NCBI RefSeq assembly: GCF_010131535.1
Contig: NZ_WUBS01000007.1
Coordinates: 62,001-126,000, forward strand
Length of the DNA stretch: 64,000 bases
Direction of reading: 5' to 3'
Source: Acerihabitans arboris
GTDB taxonomy: Bacteria; Pseudomonadota; Gammaproteobacteria; Enterobacterales; Enterobacteriaceae
The position numbers and the translations under genes were made by a program. The notes below the pieces were generated by a model. The model was given only the letters and a program-made list of their open reading frames with translations, was not told the DNA's origin and searched no databases. Positions 1 to 64,000 of this stretch are shown here, piece after piece (position 1 is the stretch's first letter; each line of letters begins with the position of its first letter).

Positions 1-2030
1 GCCAGCATCGGCAGGCGTTCCAACGGCGCGTCCAGCACGATATCCCGGCCGCCGGCAAACCATTGCCCGCTGTGCCAGTCATACCAGCCGCCGGCGTTGT
101 CGGGCAGGTAAACCGCCCGGGTGCGCGCCCCCGGCTCCACCACGCTTGCGATCAGGAGATCGCGTCCCAGCATAAAATCATCGGTTTCAGCAAACGTGCG
201 CTCATCCCGTTCATGGTCAAGGAACGTAGGACGCAGCATCGGCTCGTCGTCGTCGCATGCCTGCCAGAATAAGGTATACAGGTAGGGCATCAGCCGGTAG
301 CGCAGGCGGATCGCCTCGCGCACCATGGCCGTCACCGCCGGATACATCCAGGGTTCGTTGACCGTGCCGTCGTCGTTCCAGGAATGGATGGTAAAACGCG
401 GATGCATCACGCCGTTTTGCACCCAACGGACAAACAGCTCCGCATCCGGCCGGTCACCGGCGAAACCACCGACGTCGTGCCCGATGTTATATAACCCGGA
501 CAGGCTCATGCCCAGCCCCATACGGGTATTAAAACGCAGCGTTTGCCAATCGGTACGGTTATCCCCGCTCCAGGTCTGCACATAGCGCTGCATGCCCGCG
601 CAGCCGGAACGGGAGATCAGGTACGGCCGTTTCCGCGGCGCAAAGCGCTGCTGGGCTTCCAGCGAAGCGCGCATCATCAGCAACGGCATCACCGGCCGGA
701 TATGCTTGATGGCTATCTCACGGCCAAACCCCCGGCAGCGCGCCTCGCCGTCCCACAGTTCATACTCGTTATTGTCGTTCCAGGTGGCGTCGATGCCGAC
801 CTCCAGCAGCTGCCGCGTAACATTGCGCTGCCACCAGGCCAGGGTATCCGGGTTGGTGAAATCGAGATTGGCGCCCTCGTCGTCCCAAAACGCCGAGCCA
901 GCCGGGCCGTCATGCTGCGAATCACGGATAAACAGCCCCTGCGCCGCCGCCGCGTCATACTGGGGATGGTCCCGCAGCAGGCATGGCTTGATATTGGCGG
1001 CCAATTTGATCCCCGCCTGGTGAAAAGCCTGCGTCATCGCCGCGGGACGGGGAAATTTTTCCCGATTCCAGTTAAAGACGTAGCGCTTGTCATTGATCGA
1101 CGTATAACCGGAGGAGAGCTGGAACGAATCGCAGGGAATGGCGTGTTCGCGACATAAGGCGATAAAAGCCAGCAGTTGCCGCTGCGCGTCCGGGGCGTCG
1201 GTGTAATGCATGGTCGAACCGCTGTAGCCGAGACTCCATTTGGGACCAAACAGCGTTTTGCCCGTCAGCCGCACCAAAGCCTTGGTGACGTCCAGCACCC
1301 GCGGGCCCAGGAACAGGTAATAGTCCAGATCCCCCGCCTCGGCGCGATAGCGCCGATAGGCCGGATGGTAGTTATCCAGCTCGTTGCCCAAATCAAACCA
1401 GCTGCTGCTGAGATTATCGTAGAACAGGCCGAAGCTGGCGTCGCTGCGCTGCGTGATGGTGAACGGAATATGTTTATACAGCGGATCGGTGGACGCCGCG
1501 TTATACCCCATGGCGTCGAGATTGCGCATTTCAAAGCGCTTGCCCCGGCGATTCAGGTCGCCCGCCTTTTCGCCCAGCCCATAGTAGCGTTCCTGTCCAT
1601 ACCGGCGCTGATAGTGCTCTATGCCGTCGCCGTGGGCGTTAAGCAGGTAGGCGCCGGTGGGGCGATCGCTGGCTAACGGCAGCCAGTTGCCCGGCGCTGC
1701 CCGGTATTCCCATTCCAGCCACAGCGGCTGGTGAACCGTCACCCTGAGACGGTCGGTGCTCAGGCGCAAGGCGGCGCCGTCGCGTTCCAGCCGATAGCCG
1801 GGCAGGGAAAAATCATCGACGCGCTCGCGCTCGCGCCCTTCCCACGGAACGTCCCCCTGCGGCGCGATGCTCCAGGTGCGATCGAGCGCCAGCTCCCCCC
1901 CTCGTTTGATCAGTACGCGGAACAGGCCGCTCTCCAGCACATACAGGCGAAATAGATGTAAACCATCCACCTTGAGCTCGATAAAATGGGCGGTTTGCCG
2001 GTTCTCTTCCCAATGCTTCAACGTCTTCAT
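1..2030 (-). CDS. GH31 family alpha-glucosidase-like glycosidase (3' end cut by window)
   Basis: Glycoside hydrolase family 31 enzyme, expected to release terminal alpha-linked sugars (glucose or xylose) with retention. The visible 676 codons start at an ATG (2028-2030) preceded by GGGAGC. The N-terminal beta-sandwich is followed by the (beta/alpha)8 barrel. The nucleophile motif WNDNNEYE has its Asp at about residue 419, and the acid/base motif WSGDN has its Asp at about residue 490, followed by GLYNIGHDVGGF, typical of the family. The C-terminal sheet domains continue beyond position 1. No signal peptide is seen, so it should be cytoplasmic. It starts 19 nt after the MFS transporter gene, so the two form an operon for uptake and hydrolysis of an alpha-glycoside. 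The WNDNNEY variant differs from the YicI (xylosidase) and YihQ (sulfoquinovosidase) signatures; the exact substrate cannot be read from the sequence. Confidence 0.88.
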   Translation of the reverse strand, partial: MKTLKHWEENRQTAHFIELKVDGLHLFRLYVLESGLFRVLIKRGGELALDRTWSIAPQGDVPWEGRERERVDDFSLPGYRLERDGAALRLSTDRLRVTVHQPLWLEWEYRAAPGNWLPLASDRPTGAYLLNAHGDGIEHYQRRYGQERYYGLGEKAGDLNRRGKRFEMRNLDAMGYNAASTDPLYKHIPFTITQRSDASFGLFYDNLSSSWFDLGNELDNYHPAYRRYRAEAGDLDYYLFLGPRVLDVTKALVRLTGKTLFGPKWSLGYSGSTMHYTDAPDAQRQLLAFIALCREHAIPCDSFQLSSGYTSINDKRYVFNWNREKFPRPAAMTQAFHQAGIKLAANIKPCLLRDHPQYDAAAAQGLFIRDSQHDGPAGSAFWDDEGANLDFTNPDTLAWWQRNVTRQLLEVGIDATWNDNNEYELWDGEARCRGFGREIAIKHIRPVMPLLMMRASLEAQQRFAPRKRPYLISRSGCAGMQRYVQTWSGDNRTDWQTLRFNTRMGLGMSLSGLYNIGHDVGGFAGDRPDAELFVRWVQNGVMHPRFTIHSWNDDGTVNEPWMYPAVTAMVREAIRLRYRLMPYLYTLFWQACDDDEPMLRPTFLDHERDERTFAETDDFMLGRDLLIASVVEPGARTRAVYLPDNAGGWYDWHSGQWFAGGRDIVLDAPLERLPML

Positions 2031-2049
2031 CTTTTTTGCTCCCTCTGCG

Positions 2050-3354
2050 TCAGGCCGGCGTGCCAACGCGGCGTTCGGCAATAAACATCACCAGGAAAAT
2101 AGCGCCAATCAGGTCAAAAAAGCCCATGGCGACAAACAGCGGATTAAAACCGATGGTATCGGCGGTGACGCCGATAATTAATGAGAACAGGAAGCTGGCA
2201 ATCCAGGCGCAGGAACCGCGCATGCCGTTGACCGTCGCCATCTGGCCTTTATCGAAAGATTCAACCACCAGGGCGCTGAGCATGCAGGAAATCACCTGAT
2301 GGCCGAAACCGCCAATCGAAATCAGCAGGATCGCCAGCCAAGGGCTTTGCACCAGGGTCATCAACGCCAGCGACAGCATCAGGAAGGCGCCGGTAATAGA
2401 GCTGGCGACAATGGAATTGACCCGCGTGCAGCCAAACCAGCGGATATACAGGCGTGTCAGGTACCCGCTGGCGATACTGCCTAAATCGGCGGCGAGAAAC
2501 GGCAGCCAGGCGAACAGGACAATCTGTTTAAGCGCCATGCCGCGCTCGTTGGCCAGGTAGAGCGGCACCCAAAAACTCAGCACGCCCCAGGCGGGCTCCG
2601 CCAGGAAGGCGGGGATGGCGATGCCGTAGAAACGCTTGATTTTGGCGATGGTTTTCAGCGATTGCCAGAACGGCTGCCTGACCGGCTCCGGGTCATGATC
2701 CTGGCCGATATAGCTGCGCTCCTCGTCGGCCAGGTTGGGATGGGTCTGCGGCGAGTGATAGAGCCACCACCAAATGGCCGCCCACAGCAGCCCAAGGCAA
2801 CCCGACAGGAAAAAAGCGCCGTGCCAGCCGAAAGACGCATGCGCCAGGTAAATGACCGGCGGCGCCAGCATGGCGCCTATGGAAAAACCGACGCCGGCCC
2901 AACCCGCCGCCACGGGGCGCTCTTTTTTAGGAAACCAGTCGCCGATTGCCTTGGCGTTGGCGGGCGTGGCCGCCGCCTCCGACGCGCCCATGAAAAAACG
3001 CAGGATGGCCAACTGTATCCAACTGCCGGCGCCGGCGTGCAGCAGGCACATCACCGACCAGATCAGCGCGCAGATGAAAAAGCCCGTTTTTAGGCCGATC
3101 ACATCAATCAGCCAGCCGCAAAACGGCTGGAACACCGTATAGGCCAATTGGAACGCGGCGATGATCCACGAATACTGTTCCGTGGTCATTTGCAGGCTTG
3201 CTTTTAACTCGGGCGCCAGGATCCCCAGCGCGTTGCGCGTGATGTAGTTAACGGTAACCCCCAGCAGGAACAGGACCAGCATCCACCAGCGTAGGTTTTT
3301 CACCACCCTTTTACCCGCCAGCGACACCGCTTTGGAATGGCTGTCAAAATTCAT
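2050..3354 (-). CDS. MFS transporter, anion:cation symporter (ExuT-like) family
   Basis: A 434-residue major facilitator with about 12 hydrophobic segments. The first-loop motif GWLIDVIGLKTG and the stretch GASEAAATPANAKAIGDWFP are typical of the anion:cation symporter family that includes ExuT and GudP. A proton-coupled uptake role for a hexuronate- or glycoside-type substrate fits best. The ATG lies 7 nt after AGGG. It is first in a two-gene unit with the GH31 hydrolase and is divergent from a LacI-type regulator, so the transported compound is probably the glycoside cleaved by GH31, possibly one with an acidic group. Substrate identity is inference. Confidence 0.85.
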   Translation of the reverse strand: MNFDSHSKAVSLAGKRVVKNLRWWMLVLFLLGVTVNYITRNALGILAPELKASLQMTTEQYSWIIAAFQLAYTVFQPFCGWLIDVIGLKTGFFICALIWSVMCLLHAGAGSWIQLAILRFFMGASEAAATPANAKAIGDWFPKKERPVAAGWAGVGFSIGAMLAPPVIYLAHASFGWHGAFFLSGCLGLLWAAIWWWLYHSPQTHPNLADEERSYIGQDHDPEPVRQPFWQSLKTIAKIKRFYGIAIPAFLAEPAWGVLSFWVPLYLANERGMALKQIVLFAWLPFLAADLGSIASGYLTRLYIRWFGCTRVNSIVASSITGAFLMLSLALMTLVQSPWLAILLISIGGFGHQVISCMLSALVVESFDKGQMATVNGMRGSCAWIASFLFSLIIGVTADTIGFNPLFVAMGFFDLIGAIFLVMFIAERRVGTPA

Positions 3355-3510
3355 GATTTACCCTAGGTTTCGGCCGGCAGCCGCTGGGGAAGAAATGTTC
3401 AGGGTTTCTCCCGCTTGCCGTCCATGAGGTTTCAGCAATTCACATCGCCCGCGACCAGACGTAAAACGTGACCATCGCTCGACGGTAAAAGAGCCGAAAA
3501 TGTGGGTCCA

Positions 3511-3611
3511 TGCAATTTTTTGCAAAAATTTTCATGAAATAGTGACGACAGCGCGGATGTCGGCCAGCCGGGCGCATGGCAGCTATCGGTCGCGTGGTGA
3601 AAATTTTTTCA
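3511..3611. promoter_or_regulatory. Probable LacI-type operator sites between the MFS/GH31 operon and its regulator
   Basis: The 283-bp divergent intergenic region holds two related AT-rich inverted repeats. TTTCATGAAA (3530-3539) is a perfect palindrome lying in GCAAAAATTTTCATGAAAT, and TGAAAATTTTTTCA (3598-3611) is a near-perfect one. Both share TTTTCATG. LacI-family repressors bind palindromes of this size, and the adjacent regulator at 3638 is the natural candidate; the second site lies 27 bp before its start. Assignment is inference. Confidence 0.4.
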
Positions 3612-3637
3612 TGGGCTAATTTGAAGGCGATCACAAA

Positions 3638-4708
3638 ATGAAAGGAAAGTTAAATATCACCGAAATCGCCCGTGAAACCGGCCTGTCCATCAGTACCGTT
3701 TCACGGGTGCTGGCGGGAAAAACCAATACCAGCGCCGGGACGCGCGCCCGCGTATTGCAGGCCGCGCGCCGGGACGGCGTGATGAACAATCTTTCCAGCG
3801 GCCGGCTGCTGTTGAACGGTCTGCTGGTTTTTGCCCCGCCCCGGGCCTTCGACGTGCGTACCGATATTTTCTATTACAAGGTGATCCAGGGGATAACACG
3901 GGCGCTTGAGCGGCACGAGGTGCGGCTGCGCTACTGCGCGCTGGAGGAAAACGACAGCGACGCCGCCTTGTTCCTGGCAAAGATGAGCCAGCCGGAGACG
4001 GAAGCGGCGCTGATTGTCGGCATTGACGATGCCAGGATCCATACCCTGGCGGCCGAGCTGCGCAAACCCTGCGTGCTGATTAACTGTTATGACCGGCGCA
4101 TGCGCCTGCCGTCGGTTTCTCCCCATCATCAACTGATTGGCGAGTTTTCCACCCATTATCTCATTGAGCAGGGACACCGCAATATATTGACCCTGCAATG
4201 CCTGCGGCGCTACACCATGGAACTGCGGATGAACGGCATACGCGAAGCCTGGAATACCCATAACCTGGCGTTTGACGAAGAACGCCACCAACTGGTGGCG
4301 CAGGGGTTCGGCACCGCGGAATCGGAACAGCGGCTGGGCGAGTTTATCCGCCGTTGCCCGCCGTCGGAACGCCCGAGCGCCATCCTGGCCGGCGGCGATT
4401 TTATGGCGGTGGGCGCCGTCAACGCCTTGCGGGAGGCCGGCCTGCGCGTCCCGCAGGATGTGTCGGTGATGAGCATGGACGGTTTTAACCTGGCGGCGAT
4501 ACATGATATCCCGCTCACGTCGGTGCATGTGCCGCGCGACGAACTGGGGATGGAAGCCGTCAGGATGCTTCAGCAGCGGCTGTTATGCCCCGACGGCCCG
4601 GTGGGCAACCTGCTGCTTAACGGCAGGCTGATGATCAGGGATTCCGTGCGCCGCATCCGCGCCAATAAAAATCACTCCGCCGTGCAGCGGGACGGCTTAT
4701 ATGACTGA
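3638..4708 (+). CDS. LacI family transcriptional repressor
   Basis: A 356-residue LacI/GalR-type regulator. The N-terminal helix-turn-helix NITEIARETGLSISTVSRVL and hinge precede a periplasmic-binding-protein-like sensor domain (about 65-340) with the family pattern ILAGGDFMAVGAVNALREAG and VSVMSMDGF. It is slightly longer than most LacI proteins because of a basic tail after residue 340. GAAGG lies about 11 nt before the ATG. It is divergent from the MFS/GH31 operon, so it most likely represses that operon until the imported sugar binds. The effector is unknown. Confidence 0.9.
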   Translation: MKGKLNITEIARETGLSISTVSRVLAGKTNTSAGTRARVLQAARRDGVMNNLSSGRLLLNGLLVFAPPRAFDVRTDIFYYKVIQGITRALERHEVRLRYCALEENDSDAALFLAKMSQPETEAALIVGIDDARIHTLAAELRKPCVLINCYDRRMRLPSVSPHHQLIGEFSTHYLIEQGHRNILTLQCLRRYTMELRMNGIREAWNTHNLAFDEERHQLVAQGFGTAESEQRLGEFIRRCPPSERPSAILAGGDFMAVGAVNALREAGLRVPQDVSVMSMDGFNLAAIHDIPLTSVHVPRDELGMEAVRMLQQRLLCPDGPVGNLLLNGRLMIRDSVRRIRANKNHSAVQRDGLYD

Positions 4709-4874
4709 CGCGCGGGACAAGGGTGGCGCATGGGGAGAAACGGCATGAACAGCCGTAAACCTGTATGACGTGGTGCGGCTGCCGGCCTGCTCGGTGATTG
4801 TCCTGGCCGCCTCCGTCATCGCGCCGCTGCTATTGATTGCAATGATGCGGCCTGTAAGGCGGGTGACGGCGCGG

Positions 4875-5774
4875 TTATTGGATAAAATTCTTGAACTCCC
4901 GCAAAAAAATGCCCATGCCGGGATTGGCGTTTTTGTTGTCCCAGACCAGCTCCAGGTTAAACCAGCAATCCTCCTCGGCAATATCCACCAGCACGCAATT
5001 ATCCCCCAGCAGATACCCCCGATGCCGGGGCATCAGCAGCGCCGCCTGTTTATTGAACTCCAGGTTGAAACAGCATGTCTTCAGGTTGGGATATTCCCGG
5101 GCCAGGGCGAACTCGACGCCGTGGCCGGTTAAAAACTGGGTGCTGTAGGCCTCGGACAAGGCAAACGCCTGGGGATCCACGCGAATAATCGGCCAGTCGC
5201 CGATCTCGCGCAGCGTTACCCTGGCGCGATCGGCCAGGGGATGCTGTTTATTAAACGCCACGCACAGCGGATCGGTCTGAAAGGATAAGGTACTAAACCG
5301 GGGATCATGCGCCATAAAGTTGGGCCGGATCAGGAAGCCAAAATCGCAGATATGGCTATCGAGCAGCGCCAAGGCCTCATCCAGCTCGCTGTCGCGGCAC
5401 TCAACCGCAATGTCGCCATGCGATTGATGAAACCGGTTCAGGAAGCTGATAAGAAAGGAATGGATGGCTTCCCCCAAAAACGCGATTGCCAGCCGGTGGC
5501 GACCCTTGCCGCAGAACGCGTGCATAACCGCCAGCGAGGATTCATACTGCGTAATGATCTTGCGCGCTTCCCCGGCAAACAATTTCCCCGCCGTGGTCAG
5601 TTCGACCTTGTGCGTATCACGCCTGAGCAGCGCCACGCCCAACCTGTCTTCCAGATATTTTATATGGCGGCTTAACACCGGTTGCGTCACATTCATCATT
5701 TGCGCCGTCTTGCTGAAATTCAACACTTGCGATAAAACAATAAATTCGTTAATCAAGTGTATTTTCATACTCAT
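4875..5774 (-). CDS. LysR family transcriptional regulator
   Basis: A 299-residue LysR-type protein. The N-terminal winged helix-turn-helix (FIVLSQVLNFSKTAQMMNVT then QPVLSRHIKYLEDRLG) covers residues 8-65, followed by a two-lobed substrate-binding-like effector domain. Two in-frame ATGs lie 6 nt apart (5774 and 5768); AGAG is better spaced for the second. It is convergent with the LacI gene and has the PAS-sigma54 regulator divergent from it across a 400-bp AT-rich gap. No enzyme gene is directly next to it, so the target is unclear; it may act on the divergent regulator. Confidence 0.87.
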   Translation of the reverse strand: MSMKIHLINEFIVLSQVLNFSKTAQMMNVTQPVLSRHIKYLEDRLGVALLRRDTHKVELTTAGKLFAGEARKIITQYESSLAVMHAFCGKGRHRLAIAFLGEAIHSFLISFLNRFHQSHGDIAVECRDSELDEALALLDSHICDFGFLIRPNFMAHDPRFSTLSFQTDPLCVAFNKQHPLADRARVTLREIGDWPIIRVDPQAFALSEAYSTQFLTGHGVEFALAREYPNLKTCCFNLEFNKQAALLMPRHRGYLLGDNCVLVDIAEEDCWFNLELVWDNKNANPGMGIFLREFKNFIQ

Positions 5775-6199
5775 TCTCTTTCGATATTCATTTTACAGTA
5801 AAGCGCGGTTTAATGAACGATGATATCAAGGCGCCGGCGGACAAACTGTGCGAAGTATCAAAAGGCGGGAACTCAAAACACCAATATTATTATTTTTGCA
5901 TAACAGGAATTGAAATAAACATAAACCAAGCCCCCGCCTTTAATGTAATTATTTCGTTAAACAAATAATTTCTCTCCACACTTTTTCACTAAAACGTGAT
6001 ATCGGCTGTTTAATGTGTGATTGATTTCACATTATCGGCAATTTCTTTTATTTATAACAACGGAAATCACGCAATGTTGCATCCTTATGATGCATTATTG
6101 TATTGGTCTTGCCGACTAACTCTTGCTATTTTCGTTGAATGCCCTTAGCCGCTCGGCGCTTGGAAAATAGTGTTTGTATTGCGCGTTATGGAGGATACA
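5775..6199. promoter_or_regulatory. AT-rich divergent intergenic region with a perfect CRP-type site at 6016-6031
   Basis: This 425-bp gap between the LysR gene and the PAS-sigma54 regulator is clearly richer in A+T than its surroundings. It contains TGTGA-TTGATT-TCACA at 6016-6031, a perfect match to the CRP half-site consensus, about 170 bp upstream of the plus-strand regulator start. Expression of that regulator, or of the divergent LysR gene, is therefore probably under catabolite control. I see no other clear element and no gene here. Confidence 0.6.
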
Positions 6200-7660
6200 A
6201 TGAGCCAGGAACATCTTCTTGATAAAGACTCGATAGACTTTAAGAAAATCGTCGATAATCTAGAATGCCCGGTCTATATCACCAATTCCACCGGCGTCAC
6301 CAAATATGTTAATAAAGCGTACATCCGGGAAAATCCGCTAATCAATCCTGCCGATATCATCGGCCGGTCGGTAGAGGATATTATTCAAGAAGGTAAATAT
6401 TTTAACAAATCCATTACACGCGAGGTCATCAATAGCAAAAAGGAGGCGATAGGATTTTTTGCCCATCACCTATTGCCGGATAAAATGGCTTTTGTCTCCG
6501 GCAGGCCGGTGCTCGACGATGAGAATGAAATTGAACATGTGGTATCAATCCTGTATGCGCAATCCTTTTTCCGCCGGCTGGAAGCACATTTTAACTATCC
6601 CATTTATTCCTTTGACTCATACCGGAGCTTATTACTCAAAAATCATGCTCCTTGCCTGGATCCCTTTGCCAATATGATCGGCACCAGCAAATGCATCGAA
6701 GCATTAAAATGGATTTTGCTCAAAGCGGCCAAAACCGACGCCACCATCCTGATCCAGGGCGAGTCCGGCACCGGCAAAGAAGTCGCGGCGACCAACATCC
6801 AGAACATCAGCCTGCGGGCCGGCAAGCCTTTTATCAAGATTAACTGTGCGGCCATACCGGCCAACCTGATCGAGAGCGAGCTGTTCGGATACGAAAAAGG
6901 CGCGTTTACCGGCGCCGCCGTGGGCAGGGCCGGTTTTTTTGAGCAGGCGAACGGCGGTACCATTTTTTTAGATGAAATCGGCGATTTGCCTTTTGATGCC
7001 CAGGCTAAACTGTTGCGCGTTTTGCAGCAAAAAGAGATCCAGCGCCTGGGCGGGAATAAATTAATCAAGCTCGATATTCGCGTGATTGCCGCGACCAATT
7101 CCAATTTACGTGAAAAAATAGTCAATAAGGAATTCCGCGAGGACCTTTATTATCGGCTGAACCTGATTCCTGTTTATCTTGCGCCACTGCGGGAAAGAAA
7201 AATTGACATTCCATTATTGGTGGAGTTTTTTTGCCATAGGTTTGACGCTATCTATAACCGGATTATCAGATTCGAGGGGCCGGCGCTTAATGCGTTACAA
7301 TATTACGATTGGCCGGGAAATATTCGCGAGCTGGAAAACTTTCTTGAATACCTGTATATCTGCTCCGACGAAAATATCGTTCCCGACGATGTGATCAACA
7401 CCCTGCTGACGCAAAAATACCTCCCGCCGGAAGAGAACCTCAAGGAAACGTTGGTGGAAAACTTCTGCCATGGTGAAATAGAAAACAATAAATACCTGAA
7501 AGACAGCATGTTGCAAATTGAACGTAAGCTCCTGCAGCTGGCGTTGGATAAATATAAAACCACCTACAATATGGCGGTTGCCATGGGCGTTTCCCAACCG
7601 ACGGTGGTCAGGAAAATGCACTCCTTAGGCATCGGCCACAAGAGTCATACCCCGGCATGA
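6200..7660 (+). CDS. PAS domain sigma54-dependent transcriptional activator
   Basis: An enhancer-binding activator of sigma54 RNA polymerase, 486 residues. GGAGG (6190-6194) lies 5 nt before the ATG at 6200, which decides this start over an upstream frame. Residues about 10-115 form a PAS sensor ([20 protein letters not shown]). The AAA+ domain (about 155-395) has Walker A GESGTGKE, the sigma54-contacting GAFTGA loop, Walker [14 protein letters not shown], and [11 protein letters not shown] Fis-type helix-turn-helix ([16 protein letters not shown]) ends the protein. There is no receiver domain, so the PAS domain probably senses a small ligand or redox state, as in TyrR- or PrpR-like regulators. 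It is convergent with the porin remnant and reductase module at 7.8-13.6 kb, upstream of which a -24/-12 match is found; that module is the likely target. Confidence 0.92.
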
Positions 7661-7755
7661 CCCATCCATGGTCATCGCCACGCCGCGCGTGGCGTAGCGG
7701 TTTGACCGGGCCGGACAGGCCGGCAGGCGCGCCCGGCCACGGGCTATCGGGCCAT

Positions 7756-7791
7756 CGCCGGGCGGGCGGCCTGCGATCGCGCCCGCCGGCG
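7756..7791. terminator. GC-rich hairpin between convergent genes
   Basis: CGCCGGGCGGGCG (7756-7768) pairs with CGCCCGCCGGCG (7780-7791) with one bulged G, giving a very stable hairpin midway between the stops of the sigma54 regulator (7660) and the minus-strand porin remnant (7805). There is no T-tract on either side, so it is not a canonical intrinsic terminator. It may act as a transcript-end barrier. Confidence 0.35.
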
Positions 7792-7804
7792 CGTCGACCA
7801 GCAA

Positions 7805-8383
7805 TCAGCGCGCGGGATGGCCGCTCAACCCCAGCATATCGTCGATCAATAAGGTGGCGAACAGCCCAAAGGCCAGTCCGTCGCGCGGTGCGGACCAGGC
7901 ATAGGGATTCATCCAGGTATTGGCGTTGAAGGTGCGGATCACATAACCGCTGAGGATAACGCCGTCCGTCAGCATAATATTCGCATCCAGGCTCAGGCTA
8001 TATTCATTACGCTTGGCGCGATAATCACCGGTCCCTCCTGAGGCGGTATACGCCTGCGTTTCAAGACGTTGTTCATCCCGGGTCAGGCGTCCCCAGCCGA
8101 CGTTCAGTCCATAACTGTCGAACGGCCGGCTTTGCCATGGGCTGGAGATAATCAACCCGGCGTATCCCTGGCTTGCCAAGCCATTGCTGACGTCCTTATC
8201 GATGGTTTGGGCAAAACTGGCATAAGCGCTCAGGGCCGTGGGGTTGGCCGCGCCCGCGATGCCGTCATCCCGCCGCCAGAAGGTTTTTTTCCCGCCCATA
8301 TAATAACCGGAGACGCCGCTGCTGGTGCGCGCCGCAGCCGTCGGATCGCTGACCAGCGACGTGCCGGTGGCGGAATTTTTCCG
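7805..8383 (-). pseudogene. Remnant of an OprB-type carbohydrate porin (C-terminal half)
   Basis: An open frame of about 190 codons with no convincing start, bounded upstream by adjacent TGA and TAG codons (8384-8389). The product resembles the C-terminal half of OprB-family outer-membrane porins: SGYYMGGKKTFWRRDDG, NGLASQGYAGLII and alternating beta strands such as SLSLDANIMLTDGVILSGYV. OprB proteins are normally about 400-450 residues with a signal peptide, so the N-terminal half is missing. Its place at the end of the reductase module suggests it once supplied outer-membrane passage for the same substrate. Whether it is strictly dead is inferred from the missing signal peptide. Confidence 0.7.
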
Positions 8384-8450
8384 CTATCAATCCTGTTTTT
8401 TGGCATAATATTCCCCGGCGTAATGACGGGGAACATAGGTTGCGAAAAGC

Positions 8451-10361
8451 TTATTTCCCCAAGGCATACCTGGCGGCGCTTTCGCCGGCGATACGGCCGG
8501 AGTTATAGGCAAACCCCAGGGCCAGCCCCTGATACGGCGGGTATGAGTTATAGAAGCCGGAGGCATTATTACCGGTCGCATACAGGCCGCGGACCGGATG
8601 TGAGTCAATATTCAGGGCTTCGAGATTTTCATTAACCCTAATACCGCCGATGGAGCTTAAATTGACCACCCGCGCCTTGAACGCGAAAAACGGACCTTGA
8701 TTGACGGCATAGACCAAATTAGCCGCGCTTTTACCAAATCGCCCGTCTTTTTTAGTGCCGATCGCTTGGTTATAGGCGGTTATCGACGCCTCCAGGACGG
8801 CGGCATCCATACCGGCGTTTTTGGCCAATTCCCCAAGGGTAGCGCCTTTGAACACCTGTCCGGAAGCCAGGCTGTCATTGGCCAGCTTCACGAAGTCGCC
8901 GGTGCCCTCCGGATTAGGGGCGCCGGCGCCGGAAAGCTCAAAGGGCTGTTTCCCTTTGGTAAAGGCATTTAAGGTATTTTCATCGACGATAATATAATAA
9001 TCGCCGCCGACGGCGTAGGCGGCATTAGCCCAATAAGCGGTATCATAAACCAATTCTTCATTGGCAAAACGGGTACCGGCCATATCCACCCACATCAGCG
9101 GCGTTTTTATCAGCCTGATCAGCAAGTTGCTATTAAAACCGTCGGCTTTGGTGCCGCTTAGCGCCAGGAGTTCGGCGGCGTGGATCAGCGCGGACTGCTG
9201 CCCTTTGGCGGCGCCGGCATCCCAGGCCATCTTGACGCCCTCGCCCCTATTCGGCCATGCCAGGGAGGACATATTCGGCACGTTCATTTGCTGCTTGACC
9301 CTATTGACGTCGCCGCCGTAGCCGCCGGTCGCCAACACCACCGATTTGGCATGGATGGTCAGGGTACCGCCGTCCTCTTTTAACGCCACCAGGCCGTTAA
9401 CCGTGCCATCAGCGCCTTTCAGCAGCGATTGCCCGGTCACCCCGGTCATCAACTCCCCATGCATTTTCTGGAAGTTATCATACATATTCTTGAACGCTTC
9501 GCCGCTGTCCTTATAACGATGGTACATGCGCCATTTAATCGGATCATCGTTCTGCGCCTGCTGGACATTATGATCGGATAAATACAGTTTCACGCCATAT
9601 TTAGTCAACCAGTCAATGGTCGAGGGTGATTCCTCGATAATTCTCCGGGTCAGCGGACCGTTTGACAGATAATGGTCATATTCCATCAGCCGGTTGAACA
9701 GATCGTCCGTCTTAAACTCTAGTTTTTTCGCTTTTAACATCGGCGAACGCACCGCGAACAGCCCGCTGGCCAGTTTGCCCGCGCCGCCGACGGAAGGAGA
9801 CCGCTCGACAACCAGCACCCTGGCGCCCGCCTCGGCCGAAGCCAGCGCCGCGGCGGTGCCGGACGCGCCGGCGCCCACCACGACCACATCAACCGTTTTT
9901 TCTTCGTTTACGCCGTTTTTAACCACCTTGACCGCTTTTAACGCCTCGACGTCGACGCCGGATTGGGCAATCGCCGCCTGCGCCGCGCGCAGCACGGCGT
10001 TGCTGGTCACCGTCGCGCCGGTGACGCCGTCAATGGCCAGGCTTTGATTCCTGACGATTTCCTTCGCCAGTTTCGGCGCCGCCTGGCCGCCCAGCTCCGG
10101 GGTTTCCTTTGGCGCGTCCACCTTGATATCCTTGATGACGCCGGCGTCATCCACGGTGGCGGTGACGGTGACATCGCCGCCGATGCCCTGCTCCACCGCC
10201 GAATAGCTGCCCGCGGTGATCTTGGCGGCGCTTTTCTGCGCGGCGTCGCCGGCGCCGCCGTCTGCGCCGGCATACCCCGCCGAAAAAGCCAACGTCAGCG
10301 ATAACATGATCAGTGACCATTTCTTGCTGCCTGCATACCTGTTTAGCGCCTTTATCGACAT
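8451..10361 (-). CDS. Exported FMN/FAD-containing reductase (flavocytochrome c-like, heme-free)
   Basis: Predicted periplasmic flavin reductase, 636 residues. AAAGGTG fits the ATG at 10361 better than the GTG 9 nt upstream. A Sec signal peptide (hydrophobic run about 15-28, AxA-type site) is followed by an FMN_bind domain with the ApbE flavinylation motif DGVTGATVTS (about 111-120). An FAD_binding_2 domain with VVGAGASGTAAA (about 162) runs to the end. There is no cysteine at all, so no heme c, as in UrdA-type reductases. Residues that bind fumarate in Shewanella Fcc3 are replaced: the Arg402 position reads Tyr (NEELVYD), His504 reads Ser (NLSSIGG) and Arg544 lies in SYPPYQGLALG. It is therefore unlikely to be a fumarate reductase; the substrate is unknown. 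It lies 182 bp after the NrfC/NrfD/MFS genes, which may feed it electrons from quinol. Confidence 0.85.
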   Translation of the reverse strand: MSIKALNRYAGSKKWSLIMLSLTLAFSAGYAGADGGAGDAAQKSAAKITAGSYSAVEQGIGGDVTVTATVDDAGVIKDIKVDAPKETPELGGQAAPKLAKEIVRNQSLAIDGVTGATVTSNAVLRAAQAAIAQSGVDVEALKAVKVVKNGVNEEKTVDVVVVGAGASGTAAALASAEAGARVLVVERSPSVGGAGKLASGLFAVRSPMLKAKKLEFKTDDLFNRLMEYDHYLSNGPLTRRIIEESPSTIDWLTKYGVKLYLSDHNVQQAQNDDPIKWRMYHRYKDSGEAFKNMYDNFQKMHGELMTGVTGQSLLKGADGTVNGLVALKEDGGTLTIHAKSVVLATGGYGGDVNRVKQQMNVPNMSSLAWPNRGEGVKMAWDAGAAKGQQSALIHAAELLALSGTKADGFNSNLLIRLIKTPLMWVDMAGTRFANEELVYDTAYWANAAYAVGGDYYIIVDENTLNAFTKGKQPFELSGAGAPNPEGTGDFVKLANDSLASGQVFKGATLGELAKNAGMDAAVLEASITAYNQAIGTKKDGRFGKSAANLVYAVNQGPFFAFKARVVNLSSIGGIRVNENLEALNIDSHPVRGLYATGNNASGFYNSYPPYQGLALGFAYNSGRIAGESAARYALGK

Positions 10362-10543
10362 ATTTTTCACCTTTCGGTTTTGTGGTTCTCAATAAAAAAA
10401 GTTATCTGCGTTCGCAGGAATGCCATCCGGACATCCGGCAGATAAAACTCATCCTGTTTGTATACATTGGGCAGGTTTACCAACCATAAGGTATTGCCTG
10501 ATATCATCAGGATATAAATAAACTTATGAAAATAGTGATACCT

Positions 10544-11953
10544 TTAGTTAATGACCTGTTTTGGATCCGGTAGTTTCTCGACCCCCTGGATAAACCCATC
10601 GCCGTCGTTATTTTCCAGCCTCAGGAAAATAAAACAGCACAGCAATAAACCCAGCCCCATTAATGAAAACAAGGCATGGTACGCGTCCATCCCGCCCAGG
10701 CTGCCGGCATCCCTTAAATAGCGTAGTGACGAAAAAGTAAAGGCCACGCTGATAATGACCGACAATAATTGGCTCAGCGTCAGGAGGCTGTTGCCGGTAT
10801 TATAGGTATCGTCGGTCAGGTCGCTGAATGTCAGCGTATTCATTGCGGCATAGAGCACCGAGCTCAGCATGCCGACGACCATGATCAACAGCGCGATTAA
10901 TGATAACGACGCGGTCAATAACGGACAGGTCAGGGAATACAGGGCCGCCGCCGTCAGGCCCGTGGTCGCCAGCAGCAGGCGGCGATATCCCAGCCGCGCC
11001 AATATCCGGCGCAGTAAAAAACGGGCCAGCAGCGCGCCCAAGGCAAACGACAGCATGATGTAGCTCACCGCCGGCGGCGGGTAATTGAATTCCAGCTGCA
11101 GCATCAGGGATAACGCCAGGGGAACCGAGGCCAGGAAGATCCGCACGCCAATGTTGCCGGCGATGCCGATGGCAAAGGTGCGGTGGCGGAATAATGACCA
11201 CGAAAATAACGGATCGGGCGTGGTTATATAATACTTTCTATAAAGATGGACCAATAACAGGGCCAGGGCAAACGACGCCATTATCCAGACGGCCGGAACA
11301 CCCGGCCTGCCCATGCCATAGAAGCCCAGCATCAGCAGGATGATGGCGGGGGTCATCAGCAAAAAGCCCCTGAGGTCAAAATCGCCGCTGTCCCGCATCT
11401 TTATCGGCATATGCGCCCTGGCCAGGAAAAAACAGGCCAGGCAGAGGGGAAGGTTGATCAGGAAAATCAGGCGCCAGGAAAAATGCATCACCAACAGGCC
11501 GCTGACCAGCGGCCCGGCCAGGGTGCCCAGCAGGCCGAGCAATGTCATCTTGTTCAGCGCGGCCAGTTTCCGCCGCGGCGCGATGCTTTTAAGCATGCCC
11601 ACCCTAACGGCCGGCAACATTAATCCACCGCCGATGCCCTGGATAACGCGCGACGCGCTGATGGCGAACAGCGAACCGGACGCGGCGCAAAGACAGGAAC
11701 CGGCGGCAAACAACGCCAGGGCCAACAGATAGGTTTGCCGGTAGCCGAAGGTATCGTTCAGCCAGCCGCTGACCGGGGTGAACATCACCACCGTCAGCAA
11801 ATAGGCGCCGACCAGGATGCCCATGTTTAATATGGATTGGTGTAACGATACCGCCATGGTGGGAATGGCCAGATACAGCATGGTGGTATCCATTGACTGC
11901 ATAAAGAAGGTGATTGAGGCAATGGACAGCAGTGGTGTGGCGTTGTTCATCAT
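10544..11953 (-). CDS. MFS transporter, DHA2-like
   Basis: A 469-residue major facilitator with about 14 hydrophobic helices. Motif-A-like GWLNDTFGYRQTYLLALALF and SRVIQGIGGGLMLPAVRVG are typical of the DHA2 (EmrB/QacA-like) group. Translation starts at ATG 11953 (or 11950), overlapping the stop of the NrfD-like gene in an ATGATG arrangement, so it is translationally coupled; the longer open frame upstream is not needed. Placement between the electron-transfer genes and the exported flavoprotein suggests it moves the electron acceptor or its reduced product. DHA2 proteins are usually exporters, so product efflux is the more likely role, but direction and substrate are inference. Confidence 0.83.
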   Translation of the reverse strand: MMNNATPLLSIASITFFMQSMDTTMLYLAIPTMAVSLHQSILNMGILVGAYLLTVVMFTPVSGWLNDTFGYRQTYLLALALFAAGSCLCAASGSLFAISASRVIQGIGGGLMLPAVRVGMLKSIAPRRKLAALNKMTLLGLLGTLAGPLVSGLLVMHFSWRLIFLINLPLCLACFFLARAHMPIKMRDSGDFDLRGFLLMTPAIILLMLGFYGMGRPGVPAVWIMASFALALLLVHLYRKYYITTPDPLFSWSLFRHRTFAIGIAGNIGVRIFLASVPLALSLMLQLEFNYPPPAVSYIMLSFALGALLARFLLRRILARLGYRRLLLATTGLTAAALYSLTCPLLTASLSLIALLIMVVGMLSSVLYAAMNTLTFSDLTDDTYNTGNSLLTLSQLLSVIISVAFTFSSLRYLRDAGSLGGMDAYHALFSLMGLGLLLCCFIFLRLENNDGDGFIQGVEKLPDPKQVIN

Positions 11954-12876
11954 GCCGTCACCATCTGGCCGGCGTACAGGATAAACATTCTTAATAGCAA
12001 CACGCTGCACAAGCCTATCCCCGCGGTGGCCAGCAGAAAGCCCCGGCGATGCCTGAAGCGGCTGTTGCACAGCAGGTTAAGCAACAGCGGCAACACGATG
12101 CCGCAGCCAACGATGCCGGCCCAGAATATCGCGCCCCAAAAGCCCTGCAACGCGGTCAGCGCGGCCAGGTGTTTTTTCTCCCCGCCGTAAAACAGGCCGA
12201 GGAAAAACAGCATCAGCAGCGACAGCTCCACCCAGATCAAGGGCTTTTCAAACCGCTGCAGGAGCGGCAGGGACGACGGCGCCGGCCCGTTAAAGAATAT
12301 GCCGCGGCATAAGGTGGCCACGGCCAGCGCCGAGGCCAGTCCGGAGGTTAAAAACAGTAGCGGCAGGATAGGATTATTCAGCAACGGATAGGATTTCAGC
12401 GCCAGCAGCAGGCAACCGGTATAAACGCCCAACAGTATCGCCAGCGCGGCCACCAGGGTGTCCAACAGCACGTTAAACCGGCCGATATACCGCGCCGCCC
12501 GCGCGTACCGGCCGTTGCCGGTAAAATTTTTATGATAAATATTCAGGATCCAGAGCATCAGGATCACCATGTAGACCTGGAACAGCATGACCCCCAGCGA
12601 CATCACCGAACGAGGGTTGTAGTAGATCATGAGATACCAGAACGTCCAGGGGCGGGCCAGGTGAAAGATCAGGATAGCCAGCCCCAGCATCACGGCCAGG
12701 GGGGCGATGACCGTGGCCGCCCTGATAATGATGTCGTCGGCGACTTCCGCCGGGGGAATACGCCGCTTGAGCAGCACCGCGATAATCACCATGCCGGACG
12801 ATATCCCCACCAGCAGCAGGTAAATGGCGATCGGCCAGTCCCATACGAGGGTGGCGAAATGAAACGCATTGTTCAT
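11950..12876 (-). CDS. NrfD/PsrC-like membrane subunit (quinol oxidation)
   Basis: A 308-residue integral membrane protein with about eight helices, of the polysulfide-reductase NrfD family (PsrC, NrfD, TtrC). The N-terminus VWDWPIAIYLLLVGISSGM is the family's usual first helix, and LARPWTFWYLMIYYNPRSVM follows. Members take electrons from menaquinol or ubiquinol and hand them to a partner four-cluster ferredoxin. Start and stop overlap both neighbours (ATGA), linking it to the NrfC-like gene upstream and the MFS gene downstream. It has no heme ligand pattern beyond scattered histidines. Confidence 0.85.
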   Translation of the reverse strand: MNNAFHFATLVWDWPIAIYLLLVGISSGMVIIAVLLKRRIPPAEVADDIIIRAATVIAPLAVMLGLAILIFHLARPWTFWYLMIYYNPRSVMSLGVMLFQVYMVILMLWILNIYHKNFTGNGRYARAARYIGRFNVLLDTLVAALAILLGVYTGCLLLALKSYPLLNNPILPLLFLTSGLASALAVATLCRGIFFNGPAPSSLPLLQRFEKPLIWVELSLLMLFFLGLFYGGEKKHLAALTALQGFWGAIFWAGIVGCGIVLPLLLNLLCNSRFRHRRGFLLATAGIGLCSVLLLRMFILYAGQMVTA

Positions 12877-13559
12877 TGCGGGATCTCTCCGAACTTGCCC
12901 GGGATGTGGTACAGCTTGGGCGCGGTGCCAAGATGGATTTTTGAGCGGTATACCGTCCTGCCGGCAATGGCCTTGGCAATCTCGCTATCGGGATCGTCCA
13001 GGTTGCCGAAGGTTAACGCCTTGGTCGGGCACACCGCGACACAGGCCGGCAGCCTGCCTTTCGCCAGGTTGGTATCCCGGCAGAAATTGCATTTATCGGC
13101 GGTTTTGGTCACCGGATGGATAAAGCGCACATGGTAAGGACAGGCGGCCAGGCAATAGCGGCATCCCACGCAGCGATTGGCATCAACGTCGACGATGCCG
13201 GTCTTGGCATCTTTATACGACGCGCCGGTAGGACAAACCTCGACGCAGGGCGGGTTATCACAATGCTGGCAGGATTTACGCGCAAACTGTTTTTGGGTTT
13301 TGCCCTGATCCTGCCAGGTGCCGTTATCCACGATATCCACCCGGGTAACCCCGGCCGGCACATTATTGATGTTATGACAGGCCACCACGCAGGCTTTGCA
13401 GCCGATGCACCGGGTTTCGTCGTGGAGCATGCCGTAGCGAACGTTATCAATGACAATGGTTTGCCGGGATAACGTCCCGGCCAAAAAACGATGGACGGGA
13501 TAGGTGACCAATATCGCCCCGCCTATCCCCCGAATAAAACTACGACGTGAACAGCTCAT
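12873..13559 (-). CDS. Tat-exported NrfC-like 4Fe-4S ferredoxin subunit
   Basis: A 228-residue periplasmic iron-sulfur protein. The N-terminus carries the twin-arginine signal SRRSFIRGIGG followed by a hydrophobic stretch. Four cysteine groups follow: CIGCKACVVACH, CQHCDNPPCVEVCP, CVGCRYCLAACP and CNFC...CVAVCP, enough for four [4Fe-4S] clusters as in NrfC, PsrB and TtrB. AAGGGG lies 6 nt before the ATG. It is the first gene of the module and overlaps the NrfD-like gene. It should relay electrons from NrfD to a periplasmic terminal reductase. No molybdopterin subunit or cytochrome c552 is nearby, leaving the FMN/FAD flavoprotein at 8451 as the only visible acceptor. Confidence 0.9.
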   Translation of the reverse strand: MSCSRRSFIRGIGGAILVTYPVHRFLAGTLSRQTIVIDNVRYGMLHDETRCIGCKACVVACHNINNVPAGVTRVDIVDNGTWQDQGKTQKQFARKSCQHCDNPPCVEVCPTGASYKDAKTGIVDVDANRCVGCRYCLAACPYHVRFIHPVTKTADKCNFCRDTNLAKGRLPACVAVCPTKALTFGNLDDPDSEIAKAIAGRTVYRSKIHLGTAPKLYHIPGKFGEIPQ

Positions 13560-13686
13560 GCCAGCCCCTTGCTAAATAATTCAAAAACAGCACGTAATTT
13601 TTAACCATCCTTGCCGGATTTAATCATTCTTCTTCATCACGACGTCTGCCGTCTGAGGCTATTAAACCGGCGGCCGTAAAGCTAAA

Positions 13687-13702
13687 AGCATAAAGGGTGC
13701 CA
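13687..13702 (-). promoter_or_regulatory. Candidate sigma54 (-24/-12) promoter for the reductase module
   Basis: Read on the minus strand, TGGCACCCTTTATGCT matches the consensus TGGCAC-N5-TTGCW at all key positions except the first T of TTGC, with exact GG-to-GC spacing. The predicted start would lie about 12 bp downstream, leaving a leader of roughly 115 nt before the NrfC-like start at 13559. A sigma54 activator is encoded at 6200-7660, which supports the call. It was found by eye, so chance cannot be excluded. Confidence 0.5.
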
Positions 13703-14147
13703 ATATGGCGATAACCAGGATAAGCGGGCCGGGTTACTATCATGACCTCATATTCAATAGGCCTTTCAGCCGGGAGGACGTCGAAAACAACCCCGCCAAT
13801 CGCGTGCCGCGTCCCCTGCGCGGCGCTATTTTTTATCGCGGTAAAATACATCCGTGAATTATTCCGATGCAAAAATGCATCGCGTCACGCCGGCGGCGCG
13901 GTTTTATCCATGCCGTGGGAAATAAATACGCGGGTAAGCGGGAGAAATATCCCATTAAATAGAGGAAATCAGGTATGACCGGCCATATTGCCGAAAAAGC
14001 CGGGATGGCACAATTTATGCTTTATCCCTGCGCCCGCCGGCGCGTGGCGGCGTATTTCACAGGCGCCTCCCGGTCGCGGGCCGCGGCGATGATCCGCCGT
14101 ACCGGCGGCAAATTACGCTCAATACTTTACGGCATAAGGTGACGGCA
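13703..14147. other. Intergenic stretch with no supported gene
   Basis: About 445 bp between the module promoter and a small open frame. Short open frames exist on both strands but have neither a good ribosome-binding site nor recognisable protein character. Any upstream activating sequence for the sigma54 regulator would be expected here, but I could not pick out a convincing repeated palindrome. Confidence 0.5.
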
Positions 14148-14237
14148 ATGCGTCTTAACTTCGATGTGGATATCCATTTAGCCCTGGCGTGCGCTTTCCT
14201 GTTTTTTTTGGTGTTATTGCTTAACGCGCTGCCTTGA
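14148..14237 (+). CDS. Possible small membrane protein (29 aa)
   Basis: ATG at 14148 preceded by AGGTG opens a 29-codon frame whose product is one hydrophobic helix, LALACAFLFFLVLLLNALP, after an acidic N-terminus with Arg2. The composition is that of the single-helix small proteins known in enterobacteria. A perfect 10-bp hairpin begins 10 nt after the stop, so the unit looks like a short gene with its own end. No family is recognised; expression is unproven. Confidence 0.35.
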   Translation: MRLNFDVDIHLALACAFLFFLVLLLNALP

Positions 14238-14246
14238 ACGCCAGGA

Positions 14247-14269
14247 CATCATGGCCGGTGGCCATGATG
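14247..14269 (+). terminator. Perfect 10-bp inverted repeat after the small open frame
   Basis: CATCATGGCC (14247-14256) and GGCCATGATG (14260-14269) form a 10-bp stem with a GGT loop. It is not followed by a T-tract, so it may be a U-less terminator, an RNA structure upstream of cycA, or a protein-binding palindrome. From 14270 to the cycA start I see nothing else definite. Confidence 0.35.
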
Positions 14270-14450
14270 CCGCCCCGCCTCCCCGCCGTTCCGGCGAAAA
14301 AATCATTACCCCCCGCCACGGTATTGCACTATCTTATGCCGGCACTTATACCGGCGCCTATACCCGCAGGTATCTCAGCAAACCAGCGTTACGACTGAAT
14401 CTATATCGGCCAGTAGAGCCGCACAATATCACTGACAGGAATATGTCTAT

Positions 14451-15857
14451 ATGGTTGATCATTCGACAGAGAACCATTTAACCGCGGAGGAGCCGGATAC
14501 GCTCCAGCGTAACCTGAACAACCGCCATATCCAGCTGATCGCCATCGGCGGCGCCATCGGCACCGGCCTGTTCATGGGATCCGGCAAAACCATCAGCCTG
14601 GCCGGGCCCTCGATTATCTTTGTGTATCTGATCATCGGTTTTATGCTGTTTTTCGTGATGCGCGCCATGGGGGAGCTACTGCTCTCCAACCTGGAATATA
14701 AATCCTTCAGCGATTTCGCCGCCGACCTGCTCGGCCCGTGGGCGGGTTATTTTACCGGCTGGACCTACTGGTTTTGCTGGGTGGTCACCGGCATTGCCGA
14801 CGTGGTGGCCATCAGCGCTTATTTCCAGCTGTGGTTTCCCGGATTCTCCGTCTGGATGGGCGCCCTGCTGTGCCTGGCGGTGTTCTTTTCACTGAATATC
14901 GCCACCGTCAGGCTGTTCGGCGAGCTGGAATTCTGGTTTGCCATCGTGAAAATCATTGCGATTGTCGCCCTGATCGCCACCGGCATCGCGCTGGCGGCGG
15001 TGCACTACCCTTCCCCGGCCGGCGGCACGGCGTCGCTATCGAATATCTGGCAGCACGGCGGCCTGTTTCCCCAGGGACCCAGCGGCTTTTTTGCCGGTTT
15101 CCAAATCGCGGTTTTCGCCTTTGTCGGCATTGAACTGGTCGGCACCACCGCGGCGGAAACCCACAATCCGCATAAGGTGTTGCCGCGCGCCATCAACGCC
15201 ATTCCCATCCGGGTGATTATGTTTTATGTGCTGGCGCTGATGGCCATCATGATGGTGACGCCCTGGGATAGCGTGGTGCCGGAGCGTAGCCCGTTTGTTG
15301 AAATGTTTATGCTGACCGGCCTGCCGGCCGCCGCCAGCGTGGTGAATTTCGTGGTATTGACGTCCGCGGCCTCCTCGGCCAACAGCGGTATGTTTTCCAC
15401 CAGCCGCATGCTGTACGGCCTGGCGGAACAGGGCGTGGCCCACCGGCGCTTTGCCCTGCTGTCCCGGCGCGCCGTGCCGACCAACGGCCTGATGTTCTCC
15501 TGCCTGTGCCTGGCGATCGGGGTGGCGCTTATCTACCTGATCCCCAACGTCATGACGGTGTTTACCCTGGTGACCACGGTTTCCGCCATTCTGTTCATGT
15601 TTGTCTGGACGATGATCCTTTGTTCCTACCTCGCTTACCGTAAACAGCATCCGCAGCGTCACCGCGAGTCGCACTTTAAAATGCCGCTGGGCAAGGTGAT
15701 GTGCTGGGTGTGCATGGCGTTCTTTCTTTTTGTGCTGGCGTTGCTGACGCTGCGGGAAGATACCCGCCAGGCCCTGCTGGCCACGCCGCTGTGGTTTGCG
15801 ATCCTAGCCGTCGGCTGGCGGCGGCGCGGCAGAAAAATGGCCGGTCGGCGGCGATAG
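14451..15857 (+). CDS. cycA: D-serine/D-alanine/glycine:H+ symporter CycA
   Basis: A 468-residue amino acid permease of the APC superfamily with 12 helices, reading nearly like E. coli CycA over long stretches: RHIQLIAIGGAIGTGLFMGS, EYKSFSDFAADLLGPWAGYF and VNFVVLTSAASSANSGMFST. It imports D-alanine, D-serine and glycine with protons across the inner membrane. The start MVDH corresponds to the MVDQ start of E. coli; a Shine-Dalgarno sequence is weak (AGGA about 13 nt upstream). It is a single gene convergent with an amino-acid ABC ATPase. Its place beside a long run of D-peptide genes (19.7-38.2 kb) may be functional, since D-Ala would be the product of those peptidases. The tail after about 455 is basic and differs from E. 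coli. Confidence 0.95.
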   Translation: MVDHSTENHLTAEEPDTLQRNLNNRHIQLIAIGGAIGTGLFMGSGKTISLAGPSIIFVYLIIGFMLFFVMRAMGELLLSNLEYKSFSDFAADLLGPWAGYFTGWTYWFCWVVTGIADVVAISAYFQLWFPGFSVWMGALLCLAVFFSLNIATVRLFGELEFWFAIVKIIAIVALIATGIALAAVHYPSPAGGTASLSNIWQHGGLFPQGPSGFFAGFQIAVFAFVGIELVGTTAAETHNPHKVLPRAINAIPIRVIMFYVLALMAIMMVTPWDSVVPERSPFVEMFMLTGLPAAASVVNFVVLTSAASSANSGMFSTSRMLYGLAEQGVAHRRFALLSRRAVPTNGLMFSCLCLAIGVALIYLIPNVMTVFTLVTTVSAILFMFVWTMILCSYLAYRKQHPQRHRESHFKMPLGKVMCWVCMAFFLFVLALLTLREDTRQALLATPLWFAILAVGWRRRGRKMAGRRR

Positions 15858-15862
15858 CCTCA

Positions 15863-15887
15863 ATCGGGTCGCGCGCCCGCGCCCGAT
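15863..15887. terminator. Hairpin between convergent cycA and ABC ATPase genes
   Basis: ATCGGG (15863-15868) pairs with CCCGAT (15882-15887), with further partial CGCG pairing inside, in the 45-bp gap between the two stops. There is no T-tract. It could serve both strands. Confidence 0.3.
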
Positions 15888-15902
15888 CTTGATGCGCGCC
15901 GG

Positions 15903-16640
15903 TCAATGCTGGCGCAAATCGGCCAGGAAGCGCTGCGCGCGCGGGTGCCGGGGCGCGGTAAAAAAGGCCGCCGGCGCGGCTTTTTCGAGAATTCGCCCTT
16001 CATCCATGAACCAGATGGTATCGGCCACCTCGCGGGCAAGGTTCATCTCATGGGTGACGCACATCATGGTCATGCCTTCGTTGGCCAGGCCCCGCATGAC
16101 ATTGAGCACTTCGCCGACCATTTCCGGGTCCAGCGCGCTGGTGGGCTCATCGAACAACATCACCGGGGGGTTCATCGCCAGCGCGCGGGCAATGGCCACC
16201 CGCTGTTGTTGACCGCCGGAAAGCTGGGCCGGATAGGCGTTGGCTTTATTGGCCAGCCCCACCCGGTCGAGCAGCTCGACCGCATGCCGTCGCGCCTGCG
16301 AACGCTTCACTCCCAGCACCTTGGCCGGCGACAGCATAATATTGTCGATAACGGAAATATGCGGGAATAAGTTAAAGCTCTGGAACACAAAACCGATGCG
16401 GGTACGTAGTTGATTAAGGCGGGTGCTGGTGCCGTGGATATCGACGCCGTCGAACAGGATTTGCCCTTGCCCGATAGGCTCCAGGCGATTGACCGTACGG
16501 CTCAGCGTGGACTTGCCGGAGCCGGACGGCCCGCAGATCACCACCACTTCCCCGCTTTTGATCTCCGCGCTCAGGTCGGTCAAGGCTTGGTATTCGCCAT
16601 ACCATTTATTGACCTGGTTAAACAAAATCATCGGGATCAT
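15903..16640 (-). CDS. Polar amino acid ABC transporter ATP-binding protein (GlnQ/GltL type)
   Basis: A 245-residue ATPase: Walker [11 protein letters not shown]-loop [18 protein letters not shown], signature [16 protein letters not shown], Walker [17 protein letters not shown] and switch His in CVTHEM. These are diagnostic of the polar amino acid uptake family (HisP, GlnQ, GltL). GAGG lies 7 nt before the ATG at 16640. The permease gene directly upstream survives only as a C-terminal fragment and no binding protein gene is nearby, so this intact ATPase appears orphaned. It could still serve another permease or be on the way to loss. Confidence 0.9.
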
Positions 16641-16657
16641 CGAAAGCCTCTGTGTTA

Positions 16658-17033
<376 letters not shown>

Positions 17034-17035
<2 letters not shown>

Positions 17036-17381
17036 CGGTCATTTGATTCGCGGTTTTTCAGGTAGCGGCGGGATGTATTTTGACTATCTTGCCCTGGCTT
17101 ATATTTCCCTGGCCGACGTCACCGCCCTGAGTTACACCGCCCCGTTGTTTACCGTTATCCTGGCCGCCTGCCTGCTGGGCGAGGTGGTGCGCCCTTCGCG
17201 CTGGGCGGGCGTGGTCGTCGGCCTGCTCGGCATCATGATCATGCTCTCCCCCATCTCGGCGGCGCGGAACATGACGCACCGGGCGGCGAAGGCCTCCTCT
17301 GGGCCGACCGGCGGCGCAGGTTTTACCTGGATCTCGACGGCAATCCCAAATGATCGCCATGACACGGCTGCCGATGGTTAA
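17034..17381 (+). pseudogene. Fragment of an EamA/DMT-family transporter
   Basis: The frame reads HLIRGFSGSGGMYFDYLALA, then YISLADVTALSYTAPLFTVI, GEVVRPSRWAGVVVGLLGIM and IML, matching the second half of the first EamA domain of drug/metabolite transporters (family length about 290 residues). The N-terminus and the entire second EamA domain are missing; after about 17280 the frame loses family character. It abuts the permease remnant at about 17035, so a deletion has fused two unrelated genes. Confidence 0.75.
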
Positions 17382-17488
17382 TATTTGGATATAGTTTTAA
17401 TGAGTTATAATATTATATAAAAATAGTTTTCAAATGAAATTATTGGTAGTTTGACTGGCCCAACACCAGGATAACTTACGGAAATTTT

Positions 17489-17938
17489 ATGAAAAAGACC
17501 AACGCGCTCGTCTTGTCAATGGCACTGTTTTCCACCGCAGCACTGGCTGAGAAAGCGCCCCAGTGCGCTAAAATCGATAAACAGCAGGTTGAAAAGCTGT
17601 TTGACCGCTGGAATGATTCCTTGAAAACCGGCGATGCCAGGAAAGTATCGGAGAACTATCTCAGCGACGCAGTATTGCTGCCGACGGTATCCAATCAAGT
17701 CCGGCTCACCGACGCCGAACGCATCGACTACTTTAAACACTTCCTGGCCAAACAGCCGGTGGGCAAAATAGATACCCGCACAATCCGCATCGGCTGCAAC
17801 AAAGCGATCGATGTCGGTACCTATACCTTCACGTTTAAAGATAAATCCACGGTTTCCGCCCGTTATACGTTTACCTATTTTTGGGACGGCCGGAACTGGA
17901 AAATTTCGTCCCACCACTCTTCCGCCATGCCCGAGTAA
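17489..17938 (+). CDS. Exported NTF2-like (SgcJ/EcaC, DUF4440-type) protein
   Basis: A 149-residue protein with a clear signal peptide (MKKTNALVLSMALFSTAALA, cleavage before EKAPQ) followed by a SnoaL/NTF2-like fold domain: helical VEKLFDRWNDSLKTGDARKV, then YLSDAVLLPT and a C-terminal sheet ending SARYTFTYFWDGRNWKISSH, which is typical of SgcJ/EcaC-family proteins. Cys26 and Cys103 might form a disulfide in the periplasm. The family is annotated as oxidoreductase-like but its role is largely unknown. It is monocistronic, preceded by an AT-rich stretch (17385-17440), and lies among decayed genes yet is itself intact. Confidence 0.75.
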   Translation: MKKTNALVLSMALFSTAALAEKAPQCAKIDKQQVEKLFDRWNDSLKTGDARKVSENYLSDAVLLPTVSNQVRLTDAERIDYFKHFLAKQPVGKIDTRTIRIGCNKAIDVGTYTFTFKDKSTVSARYTFTYFWDGRNWKISSHHSSAMPE

Positions 17939-17956
17939 CCCCCCGCGATAACCCGG

Positions 17957-18463
17957 TCACTCCTGCCTGAACAGCAGCAGCGCGGATTCCGGATCCAATA
18001 CCGGTAGTGCGAAGCCCACCTTCTCCAGCCATTCACCGCTGAGCACGCATTGGCTGTCAAACCAGGCGGGATACCGCTTCATGGTATGATTGCGCGGCTG
18101 GTGAAAGCTCTGCGGCATATCCAGGATCTCCAGCCGGTATCGCCCGACCGGGTTGAGATAGGGAATGCGCAGGTTGCCGCTCAGCGCATACTCCGGCAGC
18201 TGGCGCTGGCAGATAAGCACCACCGCTTCGGTTTGGTCATCGGCCACCACCCCAAGGATCGGTTGATCGGGCTGGTTGGCGTCCAGACGGAACGCACGGC
18301 CGCCGTGCAGCAGGGGGCGCAGCCGTTTATGCAACGCGATATAACGGCTAAAACCCTACTGCTCAGCGGCGTCGGCCGTCAACGGATCCACTTCTGGATA
18401 AGGCGCGCAGCGTACCAACAGGCTTACGCGACAACTTCGCAGCAGTATCACCGAGGTTTCCAT
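17957..18463 (-). pseudogene. rafA: RafA-type GH36 alpha-galactosidase, internally deleted and with a nonsense codon
   Basis: From ATG 18463 (preceded by GGGAG) the frame reads METSVILLRSCRVSLLVRCA then PYPEV, resembling the N-terminus of GH36 alpha-galactosidases, and continues directly into DPLTADAAEQ, a TAG stop and then GFSRYIALHKRLRPLLHGG, characteristic of the C-terminal part, running to 17957. About 540 of the roughly 708 residues, including the catalytic barrel, are gone. The C-terminal frame has no further stops, which suggests the deletion is recent. It lies just downstream of a LacY/RafB-like remnant. Confidence 0.8.
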
Positions 18464-18497
18464 CCGGTTCTCCCAAGATTCAATACCAATAACGTGT

Positions 18498-19046
18498 TTA
18501 GGATTCGACGACACGGCTCTTGCCGGTTAATCCGGCCGGCCGCCGGCCGGAGAGGGTGAATGCCGAAACCAGGGTAAAGGTCAGCACTACGGCGCCCAGC
18601 GCCATGTAGGTCGGTTTAAAGCCCAACTGGTCGTACAGCTGGCCGGCAAAGTAGGACATAAAGATCATCGACAGCTGTTTGCTGAAGCAGAAACCGATGA
18701 GATAGACGGTGGCGGAGCAGCGCACGTCAAATACCTGGGTGATGTATTTAAACGATCCCACCAGCAGGAAGGGGACTTCAAACATATGCAGCATCTTCAG
18801 CACCACCACCTGCGCCGCGCTGGTGGCAAACGCCGAGCCGATGATGCGCGTCGACATAATCAGGCCCGCCAGCAGCAGGGCATTTTTGCTGCCGATCTTG
18901 CTGATGATAAACGGCGCGCAGAACATAATGGCCGCGTTAAGGATCTCGCCGCCGGTGGTGACAAATCCGAAGATTTCGGTGCCCTGCTGCTTGGTCGCAA
19001 AAAATGAGGTGAAAAAGTTGGCGAACTGCTGGTCAAACACATCCAT
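18498..19046 (-). pseudogene. rafB: C-terminal half of a LacY/RafB-type oligosaccharide:H+ symporter
   Basis: The frame reads [20 protein letters not shown], then [20 protein letters not shown] and FTLSGRRP, closely matching the last 185 or so residues of LacY/RafB (family length about 417). Everything before the segment corresponding to LacY residue about 230 is missing; upstream codons belong to an opposite-strand regulator remnant. It could not form a working carrier. With the alpha-galactosidase remnant this was a raffinose/melibiose-type uptake operon. Confidence 0.85.
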
Positions 19047-19640
19047 TTGCCGTTCCTGGCGCTGGGGCGCAGTGAACTGGCGCAGCAGTACGCCTGGTTC
19101 GACTTTGATAACCACGCCGGCAGCCGGCTGGCGGTCGCCCGGCTGGCGGCCCTCGGCCACCGCCGCATCGCCTGGCTGGGCAGCAGCAACCGCCAGACCT
19201 ATGTCAAGCAGCGGCCGCGGGGGTATTTGGACGGCATGGCGCAGGCGGCGCTGCCGGTGCCGCAGGCGTATTGCCTGGAGGCCGAGGCCAACCGGCGCGA
19301 CGGTTTTCTCGCCACCCAGCGTTTACTGGCGTTGCCCTCCCCGCCGACCGCCATTATCACCGATTGTAATATGCACGGCGAGGGGGCGGCCAATGCGCTG
19401 CAGCAGGCGGGCCTGCTGGACAGGATTTCGCTGATTGCCTATGACGGGCTGCCCGCCGACAGCCTGGTGACCCGCAACGTTACGCCGATCTTGCAGGCGA
19501 CCCGCGCCGAGGTGGGGAAACAGATTGCCGCCATGACCTGTGCGTTGATCGAGGGCGAACCCGTCGACAACCTGCAGGTACTGTGGCAACCGACTCTGGG
19601 GGAAGGCGACACCGCGCGGGCGCCTTACGGTGATGAATAG
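19047..19640 (+). pseudogene. Effector domain of a LacI-type (RafR-like) repressor, N-terminus lost
   Basis: The frame begins in the middle of a LacI-family sensor domain: [56 protein letters not shown] and ISLIAYDGLP. The helix-turn-helix and first part of the sensor (about 130 residues) are absent, replaced at about 19046 by the truncated symporter in the opposite orientation. The promoter region that once separated these divergent genes was evidently removed together with both N-termini. Confidence 0.8.
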
Positions 19641-19679
19641 GCCGGCATGACGGCGTAAGCGCCTCATGGTGACCCGGTG

Positions 19680-19707
19680 CTGGCCGCCGCGCGGCGCGGG
19701 CGGCCAG
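19680..19707. terminator. Perfect 9-bp GC hairpin between convergent genes
   Basis: CTGGCCGCC (19680-19688) and GGCGGCCAG (19699-19707) form a perfect stem around a 10-nt loop, between the stops of the LacI remnant (19640) and the dipeptidase gene (19748). No T-tract follows on either strand. Confidence 0.35.
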
Positions 19708-19747
19708 TCCGGCGGCAAGGGTGCCGCACGCCGGGTCCTGCCCGGCA

Positions 19748-20824
19748 TTACCCGCCCCAGGTGGCTTCCAGCACCCTGAGCCAGTTGCCATAACAGATTT
19801 TTCGCAACAGCGGCCAATCATATCCGTGACGCTGTAATGCTGCCACCAGCACCGGCAGGCCGGCCACGTCCTTAAGATCGGCAGGGAGGGTGGTACCGTC
19901 AAAATCCGAGCCAAACCCCACGCCGTCTTCCCCCAGCGCGTCCAGCAGGTAATCCACGTGCCGCACAATCTCATCCACCGTGGCGTCCGGCGCCTTCTTG
20001 CCGTCCTGGCGCAGGAACATGGTGCCGAAGTTGACCCCGACAAAACCGTTGCGCTCGCGGATCGCCGCCAACTGGGCGTCGGTCAGGTTGCGTGACTGCG
20101 CGCACAGCGCATGGGCATTGGAATGGCTGGCGACCAGCGGCGCGTCGGAAATGCCGGCCGTTTGCCAGAACCCCTTTTCATCCATATGCGAGACATCCAC
20201 CATAATGCGTTTGGCATTGCAGGCGCGCACCAGCCGCAGGCCCGCGGCGGTGAGTCCCGGCCCGGTATCCGGCGAGGAAGGAAAACGGAACGGCACGCCG
20301 TGGCCGAAGATATTCGGCCGGCTCCACAGCGGCCCCAGGGTGCGCAACCCCGCCTGGTGGAGCACGTCAAGCAGATGCAGATCGGGATCCAGCGCCTCCG
20401 CCCCTTCGATATGCATCACCACCGCCAGCACGTCCCGCGCCATGGCGTCGCGGATTTCCGCCGCGCTGCGGCAAATTTTCACCCGCCCGCCCGAGGCCGC
20501 TTCGATGCGCAGCAGCAGGGATAGCATGGCAAAGGTCGTTTCCCGCGCCGACTCCATGTTCGGCGCGACGGGAATATTAGTGAAATCAAGCAGATCTGGC
20601 GCGCTTTTTGCTGCATTTGATACCGAGGGCACCCAGGTGGCAAATAAGCCGCCCGCCAGCCCCCCCCGGCGGATGCGCGGTAAATCCATCTGACCGGCCG
20701 CGGGGCCGCTCAGGAAGCTTTCAACCGCATTTTCGGGATGTGCGCGCCATAAACGGCACAGCACGTCGTTGTGGCCGTCAAAGATGGGCATGATGTCGGG
20801 TATTTGCGGCGCTGTTACGGACAT
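19748..20824 (-). CDS. Peptidase M19 (renal-type) dipeptidase
   Basis: A 358-residue zinc dipeptidase. Metal ligands typical of M19 are present: FDGHND at the N-terminus, MHIEGAEALD, VDVSHMDEKG and ASHSNAHALC, plus GFGSDFDG near the C-terminus. M19 enzymes hydrolyse dipeptides and tolerate a D-residue at the C-terminal position (L-D dipeptides), unlike most peptidases. No signal peptide, so cytoplasmic. It is divergent from the oligopeptide ABC operon at 21038 across 213 bp, so it likely processes dipeptides brought in by that transporter. GGAA about 9 nt upstream supports the ATG. Confidence 0.9.
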   Translation of the reverse strand: MSVTAPQIPDIMPIFDGHNDVLCRLWRAHPENAVESFLSGPAAGQMDLPRIRRGGLAGGLFATWVPSVSNAAKSAPDLLDFTNIPVAPNMESARETTFAMLSLLLRIEAASGGRVKICRSAAEIRDAMARDVLAVVMHIEGAEALDPDLHLLDVLHQAGLRTLGPLWSRPNIFGHGVPFRFPSSPDTGPGLTAAGLRLVRACNAKRIMVDVSHMDEKGFWQTAGISDAPLVASHSNAHALCAQSRNLTDAQLAAIRERNGFVGVNFGTMFLRQDGKKAPDATVDEIVRHVDYLLDALGEDGVGFGSDFDGTTLPADLKDVAGLPVLVAALQRHGYDWPLLRKICYGNWLRVLEATWGG

Positions 20825-21037
20825 AAATTATTATTCCGGTGCAATTTTTGGCGGTTCGGCCGGCTCCCGCCCCGTGATGACGCGGGCGCGCACCAAACGG
20901 GTGCGGTGGGCCGAGACAATCCGTGCGTGGAGGTTAGGCGATATCCACAGTAGAGCCCGCCGCATAAAGGAATGTCAAGCGGAAAATGGTAAAATAAACC
21001 CATAATAACATTATTTATCAATATATTAGGAGTCAGT

Positions 21038-22633
21038 ATGCTTACCAGAAGACATTTTATCGCCGGCGCCGGCGCGCTACCCTTCCTGTCCTATCTCAGC
21101 CTGGAGTCGGCGTTTGCCGCCACCCCCGCCTCGATCCTGGTGATGGCGATGCAGCTCGACAATATGACCAGCCTGGATCCCCATGAAAGCTTCGAGGGGA
21201 CCGGCAACGAAATCTGCGGCAATTTATATCAGCGCCTGGTCGCCCCCAACCCGGCCAAGGCCGATGAAATCATCGGCGAGCTGGCAACAGGCTGGGACGT
21301 CGGCAACGACGGCAAAACCTTTACCTTCCATCTGGATCCGGCGGCCAAATTTGCCGACGGCAGCCCGGTAACCGCCGAGGACGCCGCATTTTCCCTCCAG
21401 CGGGTGGTGATGCTGGATAAAAGCCCGGCGTTTATCATCAACCAGTTCGGGTTTACCAAGGACAACGTCGCCGGGCATATCAAGGCGGTCGATGCCCATA
21501 CCCTGGTAATCAATACCGACCAGCCGGCGGCGGAAACCTTCCTGTTGTACTGCCTGTCGGCGCGGGTCGGCAGCATCGTGCAAAAATCCCTGGCCCTGGC
21601 CAACCAGCAGGGCAACGATTTGGGCAACGGCTGGATCAAACAGCACAGCGCCGGCTCCGGCCCCTTTACCCTGCGCGCCTGGAAAGCCAGCGAAAGCGTG
21701 ATCCTGGAGAGCAACCCCAACTCCCCGCTGGCCGGCAAGATCAAACGCATCATCCTGCGGCATATTATCGACCCCTCCTCCCAGCTGCTGATGCTGCAAA
21801 AGGGCGACGTGGACATTGCGCGCAACCTGACCACCGAGCAGCTGCGGCCGCTGTCGCAGGACGGCAATTTCCACCTGGTGCGCCAGCCGGTATCGCGCAT
21901 CATGCATTTATCCTGTAATACCGCCCACGAGCACCTGGCCAAACCGCAGGTCTGGCAGGCGATCAAATGGGCGCTGGATTATGACGGCATCCAGAAAAAC
22001 ATCGTCCCGCTGACCCATGAAGTGCATCAGAGCTTCCTGCCCAAGGGATTCCCGGCGGCGCTGGACGATACCCCGTTCCACCGGGATGTCGCCAAGGCCA
22101 GGGCGTTGATGGCCGACGCCGGCCTGGCCGATGGCTTTGACATTACCCTCGATCATTACTCCCCGCAGCCTGGCCCGGATATTGCCCAGGCGATACAGAC
22201 CCAGCTTGGCGCCATCGGCATCAGGGTCGAGCTGATTGCGGCGGAAAACCGTCAGGTGCTGACCAAGATGCGCGCCCGCCAGCAGCAGCTGGCCCTGACG
22301 GTCTGGGGCGCGGATTATTTCGATCCCAATTCCAATACCGAAGCCTTCTGCGTCAATACCGACAATGGCGACGGCGCGCGCAACCGTACCCTGGCCTGGC
22401 GCTGCGCGTGGTCCAATCCGCGGTTTAACGAGCTGACCGCGCAGGCGCTGCACGAAGCCGACGGCCAGAAGCGTATCGCGCTTTATGAGCAGTTGCAGCG
22501 CGAGCACCGCGAAAACAGTCCGTTTACCGAGCTGCTACAGGAGTCAATCACCGCCGCCTGCCGCAAAAACGTCAGCGGCGTGCAGATAAGCGTGCTGCTC
22601 GATAGCCCGTACGAGAAGGTGCAAAAAACCTGA
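21038..22633 (+). CDS. Peptide ABC transporter substrate-binding protein (DppA/DdpA-like)
   Basis: A 531-residue SBP_bac_5 family protein. The N-terminus MLTRRHFIAGAGALPFLSYL carries a twin-arginine-type motif (TRRHFIAG) and ends in SAFAA, so export may be by Tat. The conserved family segment LDPHESFEGTGNEICGNLYQ opens the mature part. AGGAG lies 6 nt before the ATG. It binds di- or oligopeptides in the periplasm and delivers them to the DppBC-like permeases encoded next; the gene overlaps the first permease by one base (TGATG). Neighbouring D-specific peptidases suggest D-residue-containing peptides as ligand. Confidence 0.9.
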   Translation: MLTRRHFIAGAGALPFLSYLSLESAFAATPASILVMAMQLDNMTSLDPHESFEGTGNEICGNLYQRLVAPNPAKADEIIGELATGWDVGNDGKTFTFHLDPAAKFADGSPVTAEDAAFSLQRVVMLDKSPAFIINQFGFTKDNVAGHIKAVDAHTLVINTDQPAAETFLLYCLSARVGSIVQKSLALANQQGNDLGNGWIKQHSAGSGPFTLRAWKASESVILESNPNSPLAGKIKRIILRHIIDPSSQLLMLQKGDVDIARNLTTEQLRPLSQDGNFHLVRQPVSRIMHLSCNTAHEHLAKPQVWQAIKWALDYDGIQKNIVPLTHEVHQSFLPKGFPAALDDTPFHRDVAKARALMADAGLADGFDITLDHYSPQPGPDIAQAIQTQLGAIGIRVELIAAENRQVLTKMRARQQQLALTVWGADYFDPNSNTEAFCVNTDNGDGARNRTLAWRCAWSNPRFNELTAQALHEADGQKRIALYEQLQREHRENSPFTELLQESITAACRKNVSGVQISVLLDSPYEKVQKT

Positions 22634-23643
22634 TGCCGGCGTTAAAATCTATGGTGAATACCCTCGGCAGCCTGCTGCTCACGCTGTTCGGGCTGGCGCT
22701 GCTGACTTTTTTCATCGGCCGGGTGATGCCGACCGACCCGGTGCTGGCGGCGGTGGGCGATAATGCCCCGCAGGCGGTGGTGGAAAGGGTGCGGCAGGAA
22801 ATGGGGCTGGACCGTCCCTTATGGTATCAGTTCGGCCATTACCTCAATCAGCTGCTGCACGGGGATTTAGGCCGTTCGGTGCTGACCTCCAATCCGGTGC
22901 TGACCGATATTGCGCGCTTTTTCCCGGCGACGCTGGAGCTGGCGACCGCGGCGGTGATGGTCGCGACGCTGCTTGGCGTCCCGCTCGGCGTCTGGGCGGC
23001 GGTGCGGCAGGGAAAAGGCATCGACCAGGCCATCCGCGTGGTCTGCCTGGCCGGTCATTCGCTGCCGGTGTTTGTGCTGGCGCTGCTGAGCCTGCTTATT
23101 TTTTACGCGGTGCTGGGCATCGCGCCCGGCCCGGGGCGGCAGGATATCATCTTCCAGGATATGGTGCCGCAGGTAACCGGGCTGCTGACCGTCGATTCGC
23201 TGCTGGCCGGCGATTACGACGCCTTCCGCGACGCGCTGGCGCATATGGTGCAGCCGGTATTGATCATGGCCTACTTCAGCATGGCCTATATCACCCGCAT
23301 GACCCGCACCTTTATGCTGAACGCGCTCGGCGGCGAATTTGTGATTACCGCGCGCGCCAAGGGCCTGTCGTCGGCCAGGGTTATCTGGCGCCACGCCTTT
23401 CCCACCGTGGCGGTGCAGTTGATCACCGTGCTGGCGCTGACCTATGCCGGCCTGCTGGAAGGGGCGGTGATTACCGAAAACGTTTTCGCCTGGCCCGGCC
23501 TGGGGCAGTATCTCACCACCTCATTGATGAACGCCGATATGAACCCGGTGATCGGCGCCACGCTTATCGTCGGTTGTGTCTATGTGGTGCTCAACCTGCT
23601 GGCCGACATTCTTTACCGACTTTGGGATCCCCGCGTAAAATGA
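22633..23643 (+). CDS. Peptide ABC transporter permease (DppB-like)
   Basis: A 336-residue inner-membrane permease with about six helices: GRVMPTDPVLAAVGDN near the N-terminus, then the EAA-type loop EFVITARAKGLSSARVIWRH and the family ending VITENVFAWPGLGQYL. It forms the translocation path with the DppC-like partner. Start overlaps the binding-protein stop and its stop overlaps the next start (ATGA), consistent with one coupled operon. Confidence 0.92.
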   Translation: MPALKSMVNTLGSLLLTLFGLALLTFFIGRVMPTDPVLAAVGDNAPQAVVERVRQEMGLDRPLWYQFGHYLNQLLHGDLGRSVLTSNPVLTDIARFFPATLELATAAVMVATLLGVPLGVWAAVRQGKGIDQAIRVVCLAGHSLPVFVLALLSLLIFYAVLGIAPGPGRQDIIFQDMVPQVTGLLTVDSLLAGDYDAFRDALAHMVQPVLIMAYFSMAYITRMTRTFMLNALGGEFVITARAKGLSSARVIWRHAFPTVAVQLITVLALTYAGLLEGAVITENVFAWPGLGQYLTTSLMNADMNPVIGATLIVGCVYVVLNLLADILYRLWDPRVK

Positions 23644-24542
23644 CGCTTTCCGCCGCACGAGCCTGGCTGCTCGACGATACCCCCGCCACCCGCCGCCAGG
23701 CGGTATGGAGCCGCCGTTACCGCATGTGGCTGGGACTGCGCGCCAATCCGATGGCGCTGACCGGGCTGCTGATCATTATCGTGGTCATGGCGCTCTCGCT
23801 GGCCGCCCCCTGGCTGACGCCTTATGACGCCGGTTTCCAGGATTTGGCCAACCGCCTGGCGCGCCCCTCTGCCGGCCACTGGCTGGGCACCGATGAACTG
23901 GGACGCGATATCTATACCCGCATCCTGTTCGGCGGGCGCACCACGCTCGGCATGGTGTGCGCGGTGGTGACGCTGATTGCGCCGCTCGGCCTGCTTATCG
24001 GCTGTATTGCCGGCTACGCCGGCGGCTGGCTGGATAAAGCGCTGATGCGGGTAACCGATATCTTCCTGGCGTTTCCGCGCCTGATCCTGGCGCTGGCGTT
24101 TGTCGCCGCGCTGAAACCCGGCATCGAGAGCGCGGTGCTGGCCATTGCGCTGACCGCCTGGCCGCCCTATGCGCGGCTGGCGCGGGCGGAAACGATGCAA
24201 TTGCGCCACAGCGACTTTATCGCCGCCTGTCGCCTGACCGGCGCGACGCCGCTGCGCATTATCCTGCGCCATGTCATGCCGTTGTGTATTCCCAGCCTTA
24301 TCGTGCGCATCACCCTGGATATGAGCGCGATTATCATTACCGCCGCCAGCCTGGGATTTTTGGGCATGGGCGCGCAGCCGCCGTCGCCGGAATGGGGCAC
24401 CATGATCGCCACCGCCCGGCGTTTCCTGTTCAGCGAATGGTGGGTGCCGCTGATGCCGTGCGTGGCTATTTTTGTCACCTCGCTGGCGTTTAATTTTCTC
24501 GGCGACGGTCTGCGCGACGTCCTCGACCCCAAGGAGCGCTAA
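23640..24542 (+). CDS. Peptide ABC transporter permease (DppC-like)
   Basis: A 300-residue partner permease. The start overlaps the DppB-like stop, much shorter than the longest open frame, which runs back into the previous gene. The N-terminal OppC_N region is followed by HWLGTDELGRDIYTRILFGG, the EAA loop DFIAACRLTGATPLRIILRH and MGAQPPSPEWGTMI, all diagnostic of OppC/DppC proteins. It ends with GDGLRDVLDPK. One base separates it from the ATPase gene. Confidence 0.93.
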   Translation: MTLSAARAWLLDDTPATRRQAVWSRRYRMWLGLRANPMALTGLLIIIVVMALSLAAPWLTPYDAGFQDLANRLARPSAGHWLGTDELGRDIYTRILFGGRTTLGMVCAVVTLIAPLGLLIGCIAGYAGGWLDKALMRVTDIFLAFPRLILALAFVAALKPGIESAVLAIALTAWPPYARLARAETMQLRHSDFIAACRLTGATPLRIILRHVMPLCIPSLIVRITLDMSAIIITAASLGFLGMGAQPPSPEWGTMIATARRFLFSEWWVPLMPCVAIFVTSLAFNFLGDGLRDVLDPKER

Positions 24543-24543
24543 C

Positions 24544-25374
24544 ATGCTGGTTGAAATAGAAAACCTGCGTATCTCCTTTGCCCGGCAAGGCGGCGCGGTC
24601 GAGGCGGTGCGCGGCGTTTCCTTTGCCATGGACAAGGAAAAATTCGCCATCGTCGGCGAAAGCGGGTCCGGCAAATCACTCACCGCGCGCAGCCTGATGC
24701 AGCTATTGCCGGGCAACGCGCGCTGCCAGGCCGATAAGCTGATGTTCGACGGCATCGACCTGCGCGGCGCCGATGAAAAAACCATGCGCAAAGTGCGCGG
24801 CAGGCGGGTCGGCTTTATCCTGCAGGATCCTAAGTATTCACTTAATCCGGTGATGACCATCGGCCAGCAGGTGGCCGAATCCTGGCGCGCCCATAAGGGC
24901 GGCGGCAGGCGCCAGGCCATGACGGCGGCCATCGGGCTGCTTGAGCAGGTGCAGATCCGTGACCCGCAGCAGGCGGCGAAACGTTATCCGCACGAGGTGT
25001 CGGGCGGCATGGGCCAGCGGGCGATGATTGCCATGATGCTGGCGCCCGATCCGGAACTGCTGATTGCCGACGAGCCGACCAGCGCGCTGGACGCCACGGT
25101 GCAGGCCGAGATCCTGCGGCTGATTGACGTGCTGGTTTCGGATCGCGGCATGGGGCTGATCCTGATCAGCCATGATTTGCCGCTGGTATCGCATTTTTGC
25201 CATCGGGTGGCGGTAATGTACGCCGGCCGCATCGTCGAAACCCTGGCGGCCGGCGATTTGACGCGGGCCGTCCATCCCTATACGCGCGGCCTGCTGGAAT
25301 GCCTGCCGTCCCTGCGCCATCCCCGGGCGCGCCTGCCGGTGATGACGCGCGACGTCGCCTGGAACCCATCATGA
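24544..25374 (+). CDS. Peptide ABC transporter ATP-binding protein (DppD-like, short)
   Basis: A 276-residue ATPase: Walker [10 protein letters not shown]-loop FILQDPKYSLNPV, signature VSGGMGQRAMIAMML, Walker [16 protein letters not shown] and switch His in ISHDLP. The signature starts VSGGMGQ rather than the usual LSGGMRQ. DppD/OppD proteins are about 330 residues and end with an oligopeptide C-terminal domain containing spaced cysteines; here the protein stops soon after [16 protein letters not shown], so that cysteine-rich tail is missing. The stop overlaps the DppF-like start. Confidence 0.9.
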   Translation: MLVEIENLRISFARQGGAVEAVRGVSFAMDKEKFAIVGESGSGKSLTARSLMQLLPGNARCQADKLMFDGIDLRGADEKTMRKVRGRRVGFILQDPKYSLNPVMTIGQQVAESWRAHKGGGRRQAMTAAIGLLEQVQIRDPQQAAKRYPHEVSGGMGQRAMIAMMLAPDPELLIADEPTSALDATVQAEILRLIDVLVSDRGMGLILISHDLPLVSHFCHRVAVMYAGRIVETLAAGDLTRAVHPYTRGLLECLPSLRHPRARLPVMTRDVAWNPS

Positions 25375-26111
25375 TTGTTTTGGATAAATTACGCATAGCC
25401 TTCGGTAATACCGACGTGGTGAAAGGGGTCTCCTTTACCGTGGCCGGCGGCGCCAGCTTCGGCATCGTCGGTGAAAGCGGTTCGGGCAAATCCACCATAC
25501 TGCGCGCGCTGGCCGGGCTGAATCCGCACTGGTCCGGCGGCATGTCCTTTGACGGCGAAGCGCTGATGCCCAGGCGGGATCGCCGCTTCTTCCGCCGGGT
25601 GCAGATGGTGTTCCAGGATCCCTACGGGTCGCTGCATCCGCGCCAGACCGTCGATCGCATCCTGCACGAACCGCTGCTGGTGCATGGTTTCGATCGGGCC
25701 GAACAGCGCATTGCCCAGGCGCTGGCCGAGGTCGGCCTGCCGCCCGCGGTCCGCTTTCGTTTTCCCCATCAGCTGTCCGGCGGCCAGCGCCAGCGGGTGG
25801 CGATAGCCCGCGCCCTGATTGCCGAGCCGGACGTATTGCTGCTTGACGAGCCCACCTCGGCGCTGGATGTGTCGGTACAGGCGGAAATCCTTAACCTGCT
25901 GACCGATCTGCGCGCGCGCCGCCGTCTGACCTTTATCATGGTCAGCCATAACCTGGCGGTGGTCACCCACCTGTGCCAGCGCCTCGGCGTGATGCAAAAC
26001 GGCGAGATGGTGGAACAGCTCAGCGCCGATGATTTGCGCGCCGGGCGTATCCGGCATCCGCATACCGCCGAACTCTTTACGCTAAGCATGAGCCTGGAGG
26101 AGCCGGTATGA
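25371..26111 (+). CDS. Peptide ABC transporter ATP-binding protein (DppF-like)
   Basis: A 246-residue ATPase: Walker [11 protein letters not shown]-loop MVFQDPYGSLHPRQTV, signature [15 protein letters not shown], Walker [21 protein letters not shown] switch. It is the second nucleotide-binding subunit of the transporter. Like its DppD-like partner it is shorter than the family norm (about 330) and lacks the C-terminal oligopeptide domain. The start overlaps the preceding stop and its stop overlaps the start of the S12 peptidase gene. Confidence 0.9.
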   Translation: MIVLDKLRIAFGNTDVVKGVSFTVAGGASFGIVGESGSGKSTILRALAGLNPHWSGGMSFDGEALMPRRDRRFFRRVQMVFQDPYGSLHPRQTVDRILHEPLLVHGFDRAEQRIAQALAEVGLPPAVRFRFPHQLSGGQRQRVAIARALIAEPDVLLLDEPTSALDVSVQAEILNLLTDLRARRRLTFIMVSHNLAVVTHLCQRLGVMQNGEMVEQLSADDLRAGRIRHPHTAELFTLSMSLEEPV

Positions 26112-27679
26112 GCGGGCGCGCAGCGCGACCGGACTGGCAACGCGCCGGCGCGGCGGCGGCGGCCATCGCGGCGCAATGGGCACGGCCGGGCGAGCCGGGG
26201 GGCGCCATCGTACTGTTCGACAGCGAACGCATCCAATCGGTGGCCTGCGGCGGCCTGGCGGACCTGGCGCGCGGTGAGCCGTTTAGCCTCGATAGCGTGA
26301 CGCACTTTGCCTCGGTGAGCAAACATCTGTTCGCCGCGCTGGTTACCGGCCTTGCGGGACAGGTGCCGCCGCTGGACGAGGCGCCTGCCGCCGGCATTGC
26401 GCGACCGATGCTGGCGCTGGACGACGAGCTGGCGCGTCATCTGCCGCAGCTGCGCGGCGCGCAGCGCCGGGTAACCGTCGGCCAGGCGCTGGACATGACC
26501 TCCGGTTTGCCCGATGCGCGCGAGACGCTGTCGCTGCTGGGCATCTCGGCCTTCCAGCCGGTCGGCGCGGCGGCGGCGCTGGAGTTCCTCGCCGGGCTCA
26601 CCACGCTCAACTACCCGGCCGGCGGCGAAATATCCTACACCAATACCGGCTACCGCCTGGTGGAGGAAGCCCTGAGAACCCGGGGCATCGGCTTTAACGA
26701 TATATTGCGGCGCCATATTTGCCAACCGCTGGACATTGCCCTGCGGGCGCCGGAAACCTGGTTCGATGTCGTGCCCGGGCTGGCGCCGGGGTATTGGTTC
26801 GGCCCGCAGGGCTGGCAGCTGGCCGGCGCCGGGCTGCATCTTTCCGCCGCCGGCAGCGTCATGGGCAGCGCGCGCCATCTTACCGTCTGGCTACAGTCGC
26901 TGCTGGCCGATAGCGGCCCGGGCCGGGGCGTGCTGGACCGGCTCTGCGCCCCGCGTTTCCTGGCGGACGGCAGGCCGACCGACTATGGCCTCGGCATCGC
27001 CCACAGCCGGATCGGCAACCGGGATTGGGTAGGACACGGCGGCTCCCATCTCGGTTACAAAAGCTATTTTTTGCTCGATAGATCGGGCAAAACCGGCATG
27101 GCGATGCTGGCTAATCGCGACGACGTGGCCGGTTACCCCGCCGCGCTGGCGGTGATGTCGGCGCTGCATGGGCAGCCCCTGCCCGCGCCGGGCCACGACC
27201 TGCGCCCCGGCCGGTACGCGGCGTTAACCGGCGGCGATTGGCTGGAGGTTAAGAGTGACAGCGTCACATGGATGGGCGCGGACCAAACGTTGTATCCCAG
27301 CGGGGAGCCCGGCGTGGCCCGTTCGCTGACCGCCCACCTGCCGATGCGCCTGTTCCACGACGGCGCGGCGATCCGCGGCGAGATTGGGCACGTGCCGCGC
27401 GTGTTGTACCCGGTTGCGCCCGACGCCTGCCTGCAACGGGCTCAGGGCGCCTGGCGTCATGCACAATATCGCAGCGAACTGGTGATTACCGGCGATCGTC
27501 TGGAAATGGGCATCGGCCCGGCGGCATTGCAGGCGTCGCTGACGCCGCTCGGCGGCGGACGCCTGCTGGCTTGTGGCGCGGACGGCGCTTGGAGCAAAAA
27601 ATTTGTGCTGGTGTTTAACGATAATTGTGTGCAAGTGCAGGATAATCGCAGCAGGACGTTGACTTTTCAACGACAATAG
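26108..27679 (+). CDS. DAP-type D-aminopeptidase / S12 serine hydrolase
   Basis: A 523-residue serine peptidase of the penicillin-binding/beta-lactamase clan. Catalytic motifs are visible: SVSK (Ser69-Lys72), YTN about residue 178, and GHGGSH as the HxG box. The length and the two extra C-terminal beta domains (about 350-523) match D-aminopeptidase DAP of Ochrobactrum (about 520 residues), which removes N-terminal D-residues such as D-Ala. A general class C-like esterase is the alternative. No signal peptide is present, so it should act in the cytoplasm on imported peptides. Its start overlaps the last transporter gene (ATGA), so peptide uptake and D-residue removal are coupled in one operon; ddlA follows 43 nt later. 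Confidence 0.78.
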
Positions 27680-27722
27680 GGCCGGATGTTCCGACAACCC
27701 AGGAATCCAAAGGAACCAGCGT

Positions 27723-28835
27723 ATGGCAAAGATTCGGGTAGGCGTCATTTTTGGCGGTAAATCTGCCGAGCACGAAGTCTCCTTGCAATCGGCAAAAAAT
27801 ATCGTTGAAAATATCGATCGGGAAAGATTTGATGTCACGCTGCTGGGCATTGATAAACAGGGCATCTGGCATGTCAACGACGCCTCGGATTACCTGCTTA
27901 ACCAGGAAAACCCGGCGCGCATCGCCCTTAATCCCTCTACCACCAACGTGGCGCTGGTGCCGGGCCAGGCCTCCCACCAGCTTATCGAAAGCCATAACGC
28001 CGGCGCGCTGGACCAGCTGGATGTGATTTTCCCCATCGTCCACGGCACGCTCGGCGAGGACGGTTCGCTGCAGGGCCTGCTGCGCATGGCCAATATCCCG
28101 TTTGTCGGCAGCGGCGTGCTGGGGTCGGCGATGTGCATGGATAAGGATGTCGCCAAACGCTTGCTGCGCGACGCCGGCCTGCCGGTGGCGCCGTTTGTTA
28201 CCCTCACCCGGGCCAACATCGGCCGCCATGATTTCAGCTCGGTGATCGCCCGGCTCGGTCTGCCGTTGTTTATCAAGCCGGCCAACCAGGGATCGTCCAT
28301 CGGCGTCAGCAAGGTCGGCAACGAAGCCGAGTATCACCGGGCGGTGGAGCTGGCCTTTCGCTACGACCATAAAGTCGTGGTGGAGGAAGCCATCACCGGC
28401 CGCGAGATTGAATGCTCGGTGTTGGGTAACGAGCAGGCGCGGGCCAGCCTGTGCGGCGAGATTATCCTCAGCGACGAGTTCTATACCTACGAGACCAAAT
28501 ATATTAATGAGCAGGGCGCGACGGTGGCCATCCCCGCCGATATCCCCACCGCGGTCAACGAGCGCATTCGCGGCATCGCCATCAAGGCGTTCCAGGCGCT
28601 GGAGTGCCAGGGCATGGCCCGGGTGGATTTATTCCTCACCCCCGCCGGCGACGCCATCATCAACGAGGTCAATACCCTGCCCGGCTTTACCAATATCAGC
28701 ATGTACCCTAAACTATGGGAAGCCAGCGGCATAAGCTACGCGCAGTTGATTACCACCCTGGTGGAGCTTGCGCTCGAGCGTCACCGGCTGAATAATCAGT
28801 TGCACAGCACGCATCTGCCGTCGCCGGAATCATGA
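27723..28835 (+). CDS. ddlA: D-alanine--D-alanine ligase A
   Basis: A 370-residue ATP-grasp ligase joining two D-alanines for peptidoglycan precursors. It opens with [20 protein letters not shown] and has [33 protein letters not shown] and [18 protein letters not shown], all as in E. coli DdlA (364 residues). It follows the D-aminopeptidase gene by 43 nt in the same direction, so it may be cotranscribed, linking recovery of D-Ala from peptides with its reuse. The last 86 bp overlap the 3' end of the LysR gene on the other strand. Confidence 0.95.
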
Positions 28836-29730
28836 ACCGCGCCTCGCTCTCGCGGGCGATGTGCCCCAGCTTGTTCCTGATCACCTGCTTGAGCCGCGCG
28901 ACCGCCCGTGACTGGGCGTGGTCGCGGCGGCTTATCAGCATGACTTCAAACGGCAAGGGTTCGGCGATGGGTAAAATCTTCAGCTGATCGGCGTAGCGGC
29001 GGGCGGTAAACAAATCGACCACCCCCACGCCGCCGCCCGCCAGCACCATATCGGCAATCACCGAATAGGTCTTGATATACAGCGATCCCGCGGGCTTGAG
29101 GGCCTGCTGGCGCAGGGCCCGGTGCAGCACCTGTCCCAGGGGATCCTGGCTTTGCATCATCAGCAGGTTGTTTTCATACAGCCAGGTTAGGGAAACCGGG
29201 CCTTCGACCCGGCTGTCCCTGGGCAGCAGCGCCACCATAGACGATTGGAACAGCGGCTCGGCCAGCAGCTCGCCGGACACCTGCTGGCCGAAGACCAGGG
29301 CAAAATCGAGCCTGTTTTCCAGGATATCCCGGCACAGCGTGCTGAAATGCTCCGTGACCAGCTCGACGTTGACCAGCGCCGACTGCTGGTGAAACGCCAC
29401 CATGGCCGGCGCCACCACCATTTGGCCGAACGCATGCGCCGCGCCAAGGCGAACCAGCTGCCCTTCCCCTTTGCGCATCTGCTCGGTCAGGGCGCCAATC
29501 GACTGCAGCTGGCTGTACAGCGCCTGCACCTCGGGCAGCAGGCGGCATCCCTCTGCGGTGGCCACCATGCCCTGGGCGCGCCGCTCGAACAGGGCAAAAC
29601 CCAGTTGCTGTTCGGCATGGCCGAGCACCCGGCTGATATTGGGCTGCGACACGTTAAGCAACCGGGCGGCGCCGCTGATTGTGCCGGCCTGCACAATCGC
29701 CTGAAAAACTTCGATATGACGTAAACGCAT
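28750..29730 (-). CDS. LysR family regulator of the D-peptide region
   Basis: A 326-residue LysR-type regulator starting at [20 protein letters not shown] (ATG 29730); the longer open frame adds 53 residues without family character. The helix-turn-helix includes [20 protein letters not shown]. The effector domain follows to about 300. The family normally ends near the segment [20 protein letters not shown]; here about 30 further residues run on and lie antisense to the ddlA 3' end. It sits between two peptide operons, convergent with ddlA and in the same direction as, but downstream of, the dgcN-gsi-dmpA-dppA operon, which makes it the likely regulator of either or both. Confidence 0.88.
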
Positions 29731-29910
29731 CAGGCCTGTGCTCCATGTGGCGGAATCTCCGTTAACATGTGCAATTATCAAGCCAGTTTGTTGCGGTTTA
29801 CTGATTAAAACGGTATAGCCGCACCGGCGCCCCAACGCGCGCCGGGTAAAAGACGCCGCGGGCAATTGCCGGGTCACGCGTCGGGACATGCCTGCGCGCG
29901 CCGCTTAACC

Positions 29911-30732
29911 TCAGTTTTGCGTGGTCGCCAGATAGGAAAACGCGCTCAGCAAGCTGATGATATCGGCCATGGCCAGGCTGGAATAACCTACCGTCACCGC
30001 GTCCAGGCGTTCAACGCCCGGGATCAGGCAGAACAGATCGGCCAGCACCGGCCGCGCCGCCATCAGCTCCAGTCGGTACGGCGGCTGGATACGTGACGTA
30101 CACCGGTTGCCCGCCCGGCCGACGGCCTGCGCCGCCAGCTCCCGAATGGCGCGGCACGCGGCCCCGGGGCTTAAGGATTCCGCCGCATGCTGTGAAATGG
30201 CCCGTTTCACGCACACATATTCCGCGCCGGGATAATAACGCCCCACCCAGCCCTGCAACATATCGTCACCGCTGACCAGCCACAGCGGGGCGTGGTATTC
30301 GGCGCCGGCGGCGGCGTAGATATCGCACTCGCCCATCGCCTCGCCGTTAATTTTAACCCGGTAAAACGCCCGGCCGTTAATGGTGTGCGCCAGCACGCCG
30401 AACTCGCCGGCGGCGCTGTGGTAACCGATAAACATCATGCCGTCGAAACGCTGCCGCTCCAGCCCCTCGACCATCGACAGACCGCGCGGTTTTCCCTGCA
30501 CCAGCCGCGCCCGCTCGTCGATATTGCCGGCCCGCAGGTTGGTCATGGCCGCGTGGCTGTCCGCCACCACCACCTCGGTGGCGCCGCCGGCAAACGCCCC
30601 GTCGATGGCCGCGTTCACCTCCTGCTCCATCAGGCCGCGCGCCAACTGATACTCCGCCGTGCCCGGGCTGCACTGCTCCGGACGCATGACCCCGGCGATG
30701 CCTTCGATATCCGCTGAAATAAATACCTTCAT
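29911..30732 (-). CDS. M55 family D-aminopeptidase (DppA type)
   Basis: A 273-residue zinc D-aminopeptidase like Bacillus subtilis DppA, which prefers D-Ala-D-Ala and D-Ala-Gly-Gly. Metal-binding residues are in place: FISADIEGIAG (Asp, Glu), VVADSHAAMTN (His), FIGYHSAAG and VLAHTING (His), and MGECDIYAAAGAEYH. GAGGA is spaced for ATG 30732 rather than the GTG six bases upstream. It is the last gene of a seven-gene unit and starts 10 nt after the DmpA-type gene. The B. subtilis enzyme is also encoded with a peptide ABC transporter, which supports the same role here. Confidence 0.92.
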   Translation of the reverse strand: MKVFISADIEGIAGVMRPEQCSPGTAEYQLARGLMEQEVNAAIDGAFAGGATEVVVADSHAAMTNLRAGNIDERARLVQGKPRGLSMVEGLERQRFDGMMFIGYHSAAGEFGVLAHTINGRAFYRVKINGEAMGECDIYAAAGAEYHAPLWLVSGDDMLQGWVGRYYPGAEYVCVKRAISQHAAESLSPGAACRAIRELAAQAVGRAGNRCTSRIQPPYRLELMAARPVLADLFCLIPGVERLDAVTVGYSSLAMADIISLLSAFSYLATTQN

Positions 30733-30742
30733 TATCACGTCC

Positions 30743-31801
30743 TCAATCGGGTAAACCCTGCGCCAGCCGATCCAGTACCTGGCAAAGTGACGGGCGAAAA
30801 TGCCCGCGAAAACCGCTTACCGCGTCGGCGCTTAACAACGCGTCCAGCACCGCGTGTTCGGTCGCGTCCGCCGCCGCGGCCAACAGCGGCTCGAGCGCCG
30901 CGTCCGGCGGTGGTTCCGGCCGGCGGCGGGTGGAAAAGGCCACGGCGATATCGCCGGAGCCATGGCCCCAATAGCTGCCCAGGCGCCCCAGGCCGGCCCC
31001 GGCCCGTTTGGCGATACGCCCCAATTGCCGGGCGTCCAGCGGCGCGTCGGTGGCCATGATGATAATGATGGAGCCTGCGTCGTCCTGCGGCGCCAGCCCC
31101 GGCAGCAGGGGTTCCACGGCCTCGCCGACGCGCACCCCGTCCAGCGTCAGGGCGGCAAGCGCGCCAAAATTCGCCAGCACCAGCACCCCCAGGGTGGCGT
31201 TCAGCGCCGGAATGGGGCGTGACGCGGTGCCGATGCCCCCTTTCAGGCCAAAACAGCTCATCCCGCGCCCCGCGCCCACGCTGCCGCGGGCAAACGCCGG
31301 GCCGGCGTCCGCCAGCGCCTCGCGCGCCATGTCCTCGGTCACCGCCAGCGCCTGGATATCATTCAGCCAGCCGTCGTTACACTCCAGCACCAGCGGATTA
31401 ACGGTGGGCAAGGCGCGGCCCAGTTCCGGATTGCGGTCGATGGCGTCGCGCGCCAGCGCGGTAAACAGCGTCCCGACCGCCAGCGTATTGCCGAGCAGGA
31501 TGGGGGTTTGCAGCTCGCCCAGTTCGGCTATCTGCACCAATCCCGCCGGCTTGGCGAAACCGTTAAGCACCGCCGCGCCGCAGGGCAGCGGCCGGACAAA
31601 CAGGTTGCCACCCGGCGGGACAATCGCCGTCACGCCGGTTTGGATGGCGCCCCGCGCCAGCGTGCTGTGGCCCACGCGCACCCCGGGCACATCGCCAAGG
31701 CTATTGCCGGGGCCGCAGGCGAAGCGCGGCGTTGCCAGCCGCCGTTCGGCCCGCCAGCGGCGCAGCAGCAGTTGCATCTGGGCCTGTTGCCAGGAGTCCA
31801 T
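30743..31801 (-). CDS. P1 family aminopeptidase (DmpA-type L-aminopeptidase/D-esterase)
   Basis: A 352-residue member of peptidase family P1. DmpA of Ochrobactrum self-cleaves between Gly249 and Ser250 to expose an N-terminal nucleophilic serine; the matching motif here is AGSIIIIMATDAPLDARQL near residue 240. The N-terminus GNSLGDVPGVRVGHSTLARG and the central RPIPALNATLGVLVLANFG agree with the family. Such enzymes release N-terminal residues from peptides and hydrolyse D-amino-acid esters and amides; some act on beta-peptides. The gene lies 9 nt after the GsiD-like permease gene and 10 nt before the M55 gene, so it is part of the peptide uptake operon. Confidence 0.9.
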   Translation of the reverse strand: MDSWQQAQMQLLLRRWRAERRLATPRFACGPGNSLGDVPGVRVGHSTLARGAIQTGVTAIVPPGGNLFVRPLPCGAAVLNGFAKPAGLVQIAELGELQTPILLGNTLAVGTLFTALARDAIDRNPELGRALPTVNPLVLECNDGWLNDIQALAVTEDMAREALADAGPAFARGSVGAGRGMSCFGLKGGIGTASRPIPALNATLGVLVLANFGALAALTLDGVRVGEAVEPLLPGLAPQDDAGSIIIIMATDAPLDARQLGRIAKRAGAGLGRLGSYWGHGSGDIAVAFSTRRRPEPPPDAALEPLLAAAADATEHAVLDALLSADAVSGFRGHFRPSLCQVLDRLAQGLPD

Positions 31802-31810
31802 GGTCGTTCC

Positions 31811-32704
31811 TCAGGTTTCCAGTTTTGGGTCCAGGGCATCGCGCAGCGCGTCGCCCAGCAGGTTAAACGCCAGCACCGTGACAAAAATCGCCAACCCCGG
31901 GAACACGCTGACGTGCCATAAACCGGCCATCATCATATTACGGCTCATCGCCAGTATATTCCCCCACTCCGGCACGTCAGGCTCCGGCCCGAGGCCGATA
32001 AAACTCAGGCCGGCGGCGGTCAATATACTGGTGCCGATACGCATGGTGAAATACACAATCACGTTCGACAGCGTCCCCGGCAGGATATGGCGCAACAGCA
32101 CGATGCGGTCCGGCGCGCCGGCGCAGCGCACCGCCTCCACATACGCGGTCTGTTTTAACGCCAGCGTGGAGGCGCGGACGATGCGGGCGAACACCGGCAC
32201 GCTGAACACCGCAACGGCGATAATGACGTTATTCAGCCCCGGCCCCAGGATAGCCACCACCGCAATGGCCAGCAGCATGCCGGGAAAAGCGAACAATACG
32301 TCGGATCCCCGCATGATCAGCATATCCACCCAGCGGCCGTAATAACCCGCCAGCAGCCCCAGCGCCACGCCGGCCAGCATGCCCAGGGTCACCGACAATA
32401 CGCCGATATATAGCGAGATGCGCGCGCCGTAGATGATGCGGCTCATGACATCGCGGCCAAGATCGTCGGTGCCCATCCAGTGGGCGGTGGAAAGCGGCGC
32501 GGACAGCGCCATCCAGTCCGGCGTCATGGGGTCCCAGGGCGCAAGCCAGGGCGCGAACACCGCCACCAGGACCAGCAGCAGGATAAAGCCGCCGGATACC
32601 AGCGCGACCGGATTGGCCAGGAACGTATGGATAAAATCATGCCAGGGCGATCGGATGGCGCCGCTGGCCGCGCTTGAGACGGCCGGATCGGAAGAGAGGT
32701 TCAT
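31811..32704 (-). CDS. Glutathione/peptide ABC permease (GsiD-like)
   Basis: A 297-residue OppC/DppC-class permease: MGTDDLGRDVMSRIIYGARI, EAA loop TAYVEAVRCAGAPDRIVLLR and LGPEPDVPEWGNIL, then GDALRDALDPKLET. The Shine-Dalgarno sequence overlaps the preceding stop codon. It pairs with the GsiC-like permease. Overall gene order A-B-C-D is that of E. coli gsiABCD, a glutathione importer; DppC is the alternative name for the same class. Confidence 0.9.
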   Translation of the reverse strand: MNLSSDPAVSSAASGAIRSPWHDFIHTFLANPVALVSGGFILLLVLVAVFAPWLAPWDPMTPDWMALSAPLSTAHWMGTDDLGRDVMSRIIYGARISLYIGVLSVTLGMLAGVALGLLAGYYGRWVDMLIMRGSDVLFAFPGMLLAIAVVAILGPGLNNVIIAVAVFSVPVFARIVRASTLALKQTAYVEAVRCAGAPDRIVLLRHILPGTLSNVIVYFTMRIGTSILTAAGLSFIGLGPEPDVPEWGNILAMSRNMMMAGLWHVSVFPGLAIFVTVLAFNLLGDALRDALDPKLET

Positions 32705-32712
32705 GCTAGCTC

Positions 32713-33633
32713 CTAGCGTAAGCGAATCGCCGGATTGACCACCGCGTACAGCAGGTCCACCAACAGGTTGATCAGGATAAATTCGAACACAAACAGCATC
32801 ACCAGCGCCTGGATAACCGGCTGGTCCTGGGTCTTGATCGACTCGATCAGCAGCCAGCCTAGCCCCGGCCAGCTGAAGACGCTTTCGACGATAATCGACC
32901 CGCCGAGCAAAAAGCCAAACTGTAGCCCCAGCATGGTGATCACCGGGATCAGGGCGTTGCGCATCACGTGTTTCCAGGTCACCAGCCGGTTGCGCAGCCC
33001 TTTTGACCGGGCGGTGCGCACGTAATCCTCCTGGGCGACCTCCAGGAACGCGGAACGGGTAAAGCGCGCCATCACCGCCGCCACCGAGGCGCCCAGGGTC
33101 AGCGCCGGCAGGATGATGTCGGCGGGCTGGTTAAACCCGCTGACGGAAAAAATCCCGAACGGCATGGCGACAAACTGGATCAGCAGCAAACCTAGCCAGA
33201 ACGTGGGCATCGAAATGCCCCCGACCGCCATGCTCATCAGCGCCCAGTCCTGCCATTTCCCCCGTTTAAGCGCGGAAATCACGCCAATCAGCAATCCCAG
33301 CAGCACCGACCAGATAAAACCGGCCAACGCCAGCCACAGGGTGGGCATAAAGGCGGCGGAAATCACCCGGCTTACCGGCTGCTGGGTGCGGTAGGTGGTG
33401 CCCAGATCCCCCTTGAACGCGCCCGCCAGCCAGTGCAGGTATTGCTGGGGCAGCGGATCGTTGAGGCCCAGGTGGGCGCGGGCCGCCGCCACCGCCTCCC
33501 GGGAGGCGTCGTCGCCGGCATAGATACGCGCCGGATCGCCAGGCAGCAGCTTGATAAAACCAAACACCAACAAGGAGATCGCCAATAGTACCGGAATCAT
33601 TTCCAGCATACGTCGGGCAAAATAGGTCAACAT
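32713..33633 (-). CDS. Glutathione/peptide ABC permease (GsiC-like)
   Basis: A 306-residue OppB/DppB-class permease with KLLPGDPARIYAGDDAS, GDLGTTYRTQQPVSRVI, the EAA loop EDYVRTARSKGLRNRLVTWK and SVFSWPGLGWLLIESI. Length and opening residues (MLTYFARRMLEMIPVL) agree with GsiC. It lies 15 nt after the binding-protein gene and 8 nt before the partner permease gene. Confidence 0.9.
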   Translation of the reverse strand: MLTYFARRMLEMIPVLLAISLLVFGFIKLLPGDPARIYAGDDASREAVAAARAHLGLNDPLPQQYLHWLAGAFKGDLGTTYRTQQPVSRVISAAFMPTLWLALAGFIWSVLLGLLIGVISALKRGKWQDWALMSMAVGGISMPTFWLGLLLIQFVAMPFGIFSVSGFNQPADIILPALTLGASVAAVMARFTRSAFLEVAQEDYVRTARSKGLRNRLVTWKHVMRNALIPVITMLGLQFGFLLGGSIIVESVFSWPGLGWLLIESIKTQDQPVIQALVMLFVFEFILINLLVDLLYAVVNPAIRLR

Positions 33634-33648
33634 GGCGCCTCCACCGGC

Positions 33649-35190
33649 TTACTTGAATTCCGCCTGGTCGAAGACCAGCGAACCATCGGCCAGCATATAG
33701 ACACCGGACAGGTTTTTCTTTTTGCCCACCAGGTTGTCCGGCGAGCCGAGAAACGCGATCGGCGCATCCTGCCAGATCAGTTTCTGCGCTTCGGCGTAAG
33801 CGGTGGCGCGCCCGACCGGATCGGCGGTTTTCAGGCCGGCCATGATGGCGGCGTCCACGGCGGGATTGCTGTAATAAGAGACGTTATAGGCGGTCGGCAC
33901 CCAGGATTCGGTGGCAAACAGCGGACGCAACGCCCAGTCGGCATCGCCGGTGGAAGGCGACCAGCCGCCGTAATAGAGATCAAACCCGGCTTTTTTCGGG
34001 TCGCTCACGCCCCATAATTTATCATTACGGGTGCCCGAGTCCATCGGCACCACCTTCACCAGGATCCCCACCGCGCCGAGCTGTTGTTTCAGGAACTGCG
34101 CGCTGCGCACCGCGCTGGTCTTATTGGATACCCACAATTGCAGCGTCTGGCTCTGGTCATAACCGGCCTCTTTCAGCAACGTCTTGGCTTTTTCGGGGTT
34201 ATAGGTATAGTCCGGCGCGGTCTGCTTCTGGTGGAACTGGACATTCGGCGACATGGCGGAATCCGCCGGAGTGCCCATGCCGGCAAAACCCACTTTCAGC
34301 CAGATATCGCGGTTGATGGCGTAGTTGATCGCCTGGCGCACGCGAATATCCTGCAACGACTTATGCTGGGTATTGAGCGCCAGGTAATAAAGGTAGATAC
34401 CGACGTCGCGCTGGATATCCAGCCTGGCGTCGTTTTTCACCGTATCCACCAGATCGGACGGCAGCGGATAGACCGCGTCCACCTCGCCGGCCTTCAGTTT
34501 AGCCACCTGGGTGGAGTCTTCCGGGGTGGGATAGAAGGTGATGCCGTCCACTTTCGGCCAGCCTGGTTGCCAATAATGGTCATATTTCACCAGCTTGACA
34601 TCCTTGCCCTGCTGCCATTCGGCGAAGGTGAACGGCCCGGTGCCCACCGGGTGCAGCCGTAACTGGGCCTCTTGCGGATAATCCTTCAGGGATTGCGGGC
34701 TGTGCATCACCGCCGAAGGATGGGCCAGCGTATTGATAAAGGCGCCGAACGGTTCGTTGAGTTCAAACTTAACCCGGTCCGGCGCCAGCACGGTGACGGC
34801 TTTGATCACTTTGAACAGGCTGTTGCGCTTTAGCCCCTGGGTTTGGTCCGCCAGCCGGTCTAGATTGGCCTTTACCGCCTGCGCGTCAAACGGCGTGCCG
34901 TCCTGGAAGGTCACGCCCTGGCGCAGCGTCACCTCGAACTCGGTGGCGATAGCGTTGCTGGTATAGGCGGTCGCCAGCTGCGGCACGATTTTCATCTGGC
35001 TGTCGAACTGGAACAGGCGCTCAAAAATACCGCTCTGGATCGAGTAGCTCAGCGTATCGGTAGTATCGTGCGGGTCCAGTCCGGTAATGTCGGCGTACAT
35101 GGAAATATTCAGCTCCTGCGCCTCGGCGCCCAGGGCCAAGCCCATTGACAGCCCGATGGCGAGGATTGATCGACAACATAAAGACTTCAT
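33649..35190 (-). CDS. Peptide/glutathione ABC substrate-binding protein (GsiB-like)
   Basis: A 513-residue SBP_bac_5 protein. GGAGAG precedes the ATG at 35190; the longer frame upstream is not needed. The Sec signal MKSLCCRSILAIGLSMGLALG ends near AEAQ, followed by LNISMYADITGLDPHDTTDT and later VGTGPFTFAEWQQGKDVKLV and QDIRVRQAINYAINRD, typical of GsiB. It captures peptides in the periplasm. Given the peptidases and the DgcN-type protein in the operon, a gamma-linked or D-residue peptide is a reasonable ligand guess. Confidence 0.9.
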   Translation of the reverse strand: MKSLCCRSILAIGLSMGLALGAEAQELNISMYADITGLDPHDTTDTLSYSIQSGIFERLFQFDSQMKIVPQLATAYTSNAIATEFEVTLRQGVTFQDGTPFDAQAVKANLDRLADQTQGLKRNSLFKVIKAVTVLAPDRVKFELNEPFGAFINTLAHPSAVMHSPQSLKDYPQEAQLRLHPVGTGPFTFAEWQQGKDVKLVKYDHYWQPGWPKVDGITFYPTPEDSTQVAKLKAGEVDAVYPLPSDLVDTVKNDARLDIQRDVGIYLYYLALNTQHKSLQDIRVRQAINYAINRDIWLKVGFAGMGTPADSAMSPNVQFHQKQTAPDYTYNPEKAKTLLKEAGYDQSQTLQLWVSNKTSAVRSAQFLKQQLGAVGILVKVVPMDSGTRNDKLWGVSDPKKAGFDLYYGGWSPSTGDADWALRPLFATESWVPTAYNVSYYSNPAVDAAIMAGLKTADPVGRATAYAEAQKLIWQDAPIAFLGSPDNLVGKKKNLSGVYMLADGSLVFDQAEFK

Positions 35191-35266
35191 GACATCTCTC
35201 CAGAAAAGGTTGATTAATAAAAAACAGGCACGATAAACCGTTGCGTTGTTGTTCATGACGACGGGC

Positions 35267-37156
35267 TTATCCCGGCGGATCGCCGTCATCGGCCACCCAA
35301 TGATGCGGGCCGGCCTGGCGATAGCGCGTTTTCAACACCTTGACGCCGTTTTTTTTCAATGGCGACGGCATTTCACTGTCATCCGGCCGGCGCTCGCCGC
35401 GCAGGGCGGGATCGGCTACCGGCACCGAGGACAATAAACGGCGGGTATAAGGATGCTGGGGGGAATTGAATACCGCCTGGCGCGGCCCAATCTCGACAAT
35501 CCGCCCGAGGTACATCACGGCGACCCGATTGGCGATGCGTTCGACCACCGCCATATCATGCGAGATAAAAATCCACGCCACGCCGGTTTTGCGCTGCAGT
35601 TCCATCATCAGGTTGATCACCTGCGCCTGGATCGACACATCCAGCGCGGACACCGCCTCGTCGGCGATAATCACCCGGGGCTTCAGCGCCATGGCGCGGG
35701 CAATGGCGATACGCTGCCGCTGGCCGCCGGAAAACTCATGGGGATAACGCGCGGCGTGTTCGGGCAGCAGCCCGACGCTTAACAACAGTTCCCGCACCTG
35801 CGGCGTGGCCTCTTGCAGCGATCCGGCCAGGCCGTGCAGCAGCAGCGGCTCGGCGATGGTGAACCCCACCGTAAGGCGTGGATTTAACGAGGCGTAGGGA
35901 TCCTGGAACACCATCTGCATCTCGCGGCGCAGCTGTTGGAACGCATTCCTCGACAACAGGGTGATTTCCTCGCCCTGGAAATGAATGCTCTCCGAATCGC
36001 TGTCGGTCAGGCGCAGCAAGGCGCGGCCGGTGGTGGATTTGCCGCAGCCGCTTTCCCCGACAATGGCCAGGGTTTCGCCCGGCCACAGGCTGAAATCGAT
36101 CTGTTCCAGCGCATGGACATGGTGGGTGAGCGTGGAAAAGATGCCGCTGCGCACCGGGAAGTAAACGCGCAGGCCGCGCACGTCCAGCAGCGGCGGGCCG
36201 CCATAGCGCGCGGTTTTATGATCGCCGCCATCGACCGGCTGGTTGACCATGGGAAAGGGCCTGGGCCACGCGTGCTCGCGCATGTCCCCCAGTTTCGGCA
36301 CCGCCGCCAGCAGGGCGCGGGTGTAGGGATGCCGCGGCGCCGAAAAAATAGCGCCCACCGGGCCGTGCTCCACCACCTCGCCCCGGTACATCACCACGAC
36401 CCGGTCGGCGATTTCCGCCACCACGCCCATATCATGGGTGATAAACAGCACGGCCATACCGCTTTGCCGCTGCAGGTCGCGCAGGATTTGTAAAATCCGC
36501 GCCTGTACCGTGACGTCCAGCGCCGTGGTCGGCTCATCGGCAATCAGCAGTTGCGGATCGCAGGCCAGCGCCTGGGCAATCATCACGCGCTGGCGCATGC
36601 CGCCGGACAGCGAGCCCGGGTAGCTTTCCATCACCCGATCCACATCGGCGATACGCACCTTTTGCAGCAGTTCCCGCGCCTTCCGCCTGGCCGCCGCCGC
36701 ATCGCACAGGCCGTGGTCCAGCAGCGCCTCGGTGAGTTGGTCCACCACCTTCAGCACCGGATTGAGCGACGACATCGGCTCCTGGAAAATCATCGCCATT
36801 TCGCGGCCGCGCAGCTTACGCCTGGCCTCGGCCTTCATGCCGGCCAGGGCATGTTGGCGCCCGGCGCGATCGGTAAACACAATATCGCCGCGTTCAATGC
36901 GCGCCGACGCCGATAACAGCCCCATCACCGCCAGCGAGGTCACCGATTTACCCGAGCCGCTCTCGCCGACCACCGCCACCACTTCGCCTTTATTCACCGT
37001 AAAGCTGACGCGGTTCAACGCTTGATGGGTGCCCGAGCGCCCGCTGAAGCTGATGCTCAGGTCGCTCACGGTCAGCACCGGTAAACCTTCCCCGGCAGGT
37101 ACCGGCACTAGCGCTGAAGGCCGCGCCTCCGCTGGGTCAAAAGAGGGATTCGCCAT
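35267..37156 (-). CDS. gsiA: Double-ATPase ABC protein, GsiA-like
   Basis: A 629-residue protein with two complete ABC modules in one chain, as in E. coli GsiA (623 residues). Module one: [57 protein letters not shown]. Module two: [59 protein letters not shown]. The tail GPHHWVADD resembles the GsiA C-terminus. GGAG is placed for ATG 37156 rather than the GTG nine bases earlier. It powers the GsiBCD-like system encoded downstream. In E. coli the gene upstream is the peptidase iaaA; here it is a DUF1611 protein. Confidence 0.9.
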
Positions 37157-37196
37157 GGTCGTCACTCCGGGTTGCCGGGTTGCGGTATTGACCGCC

Positions 37197-38204
37197 TCAT
37201 CCGCGCTCGTTCAGCAGCGCGGCGATGGCGGTAATGCCGAAACGCACCGGATCCGTGGCGGGCACGCCAAATTGTCCGCTGACCTGCCGGCAGTACTCGC
37301 GCGCCTCCCGTTCGCCGGCGTTGGCGGTATTGATGGCGAATCCGGCCAGCTGGACGTCCGGGCTGGTGACCCGGGCGGCGCGTAAATTGGCCTCGACGCA
37401 CTCTTCCAGGCCGACCAGCCGCTGGTGCGGCAGATGGCGGGTATGCTTGCGGCCCAATTCGTGGCACATCACCAGCCAGTGCGGCTGGGCGCCGTGCAGC
37501 AGTCCCATGCTGACGCCGGCGTAGGAGGGATGGAATAGCGAGCCCTGCCCTTCGATGATATCCCAATGATCGCTGTCGTTAGCCGGGGACAGGGCTTCGG
37601 CCGCTCCGGCGATAAAATCGGCGATCACCGCGTCAATTGCTATCCCTTCGCCGGCGACCAGCATCCCGGTCTGGCCGGTGGCGCGGAAATCCGCCTTCAT
37701 GCCCAGTTCGCGCATCGCGGCTTCCAGCGCCAGGGAGGTGTACATTTTGCCGACCGAGCAGTCGGTCCCCACCGTCAGCACGCGTTTGCCGGCGCGTTGC
37801 TCGCCGGTACCCACCGACAGCGCCGGACGCATATGGCGAATATCGAACAGCGCCACCCGATAACGCGCGGCCAGCTCCACCAGTTCGGGAATATCCGACA
37901 GGCGCTGGTGCAGGCCGCTGGCCACGTTCATGCCGGCCTTAATGGCGTCGCGAACCGTGTCCAGCCAGTGCTGCGGCAGGAAACCGCCCGCGTTGGCGGT
38001 ACCCAGCACCAGGGTCCTGGCGCCCAGGGCCTTGGCGGCGGGGATATCCAGGTCCTCCAGGCCGAGCGACACCGTGCAGCCGGGCAATCGGATCTGCCCG
38101 ACACACTGTTCGGGACGCCATACGTGAATGCCGCGGGCGGTTTTCGCCGCCAGCGGATCGGTCACGTCGCCAAGGAATAACAGATAAGGTTGGGAGATCG
38201 CCAT
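37197..38204 (-). CDS. DUF1611 family protein, DgcN-like (D-glutamate metabolism)
   Basis: A 335-residue DUF1611 protein with an N-terminal Rossmann-like domain (YLLFLGDVTDPLAAKTARGI) and a C-terminal P-loop-type domain (VLTVGTDCSVGKMYTSLALE, then ATGQTGMLVAGEGIAIDAVI). In marine Pseudoalteromonas a member, DgcN, N-acetylates D-glutamate as the first step of D-Glu catabolism together with DgcA; other members sit beside dipeptide epimerases. No dgcA-like gene is visible in this window, so the exact reaction is uncertain. It is first in the operon with gsiABCD, dmpA-type and dppA-type genes, which favours a role in handling D-Glu or gamma-D-Glu-containing peptides such as murein peptides. No signal peptide. 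Confidence 0.75.
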   Translation of the reverse strand: MAISQPYLLFLGDVTDPLAAKTARGIHVWRPEQCVGQIRLPGCTVSLGLEDLDIPAAKALGARTLVLGTANAGGFLPQHWLDTVRDAIKAGMNVASGLHQRLSDIPELVELAARYRVALFDIRHMRPALSVGTGEQRAGKRVLTVGTDCSVGKMYTSLALEAAMRELGMKADFRATGQTGMLVAGEGIAIDAVIADFIAGAAEALSPANDSDHWDIIEGQGSLFHPSYAGVSMGLLHGAQPHWLVMCHELGRKHTRHLPHQRLVGLEECVEANLRAARVTSPDVQLAGFAINTANAGEREAREYCRQVSGQFGVPATDPVRFGITAIAALLNERG

Positions 38205-38293
38205 GATAGTTCTCTTGTGGATATGCGGATTGCTTGCAAGGAACTATTCCACTGAATGCGCGGGCGGGGATAATGCTTGTTTGGCGGTAGGGC

Positions 38294-38308
38294 ATAACCT
38301 GAGGTTAT
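38294..38308. promoter_or_regulatory. Palindromic LysR-type box upstream of the dgcN operon
   Basis: ATAACCT-G-AGGTTAT is a perfect 7-1-7 palindrome containing the T-N11-A pattern recognised by LysR regulators. It lies 90 bp upstream of the dgcN-like start, where an activator site is expected. The LysR regulator encoded at 28750-29730 is the candidate binder. The rest of the 232-bp gap (38205-38436) holds no gene. Confidence 0.5.
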
Positions 38309-38436
38309 ACCCTATGCGTTCGCTATCGGACCGGTGTACGCGCGGGCTTGGCCGAGGTTACCGCTCGTACTGCGCCAGGAGCGCTTCGACCGGGTTATTG
38401 CCTCGGTATTTGTGTGTCAAAAACCGTGGCATACGG

Positions 38437-39234
38437 TTAAGACATAATCATGCCGCCGTCGATATTAATGGTTTGTCCGGTCAGGTAGCGGGCGTCGTCG
38501 GACGCCAGGAACGCCACCAGCCCGGCGACATCCTCCGCCCGGCCGGCGCGGCCGAGCGGTATGCCCCGTACCCACTCCGCCATCAGTTCGCCTTTGCCGT
38601 AGCGCTTTTCCGCGGTGCCGAGCATTTCGCCCCAGACCTGGTCATTGTAGTCCCACATTTCGCTTTCGATAATCCCCGGGCAAAACGCGTTGACGGTGAT
38701 ATGGTGCGGCGCCAGCTCCAGGGCCAGGCTTTGCGTAATGCCGATGACCCCCATCTTGCTGGCGGCATAGTGCGGCGTATAGATAAAGCCCTGACGGCCC
38801 TGGCCGGAAGAGGAGTTTATCAGGCTGCCGTATTGCTGCTTCACCATGATTTTCGCCGCTTCGCGGCAGCACAGCCAGACGCCGGTGGTATTCACCGCCA
38901 GCACCCGGTCGAAATCTTTTTTCGGCATGGCGTCAAAATAATCGATGGTGATGATGCCGGCATTTTGTATCGACACATCCACCGCGCCAAATTTCGCCAG
39001 CGCCTGCCGATAGAGATCCGCCACCTGCCCTTCGTCGGTCACATCGACCCGCAGGGGCAGGATATCCACCGGATACTGCTGCGCCAGCCGCTCGGCGGTA
39101 TCGAATATGCGTTCGGCCTCCGAAGCCAGCACCAGGTTGGCGCCGTCGCGGGCAAAGCGCGCGGCGATGCCGGCGCCGATGCCCCGGCAGGCGCCGGTAA
39201 TCACCACGGTTTTACCTGTGAAATCTCTGTTCAT
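38437..39234 (-). CDS. Short-chain dehydrogenase/reductase (polyol dehydrogenase-like)
   Basis: A 265-residue classical SDR: NAD(P)-binding TGACRGIGAG, NAG at the fourth strand, catalytic Tyr and Lys in YAASK, and Ser in LINSSSGQG; the C-terminus GQTINIDGGMIMS is usual for the family. Acid residue Glu38 after the second strand (VLASEAERI) favours NAD. It is the last gene in a sugar-type ABC transporter operon and the second SDR of that operon, so it likely oxidises a polyol or sugar intermediate (xylitol-, sorbitol- or erythritol-like). Substrate not determinable. Confidence 0.87.
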   Translation of the reverse strand: MNRDFTGKTVVITGACRGIGAGIAARFARDGANLVLASEAERIFDTAERLAQQYPVDILPLRVDVTDEGQVADLYRQALAKFGAVDVSIQNAGIITIDYFDAMPKKDFDRVLAVNTTGVWLCCREAAKIMVKQQYGSLINSSSGQGRQGFIYTPHYAASKMGVIGITQSLALELAPHHITVNAFCPGIIESEMWDYNDQVWGEMLGTAEKRYGKGELMAEWVRGIPLGRAGRAEDVAGLVAFLASDDARYLTGQTINIDGGMIMS

Positions 39235-39346
39235 CGCATCGTCTCCACATCAATTGTCAATATACCGAACCCTTGACCGACCACCGGGCCGGCGTCAGCG
39301 GCGCTATTATTCCGCGCCACCCGGATAGCGGCCGACTCACCCCGCC

Positions 39347-40420
39347 CTAACCTTGCCTTGCCTCGGGCAGCGGCTGGGTCGCCTGCCGCTTTTTCTCGTG
39401 GCGGCGCATCAGCGTGACCTTGCCTTGCAGGCGCTGCTGGAACTGGTCGATAACCACCGCGGTAACAATGACCAGGCCTTTGATCACCATTTGCCAGAAT
39501 TCGCTGACGCCCATCATCACCAGGCCGTCGGCCAGGAATACGATGACAAACGCGCCGATAATCGAGCCGAACACCCGCCCGCGCCCGCCGGCCAGGGCCG
39601 TGCCGCCCAGCACCGTGGCGCCGATGGCGTCCATTTCGAACATATTGCCGGTCATCGGGTGGGCGGTTTGCAGCTGCGAGGACACCACCAGGCCCACCAG
39701 CGCCGCGCACAGGCCGGAAAAGGCGTAGACGAATATCTTTACTTTCACGATCGGCACCCCCGCCAGGCGGGCGGCCGGTTCGTTGCCGCCGATTGCATAG
39801 ATATAGCGGCCCAGCGGCGTTTTTTTGGTCAAATAGATACCCAGCAGCAGTATGCTGAGCATCAGCCAGATCGGGTTATATACCCCAAGCAGGGTGCCGG
39901 AACCCAGGGTGGCGAAACCGGTATTGCCCAGCGCCGCCATGCCGACCAGGTTGGGAAAGGTCTTGCCGTCGGTAATCAGCAGCGCCGCGCCGCGCGCCAC
40001 ATACATCATGCCGAGGGTACAGATAAAGGGCGCCACGCCCAGGCGGGTGATCACCACGCCGTTGATCGCGCCGATGGCGGTGCCGGCGATCGCCACCACC
40101 ACAATCACCTCGATGACGTTTAAAAACAGCAGGTTGTCGCCCCACAGCGGCACGCCCAGCGTCAGCAGCGCGCCGCCGATCATGCCGCAAATCCCCGCCA
40201 CCGCCCCCACCGATAAATCGATGCCGCCGGTCAGGATTACCAGGGTCATGCCCACCGCCAGCAGGCCGGTGATGGCCACGTGCTGCGTCATGATCAACAG
40301 GTTGGAAGGGGTAATAAAGTTCGGCACCGTGGCGCTGAAAAAACCGACCACGATTAACAGGGCAATAAACGTGCGCGCTTTCAGTAGATACATGTACAAC
40401 AGATATTTTCGGCTCTGCAT
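39347..40420 (-). CDS. Ribose-type sugar ABC transporter permease
   Basis: A 357-residue RbsC/AraH-class membrane protein with 8-10 helices. The signature region LTGGIDLSVGAVAGICGMIG and the C-terminal MDAIGATVLGGTALAGGRGR are diagnostic of the BPD_transp_2 family. It starts 9 nt after the ATPase gene. It imports the sugar or polyol captured by the binding protein at 42710. Confidence 0.92.
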   Translation of the reverse strand: MQSRKYLLYMYLLKARTFIALLIVVGFFSATVPNFITPSNLLIMTQHVAITGLLAVGMTLVILTGGIDLSVGAVAGICGMIGGALLTLGVPLWGDNLLFLNVIEVIVVVAIAGTAIGAINGVVITRLGVAPFICTLGMMYVARGAALLITDGKTFPNLVGMAALGNTGFATLGSGTLLGVYNPIWLMLSILLLGIYLTKKTPLGRYIYAIGGNEPAARLAGVPIVKVKIFVYAFSGLCAALVGLVVSSQLQTAHPMTGNMFEMDAIGATVLGGTALAGGRGRVFGSIIGAFVIVFLADGLVMMGVSEFWQMVIKGLVIVTAVVIDQFQQRLQGKVTLMRRHEKKRQATQPLPEARQG

Positions 40421-40429
40421 AACCCGCCC

Positions 40430-42001
40430 TTAATCGTGAGGCGTCGAGGCGCGGATAAGGGTTTCCCTATCCACCCCGGCGCGCGGCAGATCGGCGGTAA
40501 TCCTGCCGTCCGCCATGACAATTACCCGGTCCGCCAATTGCATCACCTCGTCCAGTTCGGAGGAGGAAAACATGACGGCCAGCCCTTGCTGCGCCATCGC
40601 GCCGATCAAATGATAGACATCGGTTTTCGCGCCCACGTCGATGCCACGGGTAGGCTCGTCCAGGAACACCACCCGGGGATCGGTCATCAAGGCCTTGCCC
40701 AACACCACCTTTTGCTGGTTGCCGCCGCTCAGGGAGGTGACCGGCAGTTCGACATCGCTGACCTTGATCGCCAGGTTGTCGATCATCCGCCGGACGGCGC
40801 CGCCTTCCCGCCCCTGGCGAATCGGCAGCAGCGCGCGCCAAAAACCCTTGCCGCACAGGCTCGACAGGGTCATGTTGATCTTTACCGACAGCAGTTGGAC
40901 CAGACCCTCGGCCTGGCGATCCTCCGGCACCAGCGCCATGCCCCGCGCCAGCCGCCGCCTGAACGGCAGATGCTCCACCCGCAGGCCGTTCAGGCTGATC
41001 GCCCCCGCGTCCTGTTTCATCAGTCCGGTCAGCGTCTTGAACAGCTCGGTGCGCCCGGCGCCCAACAGGCCGTAAACCCCGACCACTTCGCCCTGGCGTA
41101 AGGTCAGGCCGACGTCATTAAGCGCGTAACCGCCGTTTTGGCGCAGCAGGGTCAGTCCGCTCACCTCCAGCATCGGCATGCCTTTGACGGCGGGCGAATA
41201 ATCAAAATGCTTCGCTTTATCGCCCACCATGCTGGTAATGATCCAGGGGATGCTCGCCTGCTTGCGCTCCCGCTCGTCGACAAATTTACCGTCGCGGAAC
41301 ACCGTAAAACGATCGCCGATGGCCATCAGCTCTTCCAGCCGGTGGGAAATATAAATAATGGTGACGCCGCGCCGCTTGAGCTGGCCGATGACATCGAACA
41401 GGACCCTAACCTCCGATTGGCTTAACGCCGAGGTCGGTTCGTCCATGATCAGCACCCGGGTGTCCTTTGACAGCGCGCGGGCGATTTCAACCAGTTGCTG
41501 ATGGCCGATCGCCAGTTCCTCCAGCGGCGTCAGCGGGTCGACGTCCAGTTCCAGCCGGTCGAGCAGCGCTTTCGCCAGTTGATACTGATACGCCACGTTG
41601 ACGCGGCCGCGCTGGAAAAACTCATTGGCGATAAAGATATTGTCCATCACGTTCATATTGGGAAACAGGTTCAGCTCCTGGAAGATAATGCTGATGCCCA
41701 GTTTTTCCGCCTGGTGGGTCGAGGCGAGCGATACCGGTTGGCCATCGAGAAAAATCTGTCCGCTGGAGGGCGTCTCGACGCCGGCCAGCATCTTCATCAT
41801 GGTCGATTTGCCGGCGCCGTTTTCCCCGATCAGCACGTTGACCTGGTTGCGGAAGACCCGGTAATCGACGTTATCCAGCGCCACGACGCCGGGATACAGG
41901 CGCGAAACCCGGCGGGTCTCGATAATCACCGGCGAGCCCTGGCGCAGGGTGGAACCCGGCAACCGGCCATTGCCGCGCCCGGCGGGAAACTGATCCGACA
42001 T
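40430..42001 (-). CDS. Ribose-type sugar ABC transporter ATP-binding protein (two-domain)
   Basis: A 523-residue RbsA/MglA-type protein with two ABC domains. The first has Walker A GENGAGKST, FQELNLFPNMNV and MDEPTSALSQSE; the second is degenerate at Walker A (GLLGAGRTE) as usual for this class, but keeps SLSGGNQQKVVLGKAL and FLDEPTRGIDVG. It begins 12 nt after the DUF2291 gene and carries about 20 extra N-terminal residues compared with RbsA. Confidence 0.92.
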   Translation of the reverse strand: MSDQFPAGRGNGRLPGSTLRQGSPVIIETRRVSRLYPGVVALDNVDYRVFRNQVNVLIGENGAGKSTMMKMLAGVETPSSGQIFLDGQPVSLASTHQAEKLGISIIFQELNLFPNMNVMDNIFIANEFFQRGRVNVAYQYQLAKALLDRLELDVDPLTPLEELAIGHQQLVEIARALSKDTRVLIMDEPTSALSQSEVRVLFDVIGQLKRRGVTIIYISHRLEELMAIGDRFTVFRDGKFVDERERKQASIPWIITSMVGDKAKHFDYSPAVKGMPMLEVSGLTLLRQNGGYALNDVGLTLRQGEVVGVYGLLGAGRTELFKTLTGLMKQDAGAISLNGLRVEHLPFRRRLARGMALVPEDRQAEGLVQLLSVKINMTLSSLCGKGFWRALLPIRQGREGGAVRRMIDNLAIKVSDVELPVTSLSGGNQQKVVLGKALMTDPRVVFLDEPTRGIDVGAKTDVYHLIGAMAQQGLAVMFSSSELDEVMQLADRVIVMADGRITADLPRAGVDRETLIRASTPHD

Positions 42002-42013
42002 ATGGTGTTCTCC

Positions 42014-42631
42014 TTATTGCCCGATGCCGACCGGCGTAAGCAACAGCGGCGGCTGCGGCTGGTCAAAGGCGCTGAATACGCCATAGACCTTGACGCTGTC
42101 GCCCGGCTTGAAGGTGTGATTGGCCAGCTTGGCTATCGCCTGCTGGTTAATGGCCTTGCCGAAATCGCCGAACAGGTTCTGGTCGTTAAAGTCGCCGTAG
42201 CTCAGCCCGCGATAGCTGTCGCGCAGATCGGTGCCGCGAAAGGTCGGTCCTATCTGCACTTTTACCTCTCCCACGCTGTCGTCATCGCTTTTCACCACCA
42301 TCTGGCCGTTGCGGGATTGGCTATTGACCCCGGTAATGACGCCGCTCACCTGGGCGGTAAACACGCAGGGATTTTCGTCCTGGCTGCGATAGCCGTATAG
42401 CCGGCAGGCGTCGGCAAAATCCTTGGCCTGGCCGATTTGCCGCAACAATGCGCCCAGCGGTTTGGCCGAGGCGATCGCCTCGGGGGCGATATGCCGATCG
42501 AACAGCGCCGCCGCGCGGGCCATATTGGGGTTAGGCGGATTTTTCAGCTCCGCCAGCCGCTGCTGCGACACGATGCGGCAACCGCCCAGCAAAAGAGACG
42601 CCGTCACCGCCAACATCATGCGTGTAGACAT
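42014..42631 (-). CDS. DUF2291 family lipoprotein
   Basis: A 205-residue exported lipoprotein with lipobox LLLGGC at residue 18; AGGAG precedes the ATG. DUF2291 proteins occur between the binding protein and ATPase genes of some ribose-type sugar or polyol ABC operons, exactly the position here. The mature part is rich in beta strands (VFTAQVSGVITGVNSQSRNG, VKVYGVFSAF) with two cysteines (about 89 and 101). The function is not established; its constant gene context suggests an accessory role in uptake. Confidence 0.8.
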   Translation of the reverse strand: MSTRMMLAVTASLLLGGCRIVSQQRLAELKNPPNPNMARAAALFDRHIAPEAIASAKPLGALLRQIGQAKDFADACRLYGYRSQDENPCVFTAQVSGVITGVNSQSRNGQMVVKSDDDSVGEVKVQIGPTFRGTDLRDSYRGLSYGDFNDQNLFGDFGKAINQQAIAKLANHTFKPGDSVKVYGVFSAFDQPQPPLLLTPVGIGQ

Positions 42632-42709
42632 TACGCTGCTCCTGAACGGCCCCTGCGCGGGGCCATGGCTATGATCCGGTGGGAAATCCGGGCAGGCCCG
42701 GCGCGGCGA

Positions 42710-43642
42710 TCACTGTTGGTAATTGAAATTATTCACTCTGTCGGCATTAGCCTTTTTGATCAAAATGCCGCGGAACATAATGCGTTCCTTGCCGTCATAC
42801 TTGCCGGTTTGCAGGTAGCCATCGAGGATCTCCACCCCCTGGGAGGCGATGGCCTGCGCCTGCAGCATCACGCTGGCATACAGATCGCCGGCTTTGATCG
42901 CGTCGCGCTCATCATTGCTGCCGTCGATGCCGACTACGGTCACATCGGTGCGGCCGGCGGCTTTCAGCGCGGCGATCGCGCCCAGCGCCACCGGTCCGTT
43001 GCCGGCGATGACGCCTTTGATATCGGGATGGGCCTGCAGGATGCTGTCGGTGACGCGTTTGCCTTCCAGCAGGTTGCCCTTGGCATCCTGGCGGGCAATC
43101 ATTTTCATATCGGGGTATTGATCGATAACGTTGTGGAAAGATTTCGATCGGGTGACGCAGTTATTGTCGGCCAGATTGCAGGTCAGCTCGGCATAGCTGC
43201 CTTTTTCCCCCATCTTTTCCACGAACTCATTGGCCACATCCGAGCCGGCCTGGAAGTTATTGTGGGTGATTTGCGCCAACGCCACGCCGTCCACCGGTAT
43301 TTCCCGGTTGATAAGCACCACGGGCACACCCGCGTCCCTGGCCTGTTTCACCGCCGCGACGCTGGCCTGCGAGTCGGCGTTGTCCAGTATCAGGCCCTGC
43401 ACTTTTCGGCCGATAACCAGGCTTATCTGCTCACCCTGGCGTTTAACATCCTCGCCGTGCGACAGCACCAGGGTTTTGTAGCCCATGGATTGCGCCTTGG
43501 CCTCGGCCCCCTTGGCCTCGGCGGAGTAATAGGGATTATCCAGCGAATTGACCAGGATGGCGATGGTGCCCCTCTCCACCGCCATGGCCTGGGGCAGATA
43601 ACAACCGGCCAGGATCAGTAATAGCGTAAGTTTTTTGTTCAT
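42710..43642 (-). CDS. Ribose-type sugar ABC substrate-binding protein
   Basis: A 310-residue Peripla_BP_4 protein starting at MNKKLTLLLILAGCYLPQAM (ATG 43642); the longer open frame would add 30 residues without signal character. After the cleaved signal it reads RGTIAILVNSLDNPYYSAEA, with QGLILDNADSQASVAAVKQA and VVGIDGSNDERDAIKAG. Two nearby cysteines (ELTCNLADNNC) could form a disulfide. It delivers the operon's sugar or polyol to the permease. Confidence 0.9.
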   Translation of the reverse strand: MNKKLTLLLILAGCYLPQAMAVERGTIAILVNSLDNPYYSAEAKGAEAKAQSMGYKTLVLSHGEDVKRQGEQISLVIGRKVQGLILDNADSQASVAAVKQARDAGVPVVLINREIPVDGVALAQITHNNFQAGSDVANEFVEKMGEKGSYAELTCNLADNNCVTRSKSFHNVIDQYPDMKMIARQDAKGNLLEGKRVTDSILQAHPDIKGVIAGNGPVALGAIAALKAAGRTDVTVVGIDGSNDERDAIKAGDLYASVMLQAQAIASQGVEILDGYLQTGKYDGKERIMFRGILIKKANADRVNNFNYQQ

Positions 43643-43741
43643 CGTAGGGTCTCTCTCGTCGTGTTTGTTATCGTGGGAAAGCTGTGCCGTGACAGCTTTT
43701 ATTTTATTGATTTTTAAGCTATTATCGGTCAAATAGTTCGG

Positions 43742-44542
43742 TTACCAGATGGTGAAGCCGCCATCAATCATCAAATCGGCGCCGGTTATCATGTCGCTGC
43801 CGTTGGTGGAGAAGAACAGGATGGCGGCGGCGATTTCGTCGGTATAGGCGAAGCGTCCCAGCGGGATCAGCTTTTTCATTTCCTCGCCCCTTTCGCCGCG
43901 CCAGGCTTTTTCGCCCATGGGCGTCAGCACGACGGTGGGCGAAAGCGTGTTGACGGTAATGCGATGCGGCGCCCACTCTTTTGCCATCACCTTGGTCATG
44001 CCCAGCAGGCCGGCCTTGGCCGACGTATAGGCGCAATGATTATCGATGGCGATTGACGCGGCCTGCGAGGCGATGGTGATAATTTTTCCGCCCAGGCCCC
44101 GGGCTATCATGCTGCGCGCCGCGGCCTGGGAGCACAGGAACGGGCCGGTCAGGTTGACCGCCAGATTTTTGCGCCAATTTTCGAATGTGGTGTCTAACGC
44201 CGGCTCCAGGTGGACATACCCGGCGCAGTTGATCAACACGTCTATCTGCCCGCAGCGTCGTTCGATCCGTTGAAACACGTCCGCCACCTGCGCCGGGTCG
44301 CTGACATCACATTCGAAATAACTGACGCGCGCGTCGCCCAGTTCGGCCACCACCCGCTCTTTTACCGACCTTTCGAAGTCGGGATACAGCAGCGCCAGGC
44401 TGGCGCCTTTTTCCAGCATCATGCGGTTGCTGGCCATGGCGATACCGCCGAGGCCGCCGGTCACCACCACGACTTTGCCGGTCAGCGACATCGAGGTATC
44501 CACGCCGTAGCGTAGATTGACGTCATATTGGTTAGTACTCAT
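43742..44542 (-). CDS. Short-chain dehydrogenase/reductase, first gene of the polyol operon
   Basis: A 266-residue SDR starting at MSTNQYDV (ATG 44542, GGAG 8 nt upstream). Cofactor motif VVTGGLGGIAMA, NCAG, catalytic YTSAK and Ser in ITIASQAAS; C-terminus GADLMIDGGFTIW. It differs in sequence from the second SDR at 38437, so the two probably oxidise different intermediates of the same pathway. Divergent from a DeoR-type regulator across 373 bp containing repeated operator-like motifs. Confidence 0.88.
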   Translation of the reverse strand: MSTNQYDVNLRYGVDTSMSLTGKVVVVTGGLGGIAMASNRMMLEKGASLALLYPDFERSVKERVVAELGDARVSYFECDVSDPAQVADVFQRIERRCGQIDVLINCAGYVHLEPALDTTFENWRKNLAVNLTGPFLCSQAAARSMIARGLGGKIITIASQAASIAIDNHCAYTSAKAGLLGMTKVMAKEWAPHRITVNTLSPTVVLTPMGEKAWRGERGEEMKKLIPLGRFAYTDEIAAAILFFSTNGSDMITGADLMIDGGFTIW

Positions 44543-44616
44543 AGGGAGTCTCCATGGGTGGATGGTCGATAACGGGTCCGGCACGGCCGTTGGCCGGGGG
44601 TATTAAAGGAAGACTT

Positions 44617-44815
44617 CATTTTCGAATAAAACTATATAGTGCCATTTCGATCAAAAATGCGGCAAAGATCAACTTTCGAATAAAAGCCATTTATCACATA
44701 ATATTGATTAATATCAGCATGTTGATTGCAATGGTTATTTTGGCGTCTGGAATAACCTGCTGAAAATTAGGATTTTATTGCTAAAAACTCGCGCTTTGAT
44801 TTTCGAATGATAATC
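44617..44815. promoter_or_regulatory. Repeated TTCGAA-centred operators for the DeoR-type regulator
   Basis: The 373-bp divergent region (44543-44915) has three copies of a motif: CATTTTCGAATAAAAC (44617-44632), CTTTCGAATAAAAG (44673-44686) and GATTTTCGAATGATAATC (44798-44815), plus a degenerate ATTTCGATCAAAAAT (44644-44658). Each centres on palindromic TTCGAA flanked by A/T runs. DeoR/GlpR-type repressors use repeated sites rich in TTTCGAA-like words, so these likely control both the operon and the regulator. The rest is AT-rich and holds no gene. Confidence 0.6.
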
Positions 44816-44915
44816 AAAAAACAATGGCCGCTTCTCGCTTTACCCGACGGGCAACGTTACTATTTAGTATCTTTGCGGGTTCGGCGGACAGGGGATCGGG
44901 AGAGGAGGCGGATGA

Positions 44916-45716
44916 TTGAAAAGCAAAAATGAACAGCTGGCGGAGATGAAGCATCGCCGCGACAAGATCCTGGAGATGATCAAGGAAGACGGCACGGTGA
45001 CGGTTAAAAGCCTCACCAGCACCTTTGATTTGACCGAAGCCACCATCCGCTCCGACTTGCGTACGCTGCAGCACCAGGGGTATATCCAGCGCTATCACGG
45101 CGGCGCCACGCTGCTCGACGGCAAGCAGAACACCCATGCGCTGTTGCTCGAGCGCCAGACGCAGCTGGGTGAAAAGGATGCCATCGGCCGTCTGGCCGCC
45201 AATTTTATCGAGCCAGGCGACACCATCATCCTGGATTCCGGCACCACCACCACGGCCATCGCCAACCATCTCAGCCATATTAAAAAGCTGTCGGTTATCA
45301 CCACCGGCGTCAACATCGCGTTGCAATTAGGCGGCGAACCCGGCGTCAATATCCTGTTGACCGGCGGAACCTTTAAATTTCCCACCCTGTCCACTTCAGG
45401 CGAAAAAGCCGCCAGCTTCTTTGAAAACATGCTGGCGGAAAAATTGTTCCTGGCCACCGCCTGCATCTCCCCGCGCGCCGGCCTGAGTTATCCCAGCGAG
45501 ACCGATATCAAAGTGAAGACCGCGATGATCAATTCCGCCAATACCGTATTTGTGGTGGCGGACTCCACCAAAATAGACAAAGTGTCGATGTTCGCCCTGC
45601 CGTGCGAATGGGAAAAGCTGCATTACCTGATAACCGACAGCGGCATTACCGCCGAAGCCAAAGCGGCCTTCGAGTCGCTGGGCGTCATTGTGCTGGTGGC
45701 GGATACGCCTGCCTAG
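44916..45716 (+). CDS. DeoR/GlpR family transcriptional repressor
   Basis: A 266-residue DeoR-family protein. The start is TTG (44916), seven bases after AGAGGAGG; a nearer ATG (44912) opens only a six-codon frame and the next in-frame ATG (44946) would still keep the helix-turn-helix. The HTH reads VTVKSLTSTFDLTEATIRSD then LRTLQHQGYIQRYHGGA; the sensor domain has ILDSGTTTTAIANHL and NVLLTGG-like NILLTGGTFKFPTLS. Members sense a phosphorylated sugar. Divergent from the SDR/ABC operon, which it should repress. Its stop lies 4 bp from the convergent DppF-like gene. Confidence 0.9.
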   Translation: MKSKNEQLAEMKHRRDKILEMIKEDGTVTVKSLTSTFDLTEATIRSDLRTLQHQGYIQRYHGGATLLDGKQNTHALLLERQTQLGEKDAIGRLAANFIEPGDTIILDSGTTTTAIANHLSHIKKLSVITTGVNIALQLGGEPGVNILLTGGTFKFPTLSTSGEKAASFFENMLAEKLFLATACISPRAGLSYPSETDIKVKTAMINSANTVFVVADSTKIDKVSMFALPCEWEKLHYLITDSGITAEAKAAFESLGVIVLVADTPA

Positions 45717-45720
45717 CGGC

Positions 45721-46608
45721 TCACGCCTCCCGCTGGCCGGCGTAGCGTTCTATATCCGGGATGCCGAGCCCCGGCTCGGCGGTTAATACCGAGGCCAGCA
45801 GAGCACGGGTATAGGGATGCCCTGGTCGTTGAAATATCTGTTCCCGCGATCCCTGTTCCACGATGGCGCCCCGGAACATGACCGCCATGCTGTCCACCAA
45901 GTACTCCACCACCGCCAGGTTATGGCTGATAAACAAATAGGTCAGGCCGAATTCCTGCTTGAGATCCAGCAGCAGGTTCAGGATTTGCGCCTGGACCGAC
46001 ACATCCAGCGCCGAGGTCGGCTCATCGCAAATCACGATATCGGGACGCATAATCAGCGCGCGGGCAATGGCCACGCGCTGGCGCTGTCCCCCCGACAGCC
46101 GATCGGGATACCGATCGTGGGTGCGCGCCGGCATGCCGACCATATCCAGTATTTGTTTTACCCGCGCGCCGCGCTCGGCGGCGGAGCCGAGCTTATGCAG
46201 ACGCAGCGGCACCTCGACGATCTCCGCCACCGTGCGGCGCGGATTCAGCGACGAATACGGATCCTGGAAAATAGGCTGGATACGCCGCGCCAGCGCGCGC
46301 CGGTCGCCGCCGTCGATTTCCCGTCCCTCTACCAGTACATTGCCGGACGTGGGCGCCAGCAGGCCGAGCAGCATTTTCGCCAGTGTGCTTTTGCCGCAGC
46401 CCGACTCACCCACCAACCCCAGCGTTTCGCCACGGCGCAGCCGCAAGGAGACATTATCCACCGCCACGAACTCACCGGGCCTGGCCCACAATCCCCGGTT
46501 CAGTTTGAAGACCCGCGTCAGGGCGCAAAGCTCCAGCGCGTACTGGTTATCACACCGTGCGTCGGCGGCCGGCGCGAGTGCGGAAATCCCGATATCCCGT
46601 TGGCTCAT
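45721..46608 (-). CDS. Peptide ABC transporter ATP-binding protein (DppF-like)
   Basis: A 295-residue ATPase with N-terminal extension: [65 protein letters not shown]. It ends shortly after [12 protein letters not shown], so the oligopeptide C-terminal domain is brief. Start overlaps the DppD-like stop (ATGA) with GGAGG 5 nt upstream. Last gene of the third peptide ABC operon. Confidence 0.92.
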   Translation of the reverse strand: MSQRDIGISALAPAADARCDNQYALELCALTRVFKLNRGLWARPGEFVAVDNVSLRLRRGETLGLVGESGCGKSTLAKMLLGLLAPTSGNVLVEGREIDGGDRRALARRIQPIFQDPYSSLNPRRTVAEIVEVPLRLHKLGSAAERGARVKQILDMVGMPARTHDRYPDRLSGGQRQRVAIARALIMRPDIVICDEPTSALDVSVQAQILNLLLDLKQEFGLTYLFISHNLAVVEYLVDSMAVMFRGAIVEQGSREQIFQRPGHPYTRALLASVLTAEPGLGIPDIERYAGQREA

Positions 46609-47597
46609 AGCGCCTCCATGGGTTGAGGCAGCGCGCGGACGCAGCGCACGGCGTGACCGACGCCCGCCGCCACATACGGCGGCGGCTGCCCGCAGGCCGG
46701 GCCGGCCTGCGGGCAGCGGTTAAGGAAGGCACAGCCGACGGGCTGGCCGGTCAGGTCCGGCACCACGCCGGTGATGGCGTGCAGGCGCCGCCCGTCCCGC
46801 GCGCCGCCGCGCGTGGGGATGCAGGCGAGCAGCCCACGAGTGTAAGGATGCAGCGGCCGGGCAAACAGTTCGTTGACCGGCGCGGTTTCGACGATTTCGC
46901 CGGCATACATCACCGCCACCCGGTCGGCAATGCGCGCCACCACCCCCAGATCGTGGGTGATAAACGCCACCGCGGTGCCGAACTCCCGTTGCAGCTCGCG
47001 GATAAGCCGCAGGATCTGCGCCTGGATGGTGACGTCAAGGGCGGTGGTGGGTTCATCGGCGATAATCAGATCCGGTTCGCACATCATCGCCATGGCAATC
47101 ATCACCCGCTGGCGCAGCCCGCCCGAAAGCTGGTGCGGATACTGATCCAGGCGGGCCGCGGCCATCGGCACGCCCAGCCGCTCCAGCAGGTAGATCGCGC
47201 GATCGCGCGCCTCCCGGGCCGAGGTGTTGCGGTGGGCGAACAGCATCTCGCACAGCTGGTTGCCCAAGGTAAACGACGGGTTCAGCGACGTCATCGGCTC
47301 CTGGAATATCATCGCCATCTTTTCGCCGCGCAGCGCGCGCATACCGGCTTTATTCAGCCGTTGCAGGTCCACGCCGTCGAACAGGATATGATCGGCGGCG
47401 CGCTGCGCCCGGCCCGGCAGCAAATCCATCAGCGCCAGCGACGTCATGGACTTGCCGCACCCCGACTCCCCCACCAGGCACAGCAGTTCGCCGCGCCGGA
47501 TATGGAAATCGATGCCGCGCACCGCGCGCAGCGTGCCCCGGGGCGTGGGCAAACTGACGCTGAGATTCTTGACGCTCAGTAAAATATCGTTATTCAT
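46605..47597 (-). CDS. Peptide ABC transporter ATP-binding protein (DppD-like)
   Basis: A 330-residue ATPase starting at [16 protein letters not shown] (ATG 47597). Motifs: [63 protein letters not shown]. The C-terminal domain has the cysteines seen in OppD/DppD ([19 protein letters not shown]), absent from the shorter homologue at 24544. Overlaps the next gene and follows the permease gene by 10 nt. Confidence 0.93.
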
Positions 47598-47607
47598 CAG
47601 GTCGGCC

Positions 47608-48531
47608 TCAGTTGCGTCCGTCAAGGGCGGTGATATCGCGCAGGCCATCGCCCACCAGGTTGATACCCAGCACCAGCACCGCCAGCGCCACGCCCGGGAT
47701 CAGGATCACCCAGGGCTGGAAGAACATATACCCCTTGCCTTCGGCCACCATCAGTCCCCAGGAGGGCATCGGCGGCTGCACGCCCAGCCCCAGGAACGAA
47801 AGCGTGGCCTCCAGCAGGATGGCGTGGGCGATCTCAAGCGTCGCCACCACGGTCAGCGGCCCGGTCAGGTTCGGCAGGATCTCCCGCAGCATGATAAAGG
47901 CCGACGAGGCGCCTAATGAGCGGGCGGCGGCAATAAATTCGGCCTGGCGCAGTTGCCGGGTGACCGAACGGGAAACTATCAGGAAGCGATCCCAGAGCAG
48001 CAGTCCCAATAGCAGGATGACCACTTTTACCGAGCCGCCCACCAGCGACGCCATCGCCAGGGCCACCAGCACCACCGGCATGGAAAGCCGTACCGTCAGG
48101 AGATAGTTGATGGCGGCGTCAATCCGGCCGCCGTAATAACCGGCGATCACCCCAAGCGTAATGCCGATGGCGCCGGCGACCAGGGCGGTCATCAGCCCGA
48201 TGGCCAGCGACACCCGCGCGCCGAATAGCAGGCGGCTCAGGTAATCCCGCCCCAGCTTATCGGTGCCCAGGATATAATCCCAGCCGCCGGTGTCCCGCCA
48301 TACCGGCGGGATAAGGCGCCGCGCGACATTCTGCAGATAAGGGTCATGGGGGCTTAACCAGGGCGCCAGCAGCGCCGCCAGCAAAACCACCACCATGATC
48401 GCCACGCCCACCGTCATGCCATGGTGGCCGAACAGAGGGCCGAGCCCGGCGCGCCGCGCCGGGACGGCATCCGGCGCCGGCTCGGTTAACGCGGCCTTGG
48501 CCGTCAAAGAAGCAGGGGTAAATTTCATCAT
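47608..48531 (-). CDS. Peptide ABC transporter permease (DppC-like)
   Basis: A 307-residue OppC/DppC-class permease: LGTDKLGRDYLSRLLFGARV, EAA loop AEFIAAARSLGASSAFIMLR, LGLGVQPPMPSWGLMVAEGK and GDGLRDITALDGRN. The EAA loop and short cytoplasmic ending fit the class. It lies 6 nt after the DppB-like gene. Confidence 0.92.
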   Translation of the reverse strand: MMKFTPASLTAKAALTEPAPDAVPARRAGLGPLFGHHGMTVGVAIMVVVLLAALLAPWLSPHDPYLQNVARRLIPPVWRDTGGWDYILGTDKLGRDYLSRLLFGARVSLAIGLMTALVAGAIGITLGVIAGYYGGRIDAAINYLLTVRLSMPVVLVALAMASLVGGSVKVVILLLGLLLWDRFLIVSRSVTRQLRQAEFIAAARSLGASSAFIMLREILPNLTGPLTVVATLEIAHAILLEATLSFLGLGVQPPMPSWGLMVAEGKGYMFFQPWVILIPGVALAVLVLGINLVGDGLRDITALDGRN

Positions 48532-48537
48532 CTATCC

Positions 48538-49455
48538 TTACTGTGCGCGCATACGCGGATCGAGGGCTGCGTTCAGCACATCCGCCAGGAACGCGAGGCC
48601 GATATAAAACACCGCGATAATCAACACCACCGCCTGGACCACCGGGAAATCATTGCGCGAGATGGAGTCCCAGGCCAACTGCCCCATGCCCTGAAGGGAA
48701 AACACCGATTCAATCACCACCGAGCCGCCGAGCATAAAGCCCAGTTCCACCGTGGCCAACGCCACCACCGGGATAATGGCGTTGCGCAGGCCGTGCTTGA
48801 GGATCACCCGGGCCGGGCTCAGCCCTTTGGCGCGGGCGGTGCGCATATAGTCCGCGCCGAGCACGTCCAGCATGCCGGAGCGGGTCATGCGCATCAGCGA
48901 CGGCATGGCGTAGTACCCCAGCGCGACGGTGGGCAGTACAAAATGTTGCCAGGTGCCGTTTCCCGCCACCGGCAGCCATTTCAGCCCCACGGAGAACAGC
49001 AGGATCAGCACCAGGGCAAACCAGAAATTAGGCATCGCCTGCCCCATCACCGCGATAAACATCGACAGCCGGTCCACCCAGGTATTGCGGAACACCGCCG
49101 CCAGCACCCCGAGCGGAATGGCCACCGCCAGCGCGGTTACCAGCGCGGCGCCGCCCAGCTTCAGGGTGATGGGCATCCGCTGGCCGATAAGCTCGATGAC
49201 GCTGTTTTGAAAGTAAAACGATCGGCCGAAATCCAGCTGCAATGCCGATGCCATCCAGTGGAAAAACTGGGTGGCCAGCGGCCGATCCAGCCCGAACTGC
49301 ACCCGGATACGCGCGACGGTTTCGGCGGTAGCCTCAGGGCCGGCGATGGCGGTGGCCAAATCCCCGGAGAGGTGCAGCAGGGCAAAACTTATCACCGCGA
49401 CGGTCATCAGCACCGCCAGCGCGACCAGCAGCCGGCGCAAGATAAAGACAAGCAT
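48538..49455 (-). CDS. Peptide ABC transporter permease (DppB-like)
   Basis: A 305-residue OppB/DppB-class permease starting at MLVFILRRLLVALAVLMTVA, with GGAGG 8 nt before the ATG. EAA loop ADYMRTARAKGLSPARVILK and SVFSLQGMGQLAWDSI are as expected. It follows the binding-protein gene by 50 nt. Confidence 0.92.
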   Translation of the reverse strand: MLVFILRRLLVALAVLMTVAVISFALLHLSGDLATAIAGPEATAETVARIRVQFGLDRPLATQFFHWMASALQLDFGRSFYFQNSVIELIGQRMPITLKLGGAALVTALAVAIPLGVLAAVFRNTWVDRLSMFIAVMGQAMPNFWFALVLILLFSVGLKWLPVAGNGTWQHFVLPTVALGYYAMPSLMRMTRSGMLDVLGADYMRTARAKGLSPARVILKHGLRNAIIPVVALATVELGFMLGGSVVIESVFSLQGMGQLAWDSISRNDFPVVQAVVLIIAVFYIGLAFLADVLNAALDPRMRAQ

Positions 49456-49505
49456 GGTCGATTCCTCCAGTGGCGCAACGGGTGAGCGGGCGGGGCCCGC
49501 CGGGG

Positions 49506-51053
49506 TTATTTCCAGGACGACTGCACAAAACGCGGCAGTTCGTCCGGCCAATCGTTAAACAGCAAGTCGGCGTTAAAGGCATAGTTGGTGGAATAGGAAA
49601 ACATCGGCACCAGGTAGGCCTGGGATGAGATCCGGCCGAGGATATCGGCATACAACGTCTTGCGCGCGGCGTTGTCCACGGTGGACTCGGCCTGGTTCAA
49701 CTGGTCGATGACCGTGCGGTCTTGCCAAACATCGTCGCCCTTGCCGTTGAAAAACGCGCCGACAAACGCGCCCGCGTCGTTAATGGACAGCGATCCCCAG
49801 GACATCACCGCCATCGGCGCCTGGCCCGAGGCGAAGGCGGTTTTCATCACCGGATACTGCACATAATGCAGCCTGGCGCGAATGCCGACGTTACGCAGAT
49901 CGCCGATAATCGCCTCGGCGTAGTCGCGTTCCCGATAAGCCCAGATATCGGTGTCAAAACCATCGGCGTACCCCGCCTGCGCCAGCAGCTCTTTTGCCTT
50001 GGCGGGGTTATATCCATAGCGGGTCACCTTGGTGGTATCGCAGGCGGTCTGGGTATGGAAACAGGCGGCATAAGCCGGCTGGCTGCCGCCGCGGATCATA
50101 TTGTTGACCATGCCCTCGCGGTTGATGGCGTAGTTGACCGCCTGGCGGACCCGCAGATCCGCAAAGGGTTTGCCGGCGATGTCAGTGATATTGGGATTCA
50201 TTTCAATAAAGCCGATGCGCATGGTTTCGCCGCTTTTAACCGTCAGGTTGGGCATCGATTGCAGCGAGGACACCTGATCGGTCGGCACCCGCCAAATCCA
50301 GTCCACCTGGCCGGTCATCAATTGGGCCAGGCGGGTTTCCGGATCGCGGATCGCCTCGAACCGGATCTTGCCTATGCGCGGCTGTCCCACCGGGCTCTCT
50401 TTAAAGTAATCCGGGTTTTTCGCAAGCCAAACGCCCTGTCCCGGCATCAGTTGGGTGATTTTATAGGGACCGGTGCCAACCGGCGCCTGGCTGTAGCCCG
50501 CCAGCTTAACCTTCTGGTAATAGCTGGCCGGATAGATGGGCATCGGTCCCGATAGGTAGTCCAGCGCCGCCGGGAAAGGTTTGTCCAGATGGAGCCGGAC
50601 GGTAAAATCGTCCACTTTTTCGCTGGTTTTTATCCAGCTGACGCTCTGCGGCATAACGGTTTGCGAATTCGGCCCGGCGATAGTCGTAAAGGTATACACC
50701 ACGTCGTCGGCGCTGAAGGGGTCGCCATTATGGAATTTCACTCCTTTGCGCAAATGAATAAGCAGGCTGGTCGGCGATTCCCATTTCCAGTCGGTGGCCA
50801 GTTCCGGTAAAAATTCGCCGGTCTTGGGATCCCGGTAAACAAGCGTATCCCAGGCCAGGTGTGCCAGGATCACGCCCTCCCGCAGGACATTATGATACGG
50901 ACTGATATTTTCAACTTCATTATCGGAGGCATATACCAGGGTATCGTCCTGTTTACCGGCATGGCTATAGGCGGCGCATCCAAGCAATAGCGCGGACAGG
51001 GCGCTTTTATTTATCCAGCGGATGCGTATCCGGCTGAGCAAGGAATAATCCAT
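49506..51053 (-). CDS. Peptide ABC transporter substrate-binding protein
   Basis: A 515-residue SBP_bac_5 protein with signal peptide (hydrophobic SALSALLLGCAAYSHA). The family pattern LREGVILAHLAWDTLVYRDP, FHNGDPFSADDVVYTFTTIA and ADLRVRQAVNYAINRE is clear. GGAG lies 8 nt before the ATG. First gene of a five-gene operon (binding protein, two permeases, two ATPases). No peptidase gene is attached, unlike the other two peptide systems in the window, so the ligand could be a dipeptide, an opine or another small solute. Confidence 0.9.
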   Translation of the reverse strand: MDYSLLSRIRIRWINKSALSALLLGCAAYSHAGKQDDTLVYASDNEVENISPYHNVLREGVILAHLAWDTLVYRDPKTGEFLPELATDWKWESPTSLLIHLRKGVKFHNGDPFSADDVVYTFTTIAGPNSQTVMPQSVSWIKTSEKVDDFTVRLHLDKPFPAALDYLSGPMPIYPASYYQKVKLAGYSQAPVGTGPYKITQLMPGQGVWLAKNPDYFKESPVGQPRIGKIRFEAIRDPETRLAQLMTGQVDWIWRVPTDQVSSLQSMPNLTVKSGETMRIGFIEMNPNITDIAGKPFADLRVRQAVNYAINREGMVNNMIRGGSQPAYAACFHTQTACDTTKVTRYGYNPAKAKELLAQAGYADGFDTDIWAYRERDYAEAIIGDLRNVGIRARLHYVQYPVMKTAFASGQAPMAVMSWGSLSINDAGAFVGAFFNGKGDDVWQDRTVIDQLNQAESTVDNAARKTLYADILGRISSQAYLVPMFSYSTNYAFNADLLFNDWPDELPRFVQSSWK

Positions 51054-51464
51054 CTTGATTCTCCCGAAAATAATTCCGTCATTGGTTTAACTTATCGATG
51101 GCAGAATGGCCTGCCATTTCCCCTAATCCAGTGTTGGCGCAGGCATCTCCGTCTCGGACATTGGCGTAGCAGCACGGAATATTAGCCTTGACGCATTTAT
51201 TGAATAAATTTTTTATTACGCTAATCGCTATTATCAGTTGGTTTGACAGTAGGCTTCCGGCTTTATTCAGGTAGCGTAATATAATTAATTCTTATACTCA
51301 GGCATTTAATCAGTGGATGTAATTATATTTCGCAGTTAATTCATTTTTTTCACTTCAACCCCATAGTAACCCAGACACCGTATTGTTATATTGCAAAAAG
51401 AGACGTCATTTTTTAATTTCTCTTCAAAAAAACCATCATGAATTTATGAAAGTTGCGAGGTAGA
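51054..51464. promoter_or_regulatory. Divergent AT-rich intergenic region with a 9-bp inverted repeat
   Basis: This 411-bp gap separates the peptide operon (minus) from the Lrp-type gene (plus). ATTACGCTA (51215-51223) and its exact complement TAGCGTAAT (51272-51280) are 57 bp apart centre to centre, a possible looping operator. TGGCAGAATGGCCTGCCA (51103-51120) is a smaller palindrome. Promoters must lie here but none is distinctive. Confidence 0.35.
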
Positions 51465-51974
51465 ATGAAAGCGATATCCAAGCCGGCACCCGCTAAATTT
51501 TCGGCGAACAAGGAATACGATCTGGATCGTTTCGATTTGGCCTTGTTGCGGACGTTACAGGAGGATTCATCCATTTCCAATGTCGCCCTGGCGGAAAAAG
51601 TGAATCTCAGCCCGCCGGCCTGTCTGCGCCGGGTTGAACGCCTGCGGCAGGTGGGATTGATCAGGCATTATGTCGCGCTGCTCAATCCCGTGGCATTGAA
51701 TGTCGGCATGGTGGTGCTGATAGGCGTGGTGCTGGACCGCTCGACTCCGCAGTCCTTTATGGACTTTGAGGACGCGGTGCAGAAGATCAGCGGCTGCATG
51801 GAGTGCCATGTGGTCACCGGGGAATTTGATTATATCCTGATGATCCGCACCCGGGATAATCAGAGCTTTAACCGCCTGCACGCCGAGCAACTGCTGTTTT
51901 TACCCGGCGTCAGGCAGGTCCGGTCTTTTATCGGCCTGCGGGAGGTGTTTTCCACCACCCGGCTGGAGTTTTAA
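51465..51974 (+). CDS. Lrp/AsnC family transcriptional regulator
   Basis: A 169-residue Lrp-type protein. The start is ATG 51465 with GAGG closely upstream; a TTG four codons earlier is less likely. The HTH reads LDRFDLALLRTLQEDSSISN then VALAEKVNLSPPACLRRVER; the RAM effector domain follows (VLIGVVLDRSTPQ, MECHVVTGEFDYILMIRTRD). Such proteins sense amino acids. It is divergent from the peptide ABC operon and convergent with acdS; in pseudomonads acdS is controlled by the Lrp-type AcdR encoded next to it, so either neighbour may be its target. Confidence 0.9.
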   Translation: MKAISKPAPAKFSANKEYDLDRFDLALLRTLQEDSSISNVALAEKVNLSPPACLRRVERLRQVGLIRHYVALLNPVALNVGMVVLIGVVLDRSTPQSFMDFEDAVQKISGCMECHVVTGEFDYILMIRTRDNQSFNRLHAEQLLFLPGVRQVRSFIGLREVFSTTRLEF

Positions 51975-52002
51975 TAAAAAACCACCCGCACGTTCGGGCA
52001 GG
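51974..52002 (-). terminator. Intrinsic terminator of acdS
   Basis: On the minus strand a 7-bp stem (CTGCCCG with CGGGTGG, two G-T pairs) around AACGTG is followed directly by TTTTTTATT. It lies about 60 bp after the acdS stop and touches the Lrp gene stop, so it ends acdS transcription before the opposing gene. Confidence 0.65.
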
Positions 52003-52059
52003 TGAATGAAATTCAGAGGGTTGTCCGCCTGGGCGCCGGTATAAACCCACCGCCGGTTG

Positions 52060-53076
52060 TCAGCCGTTGCGGAAAATATAGCTGTAGGCGCTTAACGCCG
52101 GCGCGCCGCCAAGGTGGGCGTAAAGTACCTTTGATCCCTTCGGGAACTCGCCGTTGCGCACCATATCAATCATGCCTTGCATGGACTTGCCCTCGTACAC
52201 CGGATCGGTCAGCACCCCCTCGTGGCGGGCGCACAGGCGGATGGCCTCCAGGGTGCCGTCGTTGGGCAGGCCGTAGGCCGGGTGGGCGTAACGGGTATCG
52301 AGCACCACGTCCTCTTCGGTAATCTCCTGCCCCAGTTCCACCAGCTCGGCGGTATGTCGCGCAATACGTAAAATCTGCGCCTTGGTTTTTTCCGGCTTGG
52401 CCGAGGCGTCGATGCCGATAACCCGGCGCGCTCGCCCGTCGGCGGCGAACCCCACCACCATGCCGGCCTGGGTGCTGCCGGTCACCGAACACACCACGAT
52501 ATAATCGAATGTAAAGCCCAGGTCCGCCTCCTGCTGGCGCACCTCCTCGGCAAAACCGACAAAACCCAGGCCGCCGTACGGATGTTCAGAACAGCCGGCC
52601 GGGATGGGGTAGGGCTTGCCGCCGTCGCGCGCCGCTTCCTCCATGGCGCTTTTCCAGCTTGCGCGGATGCCGATGTCGAAGCCGGCGCTGTCCAGGCGGA
52701 CGTCCGCGCCCATGATCCGCGACAGTTCGATATTGCCCACCCGGTCATACACCGCGTCGGCGTAATCCACCCAGTTTTCCTGCACCAGGATACATTTCAT
52801 GCCCAGGTGCGCGGCCACGGCGGCGACCTGGCGGGTTTGGTTCGACTGGATGCCGCCGATGGAAACCAACGTATCGCATCCCTGCTCAATGGCTTCTGGA
52901 ATAAGGTATTCCATCTTACGTGTTTTATTTCCACCGAATGCCAGGCCGCTATTACAGTCTTCACGTTTAGCATATAATTCCACGTCGCCGCCTAAATACG
53001 CGCTCAGCCTTTTTAGCGGGGTAATAGGTGAAGGACCAAAGGTTAACGGATAGCGGGGAAATTTATCCAAATTCAT
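52060..53076 (-). CDS. acdS: 1-aminocyclopropane-1-carboxylate deaminase
   Basis: A PLP enzyme opening the cyclopropane ring of ACC, the plant ethylene precursor, to 2-oxobutyrate and ammonia. The start at ATG 53076 (GGAG upstream) gives 338 residues, exactly the family length. Residues match the Pseudomonas enzyme by number: Lys51 (GGNKTRK, PLP), Ser78 ([10 protein letters not shown]), Tyr268, Tyr294-Glu295 (DPVYEGKSM) and Leu322 (AHLGG). Glu295 and Leu322 separate true ACC deaminases from D-cysteine desulfhydrase homologues. Cytoplasmic. It is monocistronic, with its own terminator, convergent with an Lrp-type regulator. The trait is typical of plant-associated bacteria and is often horizontally acquired. 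Confidence 0.96.
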
Positions 53077-53460
53077 AGTAGCACTCCGGAAATATAAGAT
53101 AGCTGTGCAGATTGGGAGATAACCCAATATGACATACCGTTATTCAACATGACACATACTAGCGCAGTTCTGATTGTTTTAAATTGCAATAATCAGCAAT
53201 TTTCAGGCGAAAAATTTCATAAAAAAGCTAACCATCAGGGGATAATTGCTGAAATCATATTTTACACGCAATAAAATTCCCTCGCCCCCGGACGCATCGA
53301 CGCAAAGGGCCCGGCATGGCGCCGCTGGACTGCCTGCGGCGGTGATCCCTTATCCGTCGGCCGGGCATATCGGCGGCGATGATGATTATTGTTTGTCGCG
53401 TAACGCAAAGTTTGTTTAGATAACCGGCATTCCCCCCAACCCGTAAACAGCGAGCGCAAC
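53077..53460. promoter_or_regulatory. Divergent acdS / M20 peptidase region with an AATTGC-N8-GCAATT palindrome
   Basis: The 384-bp gap contains AATTGC (53182-53187) and GCAATT (53196-53201) around eight bases, about 110 bp upstream of acdS; an overlapping CTGATT...AATCAG repeat spans 53170-53196. A third AATTGC-like word lies near 53246. This could be the operator for an Lrp-type or other regulator of acdS. No gene is visible. Confidence 0.35.
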
Positions 53461-54888
53461 ATGACCGGCGACGAAGCGGTACAACGGGCCACGGCGTATT
53501 TTGACCGTGGTGAATTCAAGACAATCCTGGCCCGGCGCATTGCTTTTTGCACCGAAAGCAACGATGACGGCCGCGTCGACACCCTGAACGCGTATCTTGA
53601 TCAGGAGATAGCGCCGGCGCTGGCGGCCATGGGTTTCAGCACCCGCAAGGTCACCACCCCCGAGGCCGGGAGCCGCCCTTTCCTGCTGGCGGCGCGAATC
53701 GAGGATGCCGCCCTGCCCACCATGCTGTGCTACGGGCACGGCGATGTGGTGGCCGGCGACGGTGAACACTGGCGGGAGGGATTGTCGCCCTGGCAGTTGG
53801 CAGAGGAAGGCGACTACTGGTACGGCCGCGGCAGCGCCGATAACAAGGGGCAGCACTCCGTTAACCTGGCGGCGCTGGAGCAGGTGTTTGCCGCGCGCGG
53901 CGGCCGGCTGGGGTTTAACTGCAAAATCCTGTTCGAGATGGGCGAGGAAGCCAGTTCGCCGGGCCTGGCGCAGGTGTGCCGCGATCACGCCGCCCTGCTG
54001 AGCTCGGATCTGCTTATCGCCTCGGACGGCCCGCGCCTCAACGCCCGGCGTCCCACCCTGTTCCTGGGATCGCGCGGCTGCGTTAACTTCCGCCTGAGCA
54101 TCAACGCGCGCGCCAGGGATTATCACTCGGGCAACTGGGGCGGAGTGCTGAGCAATCCCGGCACCCGGTTGGCGAATGCCCTGGCCTGCCTGGTCGACAG
54201 CCGGGGACAGCTGCTGGTCTCGGCGCTGAAACCGCCGTTTCCCGACCCGGCGGTGCGCCGGATCCTGGCGGATGTGGACGTCGGCGGCAATGACAACGAT
54301 CCGGATATCGACCCCGGCTGGGGCGAGCAGGGGTTGTCACCGACCGAGCGGCTGTATGCCTGGAACACCCTGGAAGTGCTGTCGTTCCTCACCGGCAATC
54401 CGCAGCGTCCCATGAACGCCATACCCGGCCGCGCCACGGCGGTGTGCCAGCTGCGTTTTGTGGTCGGCACCGATTGGGACCGTCTGGCCGATCATCTGCG
54501 CGCGCATCTTGACGCCCACGGATTTCAGTATGTCGAGATCGAGGTGATCCGCCATATGGTCGCCACCCGTTTTGATCCCACCGACCCGCTGGTGGACTGG
54601 ACACTGGACATCATGCGGCGCGCCAGCGGCAAAAAGCCGGCGCTGCTGCCCAACTTCGGCGGTTCATTACCCAACGATGTGTTTACCGATATCCTCGGCC
54701 TGCCCACGCTGTGGATCCCCCACTCCTACCCGGCTTGCGGCCAGCACGCCGTTGACGAACATATGCTGAAATCCATCGCCCGCGAGGGGCTGCAAATCAT
54801 GACCCGGCTGTTTTGGGAACTGGGGGAACAAGGGTCACGGATAATACCCCGTTGCCGCGACGGCAACGCCCACGCCGGCCCCGGTTGA
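53461..54888 (+). CDS. M20 family metallopeptidase
   Basis: A 475-residue dinuclear zinc peptidase or amidohydrolase of the M20/ArgE/DapE type. Zinc-site motifs: LCYGHGDVVAGDG, GRGSADNKGQHS (bridging Asp) and the catalytic MGEEASSPG; a final His ligand is in SYPACGQHAVDEH. The middle (about 200-330) is the dimerisation domain. No signal peptide. The Shine-Dalgarno sequence is weak. It is divergent from acdS; family members hydrolyse dipeptides, N-acyl amino acids or carbamoyl compounds, and the substrate here cannot be told. Confidence 0.88.
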   Translation: MTGDEAVQRATAYFDRGEFKTILARRIAFCTESNDDGRVDTLNAYLDQEIAPALAAMGFSTRKVTTPEAGSRPFLLAARIEDAALPTMLCYGHGDVVAGDGEHWREGLSPWQLAEEGDYWYGRGSADNKGQHSVNLAALEQVFAARGGRLGFNCKILFEMGEEASSPGLAQVCRDHAALLSSDLLIASDGPRLNARRPTLFLGSRGCVNFRLSINARARDYHSGNWGGVLSNPGTRLANALACLVDSRGQLLVSALKPPFPDPAVRRILADVDVGGNDNDPDIDPGWGEQGLSPTERLYAWNTLEVLSFLTGNPQRPMNAIPGRATAVCQLRFVVGTDWDRLADHLRAHLDAHGFQYVEIEVIRHMVATRFDPTDPLVDWTLDIMRRASGKKPALLPNFGGSLPNDVFTDILGLPTLWIPHSYPACGQHAVDEHMLKSIAREGLQIMTRLFWELGEQGSRIIPRCRDGNAHAGPG

Positions 54889-54911
54889 CCACGGGCCGGG
54901 TTATCCAGGGT

Positions 54912-54934
54912 GGGCGGGCAATCGACGCCCGCCC
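54912..54934. terminator. Perfect 8-bp GC hairpin between convergent genes
   Basis: GGGCGGGC (54912-54919) and GCCCGCCC (54927-54934) pair perfectly around a 7-nt loop between the stops of the M20 gene (54888) and the aldolase gene (54941). There is no T-tract. Confidence 0.4.
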
Positions 54935-54940
54935 GGCGCC

Positions 54941-55801
54941 TCAATACAGCAACGCTTTGCCGGTGGATCCGAATAACGCCATCTTATAACGGATCACCTC
55001 TTTCGCCGCGTTAATGGGTTCCGGATAGATAGCGTTCGGATCCCACCAGGTTTCGCGGCTCAGGACCTCGCGCGCCTTCTTGAAATAGGCGAATTTCATA
55101 TCGCTGGAGATATTGATCTTGCCCACGCCCAGCGTCACCGCTTCGGCAATTTCAGTATCGGGATTGGCGGAACCGCCGTGCAGCACCAGCGGAATCGACA
55201 CGCGCCGCGAGATGTCGCGCAGGATATGCATCTGCAGCTCCGGCTTCAGATCCTTTGGATAGATGCCGTGCGCGGTGCCGATCGCCACCGCCAGCGTATC
55301 GATGCCGGTACGGTTAACAAAATCCTCCGCCTGGACGGGGTCGGTATAGATGACCTTGCTTACCCCGCCTTCAATCGTGGTGCCGGTATCGCCGATGGTG
55401 CCCAGTTCGCCCTCGACCGAGATGCCGACCGCGTGGGCCAGCTTCACGACTTCGCTGGTCAGCGCCACGTTATCCTCGTAAGGCAGCAGCGAGCCGTCAA
55501 TCATCACCGAGGTAAACCCGCACTGGATGGCGCGCTGGACATGGGCGATGGACGCGCCGTGATCGAGATGGATAACGAACGGCACCGGGCTTCGCAGCGT
55601 CCTTTCGCGCACGTAGGCAAAAAAGGCATCGGTGACGAACTCCAGCTCGCTGGGATGAATCGAGATAATCGCCGGCGTATGGGTCGCCTCCGCCTCCTCG
55701 ACCACCGCCCGGATAAAGCAGCTGTCGGCAACGTTAAACGCGCCGATGGCAAAACGATGTTCGCGGGTGGGCTTGAGCATCTCATGCATGGAAATCAACA
55801 T
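54941..55801 (-). CDS. Class II ketose-bisphosphate aldolase (GatY/KbaY-like), copy 1
   Basis: A 286-residue zinc-dependent aldolase starting at MLISMHEMLKPTREHRFAIG (AAGGAGA upstream). Catalytic Asp and zinc His in FVIHLDHGAS, further zinc ligands in AIGTAHGIYPKD and LVLHGGSANPD; the phosphate-binding NISSDMKFAYF follows. It should cleave a ketose 1,6-bisphosphate (fructose or tagatose type) into dihydroxyacetone phosphate and an aldehyde. It is the last gene of a PTS operon with a second, diverged aldolase upstream. Confidence 0.9.
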   Translation of the reverse strand: MLISMHEMLKPTREHRFAIGAFNVADSCFIRAVVEEAEATHTPAIISIHPSELEFVTDAFFAYVRERTLRSPVPFVIHLDHGASIAHVQRAIQCGFTSVMIDGSLLPYEDNVALTSEVVKLAHAVGISVEGELGTIGDTGTTIEGGVSKVIYTDPVQAEDFVNRTGIDTLAVAIGTAHGIYPKDLKPELQMHILRDISRRVSIPLVLHGGSANPDTEIAEAVTLGVGKINISSDMKFAYFKKAREVLSRETWWDPNAIYPEPINAAKEVIRYKMALFGSTGKALLY

Positions 55802-55896
55802 AAATCTTCTCCTTCGGGGGTTATCATGGGTAAAACTTTCCCGCACCAGTGAAACGTCGCTGATGTGGCTTGCGTTAAATGGGTGGCCGGAGGGCG

Positions 55897-56748
55897 TTAC
55901 GCTTGGTTGGCGGCGCCGGACCAGTCGAGATAGTCGACCACCACGTCCCGGCAGGCGGATTCCATCATCGCCAGCAGATCCGCCAGTTCGGCGGCGGGAT
56001 GTTGCCCCAGCGCCTGCTGCAGGGCAGTTTTGCCGGCGTCGAACACCGCCGCGCCGACGTTGATTTTCGCCACGCCGTGCCGGCTGACGCGGCGGATGTC
56101 GTCGGCCCGGGTACCGCTGCCGCCGTGCAGCGCCAGCGGTACCGGCGACTCGCGATGCAGCTCGGCCAGGCGCCCGAAGTCAATCACCGGCGTCACGTCC
56201 GGCGGATACAGTCCGTGCGCGGTGCCCACCGATACCGCCAGGAGGTCGATGCCGGTCTGGCTGATAAACGGGACCACGTCCGCTACCTGCGTCATCTTCA
56301 CCGCCGCGTCGTCGAGATCGTAGACCGGCGCGTCGGCGATATGCCCCAGTTCTCCTTCCACGCAGACGCCGGCCGTGGCCGCCATCCGCACCACCTGGCG
56401 CGTCTGGCGGACGTTCTCGTCCAGCGGGAAACCGGACGCATCGATCATCAGGCCGGTAAACCCGGCGCGGAACGACCGGCCGATCAGATCGAAGGCGCGG
56501 CCGTGATCCAGGCTCAGCGCCACCGGCACCGACGCCTGCTGTGCCAGCGCGTTGACCAGCGGCGCGGCGATATGCGGCGGAAAGTGCCCACAGTGGCCCT
56601 GGTACAGGTTCAGCACCAACGGGGCCCGGCGCAGTTCGGCGGCGGCGATGGCGGCGCGCGCGGTCTCCAGGTTAAAACAATTGATGGCCAGCACGGCGTA
56701 CCGCCGTTGATAGGCATCGTTTATCAGGTCCTTCATCAAGGCATACAT
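55897..56748 (-). CDS. Class II ketose-bisphosphate aldolase-like protein, copy 2
   Basis: A 283-residue paralogue: VALSLDHGRAFD, SVGTAHGLYPPD and LALHGGSGTRAD keep the catalytic Asp and the zinc histidines. Zinc-loop and phosphate-binding segments are present (KINVGAAVFDAG), but the N-terminal part differs strongly from copy 1 (LVLNLYQGHCGHFPPHIAAP). Two aldolases in one operon suggest either a two-subunit enzyme, as with GatY/GatZ-type pairs (though GatZ lacks these residues), or two phosphorylated substrates. Confidence 0.87.
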   Translation of the reverse strand: MYALMKDLINDAYQRRYAVLAINCFNLETARAAIAAAELRRAPLVLNLYQGHCGHFPPHIAAPLVNALAQQASVPVALSLDHGRAFDLIGRSFRAGFTGLMIDASGFPLDENVRQTRQVVRMAATAGVCVEGELGHIADAPVYDLDDAAVKMTQVADVVPFISQTGIDLLAVSVGTAHGLYPPDVTPVIDFGRLAELHRESPVPLALHGGSGTRADDIRRVSRHGVAKINVGAAVFDAGKTALQQALGQHPAAELADLLAMMESACRDVVVDYLDWSGAANQA

Positions 56749-56760
56749 AGCTGCTCCTGT

Positions 56761-57852
56761 TTATTCGAGGGTGAATTTAATGTCTTCGTCACGCACGCTA
56801 TGGTCTTCAACGTCATCGAAATCCTCATCAGCCTGGGTCACCGGCTTTTTAATCAGCGACAGCATGACGCCGCAGATCGCCGTGCCGATACCCAACGCCA
56901 GGCAAAACATCAGCGGCCGGGTAAACAAGGGAACCACGAACATGCCGCCGTGAGGCACCGGCGCCTCCACGCCCCATACCATAATCAGCCCGCCGGCCAC
57001 CGCCGAGGCTACCACGCAGCTGGCGACCACCCGCAGCAGATCGCGGGCGGCGATGGGGATCACGCCTTCGGTAATCATGCAGATACCCATGGGAAACGCC
57101 GCTTTTAACGCCTCTTTTTCGGCCCTGGTGTACTTATGGCGCGTCAGCAGGAAAGAGAGCGTAATGCCGAACGGCGGAATAATGGAGCCGACAAACTTCA
57201 CCGCCTCCGGGCCATAGATGCCGTCAACCAACATGCCGTCGGCGAACAGCGACATGGTCTTGTTAACCGGGCCGCCAAAATCAAAGGTGGCCATGGCGCC
57301 GAGAATAGCGCCCATCATGAATTTCGAACCGCCCTGCATCGACTCCAGCAGATGGATCAGCGCCTTTTGCAGCCAGACGATCGGCTGGCCGATGAAGGTC
57401 ATCATCAGCAGGCCGGCGATAAGGGTGCTGAGCACCGGCAGGATCATCACCGGCATCAGCCCCTGCATCGCCGCCGGCAATTTGATGGTCTTGCGCAGCG
57501 CCAGCACCGTGTAGCCCACCAGAAAACCGCCCAGGATGCCGCCGATAAAACCGGTCTGGATCTGGCCGCAGATAAAGCCGACGATAAGGCCCGGCGCAAA
57601 ACCGGGACGGTCGGCGATGGAATAAGCGATCGCCGCGCTGATAAGCGGCACGATAAGCCCCATTCCCCAGCCGCCGATTTGGTTCAGCATCCAGGCGAAA
57701 CTGCCGGTTTTTTGCCCCACGTCGGCGCCGCCCAGCACCTGGCCGAGGGCGATACAGATCCCGGCGGCGACGATAAGCGGGATCATCCAGGAAATACCGG
57801 TAAGCAGATGCCCTTTTATCTCCTGGCCCACTCTGTTTTTGCTCTGGTTCAT
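56761..57852 (-). CDS. PTS fructose-family enzyme IIC component
   Basis: A 363-residue membrane permease of the fructose/mannitol PTS class with about nine helices: GISWMIPLIVAAGICIALG, DRPGFAPGLIVGF, GFIGGILGGFLVGY and FDFGGPVNKTMSLFADGM. GGAGG fits ATG 57852 rather than the GTG before it. No IIA or IIB domain is fused. The acidic tail (ADEDFDDVEDHSVRDEDIKF) is unusual. It transports a hexose-type substrate with phosphorylation by IIB. Confidence 0.92.
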   Translation of the reverse strand: MNQSKNRVGQEIKGHLLTGISWMIPLIVAAGICIALGQVLGGADVGQKTGSFAWMLNQIGGWGMGLIVPLISAAIAYSIADRPGFAPGLIVGFICGQIQTGFIGGILGGFLVGYTVLALRKTIKLPAAMQGLMPVMILPVLSTLIAGLLMMTFIGQPIVWLQKALIHLLESMQGGSKFMMGAILGAMATFDFGGPVNKTMSLFADGMLVDGIYGPEAVKFVGSIIPPFGITLSFLLTRHKYTRAEKEALKAAFPMGICMITEGVIPIAARDLLRVVASCVVASAVAGGLIMVWGVEAPVPHGGMFVVPLFTRPLMFCLALGIGTAICGVMLSLIKKPVTQADEDFDDVEDHSVRDEDIKFTLE

Positions 57853-57876
57853 CACATCCTCCCCATCAGGTTATCC

Positions 57877-58191
57877 TCAGGCGCGGGCCAGCGAGTCAGC
57901 CACTTTTTCCAGAAATTTAACCGGGGACTTAATCACAATATCCGTTGTGACCCGCACCACGGGTTTGCCGATGAAGCGTTCCTCGCCTTTTATCTTGATA
58001 TCGACGGCCAGGATCACGACGTCGGCCGCGGCAATATCAGCCGCGGTCAGCTCATTTTCGGTGCCGATGGTGCCCTGCGTTTCCACCTGGATGGCGAAAT
58101 TCAACGCTTTGGCGCCTTTGATTAATTTCTCCCGCGCAATGTAGGTATGCGCGATACCCGCCGTGCAGGCGGCTACACCAACGATTTTCAT
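57877..58191 (-). CDS. PTS fructose-family enzyme IIB component
   Basis: A 104-residue IIB protein. The phospho-acceptor cysteine is Cys9 in VGVAACTAGIAHTYIA, the fructose-type P-loop; the rest (VETQGTIGTENELTAADIAA, ADVVILAVDI) follows the FruB/FrwB domain pattern. It passes phosphate from IIA to the incoming sugar at the IIC channel. Confidence 0.93.
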   Translation of the reverse strand: MKIVGVAACTAGIAHTYIAREKLIKGAKALNFAIQVETQGTIGTENELTAADIAAADVVILAVDIKIKGEERFIGKPVVRVTTDIVIKSPVKFLEKVADSLARA

Positions 58192-58214
58192 TTTCTGCCT
58201 CGTCTTGTTTGGGT

Positions 58215-58685
58215 TTAACAGAGGTTGGATTCGGCATATTGGCTGAACAGCCGGATAATTTTATCGGGGTCAGACTCCGCCAGCAGTCGGGCAATCACCC
58301 CATCGTCGGCCAGCGCGCTGGCCACCTGGGACAACAGGCGAATATGGGTGGTGTTCTGATCTTCTAGCCTGACGGCGAAAAGAATGATGCAGCGCACCTT
58401 GCTGCCGTCCAGCGTCTCCCACGGGATATCCTGGCGCGTGCGGCCGATGGCCAGGGTGGTTTGTTTTACCGCGGAGGATTTTCCGTGCGGAATGGCAATG
58501 TGATTTTCAAAACCGGTGGAGCCCTCGGCCTCGCGCAGCCAGACATCGCGAATAAAGTCCTCTTTGTTGGCAATCGTGCCGTCAGCGTATAAAAGATCCG
58601 TTAACTCATGAATGACTTCTTTTTTACTCGTCGCCGTCATGCTTAATTTCACACGATTCACATTGAGAATTTTATTAATATCCAT
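58215..58685 (-). CDS. PTS fructose/mannitol-type enzyme IIA component
   Basis: A 156-residue PTS_EIIA_2 domain protein. The phosphorylated histidine is in IAIPHGKSSAV, after REAEGSTGFENH; LFAVRLEDQNTTHIRLLSQV closes the domain. It takes phosphate from HPr. The gene lies between the PRD regulator and IIB in one transcription unit. Confidence 0.93.
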   Translation of the reverse strand: MDINKILNVNRVKLSMTATSKKEVIHELTDLLYADGTIANKEDFIRDVWLREAEGSTGFENHIAIPHGKSSAVKQTTLAIGRTRQDIPWETLDGSKVRCIILFAVRLEDQNTTHIRLLSQVASALADDGVIARLLAESDPDKIIRLFSQYAESNLC

Positions 58686-58706
58686 CCGCTTTACCTCACC
58701 ACAACG

Positions 58707-60281
58707 TTAAGGAATCCAGTGCTCGGCCGCCGATAATTTATCTACCGCCTGATGCAATTTATTGGCAATCGCTTTTTCAGTGACGTGCTTGATGTCATCG
58801 TCGTTGAAAAATGCCGAGACATAGACGATGGGAACCTGCTGTTCCTCTAGATGAATGGTGGAAATCACCAGGTCGATCTCTTCCTGGCGGCAAAAGGCGG
58901 CCATATTGCCGGCCGACACCACGCCGACGATGATCCAGTCGGGAAAGGCGCGCAGGATGCGGCTCTTGAGCAGGTGGGAGGTGCCGACGCCCGTCGAGCA
59001 CACCACCAGGATACGTTTATGGGCAATATTGCGCTCCATGGATGCCTGGAAATGCACCGTCAGGTACCCGACCTCGTCTTGCGCAATATCCTGCAGCGCA
59101 AAGCGCCGGCAAAGCTGCCCTACCGCTTTTAACGTCAGTTGGTAAATCTCCTGGAATTCACTCTTGATATCCGCCAGCAGCGGATTACGGATGCTGATAT
59201 GGTATTTCAGCCGATTGAGCAAGGGTTTTACGTGAATTAATAATCCGTCGTAGAGCAACGCATCACCGCGTAAATCCAGGTTGATCAACGTGGAAAAAAT
59301 ATCGATCAAACCTAACGTCAGCCGCCGGGTTTCATCATTGGAAAATTGATAGTGCGTGGGTTGGTTATCCGCGCGCTCTTCTATTACAATACCGGAGGAA
59401 ATAATATATTGGTAAATAAACCAGACTTCATCGGACGGCAGCCGATTATTGACGCGCTGCTCAATGTGCGCCACCATCTTCCCGGCAATGGAGAATATAC
59501 GCCCGTCCATTTGTTGCGGCTGGCTTTTCTCATCCAGCGTCAGGGCATTCCCCAGCGCCATGCGATGCATCATAATTAAGATATGGGTGAAGATATTAAT
59601 ATAATATGGCTCGCCCAAAGGATAGGAGAGCTGCTGTTCCATTTGCTGTAATAATTGCTGGACAAACAACACGTCCCCTTCGCCAAAATGACGGGTCAAC
59701 GCCTTATAGCTGCCGGGATCGAGACGGGAATGACGGCACTCCCCCGGCTCCTTATGGTTCATCACGTCATTGATCAGCGCCACCATCGCCTGGCGCACAT
59801 TGCTCTCGCTGCCTTCGATATGAGTGCCGCTCTGGCCGCGCACCAGCGCCAGCCCGCGCGGCTGCATCCAGTTTTCGATGATTTTCAGATCGTTGACGAT
59901 GGAGGCGCTGCTGATAAAGTAACGTTCGGATAATTTGCTGATGGACGTTTCGCGCGGGGTATCGCTGAGCAGCTGCGACGCGATTTTTACCCGGCGGGCG
60001 TTGTTGGTTAATGCGTCGGAGACGCTGTCGTCGGCGACAATCCGTTGGCCCAGCAGCACCAGGCGCTTGCCGTCGTCAGCGGTTAATAAAATCCCGGCGC
60101 CGACCTTTTTGTCAGGATAGATATTCCAGGCAGAAAGGAAAGCCTCGACAAACTGCATATCGCGATGGATGGTTTTTTCCGAAACATCCAGGTATGACGC
60201 CATGTTTTTAACCGTGACATGTTCCTGATGTTGCAGCAGGTATTTGAGCAATCTGTTTTGTCGTAAGGTAAGTGGTTGCAT
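58707..60281 (-). CDS. PRD-containing PTS-controlled transcriptional regulator (MtlR/BglG type)
   Basis: A 524-residue regulator: N-terminal helix-turn-helix (NRLLKYLLQHQEHVTVKNMA then SYLDVSEKTIHRDM), a second HTH (ISKLSERYFISSASIVNDLK), two PTS regulation domains (about 180-400) with histidines open to phosphorylation, and a C-terminal IIB-like domain with Cys in VVCSTGVGTSHLLK. There is no IIA-like domain at the end, so the chain is shorter than MtlR. It is the first gene of the operon it probably activates, its activity set by phosphorylation from HPr and the adjacent IIA and IIB. Confidence 0.9.
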   Translation of the reverse strand: MQPLTLRQNRLLKYLLQHQEHVTVKNMASYLDVSEKTIHRDMQFVEAFLSAWNIYPDKKVGAGILLTADDGKRLVLLGQRIVADDSVSDALTNNARRVKIASQLLSDTPRETSISKLSERYFISSASIVNDLKIIENWMQPRGLALVRGQSGTHIEGSESNVRQAMVALINDVMNHKEPGECRHSRLDPGSYKALTRHFGEGDVLFVQQLLQQMEQQLSYPLGEPYYINIFTHILIMMHRMALGNALTLDEKSQPQQMDGRIFSIAGKMVAHIEQRVNNRLPSDEVWFIYQYIISSGIVIEERADNQPTHYQFSNDETRRLTLGLIDIFSTLINLDLRGDALLYDGLLIHVKPLLNRLKYHISIRNPLLADIKSEFQEIYQLTLKAVGQLCRRFALQDIAQDEVGYLTVHFQASMERNIAHKRILVVCSTGVGTSHLLKSRILRAFPDWIIVGVVSAGNMAAFCRQEEIDLVISTIHLEEQQVPIVYVSAFFNDDDIKHVTEKAIANKLHQAVDKLSAAEHWIP

Positions 60282-60713
60282 TATATGACCCTTTTTTGAA
60301 GCGTCAGATTTTATGTGTTCAGGTTTTCATCGGTAATGTAAAAGCGTTTCCTTAATCCGTCCGGCAATAATGTATCCAGGCCGTGCTGTGACAATGCGTG
60401 ATTTAGGCTAATCCATCGTTGCGTGATGATGAATAGTTCTGTGATGATGAATATAATGGCTGCGCTAAACACCAACAATACTAAAGATTGTCCACCGGAT
60501 GGGACAAAATTAAAACATCATCGGGCTGGGCAATTAATTGCCGGCCGGATCACATTTTGCCGCATTCTAATTAGTGTGATATTGGTCGCAGATTAATATT
60601 GTTATCATCTACGGCCGCCGGCGCAATAACAGGTCGATACGCGCCGGGGTCCAGCAGTAAACGGGCATTATGGGTGCGCGGGCGGGAACCAGGGCGCCAT
60701 TGCGCCCTGCTGA
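60282..60713. promoter_or_regulatory. Region upstream of the PTS operon with a CRP-like site at 60575-60590
   Basis: TGTGA-TATTGG-TCGCA (60575-60590) differs from the CRP consensus at one of ten half-site bases. It lies about 295 bp upstream of the PRD regulator start, rather far, but no gene intervenes and the yncE gene ends at 60714. Catabolite control of a PTS operon is expected. No other element stands out in the 432 bp. Confidence 0.4.
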
Positions 60714-61796
60714 CTATTTCTGCAATGCAATACGCATGACATCATCCGGGCTGGTAGCTTCCTGCTCGCGGCTGGAGGCCTGTTTTACGCTGACATACAA
60801 CGTTTGTCCGTCCGGCGACAGCGCCAGGCTGTTCGGGTGGGCCGGGGTGGAAATGACGCGCAGCACGTTATAGGTCCTGGCGTCGATCACGCTCACCTGT
60901 CCCGCCTGGCGGTGGGTCACGTACACTTCATTGCGCGCCGGGTTAAACAGCACCGCCAGCGATGCCGGCACGTCGATTTTTGCCAGGATATTACCGTTGC
61001 GGGTATCCGCCACCAGCATCTGCGGCTGCTTGGAATCGGTGATAAACGCGCGATGCGTCGCCGGATCCAGGCTGAGGTTCAGAAAAAAGTGTTCGGTAGC
61101 GGATTCATCAAGCTTCTTGCGCATCACCACCTTGTTGGTCCCGGTGTCGATGGACAACAGTTCGTTGTCGGCATTGGTCACGTACAGGCGTTTCGCCGCC
61201 GCGTCCAGCGCCAGGCCGGTGCCCAGCTTGCCAATATCGGCCAGGGTGGCGCGCAGGGTCAGGCTGGTGCCGTCCACCGCCCATATCACGCTGGCCTCGC
61301 CCAGTCCGGCGATATAGACGGTATCGGTATCCTGATCCACCACCAGCTCGCGCGGCGCCAGCGGTTTCACGGTTTCGGCGCGTTTGCGCCCGTCCAGCAC
61401 CAGGCGGCCTTTCACCTCGCCGGTTTTGGCATCGATGGCGGTCACGGCGCCATCGACGGTGTTGCCGAAGTATAACGTGTCGGTCCTGGTGTTGATGGCG
61501 GCGCCAAAGGGCTTGATATCGTTGTGGATAATCTGGGTGATATCAAGCGTCGTCGGGTCAAGGCGATAGACCACGCCGCCTTTGTCCAGCTTGCGGCTTT
61601 GCGAGGTCGCCAGGTAGAGCGCGTTGCCTTGCGTGCTATACGCCATCTCGTAGGCGCCCTTGCCGACGGGTTTGCGCAGCGGCGCCTGTTCGGCCCGCCC
61701 CTGCAGGGTCACGGCAAGCAGCATCGCGGCCAGCAACCATAACGGGTAAGCGGCCCGGCGCGTCATCCGGCCGCCGGCGGTGTTGGTAAGGTTCAT
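60714..61796 (-). CDS. yncE: YncE family beta-propeller protein
   Basis: A 360-residue secreted beta-propeller close to E. coli YncE: KPVGKGAYEMAYSTQGNALY, TSQSRKLDKGGVVYRLDPTT, FNPARNEVYVTHRQAGQVSV and HPNSLALSPDGQTLYVSVKQ. The signal peptide (PLWLLAAMLLAVTLQGRAEQ) sends it to the periplasm. GGAGAG supports the ATG at 61796. E. coli YncE is iron-regulated through Fur and binds DNA in vitro, with its role still unclear. A strong Fur box lies 116 bp upstream, so the same regulation is likely. Confidence 0.94.
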   Translation of the reverse strand: MNLTNTAGGRMTRRAAYPLWLLAAMLLAVTLQGRAEQAPLRKPVGKGAYEMAYSTQGNALYLATSQSRKLDKGGVVYRLDPTTLDITQIIHNDIKPFGAAINTRTDTLYFGNTVDGAVTAIDAKTGEVKGRLVLDGRKRAETVKPLAPRELVVDQDTDTVYIAGLGEASVIWAVDGTSLTLRATLADIGKLGTGLALDAAAKRLYVTNADNELLSIDTGTNKVVMRKKLDESATEHFFLNLSLDPATHRAFITDSKQPQMLVADTRNGNILAKIDVPASLAVLFNPARNEVYVTHRQAGQVSVIDARTYNVLRVISTPAHPNSLALSPDGQTLYVSVKQASSREQEATSPDDVMRIALQK

Positions 61797-61911
61797 AATC
61801 TCTCCATTTCAAACGATTGAAGTTGCCGGCGGGTCTGTGCCGGTCAAAAGGGTTTCACATTGAATAAAAAAAACAGGCAATAGGGACATCATGGCGTCCC
61901 CGCTTTTATTT

Positions 61912-61930
61912 GAGAATAATAATCATTATT
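61912..61930. promoter_or_regulatory. Fur box upstream of yncE
   Basis: GAGAATAATAATCATTATT matches the 19-bp Fur consensus GATAATGATAATCATTATC at 16 positions. It lies between the stop of the hydrolase gene (61960) and the yncE start, and so should repress yncE when iron is plentiful. Confidence 0.75.
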
Positions 61931-61959
61931 TTTTGAAAAAGGGAGCAATTTTGTTGCGT

Positions 61960-62847
61960 TCAGGCCAAATAACGGCGGAACCAGGCGATGGTGCGTTCCC
62001 AGGCCAGATCGGCCGCCGCTTTGTCATAGCGCGGCGTGGAGTCGTTATGAAAACCGTGGTTCACGCCCGGATAGACATAACCCTCATAGATCTTGCCGGC
62101 GGCTTTCAGCGCCGCCTCATAGGCGGGCCAGCCCCGGGTAATGGGGGTATCTAGCCCGGCATAATGGAGCAGCAGCGGCGCCTTGATGCGCGGCACGTCT
62201 TCCGTTTTCGGCTGGCGGCCGTAAAAGGGCACGGCGGCGCCAAGCTCCGGATAGGCCACCGCCGCCGCGTTGGCGACCCCGCCGCCGTAGCAGAAGCCGG
62301 TAATGCCCACCTTGCCGGTGGTCTGCCCATGCCCCATCAGGTAGTCGATCGCCGCGAAAAAATCATTCATCAGCTTGACGGGATCCACCTGCTGCTGCAA
62401 TTCGCGCCCTTTGTCATCGTTGCCGGGGTAGCCGCCGACCGAACTCAGCCCGTCCGGGGCCAGCGCCACGAATCCCGCCTTGGCGACGCGCCTGGCGACG
62501 TCCTCTATATAGGGGTTGAGGCCGCGGTTTTCATGCACCACCACCACGCCCGCCACCTTTCCCCCGGCCGCCGCGGGCCGAACGCGGTAAGCGCGCACCC
62601 GGCCGTGGCCGTTGGGCGACGGATAGGTAATATATTCCGGGATAATAGCCGGATCGGTAAATTCGACCTGCTGCGCCAGCGCATAGTTGGGACTCATCAG
62701 GGCAAGAATACTGGTGGCGGTCAGACCGCCGATGGCAAATTGAGCGGCCTTGGCCAGGAATTCACGTTTGGTAATCCTGCCGTGGACATAGTAGTCATAG
62801 AGTTCGAGCAGCTGCGGGTGAAAATCTTTCGCGGTAAGACGGGTCAT
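61960..62847 (-). CDS. Dienelactone hydrolase family protein (YghX-like), exported
   Basis: A 295-residue alpha/beta hydrolase. The catalytic triad of the dienelactone hydrolase family is visible: Cys in GITGFCYGGG, Asp in YAGLDTPI, His in GVNHGFHND. The N-terminus (about 1-58) has a Tat-like segment ITKREFLAKAAQFAIGG with Lys-Arg in place of Arg-Arg, a hydrophobic run and a possible cleavage after YALA, so it may be exported. It resembles the YghX protein of E. coli. Monocistronic; substrate unknown. Confidence 0.88.
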   Translation of the reverse strand: MTRLTAKDFHPQLLELYDYYVHGRITKREFLAKAAQFAIGGLTATSILALMSPNYALAQQVEFTDPAIIPEYITYPSPNGHGRVRAYRVRPAAAGGKVAGVVVVHENRGLNPYIEDVARRVAKAGFVALAPDGLSSVGGYPGNDDKGRELQQQVDPVKLMNDFFAAIDYLMGHGQTTGKVGITGFCYGGGVANAAAVAYPELGAAVPFYGRQPKTEDVPRIKAPLLLHYAGLDTPITRGWPAYEAALKAAGKIYEGYVYPGVNHGFHNDSTPRYDKAAADLAWERTIAWFRRYLA

Positions 62848-63378
62848 ATTATCGCTCCTTCCATCCTGTTCCCGGATTTCAATCTAGCAGATACCGCGCG
62901 CGAAACGAAAACAGTTTGACCATTTTGTAACCGGCCGGACACTCTGGCCCGGCGTGGCGCCACCCGCGTCTTCGTCCGCTTATCGCGCGGCATCCGGCCC
63001 GGTCTAGTTGCGCCGCGCCGGACCGATGGCGACCGGCATATTAACCATGTCATTATTGTGGGTAATAATAAATAAAACGCTCCCGCTTATAATTTAATTG
63101 CGGTGAATTGTGGCATTTAATTCGCTAAAATTTAGCGGTACAGCCATTCATCTGGATTTGAAAATAAATTTTTTAATTTTGACGCATATCACTTTTATAG
63201 ATTTTATTCGTCACCTGGGTGTTAACGACAGGTTATCACCGTGCTTAGAATATTGCCGATTTAAAAAACGCCCTGAACCAAAAAGGTTTACCCGCTGAAT
63301 ATAAACGGTACTTTATCGGTTAAATTGCCCGGGATATATTCTACGCAGGATTTAAATTATCGTTTTTCTGGAGGAAAT
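62848..63378. promoter_or_regulatory. 531-bp intergenic region with an imperfect palindrome upstream of the UbiD-type gene
   Basis: Divergent promoters for the hydrolase and the decarboxylase must lie here. GGTGTTAAC (63218-63226) and GTTATCACC (63232-63240) are inverted repeats with one mismatch in nine, 139 bp before the decarboxylase start, a possible activator site. The left part (62880-63040) is GC-rich and the right part AT-rich. No supported gene is present. Confidence 0.35.
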
Positions 63379-64000
63379 ATGTCAGAACATAAAAATAAAA
63401 TCGATCAACAGCCGGTACAGGATCTCCGATCCGCCATCGCTTTACTTGAATCTATCGACGGTGAATTTGTCAGCACCGATGTCGCCGTGGACCCCCATGC
63501 TGAATTATCCGGCGTCTATCGTTACGTAGGCGCGGGCGGCACCTGTCAACGCCCGACGCGTAAAGGGCCGGCGATGATGTTCAACACCATCAAGGGATTT
63601 CCGGGCGTACGTGTGGTCACCGGCCTGATGTCCACCCGTCAACGCGTAGGCTACCTGCTGAACTGCGCACCTGAAAAATTAGGTTTCCTGCTAAAGGAAT
63701 CCGTCAGCAAAGCCATTGCGCCGGTGGTGGTCGGCAAAGAAGACGCGGTTTGCCAGGAGGTGGTGCATTTTGCCACGGATCCGGATTTTGACCTGAGGAC
63801 GTTATTACCGGCGCCGACCAATACCGAAGAAGACGCCGGCCCCTATTTCACCATGGGCATGTGCTACGCCTCCGACCCGGAAACCAAACAATCCGACATC
63901 ACCATTCACCGCCTGTGCATTCAAAGCCGCGATGAGCTGTCGATGTGGCTGACGCCGGGCCGGCATATCGACGCTTTCCGCGAAAAAGCCGAACGGCTGG
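63379..64000 (+). CDS. UbiD family decarboxylase, N-terminal part (runs off the window)
   Basis: The first 207 residues of a UbiD-type decarboxylase, which uses prenylated FMN to (de)carboxylate aromatic or unsaturated acids. GGAGG lies 4 nt before ATG 63379. Segments such as GPAMMFNTIKGFPGVRVVTG, DLRTLLPAPTNTEEDAGPYF then TMGMCYASDP, and ELSMWLTPGRHIDAFREKAE are typical of the N-terminal UbiD domain. The catalytic Glu-Asp-Glu region lies beyond 64000. Substrate group (phenolic or heteroaromatic acid) cannot be assigned from this part. Confidence 0.85.
   Translation, partial: MSEHKNKIDQQPVQDLRSAIALLESIDGEFVSTDVAVDPHAELSGVYRYVGAGGTCQRPTRKGPAMMFNTIKGFPGVRVVTGLMSTRQRVGYLLNCAPEKLGFLLKESVSKAIAPVVVGKEDAVCQEVVHFATDPDFDLRTLLPAPTNTEEDAGPYFTMGMCYASDPETKQSDITIHRLCIQSRDELSMWLTPGRHIDAFREKAERL

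What the first reader, a model, noticed from the sequence alone, without database searches (positions are those of the whole stretch)
8451..13702. Heme-free FMN/FAD reductase coupled to an NrfC/NrfD pair and an MFS carrier under a sigma54 activator
The sequence shows a Tat-exported four-cluster ferredoxin, an NrfD-type membrane protein, an MFS transporter (all three overlapping) and a Sec-exported flavoprotein with an FMN attachment motif and no cysteine. Known periplasmic reductases of this flavin family usually receive electrons through cytochromes c or CymA. NrfC/NrfD usually feed molybdoenzymes or cytochrome c nitrite reductase. Here the flavoprotein is the only visible electron acceptor, suggesting quinol to NrfD to FeS to covalent FMN to FAD. 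The PAS-sigma54 regulator, promoter match and porin remnant complete an inducible respiratory unit for an unknown organic acceptor.
Basis: partly seen in the sequence, partly recalled or inferred. Interest (0 to 1): 0.75.

Follow-up and report, generated by a model that had tools for sequence, protein, structure and literature searches.

The report
NrfCD-fed covalent-flavin redox module
Some plant-linked relatives of E. coli appear to wire a membrane unit borrowed from nitrite respiration to a haem-free, flavin-only enzyme in the periplasm, probably acting on plant phenolics or cyclic ketones, a wiring we did not find described.

Summary
On the minus strand lie a Tat-type four-cluster ferredoxin (NrfC), NrfD, an MFS carrier (each overlapping the next by 4 bases) and a cysteine-free flavoprotein with FMN_bind and FAD_binding_2 domains. 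A sigma-54 site precedes NrfC and a sigma-54 activator lies nearby; the porin is a C-terminal remnant. The pairing is not accidental: this genome's only two NrfD genes both sit beside such flavoproteins, and in 198 sampled genomes 11 of 14 related flavoprotein genes have NrfD within 5 kb (about 0.07 expected). NrfA has no match in the genome. Elsewhere the flavoprotein is split into FMN_bind and FAD genes beside NrfC-NrfD-MFS, and Kosakonia sacchari adds ApbE. This supports quinol, NrfD, NrfC, covalent FMN, FAD. Two corrections: the Arg and His residues of fumarate reductase are missing and a Tyr-Gly loop recalls ketone dehydrogenases, so a fumarate-like enoate is unlikely; and fused-type relatives cluster with a beta-diketone hydrolase, BKACE, CoA transferase and thiolases, pointing to a phenolic or cyclic-ketone substrate. 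Electron direction is unproven. NrfD is absent from 13 of 13 Gram-positive genomes searched that carry distant homologues. New variant of a known kind.

The parts
12873..13559 (-). NrfC-like four-cluster ferredoxin with twin-arginine start
   Evidence: PF13247 2.1e-24 and other Fer4 models; TIGR03149 329.9 bits (cut-off 377.6); 17 Cys, 4 CxxC
11950..12876 (-). NrfD-type membrane quinol/quinone subunit
   Evidence: PF03916 4.5e-75; TIGR03148 362.7 bits over cut-off 347.6
10544..11953 (-). MFS carrier, DHA2/MdtD-like, recurrent neighbour of NrfCD
   Evidence: PF07690 7.2e-48; best NCBIfam MdtD 248 bits, below cut-off
8451..10370 (-). Exported flavoprotein: signal-like N-terminus, FMN_bind (residues 62-134, DGVTGAT), FAD_binding_2 (161-611), no Cys
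   Evidence: AlphaFold2 mean pLDDT 85.2
13687..13702 (-). Sigma-54 type -24/-12 site, 143 bases before NrfC
   Evidence: 1 mismatch to TGGCACNNNNNTTGCW
6170..7660 (+). Sigma-54-dependent activator
   Evidence: PF00158 1.9e-68, HTH_50; relatives beside the module in L030 (partial at the stretch's end), L031, L063, L064
7826..8374 (-). C-terminal remnant of an OprB-type porin (pseudogene)
   Evidence: tblastn with intact porins of L030 and L063, 42-43% over their last 183 residues; PF04966 1.5e-05
4875..5774 (-). LysR regulator, paralogue of the one beside the second module; its part in this module is not shown
   Evidence: PF03466, PF00126; 461.6 bits to L030 15568-16464

Best explanation
A haem-free periplasmic respiratory module. 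NrfD oxidises quinol in the membrane and NrfC (Tat-exported, four FeS clusters) carries the electrons. They pass to the FMN that ApbE attaches covalently to the flavoprotein's N-terminal domain, then to the FAD domain, which reduces the C=C bond of an organic substrate. The substrate is probably not a fumarate-like acid but a phenolic or a ring ketone/enone of plant origin. The MFS carrier moves substrate or product, and the sigma-54 activator switches the operon on. Shown by sequence: the parts, their order, the recurrence and the motifs. Inferred: covalent FMN, direction of flow, substrate, carrier role.
For: Own genome: 2 NrfD genes, both beside FMN_bind-FAD flavoproteins. 11 of 14 related flavoprotein genes lie within 5 kb of NrfD, about 0.07 expected (one search scored at most 6 candidates a genome). 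In split layouts FMN_bind and FAD are separate genes beside NrfC-NrfD-MFS (FMN_bind ORFs seen in 8 loci; Pfam-checked in 2), a fusion/fission pair linking the two domains. NrfA: 0 matches in own genome; the 3 of 14 genomes with NrfA carry a separate NrfD beside it. ApbE: 1 in own genome, and one inside the Kosakonia sacchari cluster, 5.4e-82. Sigma-54 sites with at most 1 mismatch in 5 of 5 examined loci with the activator gene, none before the scanned genes of 11 loci without it. Vinyl phenol reductase is the best-scoring NCBIfam model for 6 of 6 flavoproteins tested, though below its cut-off. In the split loci and the Gram-positive loci L071-L095 none of the reference catabolic proteins matched, as expected of stand-alone acceptor modules.
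Against: Direction is not shown. The fused type often co-clusters with a catabolic set (beta-diketone hydrolase, BKACE, CoA transferase, thiolases), and the active-site loop resembles dehydrogenases, so it might oxidise its substrate. Ketosteroid and cyclohexanone dehydrogenases superpose with lower rmsd than the flavocytochromes. 5 Brenneria loci lack adjacent NrfD and 13 of 13 searched Gram-positive genomes lack any. 3 of 14 flavoproteins have no NrfD within 5 kb. No complex was modelled. The window copy lacks an intact porin.
Confidence: 0.62

Rival explanations
1. The same chain run backwards: a periplasmic dehydrogenase of the ketosteroid/cyclohexanone dehydrogenase type that oxidises an alicyclic ketone and passes electrons FAD to FMN to NrfC to NrfD to quinone, as first step of a catabolic pathway that opens the ring.
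For: Fused-type relatives sit with a beta-diketone hydrolase (6-oxocamphor hydrolase 2.6e-31), BKACE, CoA transferase and thiolases. Residues aligned with the fumarate-type Arg/His differ, and a Tyr lies 4-6 residues before an invariant Gly in 31 of 31 rows, like Tyr570/Gly574 of cyclohexanone dehydrogenase (PMC10966990, passages). Cyclohexanone and ketosteroid dehydrogenases match the model at Z 36.1-37.7 with rmsd 3.5-4.5 over 429-448 residues.
Against: Flavocytochrome c and urocanate reductase score Z 38.1-40.4, though with rmsd 4.5-7.8 over 429-474 residues. The extracytosolic fumarate-reductase-like enzymes named in the passages seen of PMC8238504 are reductases. The window locus and the split operons show none of the reference catabolic genes. 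The best family model is a reductase.
Confidence: 0.22
2. NrfC/NrfD serve another enzyme (nitrite reductase or a molybdoenzyme) and lie beside the flavoprotein by chance or common regulation only.
For: NrfD scores as the nitrite-reductase subunit. 11 molybdopterin-family matches exist in the genome.
Against: No NrfA match in the genome. None of the 11 molybdopterin matches lies on the two contigs with NrfD. Adjacency 11 of 14 against about 0.07 expected. In two Brenneria genomes NrfC-NrfD-MFS stands without a local reductase gene while a fused flavoprotein is present elsewhere.
Confidence: 0.05
3. The window copy is a decaying, non-functional relative of the second module on contig C23.
For: Its porin is truncated; a fuller second module exists in the same genome; a related genome (G028) carries broken copies. 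Its NrfC, NrfD and MFS are closer to the C23 paralogues (73, 64 and 59%) than to Kosakonia (64, 50 and 39%).
Against: NrfC, NrfD, MFS, flavoprotein and activator are all full-length open frames, with a sigma-54 site. Its flavoprotein is closer to Kosakonia (58%) than to its own paralogue (52%), so the two modules are not recent copies of each other.
Confidence: 0.08

Closest known systems
Flavinylated fumarate-reductase-like reductases (urocanate reductase UrdA of Shewanella, FrdA of Listeria)
   Same: FMN_bind domain with D-x-x-[S/T]-G-A-[S/T] motif (motif as in PMC12052999, passage) joined to a FAD_binding_2 enzyme, apparently exported
   Different: Electrons apparently from NrfC/NrfD; residues aligned with the fumarate-type Arg/His differ. 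'Nrf' has 0 occurrences in the text of PMC8238504, which surveys their membrane partners
Nrf nitrite reductase NrfABCD
   Same: NrfC and NrfD are homologues; NrfD passes its equivalog cut-off
   Different: No NrfA match in the genome; the neighbour is a flavoprotein
Vinyl phenol reductase VprA (Lactobacillus plantarum; PMC10295242 passages)
   Same: Best-scoring NCBIfam family for the FAD part; the known enzyme reduces a phenolic vinyl group
   Different: Far below cut-off (259 against 600 bits); NrfCD as partner of VprA is not something I know of (recalled, not tested)
Cyclohexanone and 3-ketosteroid dehydrogenases
   Same: Same fold; a Tyr before a Gly where fumarate reductase has its substrate Arg; relatives linked to beta-diketone ring opening
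   Different: As recalled, those enzymes have no FMN_bind domain and no NrfCD; dehydrogenation is not shown here
Anaerobic phloroglucinol pathway of Clostridium scatologenes (PMC10470551 passages)
   Same: BKACE, CoA transferase and thiolase set; BKACE of the C23 cluster lacks the amine-binding Glu of the lysine-pathway enzyme
   Different: Crotonase-type beta-diketone hydrolase rather than the cyclase-family DPGC; BKACE has Val where the clostridial lyase has Trp; no phloroglucinol reductase or SDR noticed among the cluster's ORFs (not searched for)

Membership tests
Nrf cytochrome c nitrite reductase system | NrfA catalytic cytochrome c552 | tested here: not met
   PF02335: 0 matches in own genome; 3 of 14 genomes match
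Nrf cytochrome c nitrite reductase system | NrfD equivalog score (TIGR03148) | tested here: met
   362.7 bits against 347.6
Nrf cytochrome c nitrite reductase system | NrfC equivalog score (TIGR03149) | tested here: not met
   329.9 bits against 377.6
Flavinylated fumarate-reductase-like oxidoreductases | FMN_bind domain with flavinylation motif plus FAD_binding_2 domain | tested here: met
   PF04205 57.9 bits (cut-off 22), PF00890 149.4 (cut-off 20.4), DGVTGAT
Flavinylated fumarate-reductase-like oxidoreductases | ApbE flavin transferase in the genome | tested here: met
   1 match, 4.4e-82; one within the K. sacchari cluster
Flavinylated fumarate-reductase-like oxidoreductases | FMN covalently bound | not testable with these tools
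   needs protein
Fumarate or urocanate reductase proper | Catalytic Arg (Fcc3 Arg402) and carboxylate-binding Arg/His (Arg544, His504) | tested here: not met
   Sequence alignment puts Tyr442, Pro612 and Ser572 there. Numbers and roles of the Fcc3 residues are recalled; UrdA mutants R411A and R560A seen in PMC7921117 passages
Flavocytochrome c | Haem-binding CxxCH domain | tested here: not met
   0 Cys in 639 residues; TIGR01813 144.9 bits against 285.45
Vinyl phenol reductase VprA | Equivalog score NF053717 | tested here: not met
   259.2 bits against 600
Complex iron-sulfur molybdoenzymes (Psr/Ttr type) | Molybdopterin catalytic subunit in the gene cluster | tested here: not met
   11 PF00384 matches in the genome, none on contigs C54 or C23
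Cyclohexanone/3-ketosteroid dehydrogenases | Tyr/Gly pair holding the ketone near the C-terminus | tested here: inconclusive
   Tyr 4-6 residues before invariant G615 in 31 of 31 rows; no residue-level alignment to those enzymes was available
Clostridial phloroglucinol pathway | Triacetate acetoacetate-lyase type BKACE | tested here: inconclusive
   C23 BKACE has Val aligned with the Glu of 2Y7D that binds the amine; the clostridial lyase has Trp (PMC10470551 passages)
Clostridial phloroglucinol pathway | Phloroglucinol reductase and DPG cyclohydrolase genes | not tested
   not searched for, in the clusters or genome-wide

The most novel reading that the evidence does not exclude
Plant-associated enterobacteria couple two halves of one new polyphenol metabolism. 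An NrfCD-fed, covalently flavinylated periplasmic enzyme uses a phenolic or cyclic enone as terminal electron acceptor. Its product, a 1,3-diketone tautomer of the ring (possibly the trione form of phloroglucinol), is imported and opened without further redox steps by a crotonase-type beta-diketone hydrolase. BKACE, CoA transferase and thiolases then yield acetyl-CoA.
Probability: 0.17. Interest if true: 0.82.

Novelty: new variant of a known kind. Interest (0 to 1): 0.63.

Why it matters
NrfC/NrfD are usually treated as parts of nitrite or molybdoenzyme respiration, and flavinylated reductases as fed by cytochromes or by the Gram-positive extracellular transfer chain. A recurring NrfCD to FMN to FAD chain would be a haem-free and molybdenum-free respiratory route. 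It would explain NrfCD genes in bacteria with no NrfA (11 of the 14 genomes searched), and would give a concrete, testable way for plant-associated enterobacteria to respire or break down plant phenolics.

Tried and rejected
Fumarate-like enoate substrate: disfavoured by the differing Arg/His positions. NrfA or molybdoenzyme partner: rejected. Recent duplication of the window module: rejected, since the two modules share only 52-73% identity, the flavoprotein being closer to Kosakonia and the other three genes closer to the C23 paralogues. First genome-contig scan with a single sequence gave no relative; the second, with alignment A1, gave 43 loci. Of these 43, 21 were given to the NrfD search, and 20 were held. 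The split-type FAD protein was searched in 369 genomes drawn from the class, own genome included; only the own genome matched at 1e-90. Known carriers of the family did not appear in that draw, so it says little about the family and only that the strict match is rare outside it. Plasmids: no match at 1e-60. A 39-residue query to the PDB found nothing, so no residue-level comparison with ketosteroid dehydrogenases was made; the paper on that enzyme is not held. The sigma-54 consensus at up to 2 mismatches is no commoner than in shuffles. Literature searches aimed at NrfC/NrfD with flavinylated or fumarate-reductase-like flavoproteins: 20 of 61 papers listed; 19 of 19; 8 of 9; 15 of 6,045; too broad to test anything; 6 of 6. 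I saw titles and abstract starts only, and none suggests the pairing. PMC8238504, PMC10979944 and PMC12052999 hold 0 occurrences of 'Nrf' in the main text (passages seen). Preprint collections and most subscription papers are outside the library, so this is weak evidence of novelty. Foldseek and VIA-align do not separate reductases from dehydrogenases here.
Full report
What is there. The window holds, on the minus strand, NrfC (13559-12873), NrfD (12876-11950), an MFS carrier (11953-10544) and a flavoprotein (10370-8451). The first three overlap by 4 bases each; the flavoprotein starts 173 bases after the carrier. NrfD passes the NCBIfam cut-off for the nitrite-reductase subunit, while NrfC falls below its own. 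The flavoprotein has FMN_bind (62-134) and FAD_binding_2 (161-611) domains, the motif DGVTGAT and no cysteine. A sigma-54 activator lies at 6170-7660 on the plus strand. Between it and the flavoprotein is a porin remnant that matches only the last 183 residues of intact OprB porins.

It is not an accident of one genome. The own genome has two NrfD genes in all. The second, on contig C23, also sits beside an FMN_bind-FAD flavoprotein (52% identical to the window's), with NrfC, the MFS carrier, an intact OprB porin and a sigma-54 activator. The C23 module is 89-95% identical to that of Sodalis sp. dw_96, so the genome is probably close to that genus. Of the four FMN_bind genes in the genome, two are these flavoproteins. 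Among 198 genomes of the family, own included, 14 flavoprotein genes in 9 genomes match at 1e-60 (at most 6 candidates a genome were scored, so 14 is a lower bound). NrfD lies within 5 kb of 11 of the 14, with about 0.07 expected from random placement. The three exceptions are one Brenneria gene (G114) with NrfD 31.7 kb away, one gene in G022 with none on its contig, and a third FAD protein of the own genome 12.8 kb from NrfD.

Two layouts. In the fused layout FMN_bind and FAD are one protein: the window, own C23, Kosakonia sacchari, Sodalis sp. dw_96, one metagenome bin (L066) and five Brenneria loci, plus unnamed G014 (with an apparent frame break in its FMN domain, and NrfC not visible) and the degraded G028. 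In the split layout the order is NrfC, NrfD, MFS, FMN_bind, FAD, as separate genes, in G022, G167, G097 and G014 and in Brenneria izbisi. G048 has one such locus with its carrier in two ORFs, and one with the FAD gene in front and FMN_bind last. B. salicis has a truncated FAD gene. In G151 the FMN_bind ORF was not resolved by my ORF picker. FMN_bind was checked with Pfam for two of these small proteins. That the same two domains occur fused or split beside the same NrfC-NrfD-MFS trio argues that electrons pass between NrfC, FMN and FAD.

Brenneria is a natural test. Its five fused flavoprotein loci have no NrfCD in the fetched stretches, yet each of the four Brenneria genomes that could be searched has exactly one NrfD match. 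In two of them (L061, L106) NrfC-NrfD-MFS stands with no FMN_bind or FAD gene beside it, between the same neighbours as in split operons of other genomes. In the two others (L107, L108) the split genes are present, one truncated. This fits NrfCD serving the distant flavoprotein, but does not prove it.

Alternative partners. NrfA has no match in the own genome; it is present in 3 of 14 genomes searched, and each of those three has a separate NrfD beside NrfA. Eleven molybdopterin-family matches exist in the own genome, none on the two contigs that carry NrfD. One ApbE gene exists in the genome, and in K. sacchari an ApbE gene lies between NrfC and the LysR gene.

Results that limit the claim. 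Of 20 genomes behind named loci that could be searched, all 6 enterobacterial ones have NrfD. The 13 Gram-positive ones (12 with fused homologues at about 31-40% identity in alignment A2, or of the same groups; one with a FAD-only relative) have none, and one Desulfuromonadaceae bin has two. The flavoprotein family as a whole therefore does not depend on NrfCD. In the Gram-positive stretches L071-L095 no reference protein but the flavoprotein matched; three were listed and read by eye. In 369 genomes drawn from the class, own included, only the own genome matched the split-type FAD protein at 1e-90.

Regulation. A sigma-54 site with at most one mismatch lies within 150 bases before a gene of the module in 5 of 5 loci examined that carry the activator gene: window NrfC (143), C23 and Sodalis flavoprotein (61, both perfect), G014 carrier (52) and Kosakonia NrfC (16 before the longest ORF, whose true start may lie further in). 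The degraded L033 was not scanned. No site at up to two mismatches lies within 450 bases before the genes scanned in three of the five Brenneria loci and in eight split or NrfC-NrfD-MFS loci, whose fetched stretches show no activator gene. Across seven stretches (181,725 bases) 9 sites with at most one mismatch and the core kept occur in all.

Substrate. Against flavocytochrome c fumarate reductase, Arg402 aligns with Tyr442, His504 with Ser572 and Arg544 with Pro612. Numbers and roles of those residues are recalled; PMC7921117 (passages) lists the UrdA mutants R411A and R560A. Tyr442 is conserved in the 11 closest rows of 31, not in the distant ones. The split-type FAD protein also lacks the Arg/His at the aligned places. 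All 31 aligned homologues have a Tyr 4-6 residues before an invariant Gly; cyclohexanone dehydrogenase holds its ketone with Tyr570 and Gly574 (PMC10966990, passages). The predicted structure (mean pLDDT 85.2) matches flavocytochrome c and urocanate reductase at Z 38.1-40.4 (rmsd 4.5-7.8 over 429-474 residues) and cyclohexanone and ketosteroid dehydrogenases at Z 36.1-37.7 (rmsd 3.5-4.5 over 429-448). Vinyl phenol reductase is the best NCBIfam model for 6 of 6 flavoproteins tested, below its cut-off each time. So a carboxylate-anchored enoate is unlikely and a phenolic or ring ketone is favoured, by inference.

Pathway context. Fused-type clusters of own C23, Sodalis, Kosakonia and Brenneria carry a crotonase-family protein closest to 6-oxocamphor hydrolase and beta-diketone hydrolase, BKACE, thiolases, CoA transferase A/B, a second MFS and often a LysR gene. 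Not every gene was picked up in every locus: the hydrolase was not listed in L067, BKACE not in L067 and L068, LysR not in L068-L070, and the Kosakonia stretch ends at the first thiolase. The window locus itself and G014's fused locus show none of these in the stretches read. The C23 BKACE has Val in place of the Glu of 2Y7D that binds the amine (PMC10470551 passages). In the clostridial phloroglucinol route, BKACE, CoA transferase and thiolase follow ring opening (same passages). Split loci instead have a BD-FAE-type esterase gene nearby in two cases checked with Pfam (L057, L058) and two Brenneria loci matched by sequence (L107, L108); none was noticed in the two G048 loci. These contexts point to plant phenolics or alicyclic ketones but do not fix the reaction.

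Mechanism and confidence. I judge a quinol-driven reductase most likely (0.62) and the reverse, a quinone-linked dehydrogenase, next (0.22). Nothing here fixes the direction; NrfD-type proteins are known, from memory, to work both ways.

Novelty. Both halves are known kinds. The pairing was not seen in the listings of five literature searches of an open-access library (the fourth too broad to count), and 'Nrf' does not occur in three papers on flavinylation that I checked by term. I file it as a new variant of a known kind.

Noticed in passing
window 14006-14021 (+): A second sigma-54-like site (TGGCACAATTTATGCT, 1 mismatch) faces the amino-acid permease-like ORF at 14451-15857, divergent from the NrfC operon.
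   Followed up: no
window about 16650-17065: A stretch translating as a long AQAQ/SLSL dipeptide run (apparently a six-base repeat) beside an ABC transporter ATPase-like ORF at 15903-16640; possibly length-variable. No repeat finder was run.
   Followed up: no
L030 17207-18763 and 18811-19377: A third FAD_binding_2 protein of the own genome (518 aa, no FMN_bind match), 59% identical to the split-type enzyme, lies beside a 188-aa ORF with no Pfam or NCBIfam match at the thresholds used.
   Followed up: partly
L063 5713-19659 (Kosakonia sacchari): Compact cluster: activator, MFS, fused flavoprotein, porin, NrfD, NrfC, ApbE, LysR, beta-diketone hydrolase, BKACE, thiolase; a good laboratory candidate.
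   Followed up: partly
L033 (genome G028): Pieces of NrfD, MFS, activator and a shortened flavoprotein frame lie together, suggesting ongoing loss of the module.
   Followed up: no
L032 5109-6092, L068 6336-7334, L069 6449-7435: Brenneria clusters add a protein of the Phenol_MetA_deg family (PF13557, 1.8e-33 for L032; the others by sequence match), a hint of a phenolic substrate.
   Followed up: partly
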